Below, in pieces: positions 1 to 64,000 of a DNA stretch of 64,000 nucleotides. The notes beneath the pieces were generated by a model. That model was not told the origin of the DNA and made no database searches. It worked only from the letters and a program-made list of their open reading frames with translations. Source of the DNA: Candidatus Accumulibacter cognatus. GTDB lineage: Bacteria > Pseudomonadota > Gammaproteobacteria > Burkholderiales > Rhodocyclaceae. The position numbers and the translations under genes were made by a program. The stretch covers positions 1,855,553 through 1,919,552 of the forward strand of contig CP058708.1 in NCBI GenBank assembly GCA_013414765.1, in the 5' to 3' direction. Every line of letters starts with the position of its first letter. The stretch's first letter is position 1.

Positions 1-158
1 GCCATCACCGCGCCAGCCAGATTGACCACCGATTCGAGGGCATCCGAGAGTAGGCCGACTGAACCTGTCAGTAGCCAGGCCAATCCCTTCAGCGTGAGCG
101 TAGCGAGCGCTGCGGCGATCGACAGCCATGCGTAGAATTTGAGTGGAGGCGAAGCCAT
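1..158 (-). CDS. Cation diffusion facilitator (CDF) transporter, N-terminal part
   Basis: The reverse strand from an ATG at 158 is open to the window edge, so only about 52 N-terminal residues are visible. They start [20 protein letters not shown] and run into [20 protein letters not shown]. The first transmembrane segment followed by the [11 protein letters not shown] motif, with the metal-binding Asp, is typical of CDF proteins, which export Zn, Co, Fe or Mn in exchange for protons. The metal cannot be judged from this fragment. It diverges from rsmB, so the two genes probably share the control region at about 159-375. Confidence 0.75.
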
Positions 159-375
159 GCACGTATTATCGTCTGTCAGCGACGATCTCGCCATCGCCAG
201 GCATCGTGCTAAACTCGTAGGATCCCAAATCGCAACCAAATTCCCGGCCTTGCCTTCCACTTCTTCCCCTTCGCCGCGCGCGCTGCGCGTGCGCAAACCA
301 ACGCTTCCTGAGAACGGTTCTTCACCGTGCCTGGACGGGCCGGCACCATCCACGCTTGCTCCGGATTCACTAGCT

Positions 376-1611
376 TTGAGCCTGTCGCTGGCGGCGCGGG
401 TGATGGCACGCGTGCACGCCGGACAGAGCCTGACGCAGGCGCTGGCCATCCTCGGCAAAACGGAGCCAGCAGCCCGTGCTGCAGCCCAGGACGTGGTTTA
501 CGGCAGCTTGCGCCGGTACGGTTGTGGTGAGTTCATCCTGCGGCGCCTGCTGCAAAGATCGCTGCCGCATCCAGAAGTGCAGGCACTCCTGCTGGGAGCG
601 CTGTACCGTTTGCAAACGCGTCCTGAATCCGGCTACATGGTGGTCGATCAGGCCGTGGCGGCGGCTAGCGAACTAGCGGGCGGCGGCTTCAAGGGTCTGG
701 TGAATGGCGTGCTGCGAAATTATCTGCGCCAGCGAGAGGTCCTGCATGCAGCCATGCTCGATGATGATGAAGCCGCGCAACAGCATCCTGGCTGGTGGCT
801 GGCACGTCTGCGGCGTTGTTATCCGGAGAGTTGGCAGAACATCGTTGCGGTCGGCAATCTCCCGCCACCGATGACCCTGCGTGTCAATCGGCGACGTGCC
901 ACGCTGACTGATTATGCAACACGTCTGCAGAACGCCGGTTTGTCGGCCCGGACGGCGGGAGGCGACGCACTGATCCTTGCCAAACCGGTCTCGGTCGATG
1001 CCTTGCCAGGATTCGTCGACGGACTGGTATCGATCCAGGATTTCGGCGCCCAACGTGCTGTACACCTCCTTGCACCCCTCGATGGCCAACGTGTACTCGA
1101 CGCGTGTGCGGCACCAGGCGGAAAAACCGGGCATCTGCTTGAAATGGCGGACATCCAGCTGCTGGCGCTCGACATCGACGGCAATCGCACACGTCGAATC
1201 GAGGATAATTTGCAGCGCCTTGGCCTGCAGGCGAAGGTACGGGTAGCCGATTGTCGAGCGACCGATCAGTGGTGGGATGGCCGGCCGTTCGAGTCCATTC
1301 TTGTCGATGTGCCCTGCTCGGCGTCGGGCGTTGCGCGTCGGCACCCGGATATCAAATATCTGCGACGGGAGAGCGATATCAGACGCTTCGCTCGCATCCA
1401 GACTGAAATTCTTGACAAGCTTTGGCCACTGCTGAAACCGGGCGGCAAACTGCTCTACGCGACCTGTTCGGTTTTCCCAGAAGAGAACGGTGCGCAGATC
1501 GACGCCTTCCTCTTTCGCCAGCCAACCGCCAGGCGCCTGGACGAAGAAAGACTCCTGCCTCAGGAAGAACATGACGGATTCTATTATGCCTTGCTACGGA
1601 AAGCGGTTTAG
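376..1611 (+). CDS. rsmB: 16S rRNA (cytosine-967 C5) methyltransferase RsmB
   Basis: SAM-dependent enzyme that methylates C967 of 16S rRNA. An N-terminal NusB-like RNA-binding region ([14 protein letters not shown] onwards) is followed by a Rossmann methyltransferase fold with the SAM loop [18 protein letters not shown], the motif-IV cysteine in DVPCSASGV and the catalytic cysteine in [11 protein letters not shown]. The frame is open from 139, and an ATG at 157 has a good GGAGG, but that ATG sits on the divergent CDF start and would add about 70 low-complexity residues. TTG at 376 gives 411 aa, close to the usual family length. The stop overlaps the next gene by 41 nt. Confidence 0.9.
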
Positions 1612-2209
1612 CGCCCTGCTCCTGGGATGGCTGCTGTCTGTTTCGGCTGGCTGTTGGGCTGCCGACATAAGCGTCCGCAACCCGAACATTTCCGCAGGCG
1701 ACGACGGCTATACACTGGCCGCAGATTTCAACATCAATCTCAACGCCCGACTCGACGAGGCCATAGCCAGGGGCATTACCCTGTATTTTGTCGTCGATTT
1801 CGAGTTGAGTCGTTCGCGCTGGTACTGGCTGGACGAACAGGTGATCAGCCGCAGCCAAACTTATCAGCTTTCCTACCATGCGCTGACGCGCCAGTATCGT
1901 TTGTCGAGCGGTGCCTTGCACCAGAGCTTCACCTCGCTCGACGATGCGCAACGCATTCTATCGCGATTGCGTAACTGGCAGGTTCTCGACAAAGGATCGC
2001 TCAAGGTCGACCAGACTTATCTCGCCGCTGTGCGCATGCGTCTCGACCTGTCGCAGATGCCCAAGACCTTTCAGGTCAACGCCCTGGCCAACCGGGACTG
2101 GAACCTTTCTTCCGATTGGGCACGCTGGAACTTCACACCTGTCGAAACAACCCCATTCACAGCAGCAGGTACTCCGACCTTGGCGGCGCCTGGCATGGAC
2201 GCCAAATGA
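1571..2209 (+). CDS. DUF4390 domain protein, exported
   Basis: A 212-aa protein with an N-terminal signal-like hydrophobic segment ([18 protein letters not shown]) and a DUF4390 body containing DFELSRSRWYWLDE and QYRLSSGALHQSF. The function of the family is unknown. As I recall, in betaproteobacteria it sits between rsmB and ntrY. ATG 1571 follows AGGAAG. The gene overlaps rsmB at its start and shares an ATGA with ntrY at its end, so all three are probably translationally coupled. The position suggests a periplasmic or membrane role connected with NtrY, which is inference from context only. Confidence 0.85.
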   Translation: MTDSIMPCYGKRFSALLLGWLLSVSAGCWAADISVRNPNISAGDDGYTLAADFNINLNARLDEAIARGITLYFVVDFELSRSRWYWLDEQVISRSQTYQLSYHALTRQYRLSSGALHQSFTSLDDAQRILSRLRNWQVLDKGSLKVDQTYLAAVRMRLDLSQMPKTFQVNALANRDWNLSSDWARWNFTPVETTPFTAAGTPTLAAPGMDAK

Positions 2210-4359
2210 AAGCACTGATCGTTGCCGCAGCATCGTTTGGCGGCATCCTGCTGTTTCTTCTGGCATCGGCAAGCGCCAATACCGCGCTCTTCGCCAGTCA
2301 CTACCCGTGGTTGCTCGGGTTGAACGCGATTGTTGCCCTGTCGCTGCTGGCGCTGATTGCCTGGCAATTACAAGCACTCTGGCGAGAACATCGGGCGCAG
2401 GTGTTCGGTTCGCGCCTCAAACTTCGCCTGATGTTGATGTTCGGTCTCATGGCTGTCTTGCCCGGGGTGCTGATTTACGCGGTGTCGGTACAGTTCGTCA
2501 CCAAAAGCATTGAAACCTGGTTTGACGTTCGCGTCGAGAAGGCCCTTGAAGCAGGCCTGAATCTCGGTCGCAGTGCGCTTGAATCCTTGCTCGAAGACCT
2601 TGCGGTCAAAGGGCAGGCGATGGCGATGGAACTAGGTGAACGTTCGGAAGCGCAGCGGCGATTCGAGCTCGGTCGCTTGCGTGAGCAGAATGGAGTGCAA
2701 TCTGCAGCCTTGTTTTCGACCAGTGGCGAGTTGCTGGCAACGGCCACGGGTGATCTCGCCAACCGGCTGCCCGCACAGCCGTCACCCGAACAGTTGCGTC
2801 GTGCGCGCAGCGAGCGCAGGTACACGGTCATTGAAAGCAATGGTGAGAAGGACTTCAGCCTGCATGTCCTGGTGCCCGTCGCGCCGCATGGGCTCGGCGC
2901 CGAAACGCGCATTCTGCAACTCACGGAGCCTGTACCGAGTGCGCTCGCACTAAATGCCAACAGTGTGCAGGCCGTGTATGCTGATTATCAAGAACTCTCC
3001 TTGGGGCGTGAAGGGCTGACCCGGATCTATGCGATGACCCTCACCCTTACCGTTCTTCTGGCGTTGTTCACCGCCATCGCGTTGGCCTTTGTGCTGGCCC
3101 GTCGTCTTTCGGCACCCCTGTCAATCCTCGCCGAGGGCACCCAGGCTGTGGCGGCTGGCGACTACACTCCTCGGCAGGCGATCTACAGCCGTGATGAACT
3201 GGGCATCCTGACGCGCTCATTCAAGCAGATGACCAGCCAGCTGGATGAGGCGCGACGCGATAACGAACGCCACCGCGCCGAGCTTGAAGCCGCACGCGCC
3301 TACCTGGAATCGATTCTGGCCAACCTGTCTGCCGGCGTCCTCGTCTTCGACCGGCGCTTCGTACTGCGGACGGTGAATGAGGGCGCACTGACCATCCTTG
3401 TTGACGACTTTGCCGGTCTGCGCGGGGAGGTTGTAGCAGTCTGGCCTCGCCAGCAGGTGTTGGGCCAGGCCATCATTGATGCCTTTGCCGAGGGCCAACG
3501 CACGGAATGGCAGGAGCAGATCGAGCTTGAGCATCCCGATGGCCCACCACAGATCCTGCTCCTGCGAGGGACTCAGCTCCCGGATGAATCGCACGGTGGC
3601 TATGTCGTTGTTTTCGACGATGTGACGCGACTCGTCGCCGCCCAGCGCAGTGCCGCGTGGGGTGAAGTGGCCAGGCGGCTGGCGCATGAGATCAAGAACC
3701 CCTTGACGCCGATTCAGTTATCCGCCGAGCGTCTGCAAATGAAGCTTGCCGACCGGCTCGGCGCTGCCGATGCCGAGATGCTCGCTCGCTCGACCCAAAC
3801 CATCATCATGCAGGTGCAGGCGATGAAGCGGATGGTCAATGACTTCAGCGATTATGCGCGCATGCCCGCGCCCGAACTGGCGGTAGTCGACCTCAACGTA
3901 CTGGTCGTCGAAGTGCTCGGTCTCTACGAGACTTCACGCGCCTCGATCGAACGGAATCTCGCCGCCGGACTGCCTCCGGTTTGGGGAGACACCACCCAGT
4001 TGAGGCAGATCATCCACAATCTGCTGCGCAACGCCGAAGAGGCGCAGGAGGCCGTAGATTCACCCTGTATCGCGATCAGCACACGCCGTTCCGATCATAT
4101 GGTCGAACTGCTGGTGAGTGATCTGGGACCAGGTTTTCCACCCGAAATCATGGCGCGAGTCTTCGAGCCCTATGTCACGACCAAGGCACGCGGTACCGGC
4201 CTGGGCCTGGCGATCGTCAAGAAGATCGTTGATGAGCATCATGGCCGCATCAGGATCAACAATCGTCAGCCAATCGGTGCCGAGGTCAGCATCATGTTGC
4301 CGCTGGCAGCTCTGCCGGCACCCCGGCGACGCGCAAGCCAACTTCCTTCCGAGGTCTGA
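2206..4359 (+). CDS. ntrY: Sensor histidine kinase NtrY
   Basis: A 717-aa membrane sensor kinase. Several hydrophobic segments lie in about the first 100 residues and near 275-300, then a HAMP linker (LARRLSAPLSILAEGTQAV), a PAS-like region (about 370-470), HisKA with the phospho-acceptor in RRLAHEIKNPLTP, and a HATPase_c domain with the N box NLLRNAEEAQ and glycine boxes (DLGPGFPP, GTGLGLAIVKKI). NtrY is known to phosphorylate NtrX in nitrogen or redox control. The start at 2206 overlaps the previous stop as ATGA, and ntrX begins 2 nt after the stop. Confidence 0.93.
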   Translation: MKALIVAAASFGGILLFLLASASANTALFASHYPWLLGLNAIVALSLLALIAWQLQALWREHRAQVFGSRLKLRLMLMFGLMAVLPGVLIYAVSVQFVTKSIETWFDVRVEKALEAGLNLGRSALESLLEDLAVKGQAMAMELGERSEAQRRFELGRLREQNGVQSAALFSTSGELLATATGDLANRLPAQPSPEQLRRARSERRYTVIESNGEKDFSLHVLVPVAPHGLGAETRILQLTEPVPSALALNANSVQAVYADYQELSLGREGLTRIYAMTLTLTVLLALFTAIALAFVLARRLSAPLSILAEGTQAVAAGDYTPRQAIYSRDELGILTRSFKQMTSQLDEARRDNERHRAELEAARAYLESILANLSAGVLVFDRRFVLRTVNEGALTILVDDFAGLRGEVVAVWPRQQVLGQAIIDAFAEGQRTEWQEQIELEHPDGPPQILLLRGTQLPDESHGGYVVVFDDVTRLVAAQRSAAWGEVARRLAHEIKNPLTPIQLSAERLQMKLADRLGAADAEMLARSTQTIIMQVQAMKRMVNDFSDYARMPAPELAVVDLNVLVVEVLGLYETSRASIERNLAAGLPPVWGDTTQLRQIIHNLLRNAEEAQEAVDSPCIAISTRRSDHMVELLVSDLGPGFPPEIMARVFEPYVTTKARGTGLGLAIVKKIVDEHHGRIRINNRQPIGAEVSIMLPLAALPAPRRRASQLPSEV

Positions 4360-4361
4360 TC

Positions 4362-5624
4362 ATGGCGCAAATACTGATCGTCGATGACGAAATGGGAATT
4401 CGCGAATTGCTGTCCGAGATTCTGGCCGATGAAGGCCACTCGGTGTGGTTGGCCGAGAACGCTGCTGCGGCGCGCAAGTTGCGCACCGATAAACGGCCCG
4501 ATCTGGTCCTGCTGGACATCTGGATGCCCGATACCGATGGAATTTCACTGCTCAAGGAGTGGTCTGCGGGCGGCCTTCTGACGATGCCGGTGGTGATGAT
4601 GTCGGGTCATGGTACGATCGACTCTGCAGTCGAGGCGACGCGCATTGGCGCCACCGATTTTCTCGAAAAACCGATCGCTCTGCAAAAGCTGCTGCTCACT
4701 GTCAAGAAAGCGCTCAAACACGAAACGGTGATGCTCAAGAAACCGTTGACGCTCGATGCTTTCGCTCGCTCCCCATTGCTCAAGGATCTCAAGAAGCGCC
4801 TCGAGCAGGCTGCAGCGAAAACCTCGGTACTGCTCCTCAAGAGTGCCTCCGGCAGCATCGCCGAAATTTGCGCGCGAACCTTGCAGACACACCGGGCACC
4901 CTGGCTGGATCTGTCGACATCGAGCGCGCCGTTGACGCAGGAAATGCTGCAGAACGCTAGCGGCGGTATCGTTTTCATCTCCGATCTAGCACAGCTCGGA
5001 AAGCTGCAGCAGATGAATCTGATCTTTGCGCTTGAAAGGCTCGAAAGACACAATCTGCAGTTGGTTGCTGCGTCGACCCGGCAACTGGCAAACCTGGTCG
5101 ACGCCGGCTGGGATCCGGGGCTGGTCAATCGCCTGGGTGAAGTCTGGGTAGCGCTACCACAGATCTCAGGCCACGCCGACGACGTTCCCGAGATTGCCAC
5201 CATGTTGCTGGCCCATCTTGCCGAGCGTGGCGAGGTCCCGCTCAGGCATTTCTCCAGCGGCGCCCAGAACTCACTCCGTTTGCACCATTGGCACGGTGAG
5301 TGGGCAGAACTGCTGACGACCGTCAAGAATCTCGCACTCTCGGCGCTCGACGAAGAAATCAGTGCCGATGACGTCGCCCGTATCCTGCAGATCGAGGGCG
5401 GACAGATCGGTGCCTCTACACCCCTGCCGGCGATTTTTTTCGATCAACCGCTGCGCGAAGCCCGCGAGGCCTTCGAAAGGATGTATTTCGAATATCACCT
5501 GACCGGCGAACGCGGTAGTATGACGCGTTTGGCAGAAAAGACCGGCCTTGAACGCACCCACCTTTACCGCAAGTTGAAGCAACTTGGGCTCAATGTTGGC
5601 CGGCGTGGTGACGAGCGCGAGTAA
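4362..5624 (+). CDS. ntrX: NtrX-type response regulator with degenerate AAA+ domain
   Basis: A 420-aa regulator. Residues 1-120 are a receiver domain with acidic IVDDE, phospho-acceptor Asp in LVLLDIWMPDTDG, the conserved Thr/Ser region in MMSGHG and Lys in FLEKPIAL. The C-terminus is a Fis-type helix-turn-helix (RLAEKTGLERTHLYRKLKQLG). The middle occupies the place of the sigma-54-activator ATPase but shows no Walker A GxxxxGK and no GAFTGA loop; the P-loop position reads LLKSASGSIAEI. It should therefore bind DNA without driving sigma-54 open-complex formation. It forms an operon with ntrY. Confidence 0.9.
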   Translation: MAQILIVDDEMGIRELLSEILADEGHSVWLAENAAAARKLRTDKRPDLVLLDIWMPDTDGISLLKEWSAGGLLTMPVVMMSGHGTIDSAVEATRIGATDFLEKPIALQKLLLTVKKALKHETVMLKKPLTLDAFARSPLLKDLKKRLEQAAAKTSVLLLKSASGSIAEICARTLQTHRAPWLDLSTSSAPLTQEMLQNASGGIVFISDLAQLGKLQQMNLIFALERLERHNLQLVAASTRQLANLVDAGWDPGLVNRLGEVWVALPQISGHADDVPEIATMLLAHLAERGEVPLRHFSSGAQNSLRLHHWHGEWAELLTTVKNLALSALDEEISADDVARILQIEGGQIGASTPLPAIFFDQPLREAREAFERMYFEYHLTGERGSMTRLAEKTGLERTHLYRKLKQLGLNVGRRGDERE

Positions 5625-5659
5625 AGTCTAACCTTGAGGGTTATCGGGGGATCAAGAAA

Positions 5660-7090
5660 ATGCACATCGTCATTCTCGGTGCTGGCCAGGTAGGTGCCAG
5701 CGTTGCCGAAAGTCTCGTCTCTGAAAACAACGACATCACGGTGGTCGATAGCGATCATGAACGGCTGGCGCATTTGCAAGATCGCCTTGACTTGCAGACG
5801 GTGGTTGGCAACGCGGCGCATCCATCGGTCTTGGCAAATGCCGGTTTGCGTGACGCCGATCTGCTGATCGCCGTTACGCAGAGCGATCAGACCAATCTCG
5901 TTGCTTGCAAGGTGGCACACAGCATCTTCAACGTTCCGGCGCGGATCGCCCGGCTGCGTGCTCGCGACTTCCTGGACAGTGAAAAGCTGTTGTCCTCGGA
6001 AAATTTCGCTGTCGATTATGCCTTGTGTCCAGAACAGGTCATCACCGAGTATATTGCGCGCCTGGTCGATTTTCCAGAAGCATTGCAGGTTCTGAGTTTT
6101 GGCGGCGGCCGTCTGGCGCTCGTCGCCGTTCGTGCCTACGCTGGTGGCCTGCTGGTTGGGCGCCCGATCAAGGATATGTCCGATCATCTGCCGGCGGGAA
6201 TCGAAGGGCGCATCGCGGCGATCTTTCGTCGCGATGGGGCAATCACGCCGACCGGCGAAACGATCATCGAAGATGGAGATGAAGTCTTCCTGCTGGCAGC
6301 CGAAGAACATATCCGGACCATGATGAGAGAACTCCGGCGCTCTCTGGAGCCTGTCCGGCGGGTGATGATCGCCGGCGGTGGCAATATCGGGCTACGTGTC
6401 GCCCAGGCGCTCGAGAGCAAGTGCGAGGTAAAGGTTGTCGAACTTGACCGCCGCCGAGCTGAGTTTGTCGCCTCCGCTCTAAAATCGGTGCTGGTACTCA
6501 GCGGTGACGCCACCGACGAGGAGTTGTTGCAGCAGGAAGCGATCGATGAAATGGATCTCTTCCTGGCGCTCACCAACGACGATGAAGATAATATCATGGC
6601 CGGGTCGCTTGCCAAGCGGATGGGCAGCAAGCGCGTGGTGGCGCTGATCAACCGGCGCGCTTATGCCGAACTCGTCCAGGGCGGGCCGATCGACATCGCG
6701 ATTTCGCCGGCACAGGTATCGATCGGTACACTACTTACCTACGTCCGTCATGGCGATGTGGCACAGGTTCACAGCTTGCGCCGTGGTGCTGCCGAAGCGC
6801 TCGAGATCGTCGCACACGGTGAGCAGAAGAATTCGAAAGTGGTTGGCCGGCGCATCGGTGAGTTGCCGGAGATTGCGGGCGCATTCATCGCGGCGATCGT
6901 ACGCGATCTCGACAAGAGCCAGGAGGTCGGCTTTTTCGGCCTGGCTAGACAGAAGCAGATGGGCCACGTACTGATCGCCCACAAGGACGTGATGATCGAG
7001 TCCGGAGACCACGTGATCGTCTTCTGCCTCGACAAGAAGGTGGTCAAGCAGGTGGAGAAACTGTTCGCAGTCGGTTTCCATTTCTTCTGA
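5660..7090 (+). CDS. trkA: Trk potassium uptake NAD-binding subunit TrkA
   Basis: A 476-aa cytoplasmic regulator of the Trk K+ channel. It is a tandem duplication of the RCK unit: Rossmann nucleotide loops at residue 5 (ILGAGQVGASVAE) and about 236 (IAGGGNIGLRVAQ), each followed by a TrkA_C regulatory domain. Length matches the family. The adjacent downstream gene encodes the membrane subunit TrkH, 11 nt away. The gene lies 35 nt after ntrX and may be read through from that operon. Confidence 0.95.
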   Translation: MHIVILGAGQVGASVAESLVSENNDITVVDSDHERLAHLQDRLDLQTVVGNAAHPSVLANAGLRDADLLIAVTQSDQTNLVACKVAHSIFNVPARIARLRARDFLDSEKLLSSENFAVDYALCPEQVITEYIARLVDFPEALQVLSFGGGRLALVAVRAYAGGLLVGRPIKDMSDHLPAGIEGRIAAIFRRDGAITPTGETIIEDGDEVFLLAAEEHIRTMMRELRRSLEPVRRVMIAGGGNIGLRVAQALESKCEVKVVELDRRRAEFVASALKSVLVLSGDATDEELLQQEAIDEMDLFLALTNDDEDNIMAGSLAKRMGSKRVVALINRRAYAELVQGGPIDIAISPAQVSIGTLLTYVRHGDVAQVHSLRRGAAEALEIVAHGEQKNSKVVGRRIGELPEIAGAFIAAIVRDLDKSQEVGFFGLARQKQMGHVLIAHKDVMIESGDHVIVFCLDKKVVKQVEKLFAVGFHFF

Positions 7091-7101
7091 GAGGCCCCGC
7101 C

Positions 7102-8556
7102 ATGCAACGTTATTATCCGGTGATTCGGGTTCTCTCGCTGGTGATCTGCATGTTTGGCCTGACCATGCTGCTTCCCCTGGCCTTGTCCTGGGCGACGCAG
7201 GACGGTGCCGAGAGTGCCTTCGACGAGGCTGTCGTGTTGACGGTCGGGACCGGTCTTGGGTTGTGGTATGCGACTCGCAGGGAAAAGCGTGACCTGACGA
7301 TTCGCGACGGTTTCCTGATGGTCGCGCTGGTATGGACGGTCTTGCCGGTCTACGCCGCACTGCCCTTGGTCTTACAACTTGGTGCGAGTTTTACGGATGC
7401 CTATTTTGAAGCGGTCTCTGGTCTGACCACGACCGGTGCAACGGTTTTCGAGGGACTGGACGCGGTACCTGTGTCGATCAATTTCTGGCGTTGCCAACTG
7501 GTCTGGCTCGGAGGCATGGGCTTGATCGTTCTGGCGGTGGCGATCCTGCCCTTACTCGGAATCGGTGGCCGCCAGATGTTCAAGGCGGAAACTCCAGGGC
7601 CGATGAAGGACTCGAAAATGACTCCGCGCATGGCTGAAACGGCAAAGGGCCTGTGGTTGGTCTACACATTGATCTCGATCGGCTGCATTCTGGGCTACCG
7701 TTGGGCCGGCATGTCCTGGCTCGATGCGATCATGCACATGTTCAGCACCATGGGGCTCGGCGGCTTCTCCAGCCACGACGCGAGCTTCGGATTCTTTGAT
7801 TCGCCGACGATCGAAGCCGTCAGTATCGCGTTCATGCTGATCGCGGGCTGCAATTTCGCGACCCACTACATCGTTCTTTCAGGTCGTTCGCTGCGCCCTT
7901 ATGTGACCGATCCGGAAGCCGGGTCCTTTCTCCTGGTCACCCTCGGCAGTGTCGTCGCGATCGCCGTCTTTCTCTATGAGCATGAGGTTTATCCGAGCTT
8001 TGTCGATGCGCTCAGGTTTTCCGCCTTCAATGTCGTCTCGATCGCGACGACCACGGGATATGCCAACACTGACTATGCCCTGTGGCCTATGTTTGCTCCG
8101 TTGTGGATGTTGTTTCTGTCGAGCTTTGCGACCAGCGCGGGTTCGACAGGGGGTGGTATCAAGATGATCCGGGCCATTGTGCTCTACAAGCAGGTCTACC
8201 GCGAACTGACACGCGCCATGCATCCCAACGCCGTGCATCCGATCAAAATCGGCAGCGAAGTGGTGCCTCCCAACATTCTCTTCGCGGTGTTAGCTTTTGG
8301 CTTCATGTACATGGTGTGCATTGTCTCGATGACGCTGGCGCTTTCCTTCTCCGGGCTCGAGATCATCACCGCCTTCTCGGCGGTCGTCGCGAGCATCAAC
8401 AATACTGGGCCAGGTCTCGGCGAAGTCGGTCCGGCGAACAACTTCAGCGGTCTGAGCGACTTCCAGACCTGGGTGTGTACCTTCGCCATGCTGCTTGGGC
8501 GCCTCGAAATCTTCACCTTGCTGGTGGTCATGACTCCGGCTTTCTGGCGCAAGTAG
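7102..8556 (+). CDS. trkH: Trk potassium uptake membrane subunit TrkH
   Basis: A 484-aa integral membrane protein forming the K+ pathway. It shows repeated helix-pore-helix units with selectivity-filter segments such as SGLTTTGATVFEGL, FSTMGLGGFSSHD, TTTGYANTDY and NTGPGLGEVG, as in the SKT/TrkH superfamily. It has many hydrophobic helices throughout and normal family length. It follows trkA closely, forming a complete two-gene Trk module. Confidence 0.95.
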   Translation: MQRYYPVIRVLSLVICMFGLTMLLPLALSWATQDGAESAFDEAVVLTVGTGLGLWYATRREKRDLTIRDGFLMVALVWTVLPVYAALPLVLQLGASFTDAYFEAVSGLTTTGATVFEGLDAVPVSINFWRCQLVWLGGMGLIVLAVAILPLLGIGGRQMFKAETPGPMKDSKMTPRMAETAKGLWLVYTLISIGCILGYRWAGMSWLDAIMHMFSTMGLGGFSSHDASFGFFDSPTIEAVSIAFMLIAGCNFATHYIVLSGRSLRPYVTDPEAGSFLLVTLGSVVAIAVFLYEHEVYPSFVDALRFSAFNVVSIATTTGYANTDYALWPMFAPLWMLFLSSFATSAGSTGGGIKMIRAIVLYKQVYRELTRAMHPNAVHPIKIGSEVVPPNILFAVLAFGFMYMVCIVSMTLALSFSGLEIITAFSAVVASINNTGPGLGEVGPANNFSGLSDFQTWVCTFAMLLGRLEIFTLLVVMTPAFWRK

Positions 8557-8616
8557 AAGCGAAAAAGCGGATAATCGCGGTTTCGCAGCATATTTCCCGC
8601 TGCGGCGGAGCCCAAT

Positions 8617-9693
8617 GTGACCCGACCCTGCAACGACACTTTCCTGCGCGCCCTGCTCAAGGAACCGACCGAGTACACCCCGGTCTGGCTGATGCGGCAG
8701 GCGGGCCGCTATCTGCCCGAATACTGCGAAACGCGCCGGCGTGCCGGCAGTTTCCTGCAGTTGTGCAAGAGTCCGGCCATGGCCTGCGAGGTCACCCTGC
8801 AGCCGCTCACGCGCTACAATCTCGACGCTGCAATCCTTTTCTCGGACATCCTGACGGTGCCCGATGCAATGGGACTCGGGCTTTATTTCACCGACGGTGA
8901 AGGACCACGCTTCGAACGTCCGCTGCGCGAGGAATGGGCGATCCGCGATCTGACCGCGCCGGACCCCTGGGATCATCTGCGTTACGTGATGGACGCCGTC
9001 GCTGAAATAAGACGGGCGCTGAACAATACCGTGCCGCTGATCGGTTTCTCCGGCAGCCCTTACACTCTCGCCTGTTACATGGTCGAAGGTGGCGCGAGTA
9101 GCGATTACCGGCGCATCAAGGGCATGCTCTACGATCGTTCGGACCTGCTGCATCGCATTCTGTCGGTCACTGCCGATGCCGTCAGCGCTTACCTCAATGC
9201 CCAGATCGAGTCCGGAGCACAGGCAGTGATGATTTTCGATTCCTGGGGCGGCTCGCTTTCGGCAGCCGCTTATCAGGAATTCTCGTTACCCTACCTGCGA
9301 CGCATCGTCGGTAGTCTGATCCGCAAACGAGCAGGGGAATATGTTCCGTCGATCGTGTTCACCAAAGGAGGGGGACTGTGGCTGGAATCGATTGCAGACA
9401 TCGGCTGTGATGCAATCGGCCTCGACTGGATGATCGATATAGGTGACGCGCGCCGGCGGGTGGGTCAGCGGGTCGCCCTGCAAGGCAATCTCGATCCTGG
9501 CGTGCTCTTTGCCTCTCCCGATCGGATAGCCGCCGAGGCCAGGAGCGTGCTGGACAGTTACGGTCCGTACAACACCGGTCATGTCTTTAATCTTGGGCAC
9601 GGGATTTCCCAGTTTACGCCACCCGAAAACGTGGCCGCTCTGGTCGATGCAGTACATACCCATAGCCGTCTCCTGCGTATAAAAAACGAATAA
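8617..9693 (+). CDS. hemE: Uroporphyrinogen decarboxylase HemE
   Basis: A 358-aa cytosolic enzyme that decarboxylates uroporphyrinogen III to coproporphyrinogen III in haem synthesis. The N-terminal signature [15 protein letters not shown], the catalytic Asp region in [16 protein letters not shown] and [17 protein letters not shown] are all visible. Translation starts at GTG 8617. It is followed by a 342-bp gap rich in DnaA-box-like sites before priA. Confidence 0.96.
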
Positions 9694-10035
9694 ATCGTGG
9701 TCTACCGGTTGACTTATTCACAGAAATGCCCACCACTTTTGCTGTCTGCTGAGAGCCCCTTGGAACCCCCGGCATGTTTTTTTAGTTTATTGATTTAAAA
9801 TGATTTTGTAATCGCCTATTTTTCCAGCGATCGGCTGAAACCCTTGTGAACAGAGCCTTTGCTCCACTTTTCGGCAAGCTGATCCACAGAGTTATCCACA
9901 GAATTGTGTATAGGCCGGAAAGCTGAGATAACTGAATGCCTTAGCTCGCATCACGAGGAGTAGAGAGATCTTTTCCCTGCTGGAAAAGCGCGATGACCCC
10001 CAGCAAATCAGCATTTCCCGGATCGGATCCATTGC
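9694..10035. other. Candidate replication origin or DnaA-regulated region (hemE-priA gap)
   Basis: This 342-bp gap has two exact matches to the DnaA box TTATNCACA: TTATTCACA at 9714-9722 and TTATCCACA at 9892-9900. Single-mismatch boxes lie at 9880-9888 (TGATCCACA) and on the other strand at 9905-9913, and a two-mismatch box on the other strand at 9845-9853. The three right-hand boxes are 12-13 bp apart. Between the left box and the cluster is a conspicuously AT-rich tract, about 9775-9823, that could be an unwinding element. dnaA itself is not in the window, so origin activity is inference. Confidence 0.5.
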
Positions 10036-12033
10036 ATGCAGATTGCCCGTGTCGCTCTTGACGTGCCGCTGCGCCGCTTCTTCGACTACCTAGTTCCCGA
10101 AGGAGAGCAGTTGTCGGTGGCGGACATTGGCTGTAGGGTTCGTGTACCTTTCGGTCTACGCCAGAAGATCGGTATCCTTGTCGGGATCCCCACCGCAACG
10201 GACGTTCCGCGTGCACAACTCAAACCGGTTTACAGCATTCTTCGCGAGTTGCCGCCGTTGCCGGCCGCCTGGTTCCGTCTGACCGAATTCTGTGCGGACT
10301 ATTATCACGCGCCGCTTGGGCAGGTGATGCTGTCTACCTTGCCAGCCGGACTGCGTTCGCTTGCTCCACCGAAAGCCAGGCCACGCTGTCAACGGATCGG
10401 TGACCTGCCAGCACAGCCGGCGCCGGTTCTGACCTGCGAACAGAAAGCCGCGCTGACTCTACTGGCAGCAGGGGATGCCCGTGCCTACCTGTTGCACGGT
10501 GTGACCGGCAGTGGCAAGACCGAAATCTATCTGCGCTTGATCGAACGCTGCTTGGCGGCAGGACGACAGGCTCTCCTGTTGGTGCCGGAAATCAACCTGA
10601 CACCGCAACTCGAAGCCCGGGTCACGGTTCGCTTCCCGAATGCTGGGCTGGTCAGCCTGCACAGCGAGTTGGGCGAGACTGCACGCAGCCGTAACTGGCG
10701 GGCCGCACTGACCGGCGAGGCGCGTATCGTCCTGGGCACCCGCCTTGCAGTGTTCACTCCCTTGCCCGAGCTTGGTCTGATCATCGTCGATGAAGAACAT
10801 GACCCGTCGTTCAAACAGCAGGATGGGGTTCGCTATTCGGCACGTGACCTGGCCGTATTCCGAGCCCACGATAGTGCCATTCCGATCGTCCTCGGGTCAG
10901 CGACTCCCTCACTGGAGAGTTGGGCCAACGCCAATGACGGGACCGGCCGTTACCACCTGCTCTCGCTTCGCGAGCGGGCCTTCGAAGGTGCTCGCCTGCC
11001 GTTACTGCGATGTATCGATACGCGCTTCGACAAGTTGAAGGATGGACTCTCCGGAGCATTGCTGCTGGCCATCGAGCAACGTCTGGAGCGTGCCGAGCAG
11101 AGTCTGATCTTCCTCAATCGGCGCGGATATGCTCCGGTGATGGCCTGTACCGCCTGCGGCTGGACATCTCGTTGCCATCGCTGTGCCGCCAACCTGGTTC
11201 TGCATCTCGCTGACCACTGCCTGCGCTGCCACCACTGTGGCTTCGAGGAGCGCATCCCAAAACCATGCCCGACCTGTGGAAACCAGGACCTAAATACCTT
11301 CGGTCGTGGTACGCAGCGGATCGAAGCGGTCCTTGCCGAGCGCTTCCCGCAGGCACGCATCCTGCGCGTCGATCGTGACTCCGCAGGAAGCCGCAAGCAA
11401 TGGGAAGCCTCCGTGGCGACTATTCAGAGGGGCGAAGCCGACATTCTAGTTGGCACACAGATGCTGGCCAAGGGACATGACTTTCCGAAACTCACACTGG
11501 TAGGAGCAATCGCTCCGGATGCCGCCTTGTTTGCCGCAGACTGGCGTGCCCCAGAGCGACTGTTCGCACAGTTGATGCAGGTGGCTGGCCGTGCTGGCCG
11601 TGCAGACCGACCAGGAGAAGTGTTACTGCAGACACAGTTTCCAGAACATCCGCTTTATGCCGCGCTGGTTCGACATGACTATCCGGCTTTCGCTGCCACG
11701 CAGCTCAAGGAGCGGCAAAGTGCCGGCTTTCCGCCCTATACCCATCAAGCCATGCTGCGCGCAGAAGCTCCCCGGATGGCTGAAGCTCTGAACTTTCTTG
11801 CTGCTGCACGCGCCTGCCCGGAGTCGGAAAATGACCCGCTGGTAATCCATTACGATCCAGTGCCCATGCGCCTTGCGCGACGAGCCAGCCTTGAACGAGC
11901 TCAGTTGCTGGTCGAGTCGCCATCACGGCGAGTCTTACAGCGATTCCTCGCCCGCTGGGTGACCCGGCTCGAAACCATCAGGGCACCCTCCCGACTACGA
12001 TGGCACCTGGAAGTCGACCCCCTGGAGTTCTGA
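10036..12033 (+). CDS. priA: Primosomal replication-restart helicase PriA
   Basis: A 665-aa superfamily 2 DNA helicase that reloads the replisome at stalled forks. The N-terminal 3'-DNA-binding region is followed by Walker A GVTGSGKTEIYLR, the DEEH box in IIVDEEHDPSFKQQD, a zinc-binding cysteine insert (CTACGWTSRCHRC, CLRCHHC, CPTCG) and helicase motifs GTQMLAKGHDFP and QVAGRAGRADRPGEV. Length is slightly below that of E. coli PriA. ATG 10036 comes directly after the DnaA-box cluster, which may control its transcription. Confidence 0.95.
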   Translation: MQIARVALDVPLRRFFDYLVPEGEQLSVADIGCRVRVPFGLRQKIGILVGIPTATDVPRAQLKPVYSILRELPPLPAAWFRLTEFCADYYHAPLGQVMLSTLPAGLRSLAPPKARPRCQRIGDLPAQPAPVLTCEQKAALTLLAAGDARAYLLHGVTGSGKTEIYLRLIERCLAAGRQALLLVPEINLTPQLEARVTVRFPNAGLVSLHSELGETARSRNWRAALTGEARIVLGTRLAVFTPLPELGLIIVDEEHDPSFKQQDGVRYSARDLAVFRAHDSAIPIVLGSATPSLESWANANDGTGRYHLLSLRERAFEGARLPLLRCIDTRFDKLKDGLSGALLLAIEQRLERAEQSLIFLNRRGYAPVMACTACGWTSRCHRCAANLVLHLADHCLRCHHCGFEERIPKPCPTCGNQDLNTFGRGTQRIEAVLAERFPQARILRVDRDSAGSRKQWEASVATIQRGEADILVGTQMLAKGHDFPKLTLVGAIAPDAALFAADWRAPERLFAQLMQVAGRAGRADRPGEVLLQTQFPEHPLYAALVRHDYPAFAATQLKERQSAGFPPYTHQAMLRAEAPRMAEALNFLAAARACPESENDPLVIHYDPVPMRLARRASLERAQLLVESPSRRVLQRFLARWVTRLETIRAPSRLRWHLEVDPLEF

Positions 12034-12298
12034 GCGTTGCCTGAGAGCCGTCGCCGAGGCTTTGTGCATTTCCCGGCAGTGCCTACGGCCGCCGAGATTG
12101 ACTTCGGCCCGGGGGTAGAGATACTCCTGCTAAGGATGCGCATGGCTGCTTTTGAATGTGCGGAATTTCACGTTGTGGCGAGAACCGAGCCCTTATGCTT
12201 ACTGATCCTTAGGTTAGAGATATGTTCTGTGCTGCTCAGACTTGGCAGTGCAGGAGCCGAATAGTGGTATTGCTTGAACCATTTGGAGAAAAGCCAAG

Positions 12299-13837
12299 GT
12301 GTCATCCAATTTTGTAGCGGCAATCGACCTGGGCTCGAACAGCTTTCACATGATCGTTGCCCGCATCAGTAATGGACATGTGCAGATTCTTGACCGTTTG
12401 CGCGAGATGGTTCAGCTTGCTGCTGGTCTGGACAGACACAACCGACTATCCGCGGAATCGCAACAGCGGGCGCTCGATTGCCTAGCACGTTTTGGCCAGC
12501 GACTGCGGCACATTCCGGCGGCGCGCCTGCGCATCGTTGGTACCAACACACTGCGACAGGCACGCAACAGCGCCGGATTCGTCGCCCGCGCAGAACAACT
12601 TCTCGGCCACCGGGTAGAGATTGTCAGCGGTCAGGAAGAGGCGCGGCTGATCTATCTTGGCGTCGCGCACAGCGTCGGCGACGTTGCCGCTCAGCGCCTA
12701 GTTGTCGATATTGGTGGCGGCAGCACGGAACTGATCATCGGCGAACAGTTCGACCCCCTACACTTGGCGAGTTTGCGCATGGGTTGCGTCAGCCTGACCC
12801 GTGCCTGCTTCACCGACGGTCGAGTTACCGCTGCGCGTCTGCGCAAGGCTGAACTGCTCGTCCAACTGAACCTCGAACCCGTTCGTGAGGAGTACCTGGT
12901 ACACGGCCTGCAGACAGTCACCGGCGCATCCGGATCGATCAAGGCCATCCAGGATGTCCTCATCAGCGAAGGCTGGAGCCGCGAGGGAATCACGCTCGAA
13001 GGACTGCGGCAGCTGCGTGCGGCTTTGCTCGAAGTACGCGACAGCACGGGGGTGGCTCGCCGGTGGCATCTGGAACCGGCGCGTGCGCGCGTCTTCGTGG
13101 GCGGTTTCGTGGTCCTGCACGGGTTGTGTGAGGCGCTTGGCGTCGCACAGATGGATGTTTCGGAAGGGGCCCTGCGCGAAGGCCTGATCTATGATCTTCT
13201 CGGCCGCATCCGCCATGAAGATGTCCGCGACCGCACCATTGCTGACGTCATTCGGCGCTTCGATCTCGACGAGGCCCAGGCGGAGCGCGTGAGCGCGTCT
13301 GCGCTCGATCTGCTGCGGCAGGTTCGCGTACCCTGGAAGCTGGCCGGTAAGGAAGCCCGGAGCGTGCTCGAACGTGCGGCGCGTCTGCACGAGGTTGGCT
13401 TGTTGCTGACCCATGACCAGTACCACAAGCATGGGGCCTATGTACTGGAACATGCCGAGCTGCCTGGCTACTCGCGTAACGACCAGCAGTTACTGGCGGC
13501 GCTGGTCAGACGCCACCGACGCTCATTTCCCTCCGACGCCTTTTCCGATCTGCCCAGGGACTGGGAGCGCCGTGCCCTTCGTCTGTGCGCCCTATTGCGT
13601 CTGGCGGTAGTGCTGCATCGCGGTCGCAGCAACGATCCACTGCCAGCGATCGGTCTACAGGTGGAGCAGCAGAGAATGTACTTGTCTTTTCCGCCAGCCT
13701 GGCTGGACAAACACCCGCTGACCCATGCCGACCTGCAGATCGAAGCTCGCCTGCTTGGCAAGGCCGGCTTCGAGTTGCAGCTTGGCAGTGCCGCGGCGCT
13801 ATCGCTGCCTGCACTCTCGTCAGATGCCTCAGAATGA
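12299..13837 (+). CDS. ppx: Ppx/GppA phosphatase (exopolyphosphatase)
   Basis: A 512-aa ASKHA-fold phosphatase that removes terminal phosphate from polyphosphate or pppGpp. It shows the N-terminal phosphate loop AAIDLGSNSFHMIVARI, IVGTNTLRQA, the catalytic Glu region SGQEEARLIYLGV, the glycine loop DIGGGSTELIIG and TGASGSIKAI, followed by a helical C-terminal HD-like region (HEVGLLLTHDQYHKHGAYVL). GTG 12299 lies about 9 nt after GGAGA. Ppx and GppA cannot be separated from sequence alone. The next gene lies 150 nt downstream on the same strand. Confidence 0.88.
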   Translation: MSSNFVAAIDLGSNSFHMIVARISNGHVQILDRLREMVQLAAGLDRHNRLSAESQQRALDCLARFGQRLRHIPAARLRIVGTNTLRQARNSAGFVARAEQLLGHRVEIVSGQEEARLIYLGVAHSVGDVAAQRLVVDIGGGSTELIIGEQFDPLHLASLRMGCVSLTRACFTDGRVTAARLRKAELLVQLNLEPVREEYLVHGLQTVTGASGSIKAIQDVLISEGWSREGITLEGLRQLRAALLEVRDSTGVARRWHLEPARARVFVGGFVVLHGLCEALGVAQMDVSEGALREGLIYDLLGRIRHEDVRDRTIADVIRRFDLDEAQAERVSASALDLLRQVRVPWKLAGKEARSVLERAARLHEVGLLLTHDQYHKHGAYVLEHAELPGYSRNDQQLLAALVRRHRRSFPSDAFSDLPRDWERRALRLCALLRLAVVLHRGRSNDPLPAIGLQVEQQRMYLSFPPAWLDKHPLTHADLQIEARLLGKAGFELQLGSAAALSLPALSSDASE

Positions 13838-13987
13838 GTGCGCGCTACGTGCCGACGCTGCTGTATGCCAGCGTGCCAGCACATCGGCCGTGTCAACCTG
13901 GCCGTGCGTTTCCTGGTCAGGGCGAGGGCCGCCGCCAATTGCGCCTGCGATGACAACGTCCCTGCCCGGTACTGGGCCGTATCTCTG

Positions 13988-15217
13988 ATGTGTCGTCGTC
14001 GCTGGGTGTTTGCGCTGCTATCGCTGCCTATCGCCATGAGTTTCTTTTTGCTCGCCGCCAGTGATCCGGCACCATTGGTCAGCCGAGACGAAGCGATCTT
14101 GCCAACGTCGGTTGCCGCAGCCAGACGCCTGTTGGTCAGCAATGACCCGCGCCGGCTTCGGCGGGGTGATGAGCGAACGGCAGTCATTCCAGCGGCGTTG
14201 ATTGATACCTCGATCAACTATTTCGCAAGCCGCAGCCTGCGGGGGCGCGCTGCCTTCATCCTGGGTGATGATCACGCCGAAATCCGGCTGACCATTCGGG
14301 CACCTGGAATTTCTGGACCCCGCTACTTCAATCTGAGCGCGCTCTTCCAGGAGGCAAGGGGTGAACCACGGATAGTCGCCGCTTCGCTTGGCGCCTTCCC
14401 GATCCCATCTGCGCTGGCCGAATGGTTGATCGCCTCGGCAATCAGTATCGCCGGTTTTTCGGAGGAGTGGACGATTGCCCGGCAGGCCATCCGGCGTCTG
14501 GCCTTCGAGCCCGCTCGTGACAGTGTCGAGCTGACCTACGTTTGGGAACCGCGCCTGCTCGACCGTGCCAGGTCGATGGCGTTCACGCCGCAGGATATCG
14601 TTCACATGTACGCTGCCCAGATGGCTCTAGCGGGCCTTCTCGACCACTATACTGCACGCGCTCGTGTTCCCTTGAGCCAAATCCTGGCTCCGCTGCTGGC
14701 CCCCGCAAGCGACCGGACCCTTCCGGATAACCGCGCGACACTGCTGGTTCTGGCAAGCTATCTGGCGGAAAAGAACTTGGCGATGCTGCTTCCGGAAGCA
14801 ACAGGGTGGCCGCGTGCGCGCCGAGTGAAACTGACCCTGCTCGGCCGTGAAGACAGTGCCCAGCATTTCGGAATTTCGGCTGCCTTGGCTGCCTGGGCCG
14901 GCGAGCCGGCAGCGAATGCGATCGGGGTTTACAAGGAAATCGATGACTCCCGGAAAGGGAGCGGATTCTCGTTTGCCGATCTGGCGGCAGATCGTGCAGG
15001 AACACGCTTTGGCGAGCTTGTGGTCGATGACTATCCGCGCCTGTACAAGGTGCTAAGCGGGACCGTGACGGACGCGGACCTGCTTCCCTCCCTTGCCGGG
15101 TTTCCCGAGTACCTGTCGGAAGCCGAGTTCAAGCGCCGTTTTGGCGACCCGAATGCCTATTCACAACAGACGGCCGAGATCGAGCGTCGCCTGGCCGATC
15201 TGCCCCTGTATCGCTGA
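13988..15217 (+). CDS. Uncharacterised exported or membrane-anchored protein
   Basis: A 409-aa protein I do not recognise. It starts with a basic stretch and one hydrophobic helix (MCRRRWVFALLSLPIAMSFF), so it is probably secreted or anchored by its N-terminus with the rest in the periplasm. The body includes RGRAAFILGDDHAEIRLTIRAP, LSALFQEARG and an acidic C-terminal half with FADLAADRAGTRFGELVVDD. The frame is open from 13838, but ATG 13988 precedes the hydrophobic helix and is preferred. No catalytic motif or cofactor site is evident. It follows ppx on the same strand and may be co-transcribed. Confidence 0.7.
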   Translation: MCRRRWVFALLSLPIAMSFFLLAASDPAPLVSRDEAILPTSVAAARRLLVSNDPRRLRRGDERTAVIPAALIDTSINYFASRSLRGRAAFILGDDHAEIRLTIRAPGISGPRYFNLSALFQEARGEPRIVAASLGAFPIPSALAEWLIASAISIAGFSEEWTIARQAIRRLAFEPARDSVELTYVWEPRLLDRARSMAFTPQDIVHMYAAQMALAGLLDHYTARARVPLSQILAPLLAPASDRTLPDNRATLLVLASYLAEKNLAMLLPEATGWPRARRVKLTLLGREDSAQHFGISAALAAWAGEPAANAIGVYKEIDDSRKGSGFSFADLAADRAGTRFGELVVDDYPRLYKVLSGTVTDADLLPSLAGFPEYLSEAEFKRRFGDPNAYSQQTAEIERRLADLPLYR

Positions 15218-15286
15218 CTGAACTGTTGCGCTTCGGGGTTCTCGCGAAGCATCCGGATTCCGATCCACGGTTCCTGCCGCGTCTGC

Positions 15287-16486
15287 TTAGCGCGGTCGGC
15301 AGCTGGCAATGCAGAACCAAGCATAGGCGGTCGATTGTATTCCGAGCAGGACCAGAAAAGCGCTGCGGTGAGCCAGGGCCGGATTTTGCCCCAGCTGTTG
15401 TAGCAGGTCGATCAACAGACCGAGTCCCCATTGCACCCCAAAGGCGCCGATGAAAACCATCAGGTTCAGGGCAGTATTGACTCGACCCGAGAGCGCTACC
15501 GGGAAACCGGCTGCCGCCTGCGAATAGACCAGGGTGCCAAAGCTCGAGAAAGTGCCGTAGGCGATCCAGAGCAGGTGTGTTTGGGAAAGCGCTTCGGTGG
15601 CGATCAGGGCGAGCATCAGCAAGGAAAGGCCGACTCCGGCAGCGAGCAGCATCACCGGCTGGATGCCACGTCTGGCCAGACCGGTCGCCAGCAGGCCAAT
15701 CAGGATATAGGCAGTCAACATGGCGACGCTCATGCCGGCCATATGGTCGGCGGCGGCTGCGCGGCTGTAGCCGTTCACCTGCATCAGCCAGGAAATCGAC
15801 CACAAGCTTTGCACGGCCATGAAGCCACCGGTCAGCGTCAGGCCTATGGGCACGAAGCGCCAGAAATGTGCGCTCCCGAACACCGCCTTGACGCCGGCCA
15901 ACTGTGCAGCAAGGGACTCGGGTTTGCTCTGGCTGTACTGCTCCGGAATGCTGAAGAATAGCCAGATGGCGACGGCGAGAGTCAGGCCGGCCAAGGCGAA
16001 GAAAATCTCACGCCAGCCGGAAACCTGCAGGGCGAATTCAAGCGGTGCCGTGGCCGCCAGTGCTCCGAGGCCACCCGAAGTCATGATCCAGCCGGTCAGT
16101 GAAGCCTGTCGAGAGGGGGGAAACCACAGGGAAAACGCCTTGAACGCGGCCATCAGGCATGCCGAAACGCCGAGACCGATCAAACCGCGGCCAATCGCCA
16201 GTTCAGCAACACTCTGACCAAGGGCAAAAACCGTGGCGCCAGCCGAGGCAATCAACAACAGACCGGATTCGACACGGCGCGCCCCAAAACGGTCGAGCAG
16301 CATGCCGAGGGGAAGTTGTGCAGCAGCGAAGGAGAGGAAGTAGGCGCTGGTCAGCAGGCCCAGTCCACCCGCGCCCAGGGTGAGTTCCTGCGTCAGTACC
16401 GGACCGATCACCGCATTGGCCGTCCGGTAGAGATACGAAAGGAAGTAGGCGCCCGCAAAGGGCAGGAACAGCTTCAGCCACAGCAT
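15287..16486 (-). CDS. MFS transporter
   Basis: A 399-aa major facilitator protein with twelve predicted hydrophobic helices. The loop 2-3 signature is clear as GMLLDRFGARRVE, preceded by GLLTSAYFLSFAAAQLP. ATG 16486 starts just before the first helix (LKLFLPFAGAYFLSYLYRTANAVIGP). The substrate is unknown; the general style resembles anion/sugar-phosphate-type MFS carriers, but that is weak. It converges with the unknown exported protein and lies downstream of the ROK kinase on the same strand, 60 nt away. Confidence 0.85.
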   Translation of the reverse strand: MLWLKLFLPFAGAYFLSYLYRTANAVIGPVLTQELTLGAGGLGLLTSAYFLSFAAAQLPLGMLLDRFGARRVESGLLLIASAGATVFALGQSVAELAIGRGLIGLGVSACLMAAFKAFSLWFPPSRQASLTGWIMTSGGLGALAATAPLEFALQVSGWREIFFALAGLTLAVAIWLFFSIPEQYSQSKPESLAAQLAGVKAVFGSAHFWRFVPIGLTLTGGFMAVQSLWSISWLMQVNGYSRAAAADHMAGMSVAMLTAYILIGLLATGLARRGIQPVMLLAAGVGLSLLMLALIATEALSQTHLLWIAYGTFSSFGTLVYSQAAAGFPVALSGRVNTALNLMVFIGAFGVQWGLGLLIDLLQQLGQNPALAHRSAFLVLLGIQSTAYAWFCIASCRPR

Positions 16487-16546
16487 GTCAGAGTTCCTGC
16501 GTCGATGTCCGTCAGTCCGCCGCCGAGCAACTGGACGGTTGCCACC

Positions 16547-17452
16547 TCAACGCTCGTTCCAGAGCCAGGCGGCACCCCGCACGCCGGAGGAATCGCCATG
16601 AACGTTGCGCAACAGGCGCGTGTTTACCACATCGGAAAAGACATGCGCGGCCCACAGTTCTGGAACCCTGCGGTAGAGGCGATCGATGTTCGATAGGCCT
16701 CCGCCGAGCACGATCACGTCCGGATCGATGATATTGACCACCTGCGCGAGTGCCTTGGCCAGACGCCGCTCGTAGCGTCCGAGTGTGGCATCACTGCTGG
16801 GGTCTCTTGCACTGGCACGCGCCACGATTTCCTCCGCTGCTAGCGATGGACCGCCATGACGCAGGTGGTCAGCACACATTCCCGGACCCGAGAGCCAAGT
16901 TTCGATGCAGCCGTAGCGTCCACAGTAACACTTTGGCGGCATCTGGTTTTCCTCCTCAAGCAGCGGCAGCGGATTATGGCCCCATTCGCCAGCAATGCGA
17001 TTGGCGCCAGTGAGTACGCGCTGGTGAACGATAATGCCACCGCCCACGCCGGTTCCCAGGATGACCCCGAATACAACTTCTGCGCCATATCCGGCACCAT
17101 CGACTGCCTCCGAGAGAGCGAAACAGTTGGCATCATTGGCCAAGCGGACCTTGCGTTGTAAGCGCTCTTCCAGGTCGTACCGCAGCGCCTTGCCGATCAG
17201 GCAGGTGGAATTGGCATTCTTGATTCTGCCGTCAAGCGCAGACTCGGCACCGGGGATGCCCAAGCCGACACGACTATCCCTTTGCGCACGTTCGTTTTCG
17301 ACCGCTTCAACCATTTCCGCGACTGCTTCGATGGTCTTCTGGTAATCGCCCTGCGGCGTTGCCCGGCGTCGACGTAGTAGCATGCGACCCGATTCATCCA
17401 GGGCCACCAGTTCGATCTTTGTGCCGCCGAGGTCGATTCCAATTCGTAACAT
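16547..17452 (-). CDS. ROK-family sugar kinase
   Basis: A 301-aa kinase. The N-terminal ATP loop is LRIGIDLGGTKIELVALDE, the sugar-binding region LANDANCFALSEAVDGAG contains the catalytic Asp, GVILGTGVGGG follows, and the zinc-binding ROK motif is present as CYCGRYGCIETWLSGPG. Family members phosphorylate fructose, glucose, N-acetylglucosamine or mannose; the single-gene context does not decide which. The frame extends upstream to 17560, but ATG 17452 gives standard ROK length. The MFS gene follows on the same strand, so a transport-kinase pair is possible. Confidence 0.9.
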   Translation of the reverse strand: MLRIGIDLGGTKIELVALDESGRMLLRRRRATPQGDYQKTIEAVAEMVEAVENERAQRDSRVGLGIPGAESALDGRIKNANSTCLIGKALRYDLEERLQRKVRLANDANCFALSEAVDGAGYGAEVVFGVILGTGVGGGIIVHQRVLTGANRIAGEWGHNPLPLLEEENQMPPKCYCGRYGCIETWLSGPGMCADHLRHGGPSLAAEEIVARASARDPSSDATLGRYERRLAKALAQVVNIIDPDVIVLGGGLSNIDRLYRRVPELWAAHVFSDVVNTRLLRNVHGDSSGVRGAAWLWNER

Positions 17453-17846
17453 GATGAATGATATAGATAAGGATAGCCCTATTCGGCATGGGTGGATTGG
17501 AGATTTGCTACGATAGCACGCGCAGTCGTGAATTTCGCAGTTGTCTTGCGAGCCTTGCAATAGGACGCTGTTCCCCAGTTCCTCGGCAACTGTCAGTACT
17601 CGAATAACGCCCGCATCATTGCGCTGGTCTGCGCCATGTTCGTCTCTATCACCTCAGACTTTCGGTACCGCGAGGGATCCATGATTGCTGTTACTACAAT
17701 GCACAGCGGCGGGATTGGACTATAGTACCTTTGGCGGGATGCTCATCGCCATGGCTCTGGGAGAAAACCCATGGTCGCTCATCAGATTGACTTGCTGGCC
17801 TTGATCATTATGCCGGCCCCCAACCCGATGATGCGCCAGGTCTCTT
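17453..17846. other. Gene-free stretch between sulP-like gene and ROK kinase
   Basis: About 394 bp with no coding region I can support. Part of it must hold the promoter of the leftward ROK kinase. I see no RNA gene, strong hairpin or recognisable repeat. Confidence 0.5.
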
Positions 17847-20063
17847 CTACTCCTGCATCGCGAGCAGTTCCTTGTCGGCGTAGCTCAGGCGCAATGCCAG
17901 CACTTGGGCAATGGCCTGCATCAAGTGAAAGGCGAGCCGTCGGTGCTCTTCGCACAGTTTCTCGAAGCTCTCCCGGTGCAACACGTAGAGTTCGGTATCC
18001 TCCATGGCCGTTGCATCGGCGCTGAAGCTGACCGCCCGAGTGACGAAGGACAGGCCGCCAACAAAATCGCCACGCCCATAGGTCAGGCGGTGGCGGCTGC
18101 TGCTCGTCCCGGGAACGGGCGTGGTGATGCGCACGGCACCCTTGCGTATGAGAAACAAACGATCCGCCGCATCGCCGGTAGAGAACACCTTCTCGTTCTT
18201 GGCCACCGAACAACGTTCGAGGCACTCGACAAGCGCGATCAGTGAATCTTCCTTGGAGTCCTTGAAGATTTCCATTTCATAGATCTCGAGCGGCGGCACC
18301 TCGGCAACCTGCATCAAGTTCTCCGCGAGAACCTGATCTTCAACCCATTCGACCGCATCGTCGAGTTCTCCGAATATCTTGACATGATCGGTATTGGTCG
18401 TGAGTTCCATCTGTTCAAACAGTTCGGCAAGGTTCTTTCCGTTGGGCAGGGTATGCGTCAAGCCGCTGAAGACCAGGAAAGCCTCACGTTCAATCAATGA
18501 GTCCCTGATCTGACTCAGGAGATGCACCGCCGTGACGTCAACCGACTGGACACGGCGCATGTCGAGCACGATGTAGTTGCGCTTGCTCAATTCAGGCTCG
18601 AGGGCAGTGTAAAGCTGGTCCTTGGTGCCGAAAAACAGGCTGCCCTGCAGTTCCAGGATGGTGGTCCGGTCTCCGCGCTGTTCGAGCAGGTCCATCTCTT
18701 GTCCCAGACGCACCCGCTTCGAGAAACGTTCTCTACCACTGGCCTTGCGGCGAATGACCGTGCTCATCAACTGCTCGCGAATGAACAGGAACATCGCCAG
18801 GGCAATGCCCACCGCTGACGCTGCGATCAGGCTGTAGGCGAGCGCCACGGCTACCACGGCCATGATCACCGCGAAGTCAAGCATCGTCCACGAGGATTCG
18901 AGCAGGTGGAGGCTCTTGATGTCGATCATCCTGATCCCCACGACAATCAGAATGCTCGCCAGGGCAGCGACCGGTATCCAGGCAATGAACGCTCCCAGGG
19001 CGAGAAACGCGAGCAGCGCCAGTACGCCTTCAACGACTCCGGAGATGCGTGTCTGACCGCCACTCGCAAGATTGACCAGGGTCGCGCCCATTTGTCCTGC
19101 CCCTGGCATTCCGCCGATACAGGCCGAGCCGACATTGCCGAGACCTTGCGCGATCAGTTCGCGGTTGGAATCGTGGCGACTGCGCGTGAGTGCATCGAGC
19201 ACGACGGCCGTCTTGAGCGTATCGATGGACAGCAACACGGCCAGCGTCAGTGCAGTCCCCATGAGAGAAGCGATCTGGCCGAGCTTGAGTTCGCCGATGT
19301 CCCGCCAACGTCCGGTAACCGCCTCAAGCATGCCAGCAGCGGAACCGCCAAGTGGCCCGATGATCAGTTTGTTGCCTTCAAGGACCAGCATCGACTCGTC
19401 CACGAAGAGTGCCAATCCGAAATAGCTGAGCACTCCAGCCAGCAGGCCGAGGATGGCTGCGGGTATAACGCGGGTAAGCAAAGGCGCTCCAAGCATCACA
19501 GTTGCCGTGACGCCGCCGATCAGTACGCTCTGCCATTGCCATGTCTGCGGTGAGGTCAGCGTCCGCCACAAGGACTGGTTGCCGAACACGCCGAGGAATT
19601 TTGGAATCTGGCTGCCAATGATGATCAGGCCCACCCCGGTCAGGTAGCCACTGACCACCGGAAACGGAATGTATTTGATTAGGCTGCCGATCCGCATCAA
19701 GCCCAGAAGAAGCTGAATCAGTCCGGCCACCAGGCCGAGGGCAGTGAGCCGCAGCACGATGAACGCCGGGTCTACGTCCTGTTGGACGAGTTCGATGGCA
19801 AACGCCGAGAGTACCGCTGCTGCGGGTGCACACGGCGCCGTGATCAGTCGATTGGTGCCTCCCAGACTCGGCGCCACCAGGCCGAGGGCGGCCGCTCCGA
19901 GAATCCCTGCGAGTGCGCCCAAACCGGCATAAGCTGGACCAATCGAGGCATAAATGGTGACGCCAAAAGCGATCGCCGATGGCAGGGCGACGAGCATCGC
20001 CGCGAGGCCTCCCCAGAAATCGCCGACCAGCTTGTCATTCTTGAAACTCATTGCCAGATCCAT
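17847..20063 (-). CDS. SulP anion transporter with STAS and cyclic nucleotide-binding domains
   Basis: A 738-aa three-part protein. Residues 1-430 are a SulP/SLC26 membrane domain with the motif NRLITAPCAPAAAVLSAFA and many helices. Residues about 455-565 form a STAS domain (TTILELQGSLFFGTK, IVLDMRRVQSVDVTAVHLL). Residues about 615-735 form a CRP-type cyclic nucleotide-binding or sensor domain (EKVFSTGDAADRLFLIRKGAV, YGRGDFVGGLSFV). It probably moves sulfate, bicarbonate or a related anion; the fused sensor implies gating by a small ligand. ATG 20063 follows GGAGGG at about 8 nt. It stands alone. Confidence 0.88.
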   Translation of the reverse strand: MDLAMSFKNDKLVGDFWGGLAAMLVALPSAIAFGVTIYASIGPAYAGLGALAGILGAAALGLVAPSLGGTNRLITAPCAPAAAVLSAFAIELVQQDVDPAFIVLRLTALGLVAGLIQLLLGLMRIGSLIKYIPFPVVSGYLTGVGLIIIGSQIPKFLGVFGNQSLWRTLTSPQTWQWQSVLIGGVTATVMLGAPLLTRVIPAAILGLLAGVLSYFGLALFVDESMLVLEGNKLIIGPLGGSAAGMLEAVTGRWRDIGELKLGQIASLMGTALTLAVLLSIDTLKTAVVLDALTRSRHDSNRELIAQGLGNVGSACIGGMPGAGQMGATLVNLASGGQTRISGVVEGVLALLAFLALGAFIAWIPVAALASILIVVGIRMIDIKSLHLLESSWTMLDFAVIMAVVAVALAYSLIAASAVGIALAMFLFIREQLMSTVIRRKASGRERFSKRVRLGQEMDLLEQRGDRTTILELQGSLFFGTKDQLYTALEPELSKRNYIVLDMRRVQSVDVTAVHLLSQIRDSLIEREAFLVFSGLTHTLPNGKNLAELFEQMELTTNTDHVKIFGELDDAVEWVEDQVLAENLMQVAEVPPLEIYEMEIFKDSKEDSLIALVECLERCSVAKNEKVFSTGDAADRLFLIRKGAVRITTPVPGTSSSRHRLTYGRGDFVGGLSFVTRAVSFSADATAMEDTELYVLHRESFEKLCEEHRRLAFHLMQAIAQVLALRLSYADKELLAMQE

Positions 20064-20463
20064 GGTACAGGCCCTCCATTCAGACTCTTGCTATCAAAAA
20101 AACCTCTTTCCGATACCCTCCCTTGTTCAAGCACAAGCGACAAATGACCAGGCATTTCGCCTAGCAAATTACGATCGTATCACGGTGTCACCGGCGGATC
20201 AGGTTTTTGACGCCAGAGCGGGCGATGACTGGAACTGATCGCAGTCATCAGTGGATGGTAGCCAGCGATCGTCAGACGGATCCGGGCAAGCGGTCAGTAT
20301 TTTGATTCTTCGATGGAACGTTCGGGCAGAGAGCCGACGAATGTTATCGTCGCCCAGTGTGCTTGCCGGAAGATAGAGAGACCAGAGAAACGTGACGGTG
20401 GGGCTGTCGTCTCGGTGATCGAATGGGCGCGCTGTTCCGCTTCCTCGTTTGTTGCGGTTGCCG
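20064..20463. other. Gene-free stretch between urtE and the SulP gene
   Basis: About 400 bp. It contains the upstream region of the leftward SulP gene (GGAGGG before its ATG) and the untranslated end of the urt operon. I see no convincing gene, terminator hairpin or repeat. Confidence 0.5.
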
Positions 20464-21156
20464 CTAAACCGCCAGCGCCGCCAGGACCCCGTCCTTATCC
20501 ATGTCTTCGCCGCGTCCGCGCATGATGATCTCGCCTCGTTCCATGACCAGATATTGATCCGCCAGCGAGCGGGCAAAATCATAGTACTGCTCGACAAGCA
20601 GAATCGCCATTTCGCCGCTGGCGGCGAGTGAGCGTACGGCGCGCTCGATGTCCTTGATAATCGATGGCTGGATGCCTTCGGTGGGCTCGTCGAGAATCAG
20701 CAGTTTCGGCGCCATCGCCAGCGCGCGCCCAATCGCGAGTTGCTGCTGCTGCCCACCCGAGAGGTCACCACCGCGTCGGCGCAGCATCTGCCGCAATACC
20801 GGGAACATTTCGAAGATGCGCTCAGGAATCGGCGTGCGGCCTGGACAGATGGCGAGTCCCATCAGCAGATTCTCCTGTACCGTCAGACGCGGAAAGATCT
20901 CGCGTCCCTGCGGCACGTAGCCGATGCCGGCCTTGACGCGCTGGTGCGAGGCGGCGCGGGTGAGGTCGTGGCCGGCGAACTCGATACGCCCGCTCTTCGC
21001 CGGCAGCAAGCCCATCAACGACTTCAGCAGCGTTGATTTGCCAACGCCGTTGCGCCCGAGAATCGCCGTCACCTTGCCGGCTTCGGCAGTGAAACTGAGG
21101 TTGCGGAGGATGTGGCTGCCGCCGTAGTACTGATTCAGATTGTCTACATTTAACAT
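20464..21156 (-). CDS. urtE: Urea ABC transporter ATP-binding protein UrtE
   Basis: A 230-aa ABC ATPase of the branched-chain amino acid/urea class. Walker A ILGRNGVGKSTLLKSLMG, signature GGDLSGGQQQQLAIGRAL and Walker B PKLLILDEPTEGIQPSI are intact. It energises urea import together with UrtD. ATG 21156 gives the usual length; a longer open frame to 21186 is unlikely to be used. It is the last gene of the leftward urtABCDE operon, 7 nt after urtD. Confidence 0.95.
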   Translation of the reverse strand: MLNVDNLNQYYGGSHILRNLSFTAEAGKVTAILGRNGVGKSTLLKSLMGLLPAKSGRIEFAGHDLTRAASHQRVKAGIGYVPQGREIFPRLTVQENLLMGLAICPGRTPIPERIFEMFPVLRQMLRRRGGDLSGGQQQQLAIGRALAMAPKLLILDEPTEGIQPSIIKDIERAVRSLAASGEMAILLVEQYYDFARSLADQYLVMERGEIIMRGRGEDMDKDGVLAALAV

Positions 21157-21163
21157 GGTGGTT

Positions 21164-22006
21164 CTAACGCCCCAGGTAGACTTCAATCACGCGCGCATCG
21201 GACTGGACTTCCTCGAGGGTTCCCTCGGCAAGGACGCTGCCTTCGTGCAGGACGGTGACCTTGCTGCCGAGCTGCTTGACGAAAGCCATGTCGTGCTCGA
21301 CGACGACCAGTGAATGCTTGCCGGCGAGCGACAGGAAGAGTTCGCCGGTACGTTCGGTTTCCTCATCGGTCATGCCGGCGACCGGTTCGTCGAGCAACAG
21401 CAGCTTCGGTTCCTGCATCAGCAGCATGCCGATCTCCAGCCACTGTTTCTGGCCGTGCGACAGCAGACCGGCCAGCCGGTCTGCCTGGGCATCGAGACGA
21501 ATCAACTGCAGCGTTTCTGCGATCCAGTCGCCGGCCGCCGAATCGAGCTGTGCAAAAAGGCTCCGCCAGACGCGCTTGTCGGTCTTCATCGCCAGTTCGA
21601 GATTCTCGAAGACCGTGTGATTCTCGAAAATCGTCGGCTTCTGGAACTTACGGCCGATCCCGACATGCGCAATCTCGGGTTCGGAGAGACGCGCCAGATC
21701 AATCGTCTGACCAAAGAAGACACTTCCTTCGTCGGGCCGCGTCTTGCCGGTGATCACGTCCATCATCGTAGTCTTGCCTGCGCCGTTGGGCCCGATGATG
21801 CAGCGCAGCTCGCCGGCGTCGATTGCCAGTGACAGCTTGTTCAGCGCCCGGAAACCGTCGAAGCTGACCGTGATGTCTTCGAGATATAGGATGACCTTGT
21901 GCGACAGGTCGAGTTCACCCGGTTTGAGCAGGTGTCCGAGTTCGGCGGTGCCGCTGTCCCAGTCGGGGTTGTCATGATTGTTCAACTGGAGATCAATGGC
22001 GTTCAT
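21164..22006 (-). CDS. urtD: Urea ABC transporter ATP-binding protein UrtD
   Basis: A 280-aa ABC ATPase with Walker A CIIGPNGAGKTTMMDVITG, signature AGLLSHGQKQWLEIGMLL (the LSHGQ variant usual for UrtD) and Walker B PKLLLLDEPVAGMTDEE. A roughly 35-residue N-terminal extension precedes the nucleotide-binding domain. Its start overlaps the end of urtC by 4 nt, indicating coupled translation. Confidence 0.95.
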   Translation of the reverse strand: MNAIDLQLNNHDNPDWDSGTAELGHLLKPGELDLSHKVILYLEDITVSFDGFRALNKLSLAIDAGELRCIIGPNGAGKTTMMDVITGKTRPDEGSVFFGQTIDLARLSEPEIAHVGIGRKFQKPTIFENHTVFENLELAMKTDKRVWRSLFAQLDSAAGDWIAETLQLIRLDAQADRLAGLLSHGQKQWLEIGMLLMQEPKLLLLDEPVAGMTDEETERTGELFLSLAGKHSLVVVEHDMAFVKQLGSKVTVLHEGSVLAEGTLEEVQSDARVIEVYLGR

Positions 22007-23166
22007 GCCTGGACTCCTTTTGCTGCCGGTGCCAGGGGATGGCTATCACGCTTCATCCCGGCGCGCAGTTTCCGGCACAGGCCGACGATGCCCTGGGGGA
22101 GATACAGTGTCGCGACGATGAACAGGGTGCCGAGAAAGAACAGCCAGTATTCGGGAAAGCTCACTGTAAACCAGCTCTTCGCGAGATTGACGATGAACGC
22201 GCCGATCACCGGACCGATCAGTGTCCCGCGCCCGCCGACGGCGACCCATATGGCGATTTCGATCGAATTGGCGACCGACATTTCGGACGGGTTGATGATT
22301 CCCACCTGCGGCACATACAGCGCACCGGCAACGGCGCACAACACCGCCGACAAGGTCCACACGAAAAGCTTGTACCACAGCGGGTTGTAGCCGATGAACA
22401 TCACCCGCGATTCAGCGTCGCGGATTGCCGTCAGGATGCGGCCGTATTTCGAAGTCACCAGGGTACGGGCGAGCAGCAAGGTGCCGAGCAACGCCAGCGC
22501 TGAAAGGCCGAAGAGGACGACGCGCGTCTCGGGGGCAGTGATCGAGTAGCCCAGGATGCGCTTGAAGTCGGTGAAACCGTTGTTGCCGCCGAAACCGGTT
22601 TCATTGCGAAAGAAGAGCAGCATCGCCGCATAGGTCAGGGCCTGGGTGATGATCGAGAAATAGACGCCCTTGATGCGTGAACGGAAAGCAAAGTAACCGA
22701 ACACGAAAGCGATCAGTGCCGGCACCACGAGTACCAGCAGCGCTACCCACAAGAAGCTGTCGCTACCGACCCAGAACCACGGCAATTCTTTCCAGTCGAG
22801 AAAGACCATGAAATCCGGCAGGTCGCTCTGGTAACTGCCGTCACGGCCGATCTGGCGCATCAGGTACATCCCGAAGGCGTAGCCGCCGAGCGCAAAGAAC
22901 AGGCCGTGCCCGAGCGAGAGGATGCCGCCGTACCCCCAGATCAGATCCATGGCCACGGCGACGATCGCGTAGCAGAGAATCTTGCCGATCAGGGTGATGA
23001 AGTAGGTCGACAGATGCAGCGGATGGTCGGGTGGCAGCGCGAGGTGCATGATCGGAACGGCAAGCAGCGCGAACGCTGCGAACAACCCCGCCATCTGCCA
23101 GCTGCGCGCGTCGAAGCTCTGACCTATGCGGACGATCAAAGGGGTTCGTGCAGGCGAAGGGCGCAT
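22003..23166 (-). CDS. urtC: Urea ABC transporter permease UrtC
   Basis: A 387-aa LivM-type permease with about ten hydrophobic helices. Typical segments include DLIWGYGGILSLGHGLFFALGGYAFGMYL split over two helices, the FRSRIKGVYFSIITQALTY region and VAVGGRGTLIGPVIGAF. It forms the membrane channel with UrtB. Spacing to urtB is 15 nt, and it overlaps urtD by 4 nt. Confidence 0.95.
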   Translation of the reverse strand: MRPSPARTPLIVRIGQSFDARSWQMAGLFAAFALLAVPIMHLALPPDHPLHLSTYFITLIGKILCYAIVAVAMDLIWGYGGILSLGHGLFFALGGYAFGMYLMRQIGRDGSYQSDLPDFMVFLDWKELPWFWVGSDSFLWVALLVLVVPALIAFVFGYFAFRSRIKGVYFSIITQALTYAAMLLFFRNETGFGGNNGFTDFKRILGYSITAPETRVVLFGLSALALLGTLLLARTLVTSKYGRILTAIRDAESRVMFIGYNPLWYKLFVWTLSAVLCAVAGALYVPQVGIINPSEMSVANSIEIAIWVAVGGRGTLIGPVIGAFIVNLAKSWFTVSFPEYWLFFLGTLFIVATLYLPQGIVGLCRKLRAGMKRDSHPLAPAAKGVQA

Positions 23167-23181
23167 GAAATCTCCCGGACT

Positions 23182-24777
23182 TTAGGATTCGACAAAGCGG
23201 CCCTTGAGGGCGAAAAGCCCCTGCGGACGCTTCTGGATGAAAATGATGATGAACACCAGCACGACGATTTTTGCGACCACTGCCCCCGTCCAGCCCTCGA
23301 GAAACTTGGTGAACACGCCCAGACCCAAGGCTGCCCAGACTGCGCCGGCAAGCTGCCCGACCCCGCCGAGAACGACGACCATGAATGAATCGACGATGTA
23401 GCCCTGCCCCATGTCGGGGCCAACATTGGCAATTTGCGACAGTGCCACGCCGCCGAGTCCAGCGATCCCTGCACCGAGGCCGAAGGCCAGGGTATCGACG
23501 CGCCCGGTCGGCACGCCGACGCAGCCGGCCATGGCACGGTTCTGCGTCACCGCGCGGACGAACATCCCTAGGCGAGAGAGATTGAGAATCGCCCACATCA
23601 CGGCGAGCACGGCAATCGAGAAGCCGACGATGATGATCCGGTTCCAGGGCAGCATCAGGTTGGGCAAGACCTCTATGCCGCCGGCCATCCATACCGGGTT
23701 GGCGACCTCGACGTTCTGCGCGCCGAATAGCGTGCGCGCCACCTGCATCAGAAACAGCGAGATTCCCCAAGTGGCGAGTAGTGTCTCCAGTGGGCGGCCA
23801 TAGAGGTGGCGGATGACGATCCGTTCCATGAGGATGCCGACCAGTGCTGCCGATATAAAGCCGACCGGGATTGCCGCCAGCAGATACCAGTCGAGCAGCC
23901 CCGGCAGATGGGCTCGAAATACGCTCTGCATCACCCATGCCGAATAGGCGCCGACCATCAGCAGTTCGCCATGTGCCATGTTGATGACACCCATGACGCC
24001 GTAGGTGATCGCCAGGCCAAGGGCGGCGAGCAGGAGGATCGAGCCGAGCGACAGGCCAGTGAAAGCGCGGCCGAGATTGTCAGCCCAAGCCAGCCGCTGC
24101 TCTATCGAACGGATCGATGTCCCCGCCGCGGCGCGCACTGCGCTGTCGGGCTCGATCCAGGCGTCGCCGCGCTTTTCGGTCAGCGGCAGCAGCATTTGCC
24201 GGACGTTGGGGTCGCTGCTTTCGCCGAGGATACGGACAGCGGCAAGTCGCACCTCAGCCTCGGTCGAACCGAGGCTGGCTTGCGCATGCGCCAATTGCAG
24301 GCGGGTCCTGATCTCGGGGTCGGTTTCGATGGCCAGCGCCCTGTCGAGCAGCGGCAGCATTTTGGCGTCTGCGCTCAATGTCAGCTCCTGGGCAGCTTGC
24401 CAGCGCATTGCGCGTTCGTTCGAGAACAGCCGCAGCGCGGCGAGGGCGCCCGACAGCTCACGGCGCACGCGGTTGTTGATGCCGATCGTCTCGGTCGCCG
24501 CAGGTGTCGGCTTGATTTCGGTGTGGCTGGCTGCGTCGAGGACACGCGCGCCGTCGACGATCACCACCCGCTCGCCGGCCAGCGCCAGCGAGTCGTCGGC
24601 CAGTGCCTTGAGGACGGGCAGCGCTTCGTCGGGTGCTGCTTGCGCCAGCGCGGCAATCGCGGCGATCTTGGTCTCCGAGTCTTCGGACGCGAGTGGCTTG
24701 AGCAGAGTCGGGTCAATCGCCGCCAGGCAAGCCGTATTCAACAGCCATCCGCAAAGCAGTAATCCAGTGGTGCGCAT
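23182..24777 (-). CDS. urtB: Urea ABC transporter permease UrtB
   Basis: A 531-aa permease. After a signal-like start (TTGLLLCGWLLNTACLAA) comes a soluble region to about residue 240 containing HEAT-like helices (KIAAIAALAQAAPDEALPVL, RLAAVRILGESSDPNVRQ). The C-terminal half is a LivH-type permease (ALGLAITYGVMGVINMAHG, LVGILMERIVIRHLYGR, VVLGGVGQLAGAVWAALG). The periplasmic extension is usual in long UrtB proteins. It lies 84 nt after urtA, across two tandem hairpins. Confidence 0.95.
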   Translation of the reverse strand: MRTTGLLLCGWLLNTACLAAIDPTLLKPLASEDSETKIAAIAALAQAAPDEALPVLKALADDSLALAGERVVIVDGARVLDAASHTEIKPTPAATETIGINNRVRRELSGALAALRLFSNERAMRWQAAQELTLSADAKMLPLLDRALAIETDPEIRTRLQLAHAQASLGSTEAEVRLAAVRILGESSDPNVRQMLLPLTEKRGDAWIEPDSAVRAAAGTSIRSIEQRLAWADNLGRAFTGLSLGSILLLAALGLAITYGVMGVINMAHGELLMVGAYSAWVMQSVFRAHLPGLLDWYLLAAIPVGFISAALVGILMERIVIRHLYGRPLETLLATWGISLFLMQVARTLFGAQNVEVANPVWMAGGIEVLPNLMLPWNRIIIVGFSIAVLAVMWAILNLSRLGMFVRAVTQNRAMAGCVGVPTGRVDTLAFGLGAGIAGLGGVALSQIANVGPDMGQGYIVDSFMVVVLGGVGQLAGAVWAALGLGVFTKFLEGWTGAVVAKIVVLVFIIIFIQKRPQGLFALKGRFVES

Positions 24778-24791
24778 GCTTTCTCCTAATC

Positions 24792-24825
24792 CCTCTGCCT
24801 CTTCCGGAGCCGGGAGGGGCAGAGG
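24792..24825 (-). terminator. Stem-loop in urtA-urtB gap, distal
   Basis: Two 16-nt arms (24792-24807 and 24810-24825) pair with two mismatches around a 2-nt loop. There is no T-run. It lies just before urtB and, with the palindrome next to it, is likely to slow polymerase or protect the urtA mRNA end. Confidence 0.5.
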
Positions 24826-24830
24826 AAGCT

Positions 24831-24856
24831 GCGTGAGTCGCGGCCGCGACTCACGC
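24831..24856 (-). terminator. Perfect palindrome directly after urtA
   Basis: A perfect 26-bp palindrome (two 13-nt arms starting GCGTGAGTCGCGG) lies 5 nt beyond the urtA stop codon. No T-run follows. The position after the binding-protein gene suggests partial termination or 3'-end stabilisation, so that UrtA is made in excess of the membrane subunits; this is inference. Confidence 0.55.
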
Positions 24857-24861
24857 GCTGC

Positions 24862-26130
24862 TTACTTGCCTTCCGGCTGATCCTTCTTCTTGTCGTTACC
24901 CGGAATGTACGGGCTCCACGGTGCAGCCTTGATCGGACCAGGAGTCTTCCAGACGACATTGAATTGCCCGTCGGCCTTGATTTCACCGATGAATACAGGC
25001 TTGTGCAGATGGTGGTTCTTCTCGTCCATCTTGATTGTGAAACCGGACGGCGCCTTGAAGGTCTGCCCCGCCATCGCCGCGATCACCTTGTCGACGTCGG
25101 TAGACTTGGCCTTCTCGACCGCCTGCTTCCACATATAGACTCCGATATAGGTCGCTTCCATCGGGTCGTTGGTCACCGCCTTGTCGGCGTTGGGCAGCTT
25201 CTGCTTGACCGCCCAAGCGCGGTACAGCTTGGTGAACTTGTCGTTCTCGGGGTTCTTCAAGGACATGAAGTAGTTCCACGACGCCAGGTGCCCGACCAGC
25301 GGCTTGGTATCGACGCCGCGCAGTTCCTCTTCGCCGACCGAGAAGGCGACCACCGGCACTTCGGTGGCCTTCAGGCCAGCATTGCCGAGTTCCTTGTAGA
25401 ACGGCACGTTGGAGTCGCCGTTGATGGTCGAGACCACCGCCGTCTTCTTGCCTTCGCTGGAGAACTTCTTGATCTTGGCGATGATCGTCTGGTAGTCGCT
25501 ATGACCGAAAGGCGTGTACTCTTCCATGATGTCGGCATCGGCGACGCCCTTCGACTTGAGGAAGGCGCGCAGAATCTTGTTGGTGGTGCGCGGATAGACG
25601 TAGTCGGTGCCGAGCAGGACAAAGCGCTTGGCTTCACCGCCGTCCTTGCTCATCAGATACTCGACCGCCGGAATCGCCTGCTGGTTTGGCGCAGCGCCAG
25701 TGTAGAAGACGTTGTACTCGAGTTCCTCGCCTTCGTACTGCACCGGATAGAACAGCAGACCGTTGAGTTCCTTGTAGACTGGCAGCACCGACTTGCGTGA
25801 CACCGAGGTCCAGCAGCCAAAAGTGACCGCGACCTTGTCCTTGCTCAGCAACTGGCGTGCCTTCTCGGCGAACAGCGGCCAGTTCGAGGCCGGGTCGACA
25901 ACCACCGGTTCGAGTTTCTTGCCAAGCACGCCACCCTTGCTGTTGATCTCGTCGATGGCCATCAGGACAGTCTCCTTGAGCGCCGTCTCGGAAATGGCCA
26001 TTGTCCCAGAAAGGGAATGTAGAACCCCGACCTTGATCGTCTCCGCAGCCAGTGCGCTGACCGAGGTGAGTCCGAAAGCGGTGGTGATGGCGGCGGCTGA
26101 AAGCGTCTTCATGAAATTACGACGTAGCAT
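24862..26130 (-). CDS. urtA: Urea ABC transporter substrate-binding protein UrtA
   Basis: A 422-aa periplasmic binding protein of the Peripla_BP_5 type. The N-terminus LRRNFMKTLSAAAITTAFG has a twin-arginine-like motif followed by a hydrophobic segment and an Ala-x-Ala cleavage region (SALAAETIK). The body shows TIKVGVLHSLSGTMAISE and a ligand-binding stretch NVFYTGAAPNQQAIPAVEYL, as in known UrtA proteins. ATG 26130 is preceded by GAGGAG. It is the first gene of the operon and sits behind a sigma-54-type promoter. Confidence 0.95.
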   Translation of the reverse strand: MLRRNFMKTLSAAAITTAFGLTSVSALAAETIKVGVLHSLSGTMAISETALKETVLMAIDEINSKGGVLGKKLEPVVVDPASNWPLFAEKARQLLSKDKVAVTFGCWTSVSRKSVLPVYKELNGLLFYPVQYEGEELEYNVFYTGAAPNQQAIPAVEYLMSKDGGEAKRFVLLGTDYVYPRTTNKILRAFLKSKGVADADIMEEYTPFGHSDYQTIIAKIKKFSSEGKKTAVVSTINGDSNVPFYKELGNAGLKATEVPVVAFSVGEEELRGVDTKPLVGHLASWNYFMSLKNPENDKFTKLYRAWAVKQKLPNADKAVTNDPMEATYIGVYMWKQAVEKAKSTDVDKVIAAMAGQTFKAPSGFTIKMDEKNHHLHKPVFIGEIKADGQFNVVWKTPGPIKAAPWSPYIPGNDKKKDQPEGK

Positions 26131-26195
26131 CTGTTTTGGCTCCTCGAAGGTTAAGAACTGGGAAGAAAGGAAGAAATCTTCCTGTCCGGATAACA

Positions 26196-26212
26196 AAGCA
26201 ACCACCATGCCA
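26196..26212 (-). promoter_or_regulatory. Sigma-54 (RpoN) promoter of urtABCDE
   Basis: On the reverse strand the sequence reads TGGCAT-N5-TTGCTT, one base off the -24/-12 consensus TGGCAC-N5-TTGCW, with the required GG and GC exactly 10 nt apart. Transcription would begin near 26186, leaving a leader of about 56 nt to the urtA ATG. Confidence 0.7.
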
Positions 26213-26285
26213 GACCTTCACGGAAACTAATGGATGCTAGCAGAGGGATGACTGGGTGTCCTTGCCCGGTCTGGTAGCTGAATCG

Positions 26286-26302
26286 CGCACCATAATGGTG
26301 CG
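26286..26302. promoter_or_regulatory. NtrC-type enhancer site upstream of urtA
   Basis: CGCACCATAATGGTGCG is a perfect 17-bp palindrome matching the NtrC site pattern GCAC-N7-GTGC. Its centre is about 108 bp upstream of the predicted sigma-54 start. A weaker half-conserved copy (GGGCACCAGGATGAGAC) lies at 26315-26331, about 29 bp further, on the same helical face. The arrangement resembles paired NtrC sites at nitrogen-regulated promoters. Confidence 0.65.
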
Positions 26303-26470
26303 TAGCCCCAAAACGGGCACCAGGATGAGACAATTGGAGGCCAGAGGGAACTGACGGCGCCAGGATTGGGACCGGCGACGGCAAACTCTCGGTGTTCATC
26401 GTTGGCTGCCTCTGGGCGATTCTCTTTGCCAGGGAGATCATCCTTTTCAATCGTAGCTGGAGAAGCAGAC

Positions 26471-27688
26471 ATGTTGCGTATCGTGGTGGCACCGGATTCA
26501 TACAAGGGCAGCGTGTCGGCGATGGCGGTTGCCGAGGCCATGGCACGAGGAATCCTGCAGGTCTTCCCGACGGCCGAAGTGCGCAAGATCCCGATCGCCG
26601 ACGGCGGAGAGGGAACCGTACAGGCGCTGGTCAGCGCTACCGCAGGCCAACTGCGCGTGCACGAGGTCAGCGACCCACGCGGCGAGAAAATCACCGCCCA
26701 GTGGGGAGTTCTCGGCGATGGCCAGAGCGCGGTGATCGAAATGGCGGCCGCTTCGGGCCTGACGCTGCTGAATGCCAGCCGCCACGACCCGCGCGTCACC
26801 AGTACCTACGGCACTGGCGAATTGATCCGCGCGGCGCTCGATGCCGGCCTGCGCAAGATCATCATCGGTATCGGCGGCAGTGCCACCAACGACGGTGGCG
26901 CTGGCATGGCGCGTGCACTCGGCGTTCGTTTCACCAACGCTCAAGGCCTCGAACTGCCGGCAGGCGGTGCCGCGTTAGCGCAACTTCAGCATATCGATCT
27001 GACAGGTCTCGACACACGCTTGCTGGAAACTGAAATCACCGTCGCCTGCGACGTGGACAATCCGCTCTGCGGTGCGCGAGGTGCATCGGCCGTTTTTGGC
27101 CCACAGAAAGGCGCGACCCCGGCCGTCGTCGCCGAACTCGATGCCGCACTCGCACATTTTGCCGCCCATGCACAGGCTACGACTGGTCGCCAGGTGGCCG
27201 AACTCGCAGGCGCGGGTGCAGCCGGCGGCCTTGGCGCCGGGTTGCTGTTCTTCACACCGGCGAAACTCAGCCCCGGCATCGACATCGTCCTCGACGCGGT
27301 CAATTTTGCCGAGGTCGTCAGCGACGCCGCTTTCGTGCTGACCGGCGAAGGCCACACCGATTTTCAGACCGCTTTCGGGAAGGCTCCGGTCGGTGTCGCG
27401 AGAATCGCCAAACAGTTCCAGGTGCCGGTATTCTGCCTGTCGGGTGGTCTGGGCCAGGGCGCCGACGCGGTCCTGGCCCAGGGAATCGATGCTGTTCTCA
27501 GCATCTGCGACCGGCCGATGCCGCTCGAGGAATGCATGCACCGCGGCAGCGCGCTGATCGAAGCAGCGTCAAGCCGTTTGTGCCGGATCATCCGGGCGGT
27601 TAATGTGCGAGCCGCTTCAGCGACTCACGACCGTGCGGCTGCGCTCATCCAGGGACTGTCCGCCAGCGCTGGCGCAGCAGGCGATTGA
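26471..27688 (+). CDS. glxK: Glycerate kinase (GlxK/GarK family)
   Basis: A 405-aa kinase that phosphorylates D-glycerate, normally to 2-phosphoglycerate in this family. The start LRIVVAPDSYKGSVSAMAVAEA, the IADGGEGTVQAL motif, IIGIGGSATNDGGAGMARALG, VACDVDNPLCG and LTGEGHTDFQTAFGKAP are family hallmarks. ATG 26471 follows a GGAG at suitable distance; the frame is open further upstream. About 25 extra C-terminal residues exceed the usual length. It is divergent from urt, converges with the MaoC-Pta gene and has no obvious glyoxylate-pathway neighbours. Confidence 0.92.
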   Translation: MLRIVVAPDSYKGSVSAMAVAEAMARGILQVFPTAEVRKIPIADGGEGTVQALVSATAGQLRVHEVSDPRGEKITAQWGVLGDGQSAVIEMAAASGLTLLNASRHDPRVTSTYGTGELIRAALDAGLRKIIIGIGGSATNDGGAGMARALGVRFTNAQGLELPAGGAALAQLQHIDLTGLDTRLLETEITVACDVDNPLCGARGASAVFGPQKGATPAVVAELDAALAHFAAHAQATTGRQVAELAGAGAAGGLGAGLLFFTPAKLSPGIDIVLDAVNFAEVVSDAAFVLTGEGHTDFQTAFGKAPVGVARIAKQFQVPVFCLSGGLGQGADAVLAQGIDAVLSICDRPMPLEECMHRGSALIEAASSRLCRIIRAVNVRAASATHDRAAALIQGLSASAGAAGD

Positions 27689-27737
27689 CAAGAAGAGCAA
27701 GGGTTCGGAAAGTCACGCGCCAAGGTCGCAGCCACCG

Positions 27738-29153
27738 CTAACTCGCCTGTTTCTCGCGGGCGGCGTGCGCGATCAGCGCGGCGATCACGCAGGAGGCGAT
27801 GCGCGTTTCGGCAGTGTCGGCGCGGCTGGTAAGGACGATCGGCACGCGTGCGCCGAGGACGATGCCGGCGCTGAGCGCGTTGCCCAGGTATTCAAGCTGT
27901 TTGGCGAGCATGTTGCCGGATTCGAGGTCGGGGACGACGAGGATGTCGGCACGTCCAGCGACCGCCGAGCTGATTCCCTTGGTCTTCGCGGCAACCAGCG
28001 AGACGGCGTTGTCAAAGGCGAGGGGACCGTCGAGTAGCCCACCTTTGATCTGGCCGCGGTCGGCCATCTTGCACAGTGCTGCGGCGTCGAGCGTGGACTG
28101 GATTTTGGGGTTGACGGTCTCTACCGCCGAGAGAATGGCGACCTTGGGTTCGGCGGTGCCGATGATATGCGCGAGGTCGATGGCGTTCTGGATGATGTCG
28201 ACCTTCTCCTGCAGCGTCGGCAGGATATTTACAGCCGCATCGGTGATCATCACAGGCCGCGGATAGGTCGGCACGTCCATCAGGAAGACATGGCTGATGC
28301 GCCGCTCGGTGCGCAGGCCCGTGCTGCGGGCAATCACCTCGGCCATCAGTTCATCGGTGTGCAGGCTGCCCTTCATCAGGGCCTCGGCGTCGTGACTGCG
28401 GATCAGCGTTACGGCCATGGCCGCGGCTTCATGGCTGTGCTTGACGTTCACGATCCGGTGCGGTCCGAGGTCAAAGCCATGTTCCTCAGCGACGGCGCGA
28501 ATCTTCTGCTCGGGTCCGATCAGGATCGGGTCGATCAGGTTCGCCTCGGCGGCAAGCAGGGCGCCCCTGAGCGATTCACGATCACAGGGGTGAACCACCG
28601 TCATGTCGATCGGTGCCAGGCCTTCGGCACGCTTGACCAGCACCTGCAGCCGCGCATATTTGTCGGATATGGTGATTTCCGGCATGGTCGTGCGCTTGGT
28701 GCGGATTTTTTCCCGCGGCGCCAGCACTTCAGCGCTGCCCGACACCACCAGCAACTGATCCTGATTGAAACAGGTACAGTCGAGGATGATGTGGTGGTTG
28801 TGGTCGAACTTCTGTTTGACGGTAAGCGTTACGGTAACGGTATCGCCGATGGTCACCGGCCGCGCAAAGTGCACGGTCGATTCGATCAGGACGGTTCCCG
28901 GCCCTGGAAACTGCGTTCCCAGGGTGGTCGACATCAGTGATGCGGTCCACATGCCGTGTGCGATGAAATCCTGGAACAGGCCGCTGTGGCGGAATTCGGC
29001 ATTGGCCAGTGCGGGATTCATGTCGCCGGACATCAGGGCGAAGAGTCTGACATCCTCCGGGCGCAGTGTGCGGATCAGTGACGAGCTGTCACCGACATTG
29101 ATCTCGTCGTAGGTTCGACTTTCGAGAAATTCGAGCGGGGTCTCAAAATGCAT
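27738..29153 (-). CDS. MaoC-like hydratase fused to phosphate acetyl/butyryltransferase
   Basis: A 471-aa bifunctional protein. Residues 1-150 are a MaoC/hot-dog domain with FALMSGDMNPALANAEFR and FIAHGMWTASLMSTTLG, as in R-specific enoyl-CoA hydratases. Residues about 165-465 are a PTA_PTB domain (DPILIGPEQKIRAVAEEHG, FLMDVPTYPRPVMITDAAVN, VPDLESGNMLAKQLEYLGNA). The combination suggests conversion of short acyl-CoA to acyl phosphate, perhaps linked to polyhydroxyalkanoate or butyrate metabolism. No kinase gene is adjacent. It diverges from hoxF across about 336 bp. Confidence 0.9.
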   Translation of the reverse strand: MHFETPLEFLESRTYDEINVGDSSSLIRTLRPEDVRLFALMSGDMNPALANAEFRHSGLFQDFIAHGMWTASLMSTTLGTQFPGPGTVLIESTVHFARPVTIGDTVTVTLTVKQKFDHNHHIILDCTCFNQDQLLVVSGSAEVLAPREKIRTKRTTMPEITISDKYARLQVLVKRAEGLAPIDMTVVHPCDRESLRGALLAAEANLIDPILIGPEQKIRAVAEEHGFDLGPHRIVNVKHSHEAAAMAVTLIRSHDAEALMKGSLHTDELMAEVIARSTGLRTERRISHVFLMDVPTYPRPVMITDAAVNILPTLQEKVDIIQNAIDLAHIIGTAEPKVAILSAVETVNPKIQSTLDAAALCKMADRGQIKGGLLDGPLAFDNAVSLVAAKTKGISSAVAGRADILVVPDLESGNMLAKQLEYLGNALSAGIVLGARVPIVLTSRADTAETRIASCVIAALIAHAAREKQAS

Positions 29154-29489
29154 GCTGGGCTCCGAATGACGATTGCAGGGGTGATCAGAACGAGGCCGGG
29201 ATATTGTACCCGCCGCCGCTCAGAAGTCCGTCACCGACCCGGCTGCAGGTTCTCGCAGCGATGTGGCAGGCTAGTCGCCGCAGTGACGCACTCTGGAATC
29301 GGCAATGACTCACTGATGGATGTTATTATGCTGCAACGCAGCACAAAATGCCATGACGATCTGAATCTGCGCGGCACGATCCGGTGGCTCATCGGACATT
29401 TTGTTGACCTGCATCAGTACGTACTGCGATGGAGAGGCTTAGGCTTCCTAGGGTGGATCGGAAATCGCTGCGCTCGGTGGGAGACTGTC
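29154..29489. promoter_or_regulatory. Upstream region of the hox operon
   Basis: This 336-bp divergent gap carries TGGCAG-N5-TCGCC at 29264-29279, with GG and GC spaced 10 nt as in sigma-54 promoters but with a poor -12 element. A 12-bp palindrome CAGTACGTACTG lies at 29415-29426. A GGTGGGAG ribosome-binding site at about 29476-29484 precedes the hoxF GTG. The hoxF frame is open through the gap, but its translation there is not protein-like. Confidence 0.35.
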
Positions 29490-31331
29490 GTGACGGAAGA
29501 ATGTTTTGATGCCGCAAGGCTGGACGAACTGCTGCAGCCGATCATCGACCGTCATGGCGGTGATCCGGGCCAGTTGCTGCAGATTCTGCTGGCGGTGCAG
29601 GACGCGCTGGCTTACCTGCCCGCAGCGGCGCTGACCGCGATCGCCAGGGCGCTCAAACTGCCGCGCGCGCGCGTCGAAGGCGTTGCCGGTTTCTATTCCT
29701 TCCTGCACCTGGCGCCGGTCGGTCGCTATCGCGTACTGTTCTCAGACAACATCACCGATCGCATGCTCGGCAGCGCCGAGCTGATGGATCGCCTGTGCAA
29801 CCGCCTGTGGATCGAGCGCGGCAAGGTTTCCGAGGAGGGGCTGGTCAGCGTCGATACCACTTCCTGTACCGGCATGTGCGACCAAGGGCCGGCGCTGCTG
29901 GTCAATGGGCGGGCACTGACACGCTTGTCGGCCGAGCGCATCGACCGTATCAGCGAACTGATCCGGGCAAAGGTGCCATTGGCCGACTGGCCAGAGGAAT
30001 ACTTTCGGGTCGACGACAATCTGCGCCGCCGCGATGCCTTGCTGAACGTGTCCTGGCCGGCCGGCGAAGCGATGCGGGCGGCGATTGCGCGCGGCGCCGA
30101 GGCGATGCTTGCGGAAATGAAGGCTTCCAATCTGCGCGGACGCGGGGGTGCTGGTTTCACCACACAGGTCAAGTGGGAGTCGGCACGCCGGGCGGAAGGC
30201 CAGGGCGAGCACCTAAGCCGCTACGTGGTCTGCAATGCCGACGAGGGCGAACCCGGCACCTTCAAGGATCGCGTGCTGCTCTCCAGCTATGCCGACCTGG
30301 TTTTCGACGGCATGAGTGTAGCGGGTTTGACGATCGGTGCTGGCAAGGGCCTGCTCTACCTGCGTAGTGAGTATGCGTACCTGCTGCCGGCATTGCGTGC
30401 AAACCTCGCGCGGCGCCGGCAGAGCGGCCTTCTCGGACAATCCCTGTGCGGCCAGGCGGGTCGTGACTTCGAGATCGACATTCACCTCGGTGCCGGGGCC
30501 TATGTCTGCGGGGAGGAGTCGGCGCTGCTCGAATCACTCGAAGGCAAGCGCGGCGTACCGAGGATTCGCCCGCCTTTCCCAGTCAGCGTTGGTTATCGCG
30601 GGCAGCCGACAGTAGTGAACAACGTCGAGACGCTGTGCAAGGCGGCACTGATCGCGGTCCATGGGGGCGCCTGGTTTGCCGGTCTGGGCACCAAGCAGTC
30701 GACCGGCACCAAGCTCTTGTCAATTTCGGGCGACGTCGAAACGCCGGGGATCTACGAGTACCCCTTCGGCGTTTCGGTGGCGCAGGTGCTCAAGGACTGC
30801 GGCGCCGGTAACGCGCAAGCAGTGCAAGTCAGCGGGCCTTCGGGAATCTGCCTCGGGATGCACGAGTTTTCCCGCCACATTGCTTTCGAGGATGTACCGA
30901 CGGCAGGCGCTTTCATGGTTTTCGGCGCGCATCGCGACATGTTCGAGGTGGCTCGCAATTTCGCCCACTTCTTCGCACACGAGAGCTGTGGCTTTTGTAC
31001 GCCCTGCCGCGTAGGCACAGCGCTGGTCGCCAACTGCATGGACAAGATCGCCGACGGCCGTGGCTCGCAGTACGACATCAACGAGATCTTCAAAATCCAT
31101 CGCCTTCTGCATGCCGCCAGCCATTGCGGGCTCGGACAGTCGGCATGCAATCCCGTGTTCGATACGCTCAACAAGTTTCGCCCGGCGTATGAGCGACGCC
31201 TGCGCTCGCTCGACTTCGTACCGGCTTTCGACCTCGACCAGGCGCTCGACGCGGCTCGCCAGATGACCGGACGCGACGATGCAGCGGCGCACTTCGGTCT
31301 TGCCGCCCGAATGAAGGGATGTGCGCCATGA
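29490..31331 (+). CDS. hoxF: NAD-reducing [NiFe] hydrogenase diaphorase subunit HoxF
   Basis: A 613-aa subunit binding FMN, NAD and Fe-S clusters. Residues 1-165 are NuoE-like (VEGVAGFYSFLHLAPVGRYRV, TTSCTGMCDQGP), with only the second pair of the four usual [2Fe-2S] cysteines visible. Residues about 180-600 are NuoF-like: NADH/FMN loops LRGRGGAGFTTQVKW and GAGAYVCGEESALLESLEG, and [4Fe-4S] ligands ESCGFCTPCRVG plus a later Cys. GTG 29490 with GGTGGGAG upstream gives a length near that of Cupriavidus HoxF. The stop overlaps hoxU as ATGA. Confidence 0.95.
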   Translation: MTEECFDAARLDELLQPIIDRHGGDPGQLLQILLAVQDALAYLPAAALTAIARALKLPRARVEGVAGFYSFLHLAPVGRYRVLFSDNITDRMLGSAELMDRLCNRLWIERGKVSEEGLVSVDTTSCTGMCDQGPALLVNGRALTRLSAERIDRISELIRAKVPLADWPEEYFRVDDNLRRRDALLNVSWPAGEAMRAAIARGAEAMLAEMKASNLRGRGGAGFTTQVKWESARRAEGQGEHLSRYVVCNADEGEPGTFKDRVLLSSYADLVFDGMSVAGLTIGAGKGLLYLRSEYAYLLPALRANLARRRQSGLLGQSLCGQAGRDFEIDIHLGAGAYVCGEESALLESLEGKRGVPRIRPPFPVSVGYRGQPTVVNNVETLCKAALIAVHGGAWFAGLGTKQSTGTKLLSISGDVETPGIYEYPFGVSVAQVLKDCGAGNAQAVQVSGPSGICLGMHEFSRHIAFEDVPTAGAFMVFGAHRDMFEVARNFAHFFAHESCGFCTPCRVGTALVANCMDKIADGRGSQYDINEIFKIHRLLHAASHCGLGQSACNPVFDTLNKFRPAYERRLRSLDFVPAFDLDQALDAARQMTGRDDAAAHFGLAARMKGCAP

Positions 31332-32059
31332 AAACGCCCAATATTCTGCTCGACGGCCTGGCGGTGCCTTTCGAGGACGGACAGACGATCATGGACGCGG
31401 CGATGGCCGCCGAGATTTTCATTCCACACCTCTGTCATCATCCCGGGTTCAAGCCGCAAGGCAGTTGCAAGCTATGTACGGTGAAGGCCAACGGCCGTTA
31501 CGTGTCGTCGTGCACGATGCCGGCGAAGGATGGCATGGAGGTCGAGAACAATTCGCCGGATCTCAACGACAAACGGCGGACGATGCTGCAGATGCTGTTC
31601 GTTGAAGGCAATCATTTCTGTCCCTCGTGCGAACAGAGCGGCAACTGCATGCTGCAGGCCCTGGCCTACGAACTTGAAATGCTGTCGCCGCATTTCAACC
31701 AGTTCTATCCAAACCGGCCGCTAGATGCTTCGCACCCCGATCTGCTGCTCGACTTCAATCGCTGCATTCTCTGCGAGCTGTGCGTGCGCGCCAGCCGTGA
31801 CGTTGATGGCAAGAATGTCTTTGCCCTCTCCGGGCGGGGCCTGACCAAGCATCTGATCGTCAATGCCGAGTCCGGGCGGCTGGCCGATACCGACTTTTCC
31901 CTGGCCGACAAGGCGGCGCATGTCTGCCCGGTTGGGGTGATCATCGAGAAACGAAAGGGCTTTGCGATCCCGATCGGCAGGCGTCGCTTCGATGTCGAAC
32001 CGATCGGAATGCAGGTCGAGCGCCTGGCCAACCGGACTGCGACCGAGGAAGAGGCCTGA
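31328..32059 (+). CDS. hoxU: NAD-reducing hydrogenase diaphorase subunit HoxU
   Basis: A 243-aa electron-transfer subunit related to the N-terminus of NuoG. An N-terminal [2Fe-2S] ferredoxin fold (CHHPGFKPQGSCKLC, SSCTMP) is followed by a His-Cys3 cluster site (HFCPSCEQSGNC) and a [4Fe-4S] site (CILCELCVRASRD with a distal CPVG). It carries electrons between the HoxYH hydrogenase and HoxF. It overlaps hoxF by 4 nt, and hoxY starts 1 nt after its stop. Confidence 0.95.
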   Translation: MKTPNILLDGLAVPFEDGQTIMDAAMAAEIFIPHLCHHPGFKPQGSCKLCTVKANGRYVSSCTMPAKDGMEVENNSPDLNDKRRTMLQMLFVEGNHFCPSCEQSGNCMLQALAYELEMLSPHFNQFYPNRPLDASHPDLLLDFNRCILCELCVRASRDVDGKNVFALSGRGLTKHLIVNAESGRLADTDFSLADKAAHVCPVGVIIEKRKGFAIPIGRRRFDVEPIGMQVERLANRTATEEEA

Positions 32060-32060
32060 G

Positions 32061-32624
32061 ATGAACGCTGTGCCCCAGAACCGGAAACTGCGGAAGTTAC
32101 GTCTGGCAACGACTTCGCTGGCCGGCTGTTTTGGTTGCCACATGGCATTTCTCGACATTGACGAGCGTTTGCTGGAACTGCTCGAACGGGTCGAATTCGA
32201 CCGTTCGCCGCTGACCGACATCAAGACCTGCGGCCCTTGCGACATCGGCCTGATCGAAGGCGGCATCTGCAATGCCGAGAACATCCACGTGTTGCAGGAG
32301 TTTCGCAGCAACTGCAAGGTGCTGATCGCCATCGGCGCCTGTGCGGTCAATGGCGGGCTGCCGGCGCAACGCAACCATCTCGACCTCGGTCGGTGCCTGC
32401 AGGAGGTCTATCTGACCGGGCCGGGAATCGTCAACGGGCAGGTGCCCAACGATCCGGAATTGCCGCTGCCGCTCGACAAGGTGCACCCTATTCATGAAAT
32501 CGTCCGCGTCGATTACTTCATTCCCGGCTGCCCACCGTCGGGCGACGCGATCTGGAAGTATCTGACCGACCTGCTCGATGGGCGGACACCACGGCTCGAA
32601 TATCCCTTGCTGCATTTTGATTGA
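32061..32624 (+). CDS. hoxY: NAD-reducing hydrogenase small subunit HoxY
   Basis: A 187-aa small subunit holding the [4Fe-4S] cluster proximal to the NiFe site. Cluster ligands are seen in LAGCFGCHMAFLD, KTCGPCDIGLIEGG, IGACAVNGG and FIPGCPPSGDAIWKY. It lacks a twin-arginine signal, consistent with a soluble cytoplasmic group 3d enzyme. It ends 11 nt before the preferred hoxH start. Confidence 0.95.
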   Translation: MNAVPQNRKLRKLRLATTSLAGCFGCHMAFLDIDERLLELLERVEFDRSPLTDIKTCGPCDIGLIEGGICNAENIHVLQEFRSNCKVLIAIGACAVNGGLPAQRNHLDLGRCLQEVYLTGPGIVNGQVPNDPELPLPLDKVHPIHEIVRVDYFIPGCPPSGDAIWKYLTDLLDGRTPRLEYPLLHFD

Positions 32625-32635
32625 TGGAGGCTCGC

Positions 32636-34114
32636 ATGGAAGACGCCTTGTTCGCACTCGAAACCGCGCCTGCCGACGCTGGCCCGCTGCGCCGGGTGGC
32701 GATCGACCCGGTGTCGCGCGTCGAAGGTCACGGCAAGGTGAGCTTGCTGCTCGACGAGAACGATCAGGTGCAGCAGGTTCGCCTGCACATCGTCGAATTC
32801 CGCGGTTTCGAGAAGTTCATCCAGGGACGACCCTACTGGGAAGTGCCGGTAATGGTGCAGCGGCTGTGCGGGATCTGCCCGGTCTCGCACCATCTGGCGG
32901 CCGCCAAGGCGCTCGACCAGGTGGTCGGTGCCGCGCCATTGACGCCGAGTGCCGGGAAACTGCGCCGCCTGATGCACTATGGGCAGATTTTGCAGTCGCA
33001 TGCTCTGCATTTCTTTCATCTTTCTTCGCCGGACCTGCTTTTCGGTTTCGATAGCGAGGCTGGCCAGCGCAACATCGTCGGTGTCGCGGCGGCGTATCCC
33101 GAGGTTGCGAAGCAGGGTGTGCTGCTGCGCAAGTTCGGCCAGGAAGTGATTCGCCTGACCGCCGGCAAGCGCGTGCATGGCACCGGCGCAATTCCCGGTG
33201 GCGTCAACCGCGCCTTGAGCCGTCCCGAACGAGATCGCTTGCTGGCTGAAATCGAGTCGGTCATCTGCTGGAGCCGGCAGGCGGTACAGCTCGTCAAGCG
33301 TCTGCATGCGGCTGACCCGGCGTTCTACGACGGCTTTGGCACTTTTCGATCGAATCTCCTGTCGCTGGTCGGCGCCGACGGTGCGCTCGACTTTTACGAT
33401 GGTGCGCTGCGCGCGCGTGACGCCGACGGCAAAATCCTTGTCGATGCTTTCGCTGTCAGCCGATACCATGAGCTGATTCGCGAGGAAGTCAAGCCATGGA
33501 GTTACATGAAATTTCCCTTCCTGGCGGCGCTTGGCTCGCAGGAAGGGTGGTACAAGGTCGGGCCGCTGGCGCGCGTGCAGAATTGCGATTCGATTCCGAC
33601 GCCACTCGCCGAAATCGAGCGCCGCGAGTTCATCGACCACGGCCATGGCGAACTGATCCACGCGCCACTGGCCTATCACTGGGCGCGCATGATCGAGATG
33701 CTGCACGCGGCAGAGAAGATCGGGGAGCTGCTGAACGACGACGATCTTTCCGGGACTGAACTCTGCAGCAGCGGCACCCGCAAGCGTGAGGGCGTTGGTG
33801 TCATCGAGGCGCCGCGCGGCACGTTGATCCACCACTACCGTGTCGATGACGACGACCTGGTGACGATGTGCAACCTGATCGTCTCGACGACGCACAACAA
33901 TCAGCCAATGAACGAGGCGATCCGCCGCGTCGCTCGCCGTTACCTCAACGGTCGCCAGCTCAGCGACAGTTTGTTGAACCATATCGAGGTCGCGATTCGC
34001 GCTTTCGACCCCTGCCTCTCCTGCGCCACGCATGCCCTCGGCAAGATGCCGCTGCAGCTCGAATTGCACGATGCCAGGGGGCAACTGATCGAGCGCTTGC
34101 GCCCTGTTGCCTGA
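32636..34114 (+). CDS. hoxH: NAD-reducing hydrogenase large subunit HoxH
   Basis: A 492-aa catalytic subunit. The NiFe site cysteines lie in the N-terminal motif RLCGICPVSHHLA and the C-terminal motif DPCLSCATHALGKMPL. VEGHGKVSLLLDENDQV near the N-terminus is also typical. About 25 residues follow the second motif and would be removed by the maturation protease. ATG 32636 is chosen because GGAGG ends 5 nt before it; an in-frame ATG at 32624 overlaps the hoxY stop and is an alternative. Confidence 0.95.
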   Translation: MEDALFALETAPADAGPLRRVAIDPVSRVEGHGKVSLLLDENDQVQQVRLHIVEFRGFEKFIQGRPYWEVPVMVQRLCGICPVSHHLAAAKALDQVVGAAPLTPSAGKLRRLMHYGQILQSHALHFFHLSSPDLLFGFDSEAGQRNIVGVAAAYPEVAKQGVLLRKFGQEVIRLTAGKRVHGTGAIPGGVNRALSRPERDRLLAEIESVICWSRQAVQLVKRLHAADPAFYDGFGTFRSNLLSLVGADGALDFYDGALRARDADGKILVDAFAVSRYHELIREEVKPWSYMKFPFLAALGSQEGWYKVGPLARVQNCDSIPTPLAEIERREFIDHGHGELIHAPLAYHWARMIEMLHAAEKIGELLNDDDLSGTELCSSGTRKREGVGVIEAPRGTLIHHYRVDDDDLVTMCNLIVSTTHNNQPMNEAIRRVARRYLNGRQLSDSLLNHIEVAIRAFDPCLSCATHALGKMPLQLELHDARGQLIERLRPVA

Positions 34115-34133
34115 GATCCCGGAGGCGCTGCCC

Positions 34134-34628
34134 TTGTCACTCGCGCCGGTGGTCATTCTGGCTTGCGGCAATCCCAGTCGGGGTGACGATGCGCTTGGGC
34201 CGCTACTGCTCGATCGTCTGCAGGAGTGGCTCGATGCTGCTGGTCTGGCTGAAGGTTTCGAGCTGATCAGCGACTTCCAGTGGCAGATCGAGCATGCGCT
34301 CGACCTCATGGGAAGACGGCTGGCGCTGTTCATCGATGCAGGCATGCAGACGCCGGCGCCGCTACGCTTCGGTGCGGTGCCGGCGATCGACGCCGCAATA
34401 CCCGGCACGCATGCCTTGTCTCCCACAGCGGTGCTCGCCGTGCTGCCGCGCATCGCTCAGCCAGCCCCGCCCGCTTTCGTGCTCTGTGTCTCCGGTCAGC
34501 ACTTCGAGCTTGGCGATGGTCTGAGCGCTGTCGCGATCCGCCATGCCGATTGCGCTTTCGAACTGCTGCAAGCCCTGTGTCGTTCTCCCTGGATAGACGC
34601 CTGGCAGGCGAGCATATCCGGGGATTGA
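34134..34628 (+). CDS. hoxW: Hydrogenase maturation protease (HoxW-like)
   Basis: A 164-aa HybD/HycI-type endopeptidase that should cleave the C-terminal tail of HoxH after Ni insertion. It shows the N-terminal ILACGNPSRGDDALGPLLLD signature with the conserved Asp, then LALFIDAG and the His-containing SGQHFELGDG region. TTG 34134 has GGAGG 8 nt upstream; an alternative TTG at 34107 overlaps hoxH. It is the last gene of the operon. No hyp accessory genes are nearby. Confidence 0.88.
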   Translation: MSLAPVVILACGNPSRGDDALGPLLLDRLQEWLDAAGLAEGFELISDFQWQIEHALDLMGRRLALFIDAGMQTPAPLRFGAVPAIDAAIPGTHALSPTAVLAVLPRIAQPAPPAFVLCVSGQHFELGDGLSAVAIRHADCAFELLQALCRSPWIDAWQASISGD

Positions 34629-34634
34629 AGTTGG

Positions 34635-34655
34635 CTGGCGCCTGCCGGTCGCCAG
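34635..34655 (+). terminator. Hairpin after hoxW
   Basis: CTGGCG and CGCCAG arms enclose a 9-nt loop 6 nt after the hoxW stop. A second GC-rich hairpin (TCCGGC-CT-GCCGGA) lies at 34724-34737. Neither has a clear T-run, so termination between these convergent genes is only suggested. Confidence 0.35.
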
Positions 34656-34746
34656 GGGCTGCGCGTAGCGCCACTCCGACTCGCCCAGCCGCGCCTGCGG
34701 TTCGGGTTGCCTTTGGGTATCCCTCCGGCCTGCCGGATATTCCCCT

Positions 34747-35487
34747 TCAAGCCGGCAAGCTCTGGGTCGCCGCCAGGCCACGAACCAGCATGCAGTCGAA
34801 TTCGATGATTGCCATGGTTGTTTTGTCGCGCGAGACGGGGAAGAAGCCGGATGGCAGGAATCCCGCCTCCTTGAAAACGGCCAGAGATTCGATGAAACCG
34901 GGGGTTCCCTCGTAGAGTGGGATCACCGAACACTCGATAAGGACGGCCCTGATCTGTGGCAGCAAGGCCGTCGCCCCCGAGAATACCTTGAGGTCGAATC
35001 CCTGCGTGTCCAGTTTGAGGAGCAGGCGATTGTCCGGCCCGGCAATACCCTCGATGCCGTCCAGGCGTCTAACCGGCACCTTGATGATTTCTTTCAGGCC
35101 GGTGCGGTGAGGGAAATACTGCTCGGATTTCTCGTTGGTTTTCAGGAACGATGAAAAATCGCTACCGGCAAGGATGTTGAGTTCCATTACGTCGTCCTGT
35201 TCGGCCAGCCCGCAAGAATGGGCCGTGAACAAACGATCCGCTGCGAATCGCTCGGCGAGCGCATGGGCCATCGCCGGAATGGGCTCGAATGCCTCGATGC
35301 GTCCGGAAAATCCAGCGGCGCGCAGCCGCAATGAAAATTGCCCGGCATTGGCGCCCACATCGATCACCGTATCAATCGCGTGCTTGTCGAGGACGTGCAG
35401 CAGGTGCCTGTCGAGTTGCAGGTGATTCTTGCGGCGGGAAATCGCATCGTAGCCAAACAAGCCGGCCAATGCAGGAACAAGTTTCAT
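34747..35487 (-). CDS. FkbM family methyltransferase
   Basis: A 246-aa SAM-dependent O-methyltransferase, commonly acting on sugars or polyketides. Motif I is DTVIDVGANAGQFSLRLRAAG, motif II FEPIPAM, and the FkbM core LLLKLDTQGFDLKVFSGA is present. ATG 35487 matches the family start. No glycan gene is directly adjacent; it lies between the hox operon and crcB, so the substrate is unknown. Confidence 0.88.
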   Translation of the reverse strand: MKLVPALAGLFGYDAISRRKNHLQLDRHLLHVLDKHAIDTVIDVGANAGQFSLRLRAAGFSGRIEAFEPIPAMAHALAERFAADRLFTAHSCGLAEQDDVMELNILAGSDFSSFLKTNEKSEQYFPHRTGLKEIIKVPVRRLDGIEGIAGPDNRLLLKLDTQGFDLKVFSGATALLPQIRAVLIECSVIPLYEGTPGFIESLAVFKEAGFLPSGFFPVSRDKTTMAIIEFDCMLVRGLAATQSLPA

Positions 35488-35758
35488 CTCTCTCCTTACA
35501 GTTGAACAGGTAGCGAGTCAGTCCCGTTAACGGTCATGGCGATACCGACACCCCACGTCCGGAAGTCATGGCGGTTAGGGATGGCCTGCCGATGGAGACT
35601 ATTCAGCAAACAAGATCCAATGCTATATTGGGTCTCCGGAAGATTGTATCCTCCCGCAACCGTCGGTGGCCGGTGCCTCATGCTTTGCGGCTGATCCGTG
35701 TGGGCGCCTCTTTCCAGCCTGTCCGCACCAGCCACATGATCCTAAGGCGCAGTTGTAA

Positions 35759-36145
35759 ATGTGGAAATCAATTCTTGCCATCGCCGTCGGTGCTGCGTTC
35801 GGCGCACTATTGCGCTGGCAACTCGGGATCAGGCTCAACGCATTTTTTCCAACCATCCCACCCGGCACGCTGGTCGCGAACCTGATCGGTGCCTACGTGA
35901 TCGGTCTGGCGATTGCTTTCTTCGCCTCTTTCTCGGCCTTCTCCCCGGAATGGCGTCTGCTGGTGATTACCGGATTCTGCGGCGGGTTGACCACTTTCTC
36001 GACTTTTTCCGCCGAACTGGTAACACTGCTGCAGCAGGGGCGTGTCTTGTGGGCTCTCGGTATTGTCGCGGCGCATGTCGTGGGCTCGGTTCTCATGACT
36101 ATTGCCGGCATGGCCACCATCGTCTGGGCAAGGATTTGGATCTGA
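35759..36145 (+). CDS. crcB: Fluoride channel CrcB (Fluc)
   Basis: A 128-aa small membrane protein with four hydrophobic helices. The motifs [27 protein letters not shown] and [15 protein letters not shown] contain the Asn, Thr and Phe positions conserved in Fluc proteins that let fluoride leave the cell. The 271-bp upstream gap shows no convincing fluoride riboswitch. A DUF190 gene follows, as is common for crcB. Confidence 0.95.
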
Positions 36146-36208
36146 TGCTACCCCACAGGGCAGGTAGGAGTGACGCAACAAAGCGGGTTCAAGGACAGGG
36201 TGACAAGC

Positions 36209-36562
36209 ATGGAAGGCGCATTTTTGAGATTTTACGTCAGTGAACGCGAGGCATGTCACGGTGTTCTGCTCTGGGAGTGGTTGCTCGAACGAGGCAACCA
36301 ACTCGGAATCCGGGGCGGCTCGGCGTTCCGGTCGATTGGTGGTTTCGGGCGACGCCATGCCTTGCATGAAGACCGTTTCTTTGAACTGGCAGGAAGCGGT
36401 GGTATCGAGGTCGAGTTCGTGGTTACCGAGGAAGAAGGAAAACGCCTGCTCGATCTGATTCGCCGGGAGAATTTCCGCATCTTTTACACGCGCATCCCGG
36501 CCCAGTTCGCGATCATTAATCCGGATGTCCAAGACCCGCCGGGCATGAGCACTGACGATTGA
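36209..36562 (+). CDS. DUF190 domain protein
   Basis: A 117-aa PII-like fold protein (DUF190). MEGAFLRFYVSEREACHG, WLLERGNQLGIRGGSAFRSIGGFG and HEDRFFELAG followed by VEFVVTEEEGKRLLDLI follow the family pattern. The frame is open from a GTG at 36170, but the conserved domain begins at ATG 36209. DUF190 often accompanies crcB and is thought to act in the same process; its ligand is not known to me. Confidence 0.85.
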   Translation: MEGAFLRFYVSEREACHGVLLWEWLLERGNQLGIRGGSAFRSIGGFGRRHALHEDRFFELAGSGGIEVEFVVTEEEGKRLLDLIRRENFRIFYTRIPAQFAIINPDVQDPPGMSTDD

Positions 36563-36572
36563 CGCAAAAGCC

Positions 36573-37745
36573 GTGAATATGCTCGGAAGCCTGCGTGAAT
36601 TGCCGCGAACCGTCTGGCTGCTCGGCTTGGTAAGTTTTTTCAACGATTCCACCAGCGAGCTGATCTACCCGCTGCTGCCGATTTACCTAGCCTCGGTATT
36701 GATGGCCGGCCCGAAGGCCTTGGGCATCATCGAGGGGATTGCTGAAGCCACAGGGAGTCTGCTCAAACTTCTTTCCGGCGTGCTCGCGGATCGTCGCGGC
36801 TCGGCCAAGCCCTGGGTGGTTGGCGGCTATGCGCTGGCTGCGATCGCACGCCCGCTGCTGGCCTTCGCCACTTCCTGGCCGATACTGCTGTTGCTGCGCT
36901 TTGCCGACCGGGTCGGCAAGGGCTTGCGAAGTTCGCCGCGGGATGCACTGCTGGCGTTGACGGTGGATCCGAGCCGGCGCGGACTGGCCTTCGGATTTCA
37001 TCGTGCACTGGACAACGCCGGGGCCGTCGTCGGGCCGCTGCTGGCGGCCTGGCTTCTCGCCGAGCGAGTACCATTGGCAGACATTTTTCTTTGGGCTGCG
37101 CTGGGGGGTGCGATCACGGTTGCCCTGACGCTGGCGGTCAGGGAACCGCAGCGGAACGCAGCGACGCCAGGGAAGCCCTTCAGCTGGACACTGCACGGCT
37201 TGCCGTCACCGTTCAAACGTTACCTGGGGGTACTGGCGCTATTCACCCTGGGCAACTCGTCGAACATATTCCTGCTGCTGCGGGCAAAGGAACTCGGTCT
37301 TGCCGAATACCAGATACCACTGCTCTGGGCGCTGGTGTCCTGCATCGCAGCGCTCTTTTCCACGCCGCTCTCGGCATTGTCCGACAGGCTCGGCCGCACC
37401 CGTCTGATTGTCGGCGGCTGGAGTGTCTATAGTATTTTCTACTTGCTGCTCGGGATGAATCCGCAGCCTCTGTTGCTGTGGCCGCTGTTCGCGTTCTACG
37501 GCCTGTTCCTGGCTGCGACCGAAGGGGCAGAGAAGGCGCTGATCGCTGACCTGGTGGGCAAGGAAATGCTGGGCACCGCTTACGGCTGGTTCAACCTGAC
37601 AACGGGTCTTCTGCTGCTGCCTGCCTCGGTGATCTTCGGCGGCTTGTGGCAATCCGTCAGTCCGCTCGTGGCTTTCGCCTTCTCTGCGGCCTGTGCTTGG
37701 TTGGCGGCGCTTCTGCTGCACCTGTGGGTGCTGCGGCGGAGTTGA
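36573..37745 (+). CDS. MFS transporter
   Basis: A 390-aa major facilitator protein with about twelve helices. The first half carries FFNDSTSELIYPLLPIYLA and the loop motif GVLADRRGSAKPWVVGGY; DRVGKGLRSSPRDALLAL is a typical intracellular loop of this subgroup. The substrate is unknown. It starts 10 nt after the DUF190 gene, so crcB, DUF190 and this gene may be one transcript. GTG 36573 is used; ATG 36579 is equally possible. Confidence 0.88.
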   Translation: MNMLGSLRELPRTVWLLGLVSFFNDSTSELIYPLLPIYLASVLMAGPKALGIIEGIAEATGSLLKLLSGVLADRRGSAKPWVVGGYALAAIARPLLAFATSWPILLLLRFADRVGKGLRSSPRDALLALTVDPSRRGLAFGFHRALDNAGAVVGPLLAAWLLAERVPLADIFLWAALGGAITVALTLAVREPQRNAATPGKPFSWTLHGLPSPFKRYLGVLALFTLGNSSNIFLLLRAKELGLAEYQIPLLWALVSCIAALFSTPLSALSDRLGRTRLIVGGWSVYSIFYLLLGMNPQPLLLWPLFAFYGLFLAATEGAEKALIADLVGKEMLGTAYGWFNLTTGLLLLPASVIFGGLWQSVSPLVAFAFSAACAWLAALLLHLWVLRRS

Positions 37746-37778
37746 TCAGGATACATATTTTCAGCGAACCGTGACCGC

Positions 37779-38522
37779 CTACTCCTGCAAAGCCGCTTGC
37801 TGTTGCCGGTAGGCGGCATGGAAAATGTTCCAGTCGCCATCATTCCAGCCGTCGGTGTGGCGCAGCAACTGATCGAGATCATGCCTGCGCACGCGCTCAC
37901 GGCTGATGCCCTGGCGCAGCTTTTCCAGATCGATGAAACGAACGTCACTTTCCTGATAGGTGTTACCCATTGCCGGCATGCGACGGACAAACACATGCTT
38001 GCCATACAGACAACTGTGTTGCAGGCCATGATGATGGAGGCGGGCGCAGGCACGGGCAGTGGCGGTGATCAGGGATTGGCGCTGCAATGGCTCGCCATTT
38101 CCAGCTGTGACATTCCACTCATCGAGGCTGATGAAGCTGTCGAGCGCGCGCGTCACCAGAATCGCACGCCAGCGGGCGGATTCCTGCCGGTCGCCGTAAT
38201 AGAGTGCCTCGACGGTGCCGACTTGGTGTGCGCCAAGGCGCAGGATGTTCAGGTACTCGCGGTAGAAGGTCGGGATGCCGCGCCACGGGTGACGTAGCGT
38301 TCGGCACAGGTGGTTTTCCTGTCGTTTAAGGAAGATGGCGCTGCCATCATTGAGCACATGTCGGCTGACACCACTCCAGCCGCCACGGCGTTCATTGGGG
38401 GCTTCATGCCAGTCGGAGCTGAGTGACCACAGCCCTTCGAAGTCGGCGAGCTGGCTGGCGCTCAGTTGCTCGCGCGCCAGCTGGTCCGGAAACAGATCAC
38501 GAGCCTTCACCGGGAATACCAT
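37779..38522 (-). CDS. Lipopolysaccharide kinase-like (WaaP/InaA family) protein
   Basis: A 247-aa kinase-fold protein. GGWSGVSRHVLNDGSAIFLKRQE resembles the WaaP/InaA nucleotide and Lys region, FYREYLNILRL the helix-C Glu, RLHHHGLQHSCLYGKHVFV the catalytic loop and VRFIDLEKLRQG the metal-binding Asp. Family members phosphorylate the LPS core. It lies 12 nt after the methyltransferase gene on the same strand and is probably co-transcribed with it. Confidence 0.85.
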   Translation of the reverse strand: MVFPVKARDLFPDQLAREQLSASQLADFEGLWSLSSDWHEAPNERRGGWSGVSRHVLNDGSAIFLKRQENHLCRTLRHPWRGIPTFYREYLNILRLGAHQVGTVEALYYGDRQESARWRAILVTRALDSFISLDEWNVTAGNGEPLQRQSLITATARACARLHHHGLQHSCLYGKHVFVRRMPAMGNTYQESDVRFIDLEKLRQGISRERVRRHDLDQLLRHTDGWNDGDWNIFHAAYRQQQAALQE

Positions 38523-38534
38523 GCGATGCAGAGG

Positions 38535-39218
38535 TTAGACGGCTTTCTTGCGCAGGACGTAGGTGCGCCACATGAACAGGCGGGGCAGGAAATCGATGTG
38601 GCCGACGATCTCGAAGCCGGCATTACGGCACTCACGTTCGAACTGGGCGCGCTGTACGACGAAGCGGTTGTCGCTCATTTCGCCTTGTTGCAGGCGTTTC
38701 TGTTCAAGTCGGCGGCGGCGCCAGGCCTTGTAGTTGCCATCGACCCACAGCGACAGCACCACCGTATCGCGGGTCACGCGACGAAATTCCTTCAGCATTG
38801 CGAGGCGGTTGGCCGATTCGCCAATGTGGTGCATGAGGCGAATCGAGAAGATGCAGTCGACACCGTTGTCGGGCAAGGTAATCTCGAAGGCGGAACACTG
38901 CAACAGACGGAAACGCCGAACTACGGCCGGGTCACGGACTTTTCTGGCGACTTCGAGCATGGCTGCGCTGTAATCGGCGGCCAGCAGTTCGCGTTGTGGG
39001 TTCTCGGCCAGCATGGACCAGAAGCGCCCCGTGCCACAGGGCAGGTCAAGCACCGACACCGGGTTGCCGGCCAGGGCCAGGGCGCGGGCGGCCATGCGGT
39101 GCTCCATGCGGTCAGAGAGCTTTTTCTCGTTGTGCTTCCGGAAGTACTCCTGCGAATGGGTGTCGGTGTACTTGTCCGAAAAGGACAGGTGAATGGCCGG
39201 TTTCTGCTGGTCGCTCAT
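38535..39218 (-). CDS. Class I SAM-dependent methyltransferase
   Basis: A 227-aa methyltransferase. Motif I SVLDLPCGTGRFWSMLAE and DYSAAMLEVARK form the SAM-binding core, followed by VDCIFSIRLMHHIGE and LKEFRRVTRDTVVLSLW. The C-terminal part ends near FLPRLFMWRTYVLRKKAV. The substrate is unknown; pairing with a WaaP-like kinase suggests envelope glycolipid modification, which is inference. Confidence 0.85.
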   Translation of the reverse strand: MSDQQKPAIHLSFSDKYTDTHSQEYFRKHNEKKLSDRMEHRMAARALALAGNPVSVLDLPCGTGRFWSMLAENPQRELLAADYSAAMLEVARKVRDPAVVRRFRLLQCSAFEITLPDNGVDCIFSIRLMHHIGESANRLAMLKEFRRVTRDTVVLSLWVDGNYKAWRRRRLEQKRLQQGEMSDNRFVVQRAQFERECRNAGFEIVGHIDFLPRLFMWRTYVLRKKAV

Positions 39219-39318
39219 GTCATCGCTTGGCGTAGGGGGGCGTGGTGTGGCGGGTGTTTAGTGGAAGGCCAAGCATACCATAGAGCCGGCTGTCGGCACT
39301 GTCGGCAGGGCCCTTGCC

Positions 39319-39645
39319 TCAGGGCAATTGCATGAATGTTTTGTACGTAGAAACGACGTTCAATGGAATTTTTCCCTTGATTGTCCGCTCGCGAGTGAGC
39401 ACTGTGAATGACTTCCGGTCAGGACAGAGGTCAGGTGCGTGCAGGCAGTCGACCGGGTTGAAAACGTGGCAGCTGCGGACTTCGAACCGGCTGTGATCTT
39501 TCTCGACGACTTCGTGAAAATGATGCGTCGTTTTGTCTGAAACCGCTTCGAAGGCGCCGACCAAATCCTTGAGCGACGCGGCCAGGGTGTGCTGATTGTC
39601 CTTGACCGGCAGGATATAAAGCGTAAGGCAACCTCCCGAAGAATG
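39319..39645 (-). pseudogene. ISAs1-family transposase remnant
   Basis: Reading from 39645 downwards, the frame gives YILPVKDNQHTLAASLKDL, HEVVEKDHSRFEVRSCHVF and CPDRKSFTVLTRERTIKGK in that order, matching the C-terminal half of ISAs1/H-repeat transposases (KDNQ, EKDHGRxExR, TIxGK). The N-terminal half is missing behind an in-frame stop at 39646-39648. Similarity ends after TIKGK near 39370, before the C-terminal DDE helix. Confidence 0.65.
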
Positions 39646-39777
39646 TCAGTACTCCAGGATCTTCTGGGCGCCACCAAGCCGTGGCTTGAACGCCGACTGC
39701 GCGAGCCTGGGTTGCTTCTCGGAGTGGACGACGCGGAATCGATGAAGAAATTGCGCGCAGGCTTTGATGTAGCATGA
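39643..39777 (+). CDS. Possible short ORF of unknown function
   Basis: A 44-residue open frame (MSVLQDLLGATKPWLERRLR and on to KKLRAGFDVA) with protein-like composition, ending 33 nt before the winged-helix remnant. It could be a small gene, the tail of a lost gene, or chance. The frame is open back to 39589. Confidence 0.25.
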   Translation: MSVLQDLLGATKPWLERRLREPGLLLGVDDAESMKKLRAGFDVA

Positions 39778-39810
39778 TCGGCTTCAATCGTATTGAAACC
39801 GGCTACAAAC

Positions 39811-39894
39811 ATGCTCGCCCCACTTTTATTCGGCAACTACCGTCAGCAAGTCCTCGCCCGCTTGCTGCTGCTCCCTGAACATCGCTATTCTTGA
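39811..39894 (+). pseudogene. Truncated winged-helix regulator, N-terminal remnant
   Basis: ATG 39811 opens 27 codons, [20 protein letters not shown] and then LPEHRYS before TGA. This resembles the start of winged-helix/nucleotidyltransferase-type regulators, which continue with a VREIARLTG helix-turn-helix. Here the frame stops before the recognition helices, so the gene is broken. Confidence 0.45.
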
Positions 39895-40218
39895 GGCTGA
39901 TGAAGGCGAACGAGCGCCTGAAGCTGCTGGTGGCGAAGCGCCGTTGCCAACGGTTCGGCCGGGGTTCCGTACGCATGGCGGGGCCGCTGGGCCAACTGGT
40001 GGAACGTGAAAGCGGCGAGGCCGAGGCCGCCACTCACCTTGATCCCCGCACCCCATCGCGCTGTTCCCGGATACCCCGTGCCCTGCCAGACCCGTTCTCC
40101 CGGAGACTTCTGTCCACGGAACTGAGGGCACCGCCTGCGACCCGATGGCAAGCGCGATACTCCTGGTTGTGTTAATGCCCGTAGATTGCTGAACTGGTGA
40201 TCGTCGCCAGACGTTCTG

Positions 40219-40361
40219 CGGACCGACGCGCGACGCCGGTGGCAGAATGGATGACTGCTCGACGACACTTGGCTTCCCCTTGTCGTTGAGGAAGGAAAGC
40301 AGCGCCTCGCCGACACCGAGTTCGGGAATCGCCGTCTCGGTGTCGAACTTCGGGTTCAGGC
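40219..40361 (-). pseudogene. HerA-like (DUF853/YjgR) ATPase internal fragment
   Basis: The reverse strand encodes about 47 residues beginning [20 protein letters not shown] and then [20 protein letters not shown] and PPASRVGP. This matches an internal segment of DUF853/HerA-type ATPases. There is no start codon, no Walker motifs, and similarity ends after RVGP. It begins only about 6 nt beyond the proB stop codon, so a deletion joined the two. Confidence 0.5.
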
Positions 40362-40366
40362 GGTGG

Positions 40367-41485
40367 TCAGGTGAGAATCAGGTTGTCGCGATGGATGATC
40401 TCGGGCTCGTCAATATAGCCGAGAATGTCTTCGATATCCTGGCTGGCGCGGCGTGCGATACGCCGACCATCGCTGCTGCCGTAGTTGACCAGGCCGCGGG
40501 CAACTTCGATGCCTTCGCTGGAGACGCAGGCAACCGCTGCGCCGCGTTCGAAGTCGCCCTGAACCGTCAGGACGCCAATCGGCAGGAGGCTTTTCCCATC
40601 TCTGAGCGCATGGATGGCGCCGCCATCGAGGATCAGTTTCCCATTCAGCTGCAGGTGGTCTGCAAGCCATTGCTTGCGTGCCGTGAGCGGCGGAGTTTCC
40701 GAGACCAGCAAGGTTCCGAGCGGCTCCCCACGTGCCAGTCGAACAATGACGTCGGTCTCGCGCCCGCTGGCGATGACGGTGTGTGCGCCACTGCGTGCCG
40801 CGCGCTTTGCGGCAATTACCTTGGTGATCATGCCACCTTTACCGAATGCGCTGCCGACGCCGCCGGCCATCGCTTCCAGGGCGGGATTGCCGGCCCGCGC
40901 TTCACTGATCAGCGTGGCGGTCGCGTCTTTGCGGGGGTCGGCGGTGAACAAGCCTTGCTGATCGGTGAGAATGAGCAGGCAATCGGCTTCGATGAGATTG
41001 GCCACCAGCGCGCCAAGCGTGTCATTGTCACCGAATTTGATTTCGTCGGTCACGACGGTGTCGTTCTCATTGATGATGGGCACCACGCCGAGCTGCAGGA
41101 GAGTGCTCAGCGTCGAGCGGGCATTGAGGTAGCGCTTGCGGTCGGCGAGGTCGTCATGGGTGAGCAGGATCTGCGCGGTATGCAGGTGGTAGCGGGCAAA
41201 AGCGCGCTCATAAACCTGCGCCAGTCCCATCTGGCCGACGGCCGCAGCCGCCTGCAGCTCATGCACGGCGCGCGGGCGTTTGTGCCAGCCCAGACGTTGC
41301 AGGCCGCAGGCAATCGCTCCCGAAGAGACAAGAACGACCTGTCTCCCGGTTGCGCATAACTCGGAGATCTGTCTTGCCCACTCATCGATGGCCGCCAGGT
41401 CAAGACCTTCGCCGTTGTTGGTGACCAGTGCCGAACCAACTTTAATGACCAGCCGGCGGGCAGAAGAAGTACGGGTGGTGGCCAT
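40367..41485 (-). CDS. proB: Glutamate 5-kinase ProB
   Basis: A 372-aa enzyme for the first step of proline synthesis, phosphorylating glutamate. The amino acid kinase domain ([66 protein letters not shown]) is followed by a C-terminal PUA domain ([31 protein letters not shown]). It lies 2 nt after obgE, an order seen in many betaproteobacteria (rplU-rpmA-obgE-proB). Confidence 0.95.
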
Positions 41486-41487
41486 GT

Positions 41488-42651
<1,164 letters not shown>

Positions 42652-42687
42652 CGTGCAGGGCTGGCTGGCCTTGGCTGCCAGCGTGGT

Positions 42688-42951
42688 TCAGACGGCAACC
42701 GGGATGATACTGACGGTGCGCCGGTTCAGCGCTCCCTTGATCGCGAACTGCACGTGCCCATCGATCAGCGCGAATAGGGTGTGGTCCTTTCCAATGCCCA
42801 TATTATCGCCGGGATGATAGGCGGTGCCACGCTGGCGAACGATGATGTTGCCAGCGCGCACCAGCTGCCCCCCGTAGCGTTTGACACCCAGACGTTTTGC
42901 TTCCGAGTCGCGGCCGTTACGTACGCTGCCGCCTGCTTTCTTGTGTGCCAT
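42688..42951 (-). CDS. rpmA: 50S ribosomal protein L27
   Basis: An 87-aa ribosomal protein with the invariant start [20 protein letters not shown], then [20 protein letters not shown] and [19 protein letters not shown]27 reaches the peptidyl-transferase centre. It follows rplU after 19 nt. Confidence 0.97.
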
Positions 42952-42970
42952 GAGTCAAGTTCCTTCCAAG

Positions 42971-43306
42971 TCAGGCCGAGGGTTCGAGCTTAGAGCCATC
43001 GGCGATGGCGTCAACGCGAATTTCGGTGTAATTCTGGCGATGCCCCTGATGCTTCATCGAGTGCTTGCGACGGCGCATCTTGAAAATCCGGATCTTGTCG
43101 TGACGACCATGCGACAGCACAGTGACCCTGACCGTGGCGCCGCTGACGATTGGCGTGCCGACCTGCACGGTCTCGCCCTCGCCAACCATGAGAACCTGAT
43201 CAAGGGTGAGTTCTGCGCCAACTTCTGCCGGTATCTGTTCTATTTTCAATTTTTCGCCGCTGACAACCCGATACTGCTTGCCACCGGTTTTTATGACCGC
43301 GTACAT
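42971..43306 (-). CDS. rplU: 50S ribosomal protein L21
   Basis: A 111-aa ribosomal protein beginning [20 protein letters not shown], with [20 protein letters not shown] in the basic RNA-binding region. ATG 43306 is the family start; the frame extends to 43330. It is the first gene of rplU-rpmA-obgE-proB. Confidence 0.97.
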
Positions 43307-43340
43307 GTTGGACTCCAAATAACAATGCAAAGAACCGCAT

Positions 43341-43369
43341 ATTGTAAGTATTCATTGGTGCATCGTCAA
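43341..43369 (-). promoter_or_regulatory. Sigma-70 promoter of rplU
   Basis: On the reverse strand TTGACG (43364-43369) and TACAAT (43341-43346) are separated by exactly 17 nt. Each hexamer is one base off consensus. The start would lie about 28 nt before the rplU ATG. Confidence 0.75.
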
Positions 43370-43497
43370 AGGGTTTGCGTGCTCGGCGTGCTTCCGCCAA
43401 CACCGAGCGCTGCCGGTCTTGAACACTCACCGGTCAAGCCCCAGAATCTCTGCCCGGCAGACCGCTTTCTGCCAAAGTCCATGAATCGCAGCAGGCT

Positions 43498-44208
43498 ATG
43501 CAAACCTCGACCAATCGCCCTTTCCTTTCGCTGATCCTCCCGGTTCTCAATGAAGCGGCGACGATCTGCGAACAATTGGCGTTGCTTCAAGAGTTGCGCA
43601 GTCGCGGCGTCGAACTGCTGCTGGTCGATGGCGGCAGTTGCGACGGGACGCCAGACCTGGCGCGACCTGGGGTCGACCGACTGCTCGAATCGCCTCGTGG
43701 CCGGGCGACGCAGATGAACGCAGGGGCGCACGCTAGCCAGGGTGAGGTGTTGCTCTTTCTGCATGCTGATACCACGCTGCCGCCCGCGGCCGACGAGCTG
43801 ATCCGGGCCGCGATGACTGCCAATGTAGCCTGGGGACGCTTCGACGTGCGTATTGACGGTCACCAGCCACTGCTGCGCGTTGTCGAATCGATGATGAATT
43901 GGCGCTCGCGCTTGAGCGGTATTGCCACCGGTGATCAGGGGATTTTCGTTCGCCGTGAGGTTTTCGAGCGCCTCGGTGGCTATCCAGAACTGCCATTGAT
44001 GGAGGACATCGCCTTGTCCAGGCAGCTCAGGCGAATCGCTCGACCGGCCTGCCTGCGCGAACGGGTACTGACCTCCGGACGACGTTGGCAGAAGCACGGC
44101 GTTCTGCGAACGATTCTGCTGATGTGGCACCTGCGCGCGAGTTATTTTTTTGGCGCGGACCCGCAGCAATTGGCGATTCGCTATGGCTATCGGCCACGCC
44201 AGCGCTGA
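43498..44208 (+). CDS. TIGR04283-type glycosyltransferase
   Basis: A 236-aa GT2-fold enzyme. LSLILPVLNEAATICEQLA, LLLVDGGSCDGTPDLA, RGRATQMNAGA, VLLFLHADTTLPP and GIATGDQGIFVRREVFERLGG follow the TIGR04283 pattern, annotated as arsenosugar-biosynthesis-associated. It overlaps the next gene by 26 nt, and the pair is usually found together. The actual product here is unknown. Confidence 0.88.
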   Translation: MQTSTNRPFLSLILPVLNEAATICEQLALLQELRSRGVELLLVDGGSCDGTPDLARPGVDRLLESPRGRATQMNAGAHASQGEVLLFLHADTTLPPAADELIRAAMTANVAWGRFDVRIDGHQPLLRVVESMMNWRSRLSGIATGDQGIFVRREVFERLGGYPELPLMEDIALSRQLRRIARPACLRERVLTSGRRWQKHGVLRTILLMWHLRASYFFGADPQQLAIRYGYRPRQR

Positions 44209-44872
44209 GTTGCCCGGCATCGCCGTCTTTGCCCGCGCGCCACAGGCCGGTGCTGCCAAGACCCGCCTGATTCCTGCCCTCGGTGCGGCCGCCGCCGCCC
44301 GCCTGCAACGCCGGTTGACGTTGCAGGCACTGACGGTCGCGCAGCATGCGGCGCTCGGCAGGGTAACGCTTTGGGGAGCGCCGGATGACCAGCAGCGCTT
44401 CTTTCGCGCCGTGCAACGCGCTTGCGGCGTTGATCTGCGCAGCCAGTCGGGCTCTGACCTCGGCGCACGCATGGCAGCGGCCTTTGTGGCGCAGGCCGGA
44501 CCATTGCTGCTGATCGGCAGCGATTGTCCGGCGCTGCAGCCGGCACATCTTGTGGCTGCCGCTCAGGTCCTGCTCGACGAGCACCCGCACGGCAAGGATG
44601 CGGTGTTCATTCCCGCAGAAGATGGTGGTTACGTGCTCGTTGGCCTGCGTTGTCCGCAGCCACAGCTTTTCGAGGCCATCGAGTGGGGGAGCGAGCGGGT
44701 CATGGCACAAACGCGGCGCCGCCTGTCCGAGTTGGATCTGAGCTGGATCGAGCTGCCCCGGCTGTGGGACGTCGATCGGCCAGCCGACCTGCTGCGTCTG
44801 GCTACACTGGAAGGATTCGTCGAATGGAACCAAGGAATCCCGGACGCCGGCGGGCTGCGCTGGCGCTGTTGA
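44183..44872 (+). CDS. TIGR04282-type glycosyl/nucleotidyltransferase
   Basis: A 229-aa protein with an MobA-like fold: GIAVFARAPQAGAAKTRLIP, LLLIGSDCPALQPAHL, FIPAEDGGYVLVGLR and LWDVDRPADLLRL. It matches TIGR04282, partner of TIGR04283, in families linked by annotation to arsenosugar synthesis. ATG 44183 lies inside the end of the previous gene. A DUF3047 gene starts before its stop, giving three overlapping genes. Confidence 0.88.
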   Translation: MAIGHASAELPGIAVFARAPQAGAAKTRLIPALGAAAAARLQRRLTLQALTVAQHAALGRVTLWGAPDDQQRFFRAVQRACGVDLRSQSGSDLGARMAAAFVAQAGPLLLIGSDCPALQPAHLVAAAQVLLDEHPHGKDAVFIPAEDGGYVLVGLRCPQPQLFEAIEWGSERVMAQTRRRLSELDLSWIELPRLWDVDRPADLLRLATLEGFVEWNQGIPDAGGLRWRC

Positions 44873-45597
44873 CCACTCCACTCATCGGTGTTGTCGGCGG
44901 GTTTTCGGTGCTGCTGGCACGTGCCGATTTCCGGCGCGTCGTGCTGCCTGGTTTTTCTGGCGGGCTACCGGGAAATCATTTGCCGAAGGAATGGCTGCAC
45001 CAGACCTTGCCCTCGGTCGAACGGCCGAACCGTTTCGATCTGTTGGCCGATGATGGTATCACGGTGCTGCGAGTGATCTCCGATCACTCGGCGTCGAGCC
45101 TGGCGATCGCACAGCGCATCGACCCGACGGCGACGCCCCTGCTCAGATGGCGCTGGTGGGTTTCCAACGCTGTTGCGGGTTCGGATCTGCGGCGCAAGGC
45201 CGGTGATGATTACGCCGCGCGTGTCTATGTTCTGTTCGATCTGCCAGCCGAACGGCTCAGCGTCAGTGACCGCATGAGGATCGCTGCAGCGCGCCTCCTG
45301 TACGGCGCCGAGCTACCGGCGGCAGCGCTGTGCTACGTATGGGGTACGGCACAGGCCGCCGGCGAGTCGGGATGGAATGCTTATAGCGACCGCCTTCGGA
45401 TGATCGTCGTCGATTCCGGCAACGCCCATGCCGGACAATGGCAGGCGGTCGTTCGCGATGTTGCCGCCGATTTTCGCGCTGCCTTCGGCGATCCAGTGCC
45501 GGCGATCTCGGGTGTCGCTCTCGCAGCCGACACCGACAACACCGGCGGGCGAGTCGAAGCACGGTTCAGTGACCTGTGGTTCGAGGCGCGGCCATGA
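44824..45597 (+). CDS. DUF3047 domain protein
   Basis: A 257-aa protein with a basic start and a hydrophobic helix (LALLTTPLIGVVGGFSVLLA), hence exported or anchored. The DUF3047 body shows FDLLADDGITVLRVISDHSA, PLLRWRWWVSN, DDYAARVYVLFDLP and CYVWGTAQAAG, ending with GVALAADTDNTGGRVEARFSD. Function unknown. It overlaps the upstream transferase gene by 49 nt. Confidence 0.85.
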   Translation: MEPRNPGRRRAALALLTTPLIGVVGGFSVLLARADFRRVVLPGFSGGLPGNHLPKEWLHQTLPSVERPNRFDLLADDGITVLRVISDHSASSLAIAQRIDPTATPLLRWRWWVSNAVAGSDLRRKAGDDYAARVYVLFDLPAERLSVSDRMRIAAARLLYGAELPAAALCYVWGTAQAAGESGWNAYSDRLRMIVVDSGNAHAGQWQAVVRDVAADFRAAFGDPVPAISGVALAADTDNTGGRVEARFSDLWFEARP

Positions 45598-45667
45598 AAT
45601 GAATGAAGCCCGCAGGGATCGGTGATCGCCAGGGCCGCGGCTGATGCAATGATGAGCGCACGCAAGG

Positions 45668-45699
45668 CCGGAGCCCGTCCTGCATCAGGATGGCTCCGG
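45668..45699. terminator. Stem-loop between convergent DUF3047 and Tim44-like genes
   Basis: CCGGAGCC pairs with GGCTCCGG, continued after a small bulge by TCCTG with CAGGA around a 3-nt loop. There is no T-run. The position between two converging genes suits a bidirectional transcription barrier. Confidence 0.5.
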
Positions 45700-45720
45700 A
45701 CTGTCGTTGGTTGCAGCGGC

Positions 45721-46587
45721 TTAGTGCGTCTGCGTCTGCTGAATGCCAGCGACCACCCAACCGGAATGGCCGTCGCGTGGCTTGACCAGGTGCCAGATCT
45801 CGTCGAAAGGTTCTGCGGCAGCGTTCGGGTCTTCGCGGATCAGACCGTTGAAGCGAGTGCTGACGATATAGCGGTCTGGCTCTTCTGCGACATCGAGCAC
45901 AACTGCCTCGACACTGACGACATCGGTTTCCTGCTTGGCGTGGCCACGCTCTCGAATGTGCAGGCTGATTTCGGCAAACATCTCCGATGTAGTAAATGCG
46001 CGGATGTCGTCGAGATTGCCAGCGTCGTTGGCGGCTTGCAGGCGGATGAAGCTGACCTTGGCGTTGCGCACGAAACCGGCAAGGTCGAAGTCGGCCGGGA
46101 TGTGGCCGGCGACGGCGGCGGGTGCACTACTGCCACCGGCGTCCGGCAGGGAAAGCGCATGGCCACCGGCCGGCACGCCGCTTGCACCGGCCGCCGCGTA
46201 CTGTAGGCCACCGCCAGCGGGTTCGCGGGCCGCAGCGCGGCGACGCATGACCAGGCCGATCACCACCAGCACGGCCATGACCAATAGGCCAATCATCAGC
46301 ATCGAAGCGAGTTCCTCGCCGAAGCCGAAGTGCGAAGCCAGCGCGGCCAAGCCCAGGCCGGCGGCGAGTCCGGCCAGTGGCCCCATCCATGAACGCTTGG
46401 GTTGGGCTGCTTGCACCGCGCCCGTTGCCTGCGTCGGAGCGACGGCGGCTTTGTCGGGCATGGTCGACTGACGTTGCATGCCAGTGGACTGACCGCCACC
46501 GAAGCGTTTGCTGGCGGCTTCCGCATCGCCGAGCACAAGGGTGCAGCCCAATGCCAGAACGGCGGTGAGCATAGAGAAGGTTTTCAT
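45721..46587 (-). CDS. Tim44-like domain protein
   Basis: A 288-aa protein with a signal peptide (MKTFSMLTAVLALGCTLVLG), a Gly/Ser/Gln-rich linker (SKRFGGGQSTGMQRQSTMPD), a double hydrophobic helix (residues about 70-112) and a C-terminal Tim44-like domain (DLAGFVRNAKVSFIRLQAAN, EMFAEISLHIRE, FDEIWHLVKPRDG). The bacterial role of these proteins is unclear; the domain probably binds protein or lipid at the membrane. It is a single gene. Confidence 0.88.
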   Translation of the reverse strand: MKTFSMLTAVLALGCTLVLGDAEAASKRFGGGQSTGMQRQSTMPDKAAVAPTQATGAVQAAQPKRSWMGPLAGLAAGLGLAALASHFGFGEELASMLMIGLLVMAVLVVIGLVMRRRAAAREPAGGGLQYAAAGASGVPAGGHALSLPDAGGSSAPAAVAGHIPADFDLAGFVRNAKVSFIRLQAANDAGNLDDIRAFTTSEMFAEISLHIRERGHAKQETDVVSVEAVVLDVAEEPDRYIVSTRFNGLIREDPNAAAEPFDEIWHLVKPRDGHSGWVVAGIQQTQTH

Positions 46588-46689
46588 GGTTGTCTCCTGT
46601 GAGTAGTGAAACAGGGGGTGAGCATAGACGCCCGAAGATTAATAAAAAAGAAGAATTATCCGTAACGACACTTCGAATAAAACTGATGA

Positions 46690-47613
46690 TCAGGGAGTCG
46701 CCGACGCGACTTCCACATTAAAAACCTCATTGTGCGCCGCTTCGCTGATGGCGATGATCGCCGGGTGGGTCAGCCGGCGTTGGTTGGTGATTGCGAAGAT
46801 CTGTTCGCTGATGGCATCGATGCGCCCGACGATGTCGACGTGATACTGTTCGCAAACGTAGGCGGTGATGGCGGTCGGGGCGACGAAGAGCCCGGCGCCG
46901 GCTTGGCCGAAAGCCTTGAGCAACGCGCTGTCGTCGAATTCACCGACGATGCGCGGGTGCAGTCGCTGTGCTTCCAGCCATTGTTCGAGCCGCGGACGGA
47001 TCGCGACATCCTCACCCGGCATCAGGAAGGGCGCACCGTCGAGCAGCGCCGGGAAGTCACCGTGCAAGGTCTTGATTCGTGCCGCTGCGCCGAAAACCGT
47101 CAGTGTGCTCTCGCCGAGCAGATGGCTGTAGCCGCGGACATTGAGATTGGCCGGCATCGGCCGATCGGCAATCACCATGTCAAGATGATGAATGGCAAGT
47201 TCCGCGAGCAGCGAGCTCAGGCGGCCTTCCCGGCAGATCAGCCGCACCGGTTCCGGCAGTTGCAGCGCCGGTTCGACCAGCCGGTGCGCAACCGCTTTAA
47301 CCACCGAATCAGCAATGCCAACGGCAAAAGGCAGGCTCTTCCTTGTACTCTGGTCGCGCGCCGCGTCGAGCAGTTCGTCGCCGAGAGCGAAGATTTCTTC
47401 GGCGTAGCCGATAATGCGCCGGCCGGCGTCGGTCAGTTCCAGAGCACGTCCGGCGCGGCGGAAAAGCGCGACGCCGAGACTTTCCTCCAGCTCGCGCAAC
47501 TGGCCGCTGATCGATTGCGGCGTGAGATGCAACTGTTCGCCGGCGCGGGCGATTGAACCTGATTTGGCGACTGCCCAGAAATAGCGCAGGTGCTTGTAAT
47601 TGAGCATGGCCAT
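46690..47613 (-). CDS. nhaR: LysR-family transcriptional regulator, NhaR type
   Basis: A 307-aa regulator. The N-terminal winged helix (YKHLRYFWAVAKSGSIARAG, LHLTPQSISGQLRELEESLG, LFRRAGRALELTDAGR) is characteristic of NhaR; the substrate-binding-like domain includes PFAVGIADSVVKAVAHRLVE and HLDMVIADRPMP. NhaR responds to sodium in enterobacteria. ATG 47613 (MAMLNYKHL) is used; 47607 is possible. It diverges from the hibernation factor gene, with an inverted repeat between them. Confidence 0.9.
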   Translation of the reverse strand: MAMLNYKHLRYFWAVAKSGSIARAGEQLHLTPQSISGQLRELEESLGVALFRRAGRALELTDAGRRIIGYAEEIFALGDELLDAARDQSTRKSLPFAVGIADSVVKAVAHRLVEPALQLPEPVRLICREGRLSSLLAELAIHHLDMVIADRPMPANLNVRGYSHLLGESTLTVFGAAARIKTLHGDFPALLDGAPFLMPGEDVAIRPRLEQWLEAQRLHPRIVGEFDDSALLKAFGQAGAGLFVAPTAITAYVCEQYHVDIVGRIDAISEQIFAITNQRRLTHPAIIAISEAAHNEVFNVEVASATP

Positions 47614-47625
47614 GCTTCCAGAAGC

Positions 47626-47671
47626 ATCCAAAAAATCGATGTATTGTTAAATTATATTCGATTTGTTGGAT
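47626..47671. promoter_or_regulatory. Inverted repeat operator between nhaR and hpf-like gene
   Basis: ATCCAAAAAATCGA (47626-47639) and TCGATTTGTTGGAT (47658-47671) are inverted 14-nt arms with one mismatch and an AT-rich 18-nt spacer. It begins 13 nt from the nhaR start. It suits a LysR-type autoregulatory operator overlapping divergent promoters; the binder is inferred. Confidence 0.5.
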
Positions 47672-47731
47672 TCTTTTTCCTGCGCTACATTTCCCTTCGC
47701 CGTCAACACTCAACTCTCCAGGAGCCCTCTT

Positions 47732-48142
47732 ATGCAGATATATATCCAGGCCCGCGGCTTTGATCTCAGCGCAGGTTTGCGCGAGCATGTCGAGCGTCGC
47801 ATTCACTTCGCACTCAACTGGGCCCATCAGCACGTACGCAAGGTATCGATCCGTCTTTCCGATCTCAATGGTCCGCGCGGTGGAGAAGACAAATGCTGCA
47901 GCATTCAGGTGGCGGTTCTCGGTTCCGCAGATGTGCTGATCGAGGATATCCAGCCCGACCTCTATGTTGCCATCGACCGCGCTACCGACCGCGCAGGAAG
48001 GACGCTGGCGCGCCAGGTGGCGCGCCAGCGCGAACATCGCCATGGCAGTCCGCGTGATGGCAGCACGAAGAATGCAGACATCGTCGGGGAAGCCGAAAGC
48101 ACGAGGGCTGCTTCCTCCTCGTTCATCACCCGTGGCAAGTGA
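47732..48142 (+). CDS. hpf: Ribosome hibernation factor HPF/RaiA family
   Basis: A 136-aa protein of the S30AE/HPF family. [39 protein letters not shown] and [20 protein letters not shown] fit the fold, which binds the 30S subunit and stalls ribosomes in stress. The C-terminus is short, basic and Ser-rich, not the long-form dimerisation domain. GGAG lies upstream of ATG 47732. htpX follows 31 nt downstream. Confidence 0.85.
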
Positions 48143-48173
48143 CACGGCCAACTGTTCTCAAGGGAATCGAATC

Positions 48174-49052
48174 ATGAAACGGATCATGCTGCTTATCGGC
48201 ACCAACCTGGCGATCATGCTCGTCTTGGGTATCGTCAGCACACTCACTGGTGCGCACAAGTTCTTTTCGGGCAGCGGCCTCGATCTTGGCAAGCTGCTGT
48301 TCTTCGCACTGCTGATGGGTTTCGGCGGCTCGTTCATCTCATTGTGGCTGTCGAAAACCATCGCCAAGTGGAGTACCGGTGCACGCGTTATCGACACACC
48401 GGCCAATTCCACCGAACTGTGGCTGATCGATACCGTTAGACGTTTTGCCGAAAAGGCCGGCTTGCCAATGCCCGAGGTGGCAATCTACGAGGGTGAGCCA
48501 AATGCTTTCGCCACCGGTGCCAGCCGCAACAGCTCACTGGTCGCGGTATCTACCGGTCTCCTGCAAAGCATGACGCGCAGCGAGGCAGAGGCAGTGATTG
48601 CTCACGAAGTCGCGCATATTGCCAATGGCGACATGGTTACGCTGACGCTGATCCAGGGGGTGGTGAACACCTTCGTCATCTTCATTGCCCGCGTCATAGG
48701 CTGGCTGGTCGACTCGGCCTTGCGCAAGGGCGGCGACGAGCCGTCGGGACCGGGCATCGGCTACACGATCACTGTCGTCGTCTGCGACATCCTCTTCGGC
48801 ATCCTGGCCAGCATCATCGTCATGTATTTCTCTCGGCAGCGCGAATTCCGCGCCGATGCCGGTGCCGCGCAACTGATGGGGTCGCCCCGGCCGATGGCGG
48901 CGGCGTTGCGCCGACTCGGCGGCATGGAAGCCGGCGAACTGCCACAGAACGTCGCTACTGCTGGCATCAACGGTCGCCCTGGCTGGATGGCCCTGTTCTC
49001 CAGCCACCCGCCGATCGAGGAGCGCATCGCGGTGCTGGAAAGCCGATCCTGA
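48174..49052 (+). CDS. htpX: Membrane metalloprotease HtpX
   Basis: A 292-aa zinc M48 protease of membrane quality control. Two N-terminal helices ([40 protein letters not shown]), the zinc motif [10 protein letters not shown], two further helices and the third ligand region [19 protein letters not shown] are present, ending with [18 protein letters not shown] 48174 is followed by [11 protein letters not shown], the standard start. It is probably in an operon with the upstream hpf-like gene. Confidence 0.95.
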
Positions 49053-49102
49053 CCACCAGGCAGACCATTCCAACCATCAGCAAGCAATTAAAGGGAAATG
49101 AA

Positions 49103-49336
49103 GTGAAGGATATCGCCAGGTTCATCGCCGGTTTCGAACGTTTCCAGGAGAAGTGTTTCACTGAGGAAGGGGGGCTGCTGGAGTTCGCCGTTCTGTCGCT
49201 GAAGGTTGAGCACAGCTTCATTCTTGACCATGCCCGGTGCGGCGGCATCCACGCTCTGCTGCACTATGATCCTGCTTGCAACGCCTTTGAGGAAGCCCGC
49301 CCGAGCCAGCAACCCGCTCCCGGAGTCAGCGCGTGA
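49103..49336 (+). pseudogene. Beta-carbonic anhydrase remnant with internal deletion
   Basis: The 77-codon frame joins an N-terminal piece, KDIARFIAGFERFQEKCF, to LEFAVLSLKVEHSFILDHAR and CGGIHALLHYD. In beta-carbonic anhydrases these blocks are separated by about 60-70 residues that contain the first zinc cysteine and the CSDSR dyad; those are absent here. The second zinc site survives with Asp in place of the usual GH (LDHARCGGI for LGHxxCGGI). The C-terminal half is also missing. The stop overlaps the next gene's GTG. It cannot be an active enzyme. Confidence 0.75.
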
Positions 49337-50319
49337 GCGCGGTCGAAACCTTTGCCACCGGCCCGATGTGGGTCGGCTTCATTGTCTTCGTCCTGGCCAT
49401 GCTGGCGCTCGACCTGTTCGTTCTCGGCGGACGCCAGGCGCATCGCGTACCGGTCAGGGAGGCGCTGGCCTGGGTGCTGGTCTGGGCGACCCTGGCCATG
49501 GTCTTCTCTGGCCTCATGTGGTGGTATCTGGATGGCGCGCTCGGCCGCGAGATTGCCAACCGCAAGACACTGGAGTTCCTTGCCGGCTATTTGATCGAGC
49601 AATCGCTGTCGGTCGACAACATGTTCGTCTTCGTGATGATCTTCAGTTACTTCGCGGTCCCTCCCGAGTTGCAGCGTCGGGTGTTGCTGTATGGCGTACT
49701 CGGCGCGATCGTCATGCGCGCGACGATGATCCTCGCCGGCGTCTGGCTGGTTTCGCAATTCTCCTGGCTGCTCTATGTCTTCGGTGCCTTTCTGGTCGTC
49801 ACCGGCATCAAGATGCTGATCTTTGCTGATCATCAGTCCGATCTCGAAAAGAATCCGCTGCTCCGCTGGCTGCGCGGACACCTGCGCATCGCCAGCAGTT
49901 TCCACGGCGAACGATTCTTTGTGCGCCAGAACGGCATCCTCTGGGCGACGCCGATGTTCCTTGTGCTAGTGCTGATCGAGGCCAGCGACGTGGTCTTCGC
50001 GGTAGACAGCATCCCAGCCATCTTTGCCGTCACCACCGATCCGTTCATCGTCTTCACCTCAAACATCTTTGCCATCATGGGCCTGCGCGCGCTCTACTTT
50101 CTGCTCGCCGACATGGCCGATCGTTTTCACCTGCTCAAGTACGGCCTTGCCATCGTGCTCGTTTTCGTCGGCGGCAAGATGCTCGCGGCGCCCTGGTTCC
50201 ATCTGCCGATCCAGTGGTCCCTGGGCATCGTTGCCGGTGTCATTCTTGTTTCGGTCGCCGCAAGTCTAGCCTTGACGCAGGCAAGAGTGAACGCGACCAG
50301 TGCCGGAGATCGAGTTTGA
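49333..50319 (+). CDS. TerC/Alx family membrane protein
   Basis: A 328-aa integral membrane protein with about nine helices. The two acidic family motifs are clear: EQSLSVDNMFVFVMIFSYF and LIEASDVVFAVDSIPAIFAV, followed by FTSNIFAIMGLRALYFLLAD. Family members take part in metal (manganese or tellurite) handling. GTG 49333 overlaps the stop of the carbonic anhydrase remnant, and the first helix follows shortly. Length suits the Alx-like subgroup. Confidence 0.92.
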   Translation: MSAVETFATGPMWVGFIVFVLAMLALDLFVLGGRQAHRVPVREALAWVLVWATLAMVFSGLMWWYLDGALGREIANRKTLEFLAGYLIEQSLSVDNMFVFVMIFSYFAVPPELQRRVLLYGVLGAIVMRATMILAGVWLVSQFSWLLYVFGAFLVVTGIKMLIFADHQSDLEKNPLLRWLRGHLRIASSFHGERFFVRQNGILWATPMFLVLVLIEASDVVFAVDSIPAIFAVTTDPFIVFTSNIFAIMGLRALYFLLADMADRFHLLKYGLAIVLVFVGGKMLAAPWFHLPIQWSLGIVAGVILVSVAASLALTQARVNATSAGDRV

Positions 50320-50357
50320 GTTGTTCATCCTGAAATGTTCCCGGTGCTCTGCAACGC

Positions 50358-52271
50358 TTAGAAATCCGTGACCGTGCGACGGGGGCCGGAGCGATCGCTG
50401 GCCACCCGCATCAATACCTGGCGCACGGCTCTCTCATCGCGTGCCTCCAGCGCCACGCCGAGCTGCCCAATCAACCCGCTCAACTCCTCCGCGTCGAGAC
50501 AAGGCTCGTCGCCTTTCATGATTTTGGGGTGCAAGGTGCCCTCGGCGTTACTGCTGGCGATGAGCAGCTCCTCGTAGAGTTTTTCGCCGGGACGCAGACC
50601 AGTGATGGCAATCTCGATGTCGCCTTCGGGGTTGTCATCATCACGCACCGAGTGGCCAGCCAGCCGGATCATGTTGTGGGCCAGGTCGAAGATTTTCACC
50701 GGTTCGCCCATGTCGAGCAGGAAGACCTCACCGCCGAGCGCCAGGCTGCCTGCCTGGATGACCAGTTCCACGGCTTCATGAATAGACATGAAATAGCGCG
50801 TCACTTCGGCGTGCGTGACGGTCACCGGACCGCCTTGGGCAATCTGGTCCTTGAACAGTGGAATCACCGAGCCGCTGGAACCGAGGACGTTGCCGAAGCG
50901 CACCGCACAGAATTGCTGACCGCTGCCTTGCGCGCTGGCCTGCCGGGCGATGCCCTGGACGACCAGTTCTGCCCAGCGTTTGCTGGCCCCCATGATGTTG
51001 GTTGGGCGCACCGCCTTGTCGGTCGAAATCAGGACAAAAGTTTGTACGCTGGCAGCAAATGCCGCCTGTGCCAGGGTCAAGGTGCCGAGCACGTTGTTGC
51101 GGGCGCCTTCGAGGGGATTGGCCTCGACCAGCGGTACATGCTTGTAAGCGGCGGCATGGTAAATGGTTTGCACCCGATGTTCGGCCAGCAGCCCTGACAC
51201 CAGAGCGGCATCGCCGACCGATCCCAGACTGGCGATGATCCTGCAATCCGCGATGGAACGTAGCAGGCGGTCGATCTGGTACAGGGCATGTTCGCTCGTT
51301 TCCAGCAGAACCATCCGGGCCGGGGCGAGCGCGGCAATCTGCAGACACAGCTCCGAGCCGATCGAGCCTCCTGCACCGCTCACCAGCACGCTCTTGCCGG
51401 TGATGCAACGTCCGAGCAGGTTTGGATCGGCGCCGACTGGGTCGCGACCCAGCAGGTCGCCAATATCCACTTCGCGAACCATGTTCACCAGGTGCCGGCC
51501 GGTGGCAATGTCGGTCAGTGCAGGAAGAATGCGTACCCGTACCGGGTGCTCTTCGAGAAACGACACGACTTCACGCCGCCGGGCACTGGAGGCAGAAGGC
51601 AGGGTGACGATCACATCGTGAATATCGAAACGCTCAACCAATGCCGACAGGTGCTCGGGAGGATACACCCGCAGACCGCCCATGTCCTTGCCTTGCAGGG
51701 CGGTATCGTCATCCAGGAACCCGGCGGGGAAGAGATCACGCCCACGTCGAAGTGAAGCGGCCAGTTGCCGACCGGCTTCGCCGGCACCGTAGATCAGTAC
51801 CTGTCGGCCAGAAAAACGATTGCGCAGTGGAAACCAGAGCAACCAGCGTGCGGAAAACCGGGAACCACCGACCAGCACCATGCCAATCAGCCAGTATAGC
51901 AGCGGCACGGCCCGGGGAACGCCTTCGAGTCCGGTCATCTGGGTCATGAAGGCCAGCACCGCCCACGACAGGGCTGCCAGCGACATCCCCTTGAACACCG
52001 ACCACAGTGCTTGTTCGCCCAGGTAGCGAATGACCGAGCGATATAATCCCATCTTGAGGAAGACAGGCATCGCCAACAGGGGTGCAACGGCCATCAAAAC
52101 CAGTTGCGAACGGTTGGGGACGAACCATTCGCCCAAACGTAAGGCATACGACGCCCAGACAGCGAATATCAGCAGCAGCGCATCGGCAAGCAGCATCAAC
52201 CCCTGCTTGCCCCGGCGTGGCAAGAGGATCAGTGCGCTCGAAATATGCTCGGGAACGAGTCTATGCATCAT
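50358..52271 (-). CDS. Membrane nucleotide-sugar dehydratase/epimerase (WbpM/FlaA1 type)
   Basis: A 637-aa protein with four N-terminal helices (to about residue 120), a CoA-binding-like Rossmann domain (VLIYGAGEAGRQLAASLRRG) and a C-terminal SDR domain: GAGGSIGSELCLQIAALAP, IYHAAAYKHVPLVE and STDKAVRPTNIMGASKRWAE, then VTRYFMSIHEAVELV and GLRPGEKLYEELL. Relatives are UDP-GlcNAc 4,6-dehydratases that start 6-deoxy-sugar synthesis for surface glycans. It heads the polysaccharide locus. Confidence 0.93.
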   Translation of the reverse strand: MMHRLVPEHISSALILLPRRGKQGLMLLADALLLIFAVWASYALRLGEWFVPNRSQLVLMAVAPLLAMPVFLKMGLYRSVIRYLGEQALWSVFKGMSLAALSWAVLAFMTQMTGLEGVPRAVPLLYWLIGMVLVGGSRFSARWLLWFPLRNRFSGRQVLIYGAGEAGRQLAASLRRGRDLFPAGFLDDDTALQGKDMGGLRVYPPEHLSALVERFDIHDVIVTLPSASSARRREVVSFLEEHPVRVRILPALTDIATGRHLVNMVREVDIGDLLGRDPVGADPNLLGRCITGKSVLVSGAGGSIGSELCLQIAALAPARMVLLETSEHALYQIDRLLRSIADCRIIASLGSVGDAALVSGLLAEHRVQTIYHAAAYKHVPLVEANPLEGARNNVLGTLTLAQAAFAASVQTFVLISTDKAVRPTNIMGASKRWAELVVQGIARQASAQGSGQQFCAVRFGNVLGSSGSVIPLFKDQIAQGGPVTVTHAEVTRYFMSIHEAVELVIQAGSLALGGEVFLLDMGEPVKIFDLAHNMIRLAGHSVRDDDNPEGDIEIAITGLRPGEKLYEELLIASSNAEGTLHPKIMKGDEPCLDAEELSGLIGQLGVALEARDERAVRQVLMRVASDRSGPRRTVTDF

Positions 52272-52323
52272 TCATCCTGACTGGCTGCCAAGGCCGGGAG
52301 GGTGACACGCGCAGCCTGCGGCT

Positions 52324-53202
52324 TCATCTCGGCAGGTCATTCTGCCCGAGCAGAAAAGGGCGCGGAGAGAATCCGAGATCACGCGCTGCATCGGTATGAT
52401 CGAAAACCAGGTCCCGATTCATGCGTTCAGCCATGCTGCCTGACCAGTGCCGGTATCTGGGCAACAATCGCAAGAGTGACACCACCGACTTGAATGCCAC
52501 CAGTGGGATTGCAAACAGCCGCGGTCGAAGATGAAGTGCGGCAAATACGCGCCTCACCATCTCCCGGTAAGGCAGAGTCTCACCGCCGGAAATGTTGTAT
52601 GCCCGGTTTGCCGCGGCAGCACAGTGCAATCCCTTCAGGCACGCCAATGCGACGTCTTCGGCATGAACGGGCTGGCGAGCCCCTATTGCCTCGCCCAGCA
52701 GTGGAAAGAAACCAAAGCGTTGGATGAAGCGGGCCAGTTCCGCAATGTTCTTGTCCTGTCCGTGACCGTAGATCAGGGTTGGCCGCAGGATCACCCATTC
52801 CACTCCGTGATCTTCAGCCCAGGCCTGCAGGCGTGCCTCGGCCTCGGCCAGGCGATGGGCCACGGAACGTTCCTGCAGATCGGAGGAGTCATCTTTCGTG
52901 AAGCGACTGGTCGAAGACAGTGCGACCACGCGCCGTACTCCATGCGCCGACAGCATGGCGAAATGTTCGGGCAATACCCAGATCGGTGCCACGCAGATCC
53001 ACAAGGGTAAACTCCCTGCCGTTGGCAGAGGCTGGGGGCTTGGGGATGAGAAAGAATTCGCGTTTGACAGGCATTTCCACTCCACCCCATCAGCCACTTG
53101 TCCAGTCTGCCGTCGCGAGAAGGCGACGACGCGCCACCCGGCCTGCGTCAGAAGGGGCAACAGACATTCACCCACCAAGCTGGAGGCACCGAGGACGCCC
53201 AT
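52324..53202 (-). CDS. NAD(P)-dependent sugar epimerase/dehydratase
   Basis: A 292-aa extended SDR-like protein. The N-terminal GVLGASSLVGECLLPLLTQA is the dinucleotide loop; LSSTSRF, LRPTLIYGHGQDKNI, HAEDVALACLKGL and AYNISGGETLPYREMVRRVF follow the epimerase pattern. The usual YxxxK is not obvious. ATG 53202 is chosen because the glycine loop begins there, although the frame is open to 53439. It overlaps nothing but starts 8 nt after the GT2 gene ends. Confidence 0.82.
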   Translation of the reverse strand: MGVLGASSLVGECLLPLLTQAGWRVVAFSRRQTGQVADGVEWKCLSNANSFSSPSPQPLPTAGSLPLWICVAPIWVLPEHFAMLSAHGVRRVVALSSTSRFTKDDSSDLQERSVAHRLAEAEARLQAWAEDHGVEWVILRPTLIYGHGQDKNIAELARFIQRFGFFPLLGEAIGARQPVHAEDVALACLKGLHCAAAANRAYNISGGETLPYREMVRRVFAALHLRPRLFAIPLVAFKSVVSLLRLLPRYRHWSGSMAERMNRDLVFDHTDAARDLGFSPRPFLLGQNDLPR

Positions 53203-53209
53203 CTGAGAC

Positions 53210-54124
53210 TCAGGCACGGCCCATTCCCATTCTGACCAGAGCGTAGCGGATGCCATGGTAGCTGGCAACCATGATGAACCGCATCCATACCCCCGCCACG
53301 ACCAGCCCCCAGAGGAGGCCGGGGTACTGATGATGATAGAACTTGCGATAAAACCGCAACATCCCATGATGCTTGTGCCATTCCACGAACAGAGGACGAT
53401 TGCGGCCACACGCCCCCCGGACATGAACGACCTTTGCATCGGGAACGAACATCACTTTCCAACCCCGTTGTGCAAAGCGCATGCACCAGTCGAGATCCTC
53501 GCAATGGAGAAAGTACCCTTCGTCCCAGAGCCCCACGTCATTTATCGCCGCACGTTTGACCAACATGCAGGCACCGGAAATCGCCTCGACAGCCGCCGGC
53601 TGACTAGGCAATGGCTCGGCGTGCTGCAGAAAATCCGAAAATGCCTCAGGGAAGAAGCGGGCCAGGCGAGACAGGCCAAAAGCCCGCAGGAAGGCTCGCT
53701 GGGGGGTTGGGAAGGAGCGTCGGCCTCCAGCCTGTTCAGACCCATCGGGATTGCACAGGAACCCCCCGACCATTCCAATCGTCGGTGAAGAATCCAGCAC
53801 CTCGATCATGCGTGCCAATCCATGCTCGGTCAGAACACCGTCGGGATTCAGGAACAGCAAGTGGCTGGCCGATGACACTCTTGCACCAATATTGCAGGCA
53901 ACAGCAAATCCCAGATTCTGGTGGTTGCGGAGTAGCGAAAGTTTCTTGCTCGGGATGACACGTTCGAGACATTCCAGGCTGTCATCTGTTGAACCGTTAT
54001 CCACGACGATCACCCGCGCAGCATTCGCGCGGAGCACTGAGGAAACGCAGTTGGTCAACAGTTTGCCTGCGTTGTAATTGACAATGACTACATCACAATC
54101 AGGAGGGGATGCCGTTGGCGTCAA
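53210..54124 (-). CDS. Glycosyltransferase family 2 (rhamnosyltransferase-like)
   Basis: A 304-aa GT2 enzyme: DVVIVNYNAGKLLTNCVSSV, VIVVDNGSTDDSL, NLGFAVACNIGA, LLFLNPDGVLTEHGLARMI (DxD-like), ISGACMLVKRAAINDVGLWD and HCEDLDWCMRFAQRGWKV with the catalytic acid. It has a hydrophobic C-terminus. It diverges from rmlA and belongs to the surface glycan locus. Confidence 0.9.
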   Translation of the reverse strand: MTPTASPPDCDVVIVNYNAGKLLTNCVSSVLRANAARVIVVDNGSTDDSLECLERVIPSKKLSLLRNHQNLGFAVACNIGARVSSASHLLFLNPDGVLTEHGLARMIEVLDSSPTIGMVGGFLCNPDGSEQAGGRRSFPTPQRAFLRAFGLSRLARFFPEAFSDFLQHAEPLPSQPAAVEAISGACMLVKRAAINDVGLWDEGYFLHCEDLDWCMRFAQRGWKVMFVPDAKVVHVRGACGRNRPLFVEWHKHHGMLRFYRKFYHHQYPGLLWGLVVAGVWMRFIMVASYHGIRYALVRMGMGRA

Positions 54125-54384
54125 GAAGCCCCCTGTGGATTGCTTTCCCAGTGTCGTTATTCATTTATGGCAGATTTCCAGGTGATTGCCGAGTGAGCCC
54201 GTCTGGCCGGAGAGGGTGAATTCTATCTTGATCCCCTCGCTGTGGTGAAATTGCCAGTTTTTTTCGGGGGGTCCGACCGCCAATTTTGGCAACTTCTCCG
54301 CTCCGCGTACTGTGTCTGGACGCTCCCAAGTGGTAGACTCGCAGGCCATTCCACTGATGATCCGTCTTGACTGGAAATATCTGC

Positions 54385-55272
54385 ATGAAACGTAAAGGCA
54401 TCATTCTTGCTGGTGGTTCTGGCTCCCGGCTTCACCCAGCCACCCTGGCAATCAGCAAGCAGTTGCTCCCGGTATTCGACAAGCCGATGATCTATTATCC
54501 GCTCAGCACCCTCATGCTGGCGGGAATACGTGACATCCTGATCATCTCGACGCCACAGGACACGCCACGCTTCGAGCAACTGCTCGGTGACGGTTCGCGT
54601 TGGGGTATCCGTCTTCACTATGCTGTTCAGTTCAGTCCCGACGGTCTGGCGCAAGCGTTCATCATCGGGGAGTCGTTCATTGGCGATGACCTGTCGGCCC
54701 TGGTGCTGGGCGACAACATCTTCTACGGCCATGACTTCCACCACCTCCTGGCGAATGCCATGGCTCGTGACGAGGGAGCAAGCGTCTTTGCCTACCATGT
54801 GAAAGACCCCGAGCGTTACGGAGTGGCCGAGTTTGATTCCTGCGGCAAGGTGCTATCGCTGGAAGAAAAACCAAGGCAAGCAAAATCCAATTACGCCGTC
54901 ACCGGTTTGTATTTTTATGATCGACAAGTAGTCGAGCTAGCCAGGAACCTGCAACCCTCGCCGCGTGGCGAACTCGAGATCACCGATCTCAACCGCCTGT
55001 ATCTGGAACAGGGGAAACTCAAGGTCGAAATCATGGGACGGGGCTATGCCTGGCTGGACACCGGTACCCACGAATCGCTGCTCGATGCCAGCCAGTTTAT
55101 TGCCACGCTGGAAAACCGCCAGGGACTCAAGGTGGCCTGCCCGGAAGAAATCGCTTATCGACAGCGATGGATTGATGCCGAGCAACTGGTCAACCTGGCG
55201 CAGCCAATGGCCAGGAACGGCTACGGGCAATACCTGCTGCGCCTACTGAACGAAAAAAATCTGGCCGGTTGA
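54385..55272 (+). CDS. rmlA: Glucose-1-phosphate thymidylyltransferase RmlA
   Basis: A 295-aa nucleotidyltransferase making dTDP-glucose for rhamnose synthesis. [76 protein letters not shown] and [19 protein letters not shown] are all family motifs. ATG 54385 is the standard start. rmlB and rmlD are not in the window. rmlC follows after 100 nt. Confidence 0.95.
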
Positions 55273-55372
55273 AGCGGATTGTTCCGGTCGCCGCTACCAA
55301 CGCCCCTTGTCGCGGCACCGTCGACCACTGTGAACTTGCCACATACCCATCACGAAAGGCAGCCCAGACGCA

Positions 55373-55918
55373 ATGAAAGCAACCGCTTTGGCTATCCCCC
55401 ATGTCATGTTACTCGAACCCAAGGTATTCGGAGACGACCGGGGCTTTTTCTTCGAGAGCTTCAACCAGGCACAAATCGAAACCGCGCTTGGCAGGAAAGT
55501 CGATTTCGTGCAAGACAATCACTCCCGCTCGGCAAAGAACGTACTGCGTGGTCTGCATTATCAAATCAAGCAGCCTCAAGCCAAACTGGTACGCGTTGTG
55601 CTTGGCGAGGTTTTTGACGTGGCGGTGGATATCCGCAAGTCCTCACACACCTTTGGTCAATGGGTGGGCCAAATCCTGAGTGCAGAAAACAAGAGACAGA
55701 TGTGGATCCCCGAGGGCTTTGCCCACGGCTTCGTCGTGCTCAGCGATACAGCCGAATTCCTTTATAAGACCACTGACTACTGGGCGCCGGAGCACGAGCG
55801 CTGCATCGTCTGGAATGACACCAATCTGGCGATCAACTGGCACCTCCAGGGTGAACCGGTGCTTTCCACGAAAGACGCGCAAGGAGTGGCACTACATAAA
55901 GCTGAACTCTTTGCGTGA
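55373..55918 (+). CDS. rmlC: dTDP-4-dehydrorhamnose 3,5-epimerase RmlC
   Basis: A 181-aa cupin epimerase. VMLLEPKVFGDDRGFFFESF, FVQDNHSRSAKNVLRGLHYQ with the catalytic His, QPQAKLVRVVLGEVFDVAVD and WIPEGFAHGFVVLSDTAEFL fit RmlC closely. It is followed by about 169 nt and then the ABC exporter genes. Confidence 0.96.
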   Translation: MKATALAIPHVMLLEPKVFGDDRGFFFESFNQAQIETALGRKVDFVQDNHSRSAKNVLRGLHYQIKQPQAKLVRVVLGEVFDVAVDIRKSSHTFGQWVGQILSAENKRQMWIPEGFAHGFVVLSDTAEFLYKTTDYWAPEHERCIVWNDTNLAINWHLQGEPVLSTKDAQGVALHKAELFA

Positions 55919-56087
55919 TAGGGCACTTCGCCGTCTCTCCACTCGTTGCACGACCAAGCAATCGCCGGGATAGTTCATCGAATTACGATGCGCATCACGC
56001 GTTGCCGGTTCTCGCCGGTGAACCAGTCTCTCAACCAGGAATACCACCCTTGAGCGCCGACAACCATTGACAGCCATTATATAGATT

Positions 56088-56918
56088 ATGAATCCTCATC
56101 AAAGACATCCCGCCACGCCATCGGCGATGGTACTGAGCCTGTGGCATAACCGACAACTCATCATCCAGATGACTCGTCGAGAAGTCATTGGCCGGTATCG
56201 TGGCTCGATCATGGGCTTGGCGTGGTCTTTCTTCAATCCAGTATTGCTGCTCCTCGTCTACACTTTCGTCTTTTCCATTGTTTTCAAAGCCCGATGGGGA
56301 ACTGGCGCTGAGGAAAGCCGCGCAGATTTCGCCATCCTGCTGTTCATCGGGATGATCATCCATGGCGTGTTCTCAGAATGTGTCAATCGGGCTCCGTCTC
56401 TGATTGTCGGCAATGTAAGTTATGTCAAAAAGGTGGTCTTCCCGCTGCAAATACTACCTTTGGTGGCCCTGGGCTCAGCCCTTTTCCATGCGGCTGTCAG
56501 TATTGTAGTGTTGCTCGTTGCAAAGTTGCTCGTCCATGGTTCTGTACCCTGGACGCTGCTCTTTCTACCGATGGCACTGCTTCCTCTGCTGATCGGCACC
56601 TTGGGAATCGCCTGGGTACTTGCAGCGCTTGGCGTCTTCATTCGTGATATTGGGCAGATCACCTCATTATTGACCACCGTCCTGCTGTTCATCTCGCCGG
56701 TGTTCTACCCGATCTCCAGTCTGCCTGCGAAGTATCAGCAAATTCTGTTGCTCAACCCTCTGACTTTCGTGATCGAGGAAAGTCGCAGGATCATGTTTTT
56801 CGGTACCGTTCCAGATTTCCAGGGGTTCCTGCTGGCTACCGGTGTTTCCCTACTGATGTCTTGGGCAGGGTTCTGGTGGTTCCAGCGGACACGGAAAGGC
56901 TTCGCTGATGTCCTTTGA
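56088..56918 (+). CDS. wzm: Polysaccharide ABC transporter permease (Wzm)
   Basis: A 276-aa ABC-2 type permease with six hydrophobic helices; it starts with a cytoplasmic region (LIIQMTRREVIGRYRGSIMG) followed by LAWSFFNPVLLLLVYTFVFS, and later LLFISPVFYPISSLPAKYQQ. With Wzt it exports lipid-linked O-antigen across the inner membrane. It overlaps wzt by 11 nt. Confidence 0.93.
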   Translation: MNPHQRHPATPSAMVLSLWHNRQLIIQMTRREVIGRYRGSIMGLAWSFFNPVLLLLVYTFVFSIVFKARWGTGAEESRADFAILLFIGMIIHGVFSECVNRAPSLIVGNVSYVKKVVFPLQILPLVALGSALFHAAVSIVVLLVAKLLVHGSVPWTLLFLPMALLPLLIGTLGIAWVLAALGVFIRDIGQITSLLTTVLLFISPVFYPISSLPAKYQQILLLNPLTFVIEESRRIMFFGTVPDFQGFLLATGVSLLMSWAGFWWFQRTRKGFADVL

Positions 56919-58353
56919 CGATCCCGTCATTCGGGTCAATAAGCTGTCCAAGTGCTATCAGATCTACGATAAACCACAGGACAGACTCAAGCAGGCCATT
57001 ATGCCTCGTTTGTGGCGCCTGACCGGGAAGACGGAACAACCCTATTACCGGGAATTCTGGGCGCTGAACAATGTTTCCTTTGAGGTCCGGCGCGGCGAGA
57101 CCATGGGAGTTATCGGCCGTAATGGTTCAGGAAAATCGACGCTGCTGCAGATACTGTGCGGCATCCTGACGCCTAGTTCGGGTTCGGTAGAGATTGCCGG
57201 TCGAGTAGCTGCCCTTCTTGAACTGGGTTCCGGCTTCAATCCGGAATTCACCGGACGGGAAAATGTTTTTCTCAACGCATCCGTACTGGGTCTCACTGAC
57301 GAGGAGATACGCGCCCGTTTTGATGACATTGTCGAATTCTCGGAGGTTGGCGAGTTCATCGATCAACCCGTGAAAACCTATTCAAGTGGAATGTACGTTC
57401 GTTTGGCCTTCGCCGTCATTGCGCATGTCGATGCCGACGTACTCATCATCGACGAGGCGTTGTCGGTCGGGGATGTCTTCTTCGTCCAGAAATGCATGCG
57501 CTTCCTGCGCAAGTTCATGGAGCGTGGAACCGTCCTGTTCGTCAGTCACGATTCAGCTGCCGTAATTAACCTGTGCCACACCGCCCTCTGGCTGAGCCAC
57601 GGCGAAGTGGTGAGCCATGGGGAGCCCAAAGCGGTTTCCGAAAAATACCTGGAAAACCTGGCCAGGTCAGCCATTGGCATTGACCATCAGCCGGGGTCAC
57701 GGTCTGTGCAGCCTGCCGCGACATTGCAGCAAGTGCGGCGGGGCATCCCAAGGGACATGCGCCAGGATTTCCTGAATAGCTCAAGCCTGCGCAACGATAT
57801 CCAAATTTTCGCGTTCGTTGAAGACGCACACAGCTTTGGTGCCGGTGGCGCCACGATTACCGGAGTCTGCCTGACGGACAGGAATGCTCAGCCGCTGAAT
57901 TGGGTGGTGGGTGGAGAGGACGTCTGTCTGATCATTTCTGGTGTGGCACATCAGGGAATTATCGGTGCAATTGCCGGTTTCCATTTGAAGGACAGGCTGG
58001 GACAGGTTCTGTTTGGCGACAATACTTTTTTACGTTACCTGGATACGCCTGTGAGGCTTCACGGCGGGCAATGTTTCGAGGCACGATTTGCCTTCCGTAT
58101 GCCCATTCTGCCCGCTGGTGACTACACGGTCGGTGTCGCTTTTGCTGAAGGCAGCCAGGCCCAGCATGTGCAGCATCACTGGATACACGACGCTCTGGCG
58201 GTTCACTCCATCAGTTCCAGCGTAGCAACCGGTCTGATCGGCATTCCCATGGAAGAGATTGTTCTGGAGGTATCGGCATGCGCCGTTTCCGGATTGCCAG
58301 GCAATGATCATGACAATTCGGTGTCTGCGGCAGGAAACGGGGAGGGCAAATGA
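56908..58353 (+). CDS. wzt: Polysaccharide ABC transporter ATP-binding protein (Wzt)
   Basis: A 481-aa protein. Residues 1-250 are an ABC ATPase: Walker [21 protein letters not shown], signature [20 protein letters not shown] and Walker [14 protein letters not shown]. The extra C-terminal domain (about residues 290-475; [52 protein letters not shown]) is the carbohydrate-binding type that recognises a modified glycan end in O9a/O12-like systems. It overlaps the next gene by 4 nt. Confidence 0.93.
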
Positions 58354-61300
58354 AATTTACCGGTGAACGCTTCATCCCTACGGAACACGGGGAAATCTCG
58401 TTGGAACACTACCATCGCTATGCGGCTACCAGCGAGTACGTGAAGGACAAGGTGGTTCTCGATGTCGCCTGCGGTGAAGGCTATGGCTCGGATCTGATGG
58501 CATTGGGGGCGGCAAGTGTCGTTGGCGTAGACCTGTCTGCCGAGGCTGTGGAGCACGCCAAACGGACGTATGCCGAACGGGGAAATCTTAGATTTCTGCA
58601 GGCCAGCGCTATCGCCCTGCCATTTCCCGACAGCAGTTTCGACGTCGTTGTCTCGTTTGAGACCATCGAGCATCTGGCCGAACAGGAGCAGATGCTGTGT
58701 GAACTGCGAAGGGTGCTTCGCCCGGCAGGGATTCTGATGATCTCGTCACCCAACAGACCGGTCTATTCGGAAGAAAGTGGGCAGCACAACGAATTCCACG
58801 TCAAGGAGCTGGATTTTTCCGAGTTCGACAGCCTGTTACGCAGCAAATTTTCACGCATTCGATACTTTGGTCAGCGTTTCATGATGGGCTCAGTTCTTCA
58901 ACCGCTTGAGGGGGGAGGCAAGCATTTTGACGCGCTATGCGAACATAAGGGTGGGATCAGGAACAGTATTACGCCCCTGCAGTATCCGGTCTATTTCATT
59001 GCAGTCTGTGGTGACGAGGCATCCGCTTTCCCGGAAGTACGTTCATCCTTCCTGCTTCCCAGGGAACTCGATCTCCTGCGGCAGTATCAGGGTTACGCGA
59101 AATGGGCCGTGCGAGTCGATGCAGAACTCGCTACTTGCCGAGAGCTGTATAGTAATCTTGACGAAGAACATCATCGCGTCGCCAATTGGGCGAAGAGCCT
59201 GTATCAAAGATGTGAGCTTCTGGAGCGCGAAGTGGCCGAGACAGAGGCGAAGCTCAGCGCGACCCAGGCGAAACTCGATCAATCGATTCGTTCCGGGTCC
59301 AGTAGCGTTGCCAGACTCTCACCATTCGCTGCAGGTCTTGCCCGTGGACAATGGACTACGGCCATGAAACCGCTGCGCACTTGGCTGCGCACCTGGCTGC
59401 GCACCTGGGTGCGTTCCCAAGGGAAGAGGCTATACCACCAACTGCCGCTATCGCAAACATTCAAGCTCAAGCTTGTTGGCGGGATGTACAAGTTCGCCGG
59501 TCCTCTTTTTGCAGGTATGAGCCATTACGAAACGTGGCAACACCAGCGGAATGGAGTACCCCTCCCCATGGCAATGCAAGGTGCCGTGAAGCTGGATGAG
59601 ATTGATTCCGTACTTCAGGAGCTAAGCTTCGAACTGCCAGAGCATCCGCTGGTTTCGATCGTCATTCCAGCTTATGGCAATCTGCCCGTTACCCTTGGCT
59701 GTCTTCGCTCCATCGCGAGGAATCTTCCGGCTGTCCCGGTTGAAGTCATTCTCATGGAGGACTGTTCGGGAGATCCGGAAATCAATCGTTTATCGGAAGT
59801 ACTAGGGCTGCGCTACCTGCGGAATCCACAGAACCTTGGATTCTTGCGCTCCGCCAACCGGGCTGCCGATTTCGCCCAAGGAAACTATTTCTATCTCCTC
59901 AATAGCGATACCGAGGTCACAGAAGGCTGGCTGGATGCGATGCTTGCCGTATTTAAATCCCACCCTGACTGTGGATTGGTAGGTTCCAAACTGGTATATC
60001 CGGACGGGCGCTTGCAGGAAGCTGGTGGCATCGTCTGGAACGACGCATCTGCCTGGAATTACGGCAGGTTCCAGGATCCGTCGCTACCAGAATTCAATTA
60101 CCTGCGCGAAACGGACTACTGTTCCGGCGCCTCAATCATGATTCCGCGGGAACTGTACAAGAGTCTCGGCGGATTCGACGAACGCTATGTCCCAGCCTAT
60201 TTCGAGGATACCGACCTGGCTTTTGCGGTTCGTTCTGCTGGAAGAAAGGTGTATTACCAACCTGCTTCCGTCGTCATCCACTACGAGGGTGTTTCACATG
60301 GCACGGATACTGGTGAAGGTGTCAAGTCCTATCAGGTGCAAAATCAGCAAAAATTCAGGGAGAAATGGCGAAACGTACTTGAAAGAGACCATTTCCAAAA
60401 TGCGCATCACTTATTTCAGGCACGTGACCGTTCCCGCTCCAAAAAAGCGGTTCTGGTGATTGACCATTATGTACCGCGACCGGATAGGGATGCCGGTTCC
60501 CGATCCATGCTGGCGATCATGCAGGAATTGCTCGCCATGGGTTTCAATGTCAAGTTCTGGCCTCACAACCATTGGCAGGATCCTGTCTATACCCCGCGCT
60601 TGCAAGCCCTGGGTATCGAGGTTGAATATGGTTCCCGTTACTGGGGGCGTTTTGCGACCTGGATCGAGGAGAATGGTAAATATCTTGATTATGTTCTGCT
60701 CTCGCGTCCAGACGTCGCTGCGGATTTCGTCCAGGCTTTGAGGAAATATACAAAATTACCACTCATTTACTATGGGCACGATATACATCATCTCCGATTG
60801 AAGGAGCAATTGAAACTGGAGCCGGAAAATCATACCGTCCGCAATGAGATGAAGCGCATCGAAAAGATCGAAAAACAACACTGGCGACAAATGGATGCCA
60901 TTTATTATCCATCCAACCTGGAAACCGAGGAAGTTGCCAAATTCCTCAAGTCTGAAGGACTGGAAGATAAATCGGTAACGCTGCCGGTTTATGCGTTCGA
61001 CTCATTTTCATATAATGCGGCAGTCAATCTGGCCGATCGCCACGATATCCTTTTCGTGGCAGGATTCGGTCATCCGCCTAATGCTACTGCCGCCCGCTGG
61101 TTTGTGCACGAAGTCTTGCCGCTGGTACGGGAAAGCTTTCCCGATGTGCGGCTCACGCTGGTAGGTTCCAATCCAACACCAGAGGTGCTTGCTCTGGCTT
61201 GCGCGGATATCGCTGTAACTGGCTTCGTTACTGACGAGCAACTTGCTGAATATTATCTTAATGCTCGAGTTGCGGTTGCCCCTCTGCTGTTTGGCGCCGG

Positions 61301-61559
61301 TATGAAAGGCAAGGTGGTTGAAGCGATGCGCTTCGGTATTCCGATGGTGACCACGCCGATCGGGGCGCAGGGGTTGGTGGAGGCAGGAAGCGCTCTGGGG
61401 GTTTTCGAAGATCCCTCGGCTTATGCCAAAGATATAACTCGCTTGCTGTCCGATGACGAGGAGTGGCGAATGCGATCAGCGGCCGAACTTGCTTATGTCC
61501 AGGAGCACTTCTCTTTGGCTGCGATGCGTTTTTCATTGGAGAGATGGTTCGTTCCGTAA
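58350..61559 (+). CDS. Methyltransferase-GT2-GT4 fusion for surface glycan
   Basis: A 1069-aa protein with three enzyme domains. Residues 1-215: SAM methyltransferase ([37 protein letters not shown]). Residues about 250-310 look coiled-coil. Residues about 430-690: GT2 ([55 protein letters not shown]). Residues about 697-1069: GT4/GT1 fold ([60 protein letters not shown]). A 12-nt tandem repeat encodes [12 protein letters not shown] near residue 343. It overlaps wzt by 4 nt and may build and cap the exported chain. Confidence 0.9.
59376..59411 (+). repeat. Three tandem 12-bp repeats inside the fusion gene
   Basis: The units CGCACTTGGCTG, CGCACCTGGCTG and CGCACCTGGGTG are nearly identical and in frame, encoding RTWL, RTWL and RTWV in the linker between the coiled-coil and GT2 domains. 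In-frame copy changes would alter linker length without breaking the protein. Confidence 0.7.
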
Positions 61560-61591
61560 GGCTGCCGAGCATGGTCGACCGCTTTCGTAGA

Positions 61592-62605
61592 TTATCTCCT
61601 GCACTTATTTCGATGATTGCATATATTGATTCGTCCTATCGGAATGATGCTCTTATCCATCAGGCGCCAGATTTCACGCACCGTTGTAATGCGGGATGAT
61701 TGAATAGACCGCCGCTTCCACCACATTTTCGGAATACCCCTGAGCGCATCCCGTTTGGCGCGCAGCATTGTTCGTCCCTGGCCGCGACATGAGAACACCA
61801 TCAGGGCCACCAGATTCATCGCCAGATGCAAGGGCAGGAACGCCCAGAACAGTACCCATGGCATGTTTTTGACGTAGGTCCACACCAGATTACGATGACC
61901 GTGATACACGGCAAAATCGCTATGCTGCCCACTGGTTGTACCCGAGCCCACATGATGGGCTACCGATGCGGGCACATAGAGGCAGCGATACCCTGCCAGT
62001 CGTAAACGGAAACCGAGGTCCAGATCCTCCAGGTAGCAAAAAAAATCCTCATCAAAGCCACCTGCCTCAACCAATGCACTTCGCCTATACAGCGCCGCCG
62101 CTGCACAGGGTGAGAACGCTTCCCGCTCCTGCTCCGAAACTGATGTGACAGGCGCCCCATGCCCTCGCCGCCAGACCAGTCCGCTGACGTGATAGGCATC
62201 ACCGGCTCCATCCAATATGGCCGGATCGGCAGCAGCAACCAGTTTGCTACCGAATATTTCAAAAGCCGGATAGTCGCGCGTTGCCAATAGTAATGCTTCC
62301 AGCCAGCGCGGCTCGACGAATGCATCCGGATTGAGCAAGGCGATCCATTCAGATTCGGCTGTTGCCTCTTCGATTGCCAGATTGTTGCCGCGCGCAAATC
62401 CGAGGTTTCGGTCCTGTGCCAGCAAACGTACCGCAGGGAATCTCCGCACAAGGTCCAGTGAGCCGTCGGAACTCGCGTTGTCTACAAGCAGAATCTCATG
62501 CGGTACTACCGTCTGAGCCAGCAGCGCTGAAATACATCGGTCAAGGAATCGTTCGCCATTCCAGTTGACAATGATCACGGTTACCTTGGGCCATATCACA
62601 TTCAT
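61592..62605 (-). CDS. Glycosyltransferase family 2
   Basis: A 337-aa GT2 enzyme: KVTVIIVNWNGERFLDRCIS, EILLVDNASSDGSLDLVRRF, DRNLGFARGNNLAIEEAT, WIALLNPDAFVEPRWLEALL, FSPCAAAALYRRSALVEAGG and CYLEDLDLGFRLRLAG. A hydrophobic segment lies near VLFWAFLPLHLAMNLVALMV. ATG 62605 (MNVIWPK) is preferred. It converges with the fusion gene and closes the polysaccharide locus. Confidence 0.9.
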   Translation of the reverse strand: MNVIWPKVTVIIVNWNGERFLDRCISALLAQTVVPHEILLVDNASSDGSLDLVRRFPAVRLLAQDRNLGFARGNNLAIEEATAESEWIALLNPDAFVEPRWLEALLLATRDYPAFEIFGSKLVAAADPAILDGAGDAYHVSGLVWRRGHGAPVTSVSEQEREAFSPCAAAALYRRSALVEAGGFDEDFFCYLEDLDLGFRLRLAGYRCLYVPASVAHHVGSGTTSGQHSDFAVYHGHRNLVWTYVKNMPWVLFWAFLPLHLAMNLVALMVFSCRGQGRTMLRAKRDALRGIPKMWWKRRSIQSSRITTVREIWRLMDKSIIPIGRINICNHRNKCRR

Positions 62606-62914
62606 CTGATCATTCAATGTGATCCTTACAAAGATCCAAAAATTCAAAATGGTGCGTCTTTATCAACCAGTCCTTGGGAGGAACACACTGCTGGATTTAG
62701 GGAACCGCTGATTAATTCACTTTCCCATCTGGTCGAGTAGTGCAAGTCATTGATTGTATGGAGGCTAGAGTTTCGTGATCCGATTAAATCAGCGCCTCCT
62801 TAGAGAGGCTGGTCACGGCAGCGAAAAGACGCACATCACGTAATAGACTTGACTGGAAAGAATCGGGCTTGACGGCCATGACATTACCCAGCCAGAGCAT
62901 GGAAATCATGGCCG
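62606..62914. other. Gene-free stretch before pmbA
   Basis: About 309 bp with no gene. It contains the MITE-like element listed separately and the upstream region of the leftward GT2 gene. Confidence 0.55.
62701..62799. mobile_element. MITE-like 99-bp element with inverted ends
   Basis: The left end GGAACCGCTGATTAATTC (62701-62718) and the complement of the right end, GGAGGCGCTGATTTAATC (62782-62799), match at 14 of 18 bases. The element is flanked by TTAG at 62697-62700 and 62800-62803, a 4-bp duplication of the YTAR type known for IS5-family insertions. It is non-coding, so it would depend on a transposase elsewhere. Confidence 0.55.
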
Positions 62915-64000
62915 TCAGTCACCAGCCACCTTCATTTCCTCTATGAGCAAAGAGCCCACCTGCTTCGAGCCGCGCACCAGGACGTCGTTGCCGACAGCCG
63001 CAAGATTCCTGAATATGTCGCGCAGATTGCCGGCAATGGTGATTCCTTCCACCGGGTATACGATCTTGCCGCCTTCAATCCAGTAACCGGCTGCGCCGCG
63101 CGAATAATCGCCGGTCACATAGTTGACGCCTTGGCCGAGCAACTCAGTGACCAGCAATCCACGCCCCATCTTCCTGAGCAGACCCTGCAGATCGCGTTTC
63201 CCCGGTCGTACGATCAGGTTGTGGCAGCCACCAGCATTGCCCGTGCTCTGCATCCCCAGCTTGCGTGCGCTGTAGGCGCTCAGGAAGTAGCCCTGCAGCC
63301 TGCCGTCGACCAGCACTTCACGGTCATGCGTCGCGACCCCGTCACTATCGAAATAGCCACTCGCCAGGCCACCTGGCAAATGTGGCCGTTCGCTGATCTG
63401 TACCTTCTTCGAAAAGACGCGCTTGCCTAGACTGTCGACCAGGAAGGACGTCTTCCGGTACAGGCTGCCACCGCTGACCGCATGCACGAAGTTGCCGATC
63501 AGCGAGGAGGCGAGTGGCGCCTCGAAGACGACCGGTACCCGACAGGTCTTGATCTTGCGCGCGGCGAGTCGCGATACGGCCCGCCGCGCGGCGATCTCGC
63601 CAATCGATTCGGGAGAGCCGATCGCCGAAGGATTGCGAGCGGTCGAATACCAGTCGTCACGCTGCATGTTTTCGTTCCTGCCGGCGATCACCGAGCACGA
63701 AAGATAATGCCGCGAGCTCGGGTAGCCGCCCATGAAACCCAGGCTGTTGGCTGAAATGAACTGCCCTTCCTGGATCGACACCGTCGCCCCTTCCGAGTTG
63801 CTGATCTTCGGGCTGACGGCAAATGCCGCCTGCTCGCAACGCTGGGCAAGCTCGACGGCCGCCTCGACCGAGAGCAGCCAAGGGTGGTAGAGATCGAGAT
63901 CCGGTAGGCTGCCGGTGTCGATGGCCAGCAACTCCAGGTCGGGCAGGCCGGCACAAGGGTCGGCGGCAGTAAAGCGAGCAATGTTCAACGCTGCGTCGAC
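62915..64000 (-). CDS. pmbA: PmbA/TldE metalloprotease-like protein, C-terminal part
   Basis: About 361 residues of a PmbA (TldE) protein; the frame runs off the window edge, so the N-terminus is missing. PDLDLYHPWLLSVEAAVELA, NSLGFMGGYPSSRHYLSCSV, FEAPLASSLIGNFVHAVSGG, LPGGLASGYFDSDGVATHD and VTGDYSRGAAGYWIEGGKIV are family motifs. TldE works with TldD to process peptides such as microcin B17 and the CcdA antitoxin. An in-frame ATG at 63988 is internal. Confidence 0.92.
   Translation of the reverse strand, partial: VDAALNIARFTAADPCAGLPDLELLAIDTGSLPDLDLYHPWLLSVEAAVELAQRCEQAAFAVSPKISNSEGATVSIQEGQFISANSLGFMGGYPSSRHYLSCSVIAGRNENMQRDDWYSTARNPSAIGSPESIGEIAARRAVSRLAARKIKTCRVPVVFEAPLASSLIGNFVHAVSGGSLYRKTSFLVDSLGKRVFSKKVQISERPHLPGGLASGYFDSDGVATHDREVLVDGRLQGYFLSAYSARKLGMQSTGNAGGCHNLIVRPGKRDLQGLLRKMGRGLLVTELLGQGVNYVTGDYSRGAAGYWIEGGKIVYPVEGITIAGNLRDIFRNLAAVGNDVLVRGSKQVGSLLIEEMKVAGD

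What the first reader, a model, noticed from the sequence alone, without database searches (positions are those of the whole stretch)
9694..10035. DnaA-box cluster with AT-rich tract between hemE and priA: candidate oriC
Two exact TTATNCACA boxes (9714-9722, 9892-9900), two one-mismatch boxes (9880-9888 and, on the other strand, 9905-9913) and one two-mismatch box (9845-9853) lie in 200 bp around an AT-rich run (about 9775-9823). The 12-13 bp box spacing and adjacent unwinding-like tract are what an origin shows. In Caulobacter the origin is next to hemE. In betaproteobacteria it is usually by dnaA, so this may be the true origin, a second DnaA titration site, or a DnaA-controlled priA promoter.
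Basis: partly seen in the sequence, partly recalled or inferred. Interest (0 to 1): 0.7.

Follow-up and report, generated by a model that had tools for sequence, protein, structure and literature searches.

The report
Conserved DnaA-reactivation-like site beside priA
The cluster of DnaA-binding sites between hemE and priA is real and widely conserved, but it is laid out like the E. coli sites that recharge the replication initiator DnaA rather than like the chromosome's start point, which more likely lies by dnaA.

Summary
In detail: the boxes are where stated, form the best DnaA-box cluster in 800 kb sampled from this 5.17 Mb genome, and flank the most AT-rich 49 bp of the window. The oriC reading is not favoured. 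dnaA lies about 138 kb away with its own boxes and AT tract, and the segment between follows the strand bias of the hemE side (ln likelihood ratio 2.5 for GC skew, 5.2 for KOPS); four relatives are inconclusive. On the minus strand the three clustered boxes have the orientation and nearly the spacing of the E. coli DARS core (14/12 bp); the window has 13/12, 64 of 80 relatives' loci 14/12. With an IHF-like site and a box about 176 bp away, this module fills all 74 hemE-priA spacers examined and 18 of 21 from other families, up to 1.4 Mb from dnaA. Core matches recur elsewhere in many genomes; G125 lost the module, G218 has it in tandem. Best reading: a betaproteobacterial DARS-like DnaA-recharging site. 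Function is untested, and an origin is not excluded.

The parts
8617..9693 (+). hemE (uroporphyrinogen decarboxylase), left neighbour
   Evidence: TIGR01464, 410 bits, above cut-off
9714..9722 (+). distal DnaA box (TTATTCACA), preceded by TTGAC; 178 bp upstream of box II
   Evidence: spacing 164-187 bp, commonest 176, in 74 of 74 spacers (window included)
9775..9823 (.). AT-rich tract (82% AT) holding the IHF-like site
9783..9795 (-). IHF-like site AATCAATAAACTA (one mismatch to WATCAANNNNTTR, consensus recalled)
   Evidence: 58 of 74 modules have one with <=1 mismatch against 12.4 expected in mononucleotide shuffles; 41 of 47 minus-strand sites fall in one 5-bp bin about 110 bp from box II
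9845..9853 (-). weak box (CTGTTCACA, two mismatches), not seen in the consensus of relatives
9880..9888 (+). box III of the DARS-like core (TGATCCACA), 12 bp from box II
9892..9900 (+). box II of the DARS-like core (TTATCCACA), nearly invariant, flank CTGTGGATAAC on the minus strand
9905..9913 (-). box I of the DARS-like core (CTATACACA), opposite to II and III; 13 bp from II here, 14 bp in most relatives and in E. coli
10036..12033 (+). priA (primosomal protein N'), right neighbour
   Evidence: TIGR00595, 554 bits, above cut-off

Best explanation
The hemE-priA spacer carries a DnaA-regulatory element of the DARS type (DnaA-reactivating sequence), not the chromosomal origin. ADP-DnaA, made after initiation by Hda-dependent hydrolysis, would bind box II and the oppositely facing box I head to head, with box III adding a third DnaA. 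IHF bending of the AT-rich tract would bring in the distal box about 176 bp away. The complex would release ADP, so that DnaA leaves, binds ATP and can fire the origin, most likely in the dnaA region. Shown here: box layout, conservation, IHF-like site, an hda gene, dispersal and occasional absence. Inferred: all binding and nucleotide exchange.
For: Same order and orientation (I opposite to II and III) and 14/12 start-to-start spacing as the triples found at E. coli DARS1 and DARS2; E. coli oriC and datA have no such triple. 64 of 80 hemE loci of relatives have 14/12. The triple occurs once in 800 kb of this genome, here, and not once in 20 shuffles of it. Model R1 built from 50 relatives scores DARS1 at 21.8 bits, above oriC (17.0) and datA (16.5), though DARS2 gets only 12.9. 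Module conserved in 74 of 74 spacers, IHF-like site in 58 of 74. hda, whose product makes ADP-DnaA, is present. R1 matches in 287 of 299 genomes of the order, up to 9 per genome, as expected of dispersed sites. Module kept next to hemE-priA 0.4-1.4 Mb from dnaA in four genomes, lost in G125, in tandem in G218. Papers: PMC5742627 (passages) gives box I opposite to II/III with equal spacing in both DARS; PMC10380432 (passages) calls the head-to-head I-II pair characteristic and essential.
Against: The window's own I-II spacing is 13, not 14, and box I is degenerate in much of the genus. Of 30 hemE loci from other families only 9 have the full 14/12 triple, while the distal box and box II are kept more widely, so the widest-conserved part is not DARS-specific. 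DARS2 scores below oriC and datA with R1. parS-like sites lie 11-19 kb from this locus and 118-126 kb from dnaA. Strand-bias evidence in four relatives is mixed. No biochemistry.
Confidence: 0.5

Rival explanations
1. It is the chromosomal origin (or a second, standby origin): DnaA-ATP assembles on the boxes, IHF bends the DNA and the AT tract opens.
For: Box cluster plus the window's most AT-rich tract plus IHF-like site; parS-like sites 11-19 kb away; conserved across families. Gao 2015 (PMC4403523, section 4 read) lists a putative oriC next to hemE in Ralstonia pickettii 12D, 291 kb from the dnaA one. Skew in G085 and GGGNAGGG counts in G079, G085 and G044 lean this way (G085 changes sign with GGG[CAT]AGGG).
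Against: In this genome skew and KOPS between dnaA and hemE follow the hemE side. dnaA-dnaN has its own boxes and AT tract. No boxes in the G125 spacer and in 3 of 21 hemE-priA spacers of other families; tandem and multicopy occurrence. In seven complete relatives with hemE 141-340 kb from dnaA (G079, G085, G044, G159, G145, G030, G081) the parS-like sites lie within 10 kb of dnaA.
Confidence: 0.2
2. It is a datA-like site: three boxes facing one way with an IHF site between them hold or hydrolyse ATP-DnaA after the locus is copied, preventing re-initiation.
For: Distal box, III and II all face the same way with an IHF-like site between; E. coli datA has the same parts, with a 12-bp tandem pair and 162 bp between the strong boxes, against about 176 bp here. 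This part is the widest conserved.
Against: Order differs: datA is pair-IHF-single, here single-IHF-pair in the direction of the boxes. datA has no head-to-head box at 14 bp, whereas relatives keep it in 64 of 80 loci.
Confidence: 0.17
3. It is a DnaA/IHF-controlled promoter region of priA, tying replication restart to DnaA activity.
For: Position upstream of priA in 74 of 74 spacers (selected for adjacency) and 18 of 21 other-family spacers; TTGAC next to the distal box.
Against: In G244 (L332) the module lies beyond hemE in inverted orientation with no priA found in the locus; three more loci of genus g84 (L293, L294, L302) carry the core near hemE without priA. 19 of the 30 best core loci have neither hemE nor priA within reach.
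Confidence: 0.13

Closest known systems
E. coli DARS1 (bioD-uvrB spacer, triple at NC_000913 813107-813141)
   Same: Three boxes, I opposite to II and III, II-III 12 bp; shared CTGTGGATAAC around box II.
   Different: Window I-II 13 bp instead of 14; distal box and IHF-like site here; different neighbours. The DARS1 location is recalled; the triple was found there by geometry.
E. coli DARS2 (rppH-mutH spacer, triple at 2969135-2969169)
   Same: Same core geometry; IHF-like sites on the box III side, about 60-75 bp from box III there and about 85 bp in the window.
   Different: Fis sites and extra boxes of DARS2 were not looked for here; weak sequence score with R1 (12.9 bits). Location recalled, triple found by geometry.
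E. coli datA
   Same: IHF site between same-facing boxes, 12-bp tandem pair, about 160-180 bp between strong boxes.
   Different: Order of single box and pair is reversed; no head-to-head pair at 14 bp.
Putative hemE-adjacent oriC of Ralstonia pickettii 12D (Gao 2015, PMC4403523)
   Same: Same gene neighbour (hemE), three boxes, apart from a dnaA-linked cluster.
   Different: Called an origin there from DnaA boxes and Z-curves; its sequence was not fetched here, so identity with this module is inference.

Membership tests
DARS (DnaA-reactivating sequence) | Core of three DnaA boxes, box I opposite in orientation to II and III | tested here: met
   window 9905-9913 (-), 9892-9900 (+), 9880-9888 (+)
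DARS (DnaA-reactivating sequence) | II-III spacing as in E. coli DARS1/2 (12 bp) | tested here: met
DARS (DnaA-reactivating sequence) | I-II spacing as in E. coli DARS1/2 (14 bp) | tested here: not met
   13 bp in the window and in L135 and L136; 14 bp in 64 of 80 relatives' loci. The window locus is therefore called DARS-like, not a DARS
DARS (DnaA-reactivating sequence) | IHF site beside the core (DARS2 type) | tested here: inconclusive
   consensus-like site with one mismatch, position conserved; no binding data
DARS (DnaA-reactivating sequence) | Fis site (DARS2 type) | not tested
   No Fis model was run
DARS (DnaA-reactivating sequence) | Stimulates ADP release from DnaA | not testable with these tools
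   needs biochemistry
oriC | Cluster of DnaA boxes with AT-rich tract | tested here: met
oriC | Switch of strand asymmetry at the site | tested here: not met
   own genome favours the dnaA side (lnLR 2.5, or 0.7 with near blocks only, and 5.2); relatives mixed
oriC | Kept in all relatives | tested here: not met
   32 of 34 family genomes examined (own included) keep boxes downstream of hemE; G125 has none in its 78-bp spacer; G081 has none, but there hemE is not followed by priA within the 1.3 kb read, so it is weak evidence. 3 of 21 other-family spacers lack them
oriC | Highest copy number in growing cells; autonomous replication | not testable with these tools
   no reads, no cells
datA | Tandem pair, IHF site, third box, all same direction | tested here: met
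   (IHF site by consensus only)
datA | Order pair-IHF-single in the direction of the boxes | tested here: not met
   here single-IHF-pair

The most novel reading that the evidence does not exclude
The hemE-priA module is an ancient betaproteobacterial origin or standby origin that coexists with the dnaA-dnaN cluster, so that much of the group carries two potential starts, one of which has been turned into a DARS/datA-like DnaA switch.
Probability: 0.15. Interest if true: 0.85.

Novelty: new variant of a known kind. Interest (0 to 1): 0.55.

Why it matters
The papers seen here report DARS2 homologues in E. coli-related gammaproteobacteria (PMC4245941, PMC8682772, passages). A conserved DARS-like element across betaproteobacterial families, held beside the restart helicase gene, would extend DnaA recharging to a large group for which no such site turned up in the paper searches made (listings only, open-licence papers), and would give a testable alternative to 'second origin' predictions next to hemE (PMC4403523). 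The exact origin is said to be uncertain even for Burkholderia cenocepacia chromosome 1 (PMC4948915, passages).

Tried and rejected
A proteobacterial dif consensus (recalled) found no site with up to 3 mismatches, so the terminus was not placed. KOPS polarity is clear only in the window's own genome; in G079, G085, G044 and G159 the outer segments show weak polarity, so relatives were not used as proof. In the own-genome likelihoods, blocks holding dnaA and hemE (L019, L026) and four far blocks (L050-L053) were left out. A hairpin between boxes I and III was tested on 50 sequences: 77.8% of cells pair, and cells changed on both sides (35) are reached by 1 of 500 shuffles, but pairs changed on both sides (7) by 74 of 500; both arms are DnaA boxes, so RNA structure was not pursued. 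Paper searches: oriC with hemE in betaproteobacteria 0 papers; Accumulibacter origin 0; Rhodocyclales 1, unrelated by its title; DARS with betaproteobacteria 1, on TraR, not opened. The claim 'not described' rests.

Full report
What is there. The window is bases 1855553-1919552 of a single 5,169,514-base contig. Organism names come only from relatives: the best hemE matches in the named collection are Accumulibacter and other Rhodocyclales. The boxes stand as described. Genome-wide there are 34 exact TTATNCACA sites against 21 for the reversed control pattern, so single boxes mean little; the cluster is what counts. In 800 kb sampled it is the best 300-bp cluster, score 9, the best unrelated place 3.

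Is it the origin? dnaA is at 1726941-1728317, about 138 kb left, followed by dnaN and gyrB, with yidC and mnmE on the other side (the 44-aa frame next to dnaA is probably rpmH, not tested). Exact boxes lie on both sides of dnaA; the dnaA-dnaN stretch read (311 bp) holds one exact and five two-mismatch boxes, and the spacer has a 78% AT tract. In this genome mean GC skew is -0.019 on the dnaA side, +0.012 between dnaA and hemE and +0.020 beyond hemE; a switch at dnaA is favoured over one at hemE by ln 2.5 (wide sample; 0.7 with near blocks only). GGGNAGGG (KOPS-like) counts are 19:27, 9:1 and 33:4, ln 5.2 the same way. Within the contiguous 400 kb the absolute minimum of the cumulative curve is at 1637485, left of both, with a local minimum near 1725000. 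Four complete relatives with hemE 141-272 kb from dnaA give ln ratios for skew of +1.4 (G079), -2.0 (G085), +0.8 (G044), +0.2 (G159) and for GGGNAGGG of -3.1, -2.0, -0.6, +2.0: inconclusive. parS-like sites lie 11-19 kb from this locus in the window's genome but within 10 kb of dnaA in seven relatives where hemE is 141-340 kb away: G079, G085, G044, G159, G145, G030, G081.

Conservation. Of 80 named hemE loci, 73 have priA next door and were kept; 7 were dropped (L095, L108, L122, L126, L128, L129, L132), of which L122 still shows the boxes. In the 73 and in the window a box pair stands 164-187 bp apart, 176 being commonest (36 of 74). The consensus is TTGACTTATNCACA, an AT tract with an IHF-like site, then CCACAAAGTTATCCACAG and an inverted box. 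An IHF-like site with at most one mismatch is found in 58 of 74 against 12.4 expected, 41 of 47 minus-strand ones in one 5-bp bin. Within the genus, the spacer DNA is recognised in 21 of 28 genomes, own included. Of 34 family genomes examined (own included, all but one single-contig), 32 keep boxes downstream of hemE. G125 does not, though priA still follows after 78 bp. G081 does not, but hemE there is not followed by priA within the 1.3 kb read. Two of the 36 searched (G051, G072) were not looked at.

What it resembles. Read on the minus strand the cluster is box I, inverted box II, box III. The triples at E. coli DARS1 and DARS2 have the same orientation and spacing 14/12; oriC and datA have none. 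The E. coli places were recalled, apart from oriC, which the record annotates. 64 of 80 relatives' loci have 14/12 with at most five mismatches in total, one has 15/12 and 15 have no hit. The window has 13/12 with one, zero and one mismatches. The triple is found once in 800 kb of this genome and zero times in 20 shuffled copies. A sequence model of the core from 50 relatives finds the window (33.9 bits) and DARS1 (21.8), then oriC (17.0), datA (16.5) and DARS2 (12.9): by sequence alone it separates DARS1 but not DARS2 from other box sites.

Breadth. The model matches 287 of 299 genomes of the order and 138 of 140 genera at E <= 0.001, with one match in the window's genome and nine in G125. 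Of the 30 best loci fetched, 11 show hemE nearby, 8 of these with priA, and 19 neither. I then took one genome from each of 30 families, all chosen among genomes with a model match (the 12 without were not used). hemE is followed by priA in 21; 18 of these carry the distal box 163-188 bp from box II, and the 3 with spacers of 26-75 bp do not. Outside those 21, L332 has the module inverted and L343 has a box pair 188 bp apart. Nine of the 30 loci have the full 14/12 triple. hemE and dnaA are about 1.4 Mb apart in G391, 1.1 Mb in G216, 0.6 Mb in G418 and 0.4 Mb in G298, all four with the box pair. G218 has two modules in tandem.

Mechanism. hda is present, so ADP-DnaA should be made and must be recharged; in E. 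coli this is what DARS sites do (PMC5742627, PMC10380432, passages seen). The head-to-head I-II pair is the part described as essential for ADP release (PMC10380432). I therefore take recharging of DnaA as the most likely role (0.5), with the 13-bp spacing of the window and the weak box I of its genus as the main doubts. If box I has truly decayed in this genus, the remaining same-facing boxes plus IHF site would act more like datA (0.17). Origin activity keeps 0.2, priA control 0.13.

Relation to the literature. Gao 2015 (PMC4403523, section 4 read) lists a hemE-side oriC with three boxes for R. pickettii 12D besides the dnaA one; Ori-Finder counts hemE among its indicator genes (PMC2275245, passages). 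It is likely, but not shown here, that this prediction rests on the same module. In B. cenocepacia chromosome 1 the origin features are said to be too dispersed to fix the exact origin (PMC4948915, passages).

Noticed in passing
L338 (G218) 717-754 and 1174-1220: The whole module (distal box plus three-box core) is present twice in tandem between hemE and priA.
   Followed up: partly
G319, G347, G397, G463 (genus g84; places): Pairs of DARS-like cores about 275 bp apart in several genomes of one genus.
   Followed up: no
L317 (G125): This genome lost the hemE-priA module (78-bp spacer) yet has nine core matches elsewhere.
   Followed up: partly
alignment A1, columns 8-19 with 33-44: Boxes I and III partly covary as an inverted repeat around box II.
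   Followed up: partly
G000:C1:1846476-1846491 and 1853836-1853851: parS-like palindromes beside OxyR-like and htpX genes, 11-19 kb from the spacer and 118-126 kb from dnaA.
   Followed up: partly
G000:C1:37573-37869 and 2103121-2103417: Two equal-scoring DnaA-domain-like ATPase genes (525-aa frames), probably copies of a mobile-element ATPase.
   Followed up: no
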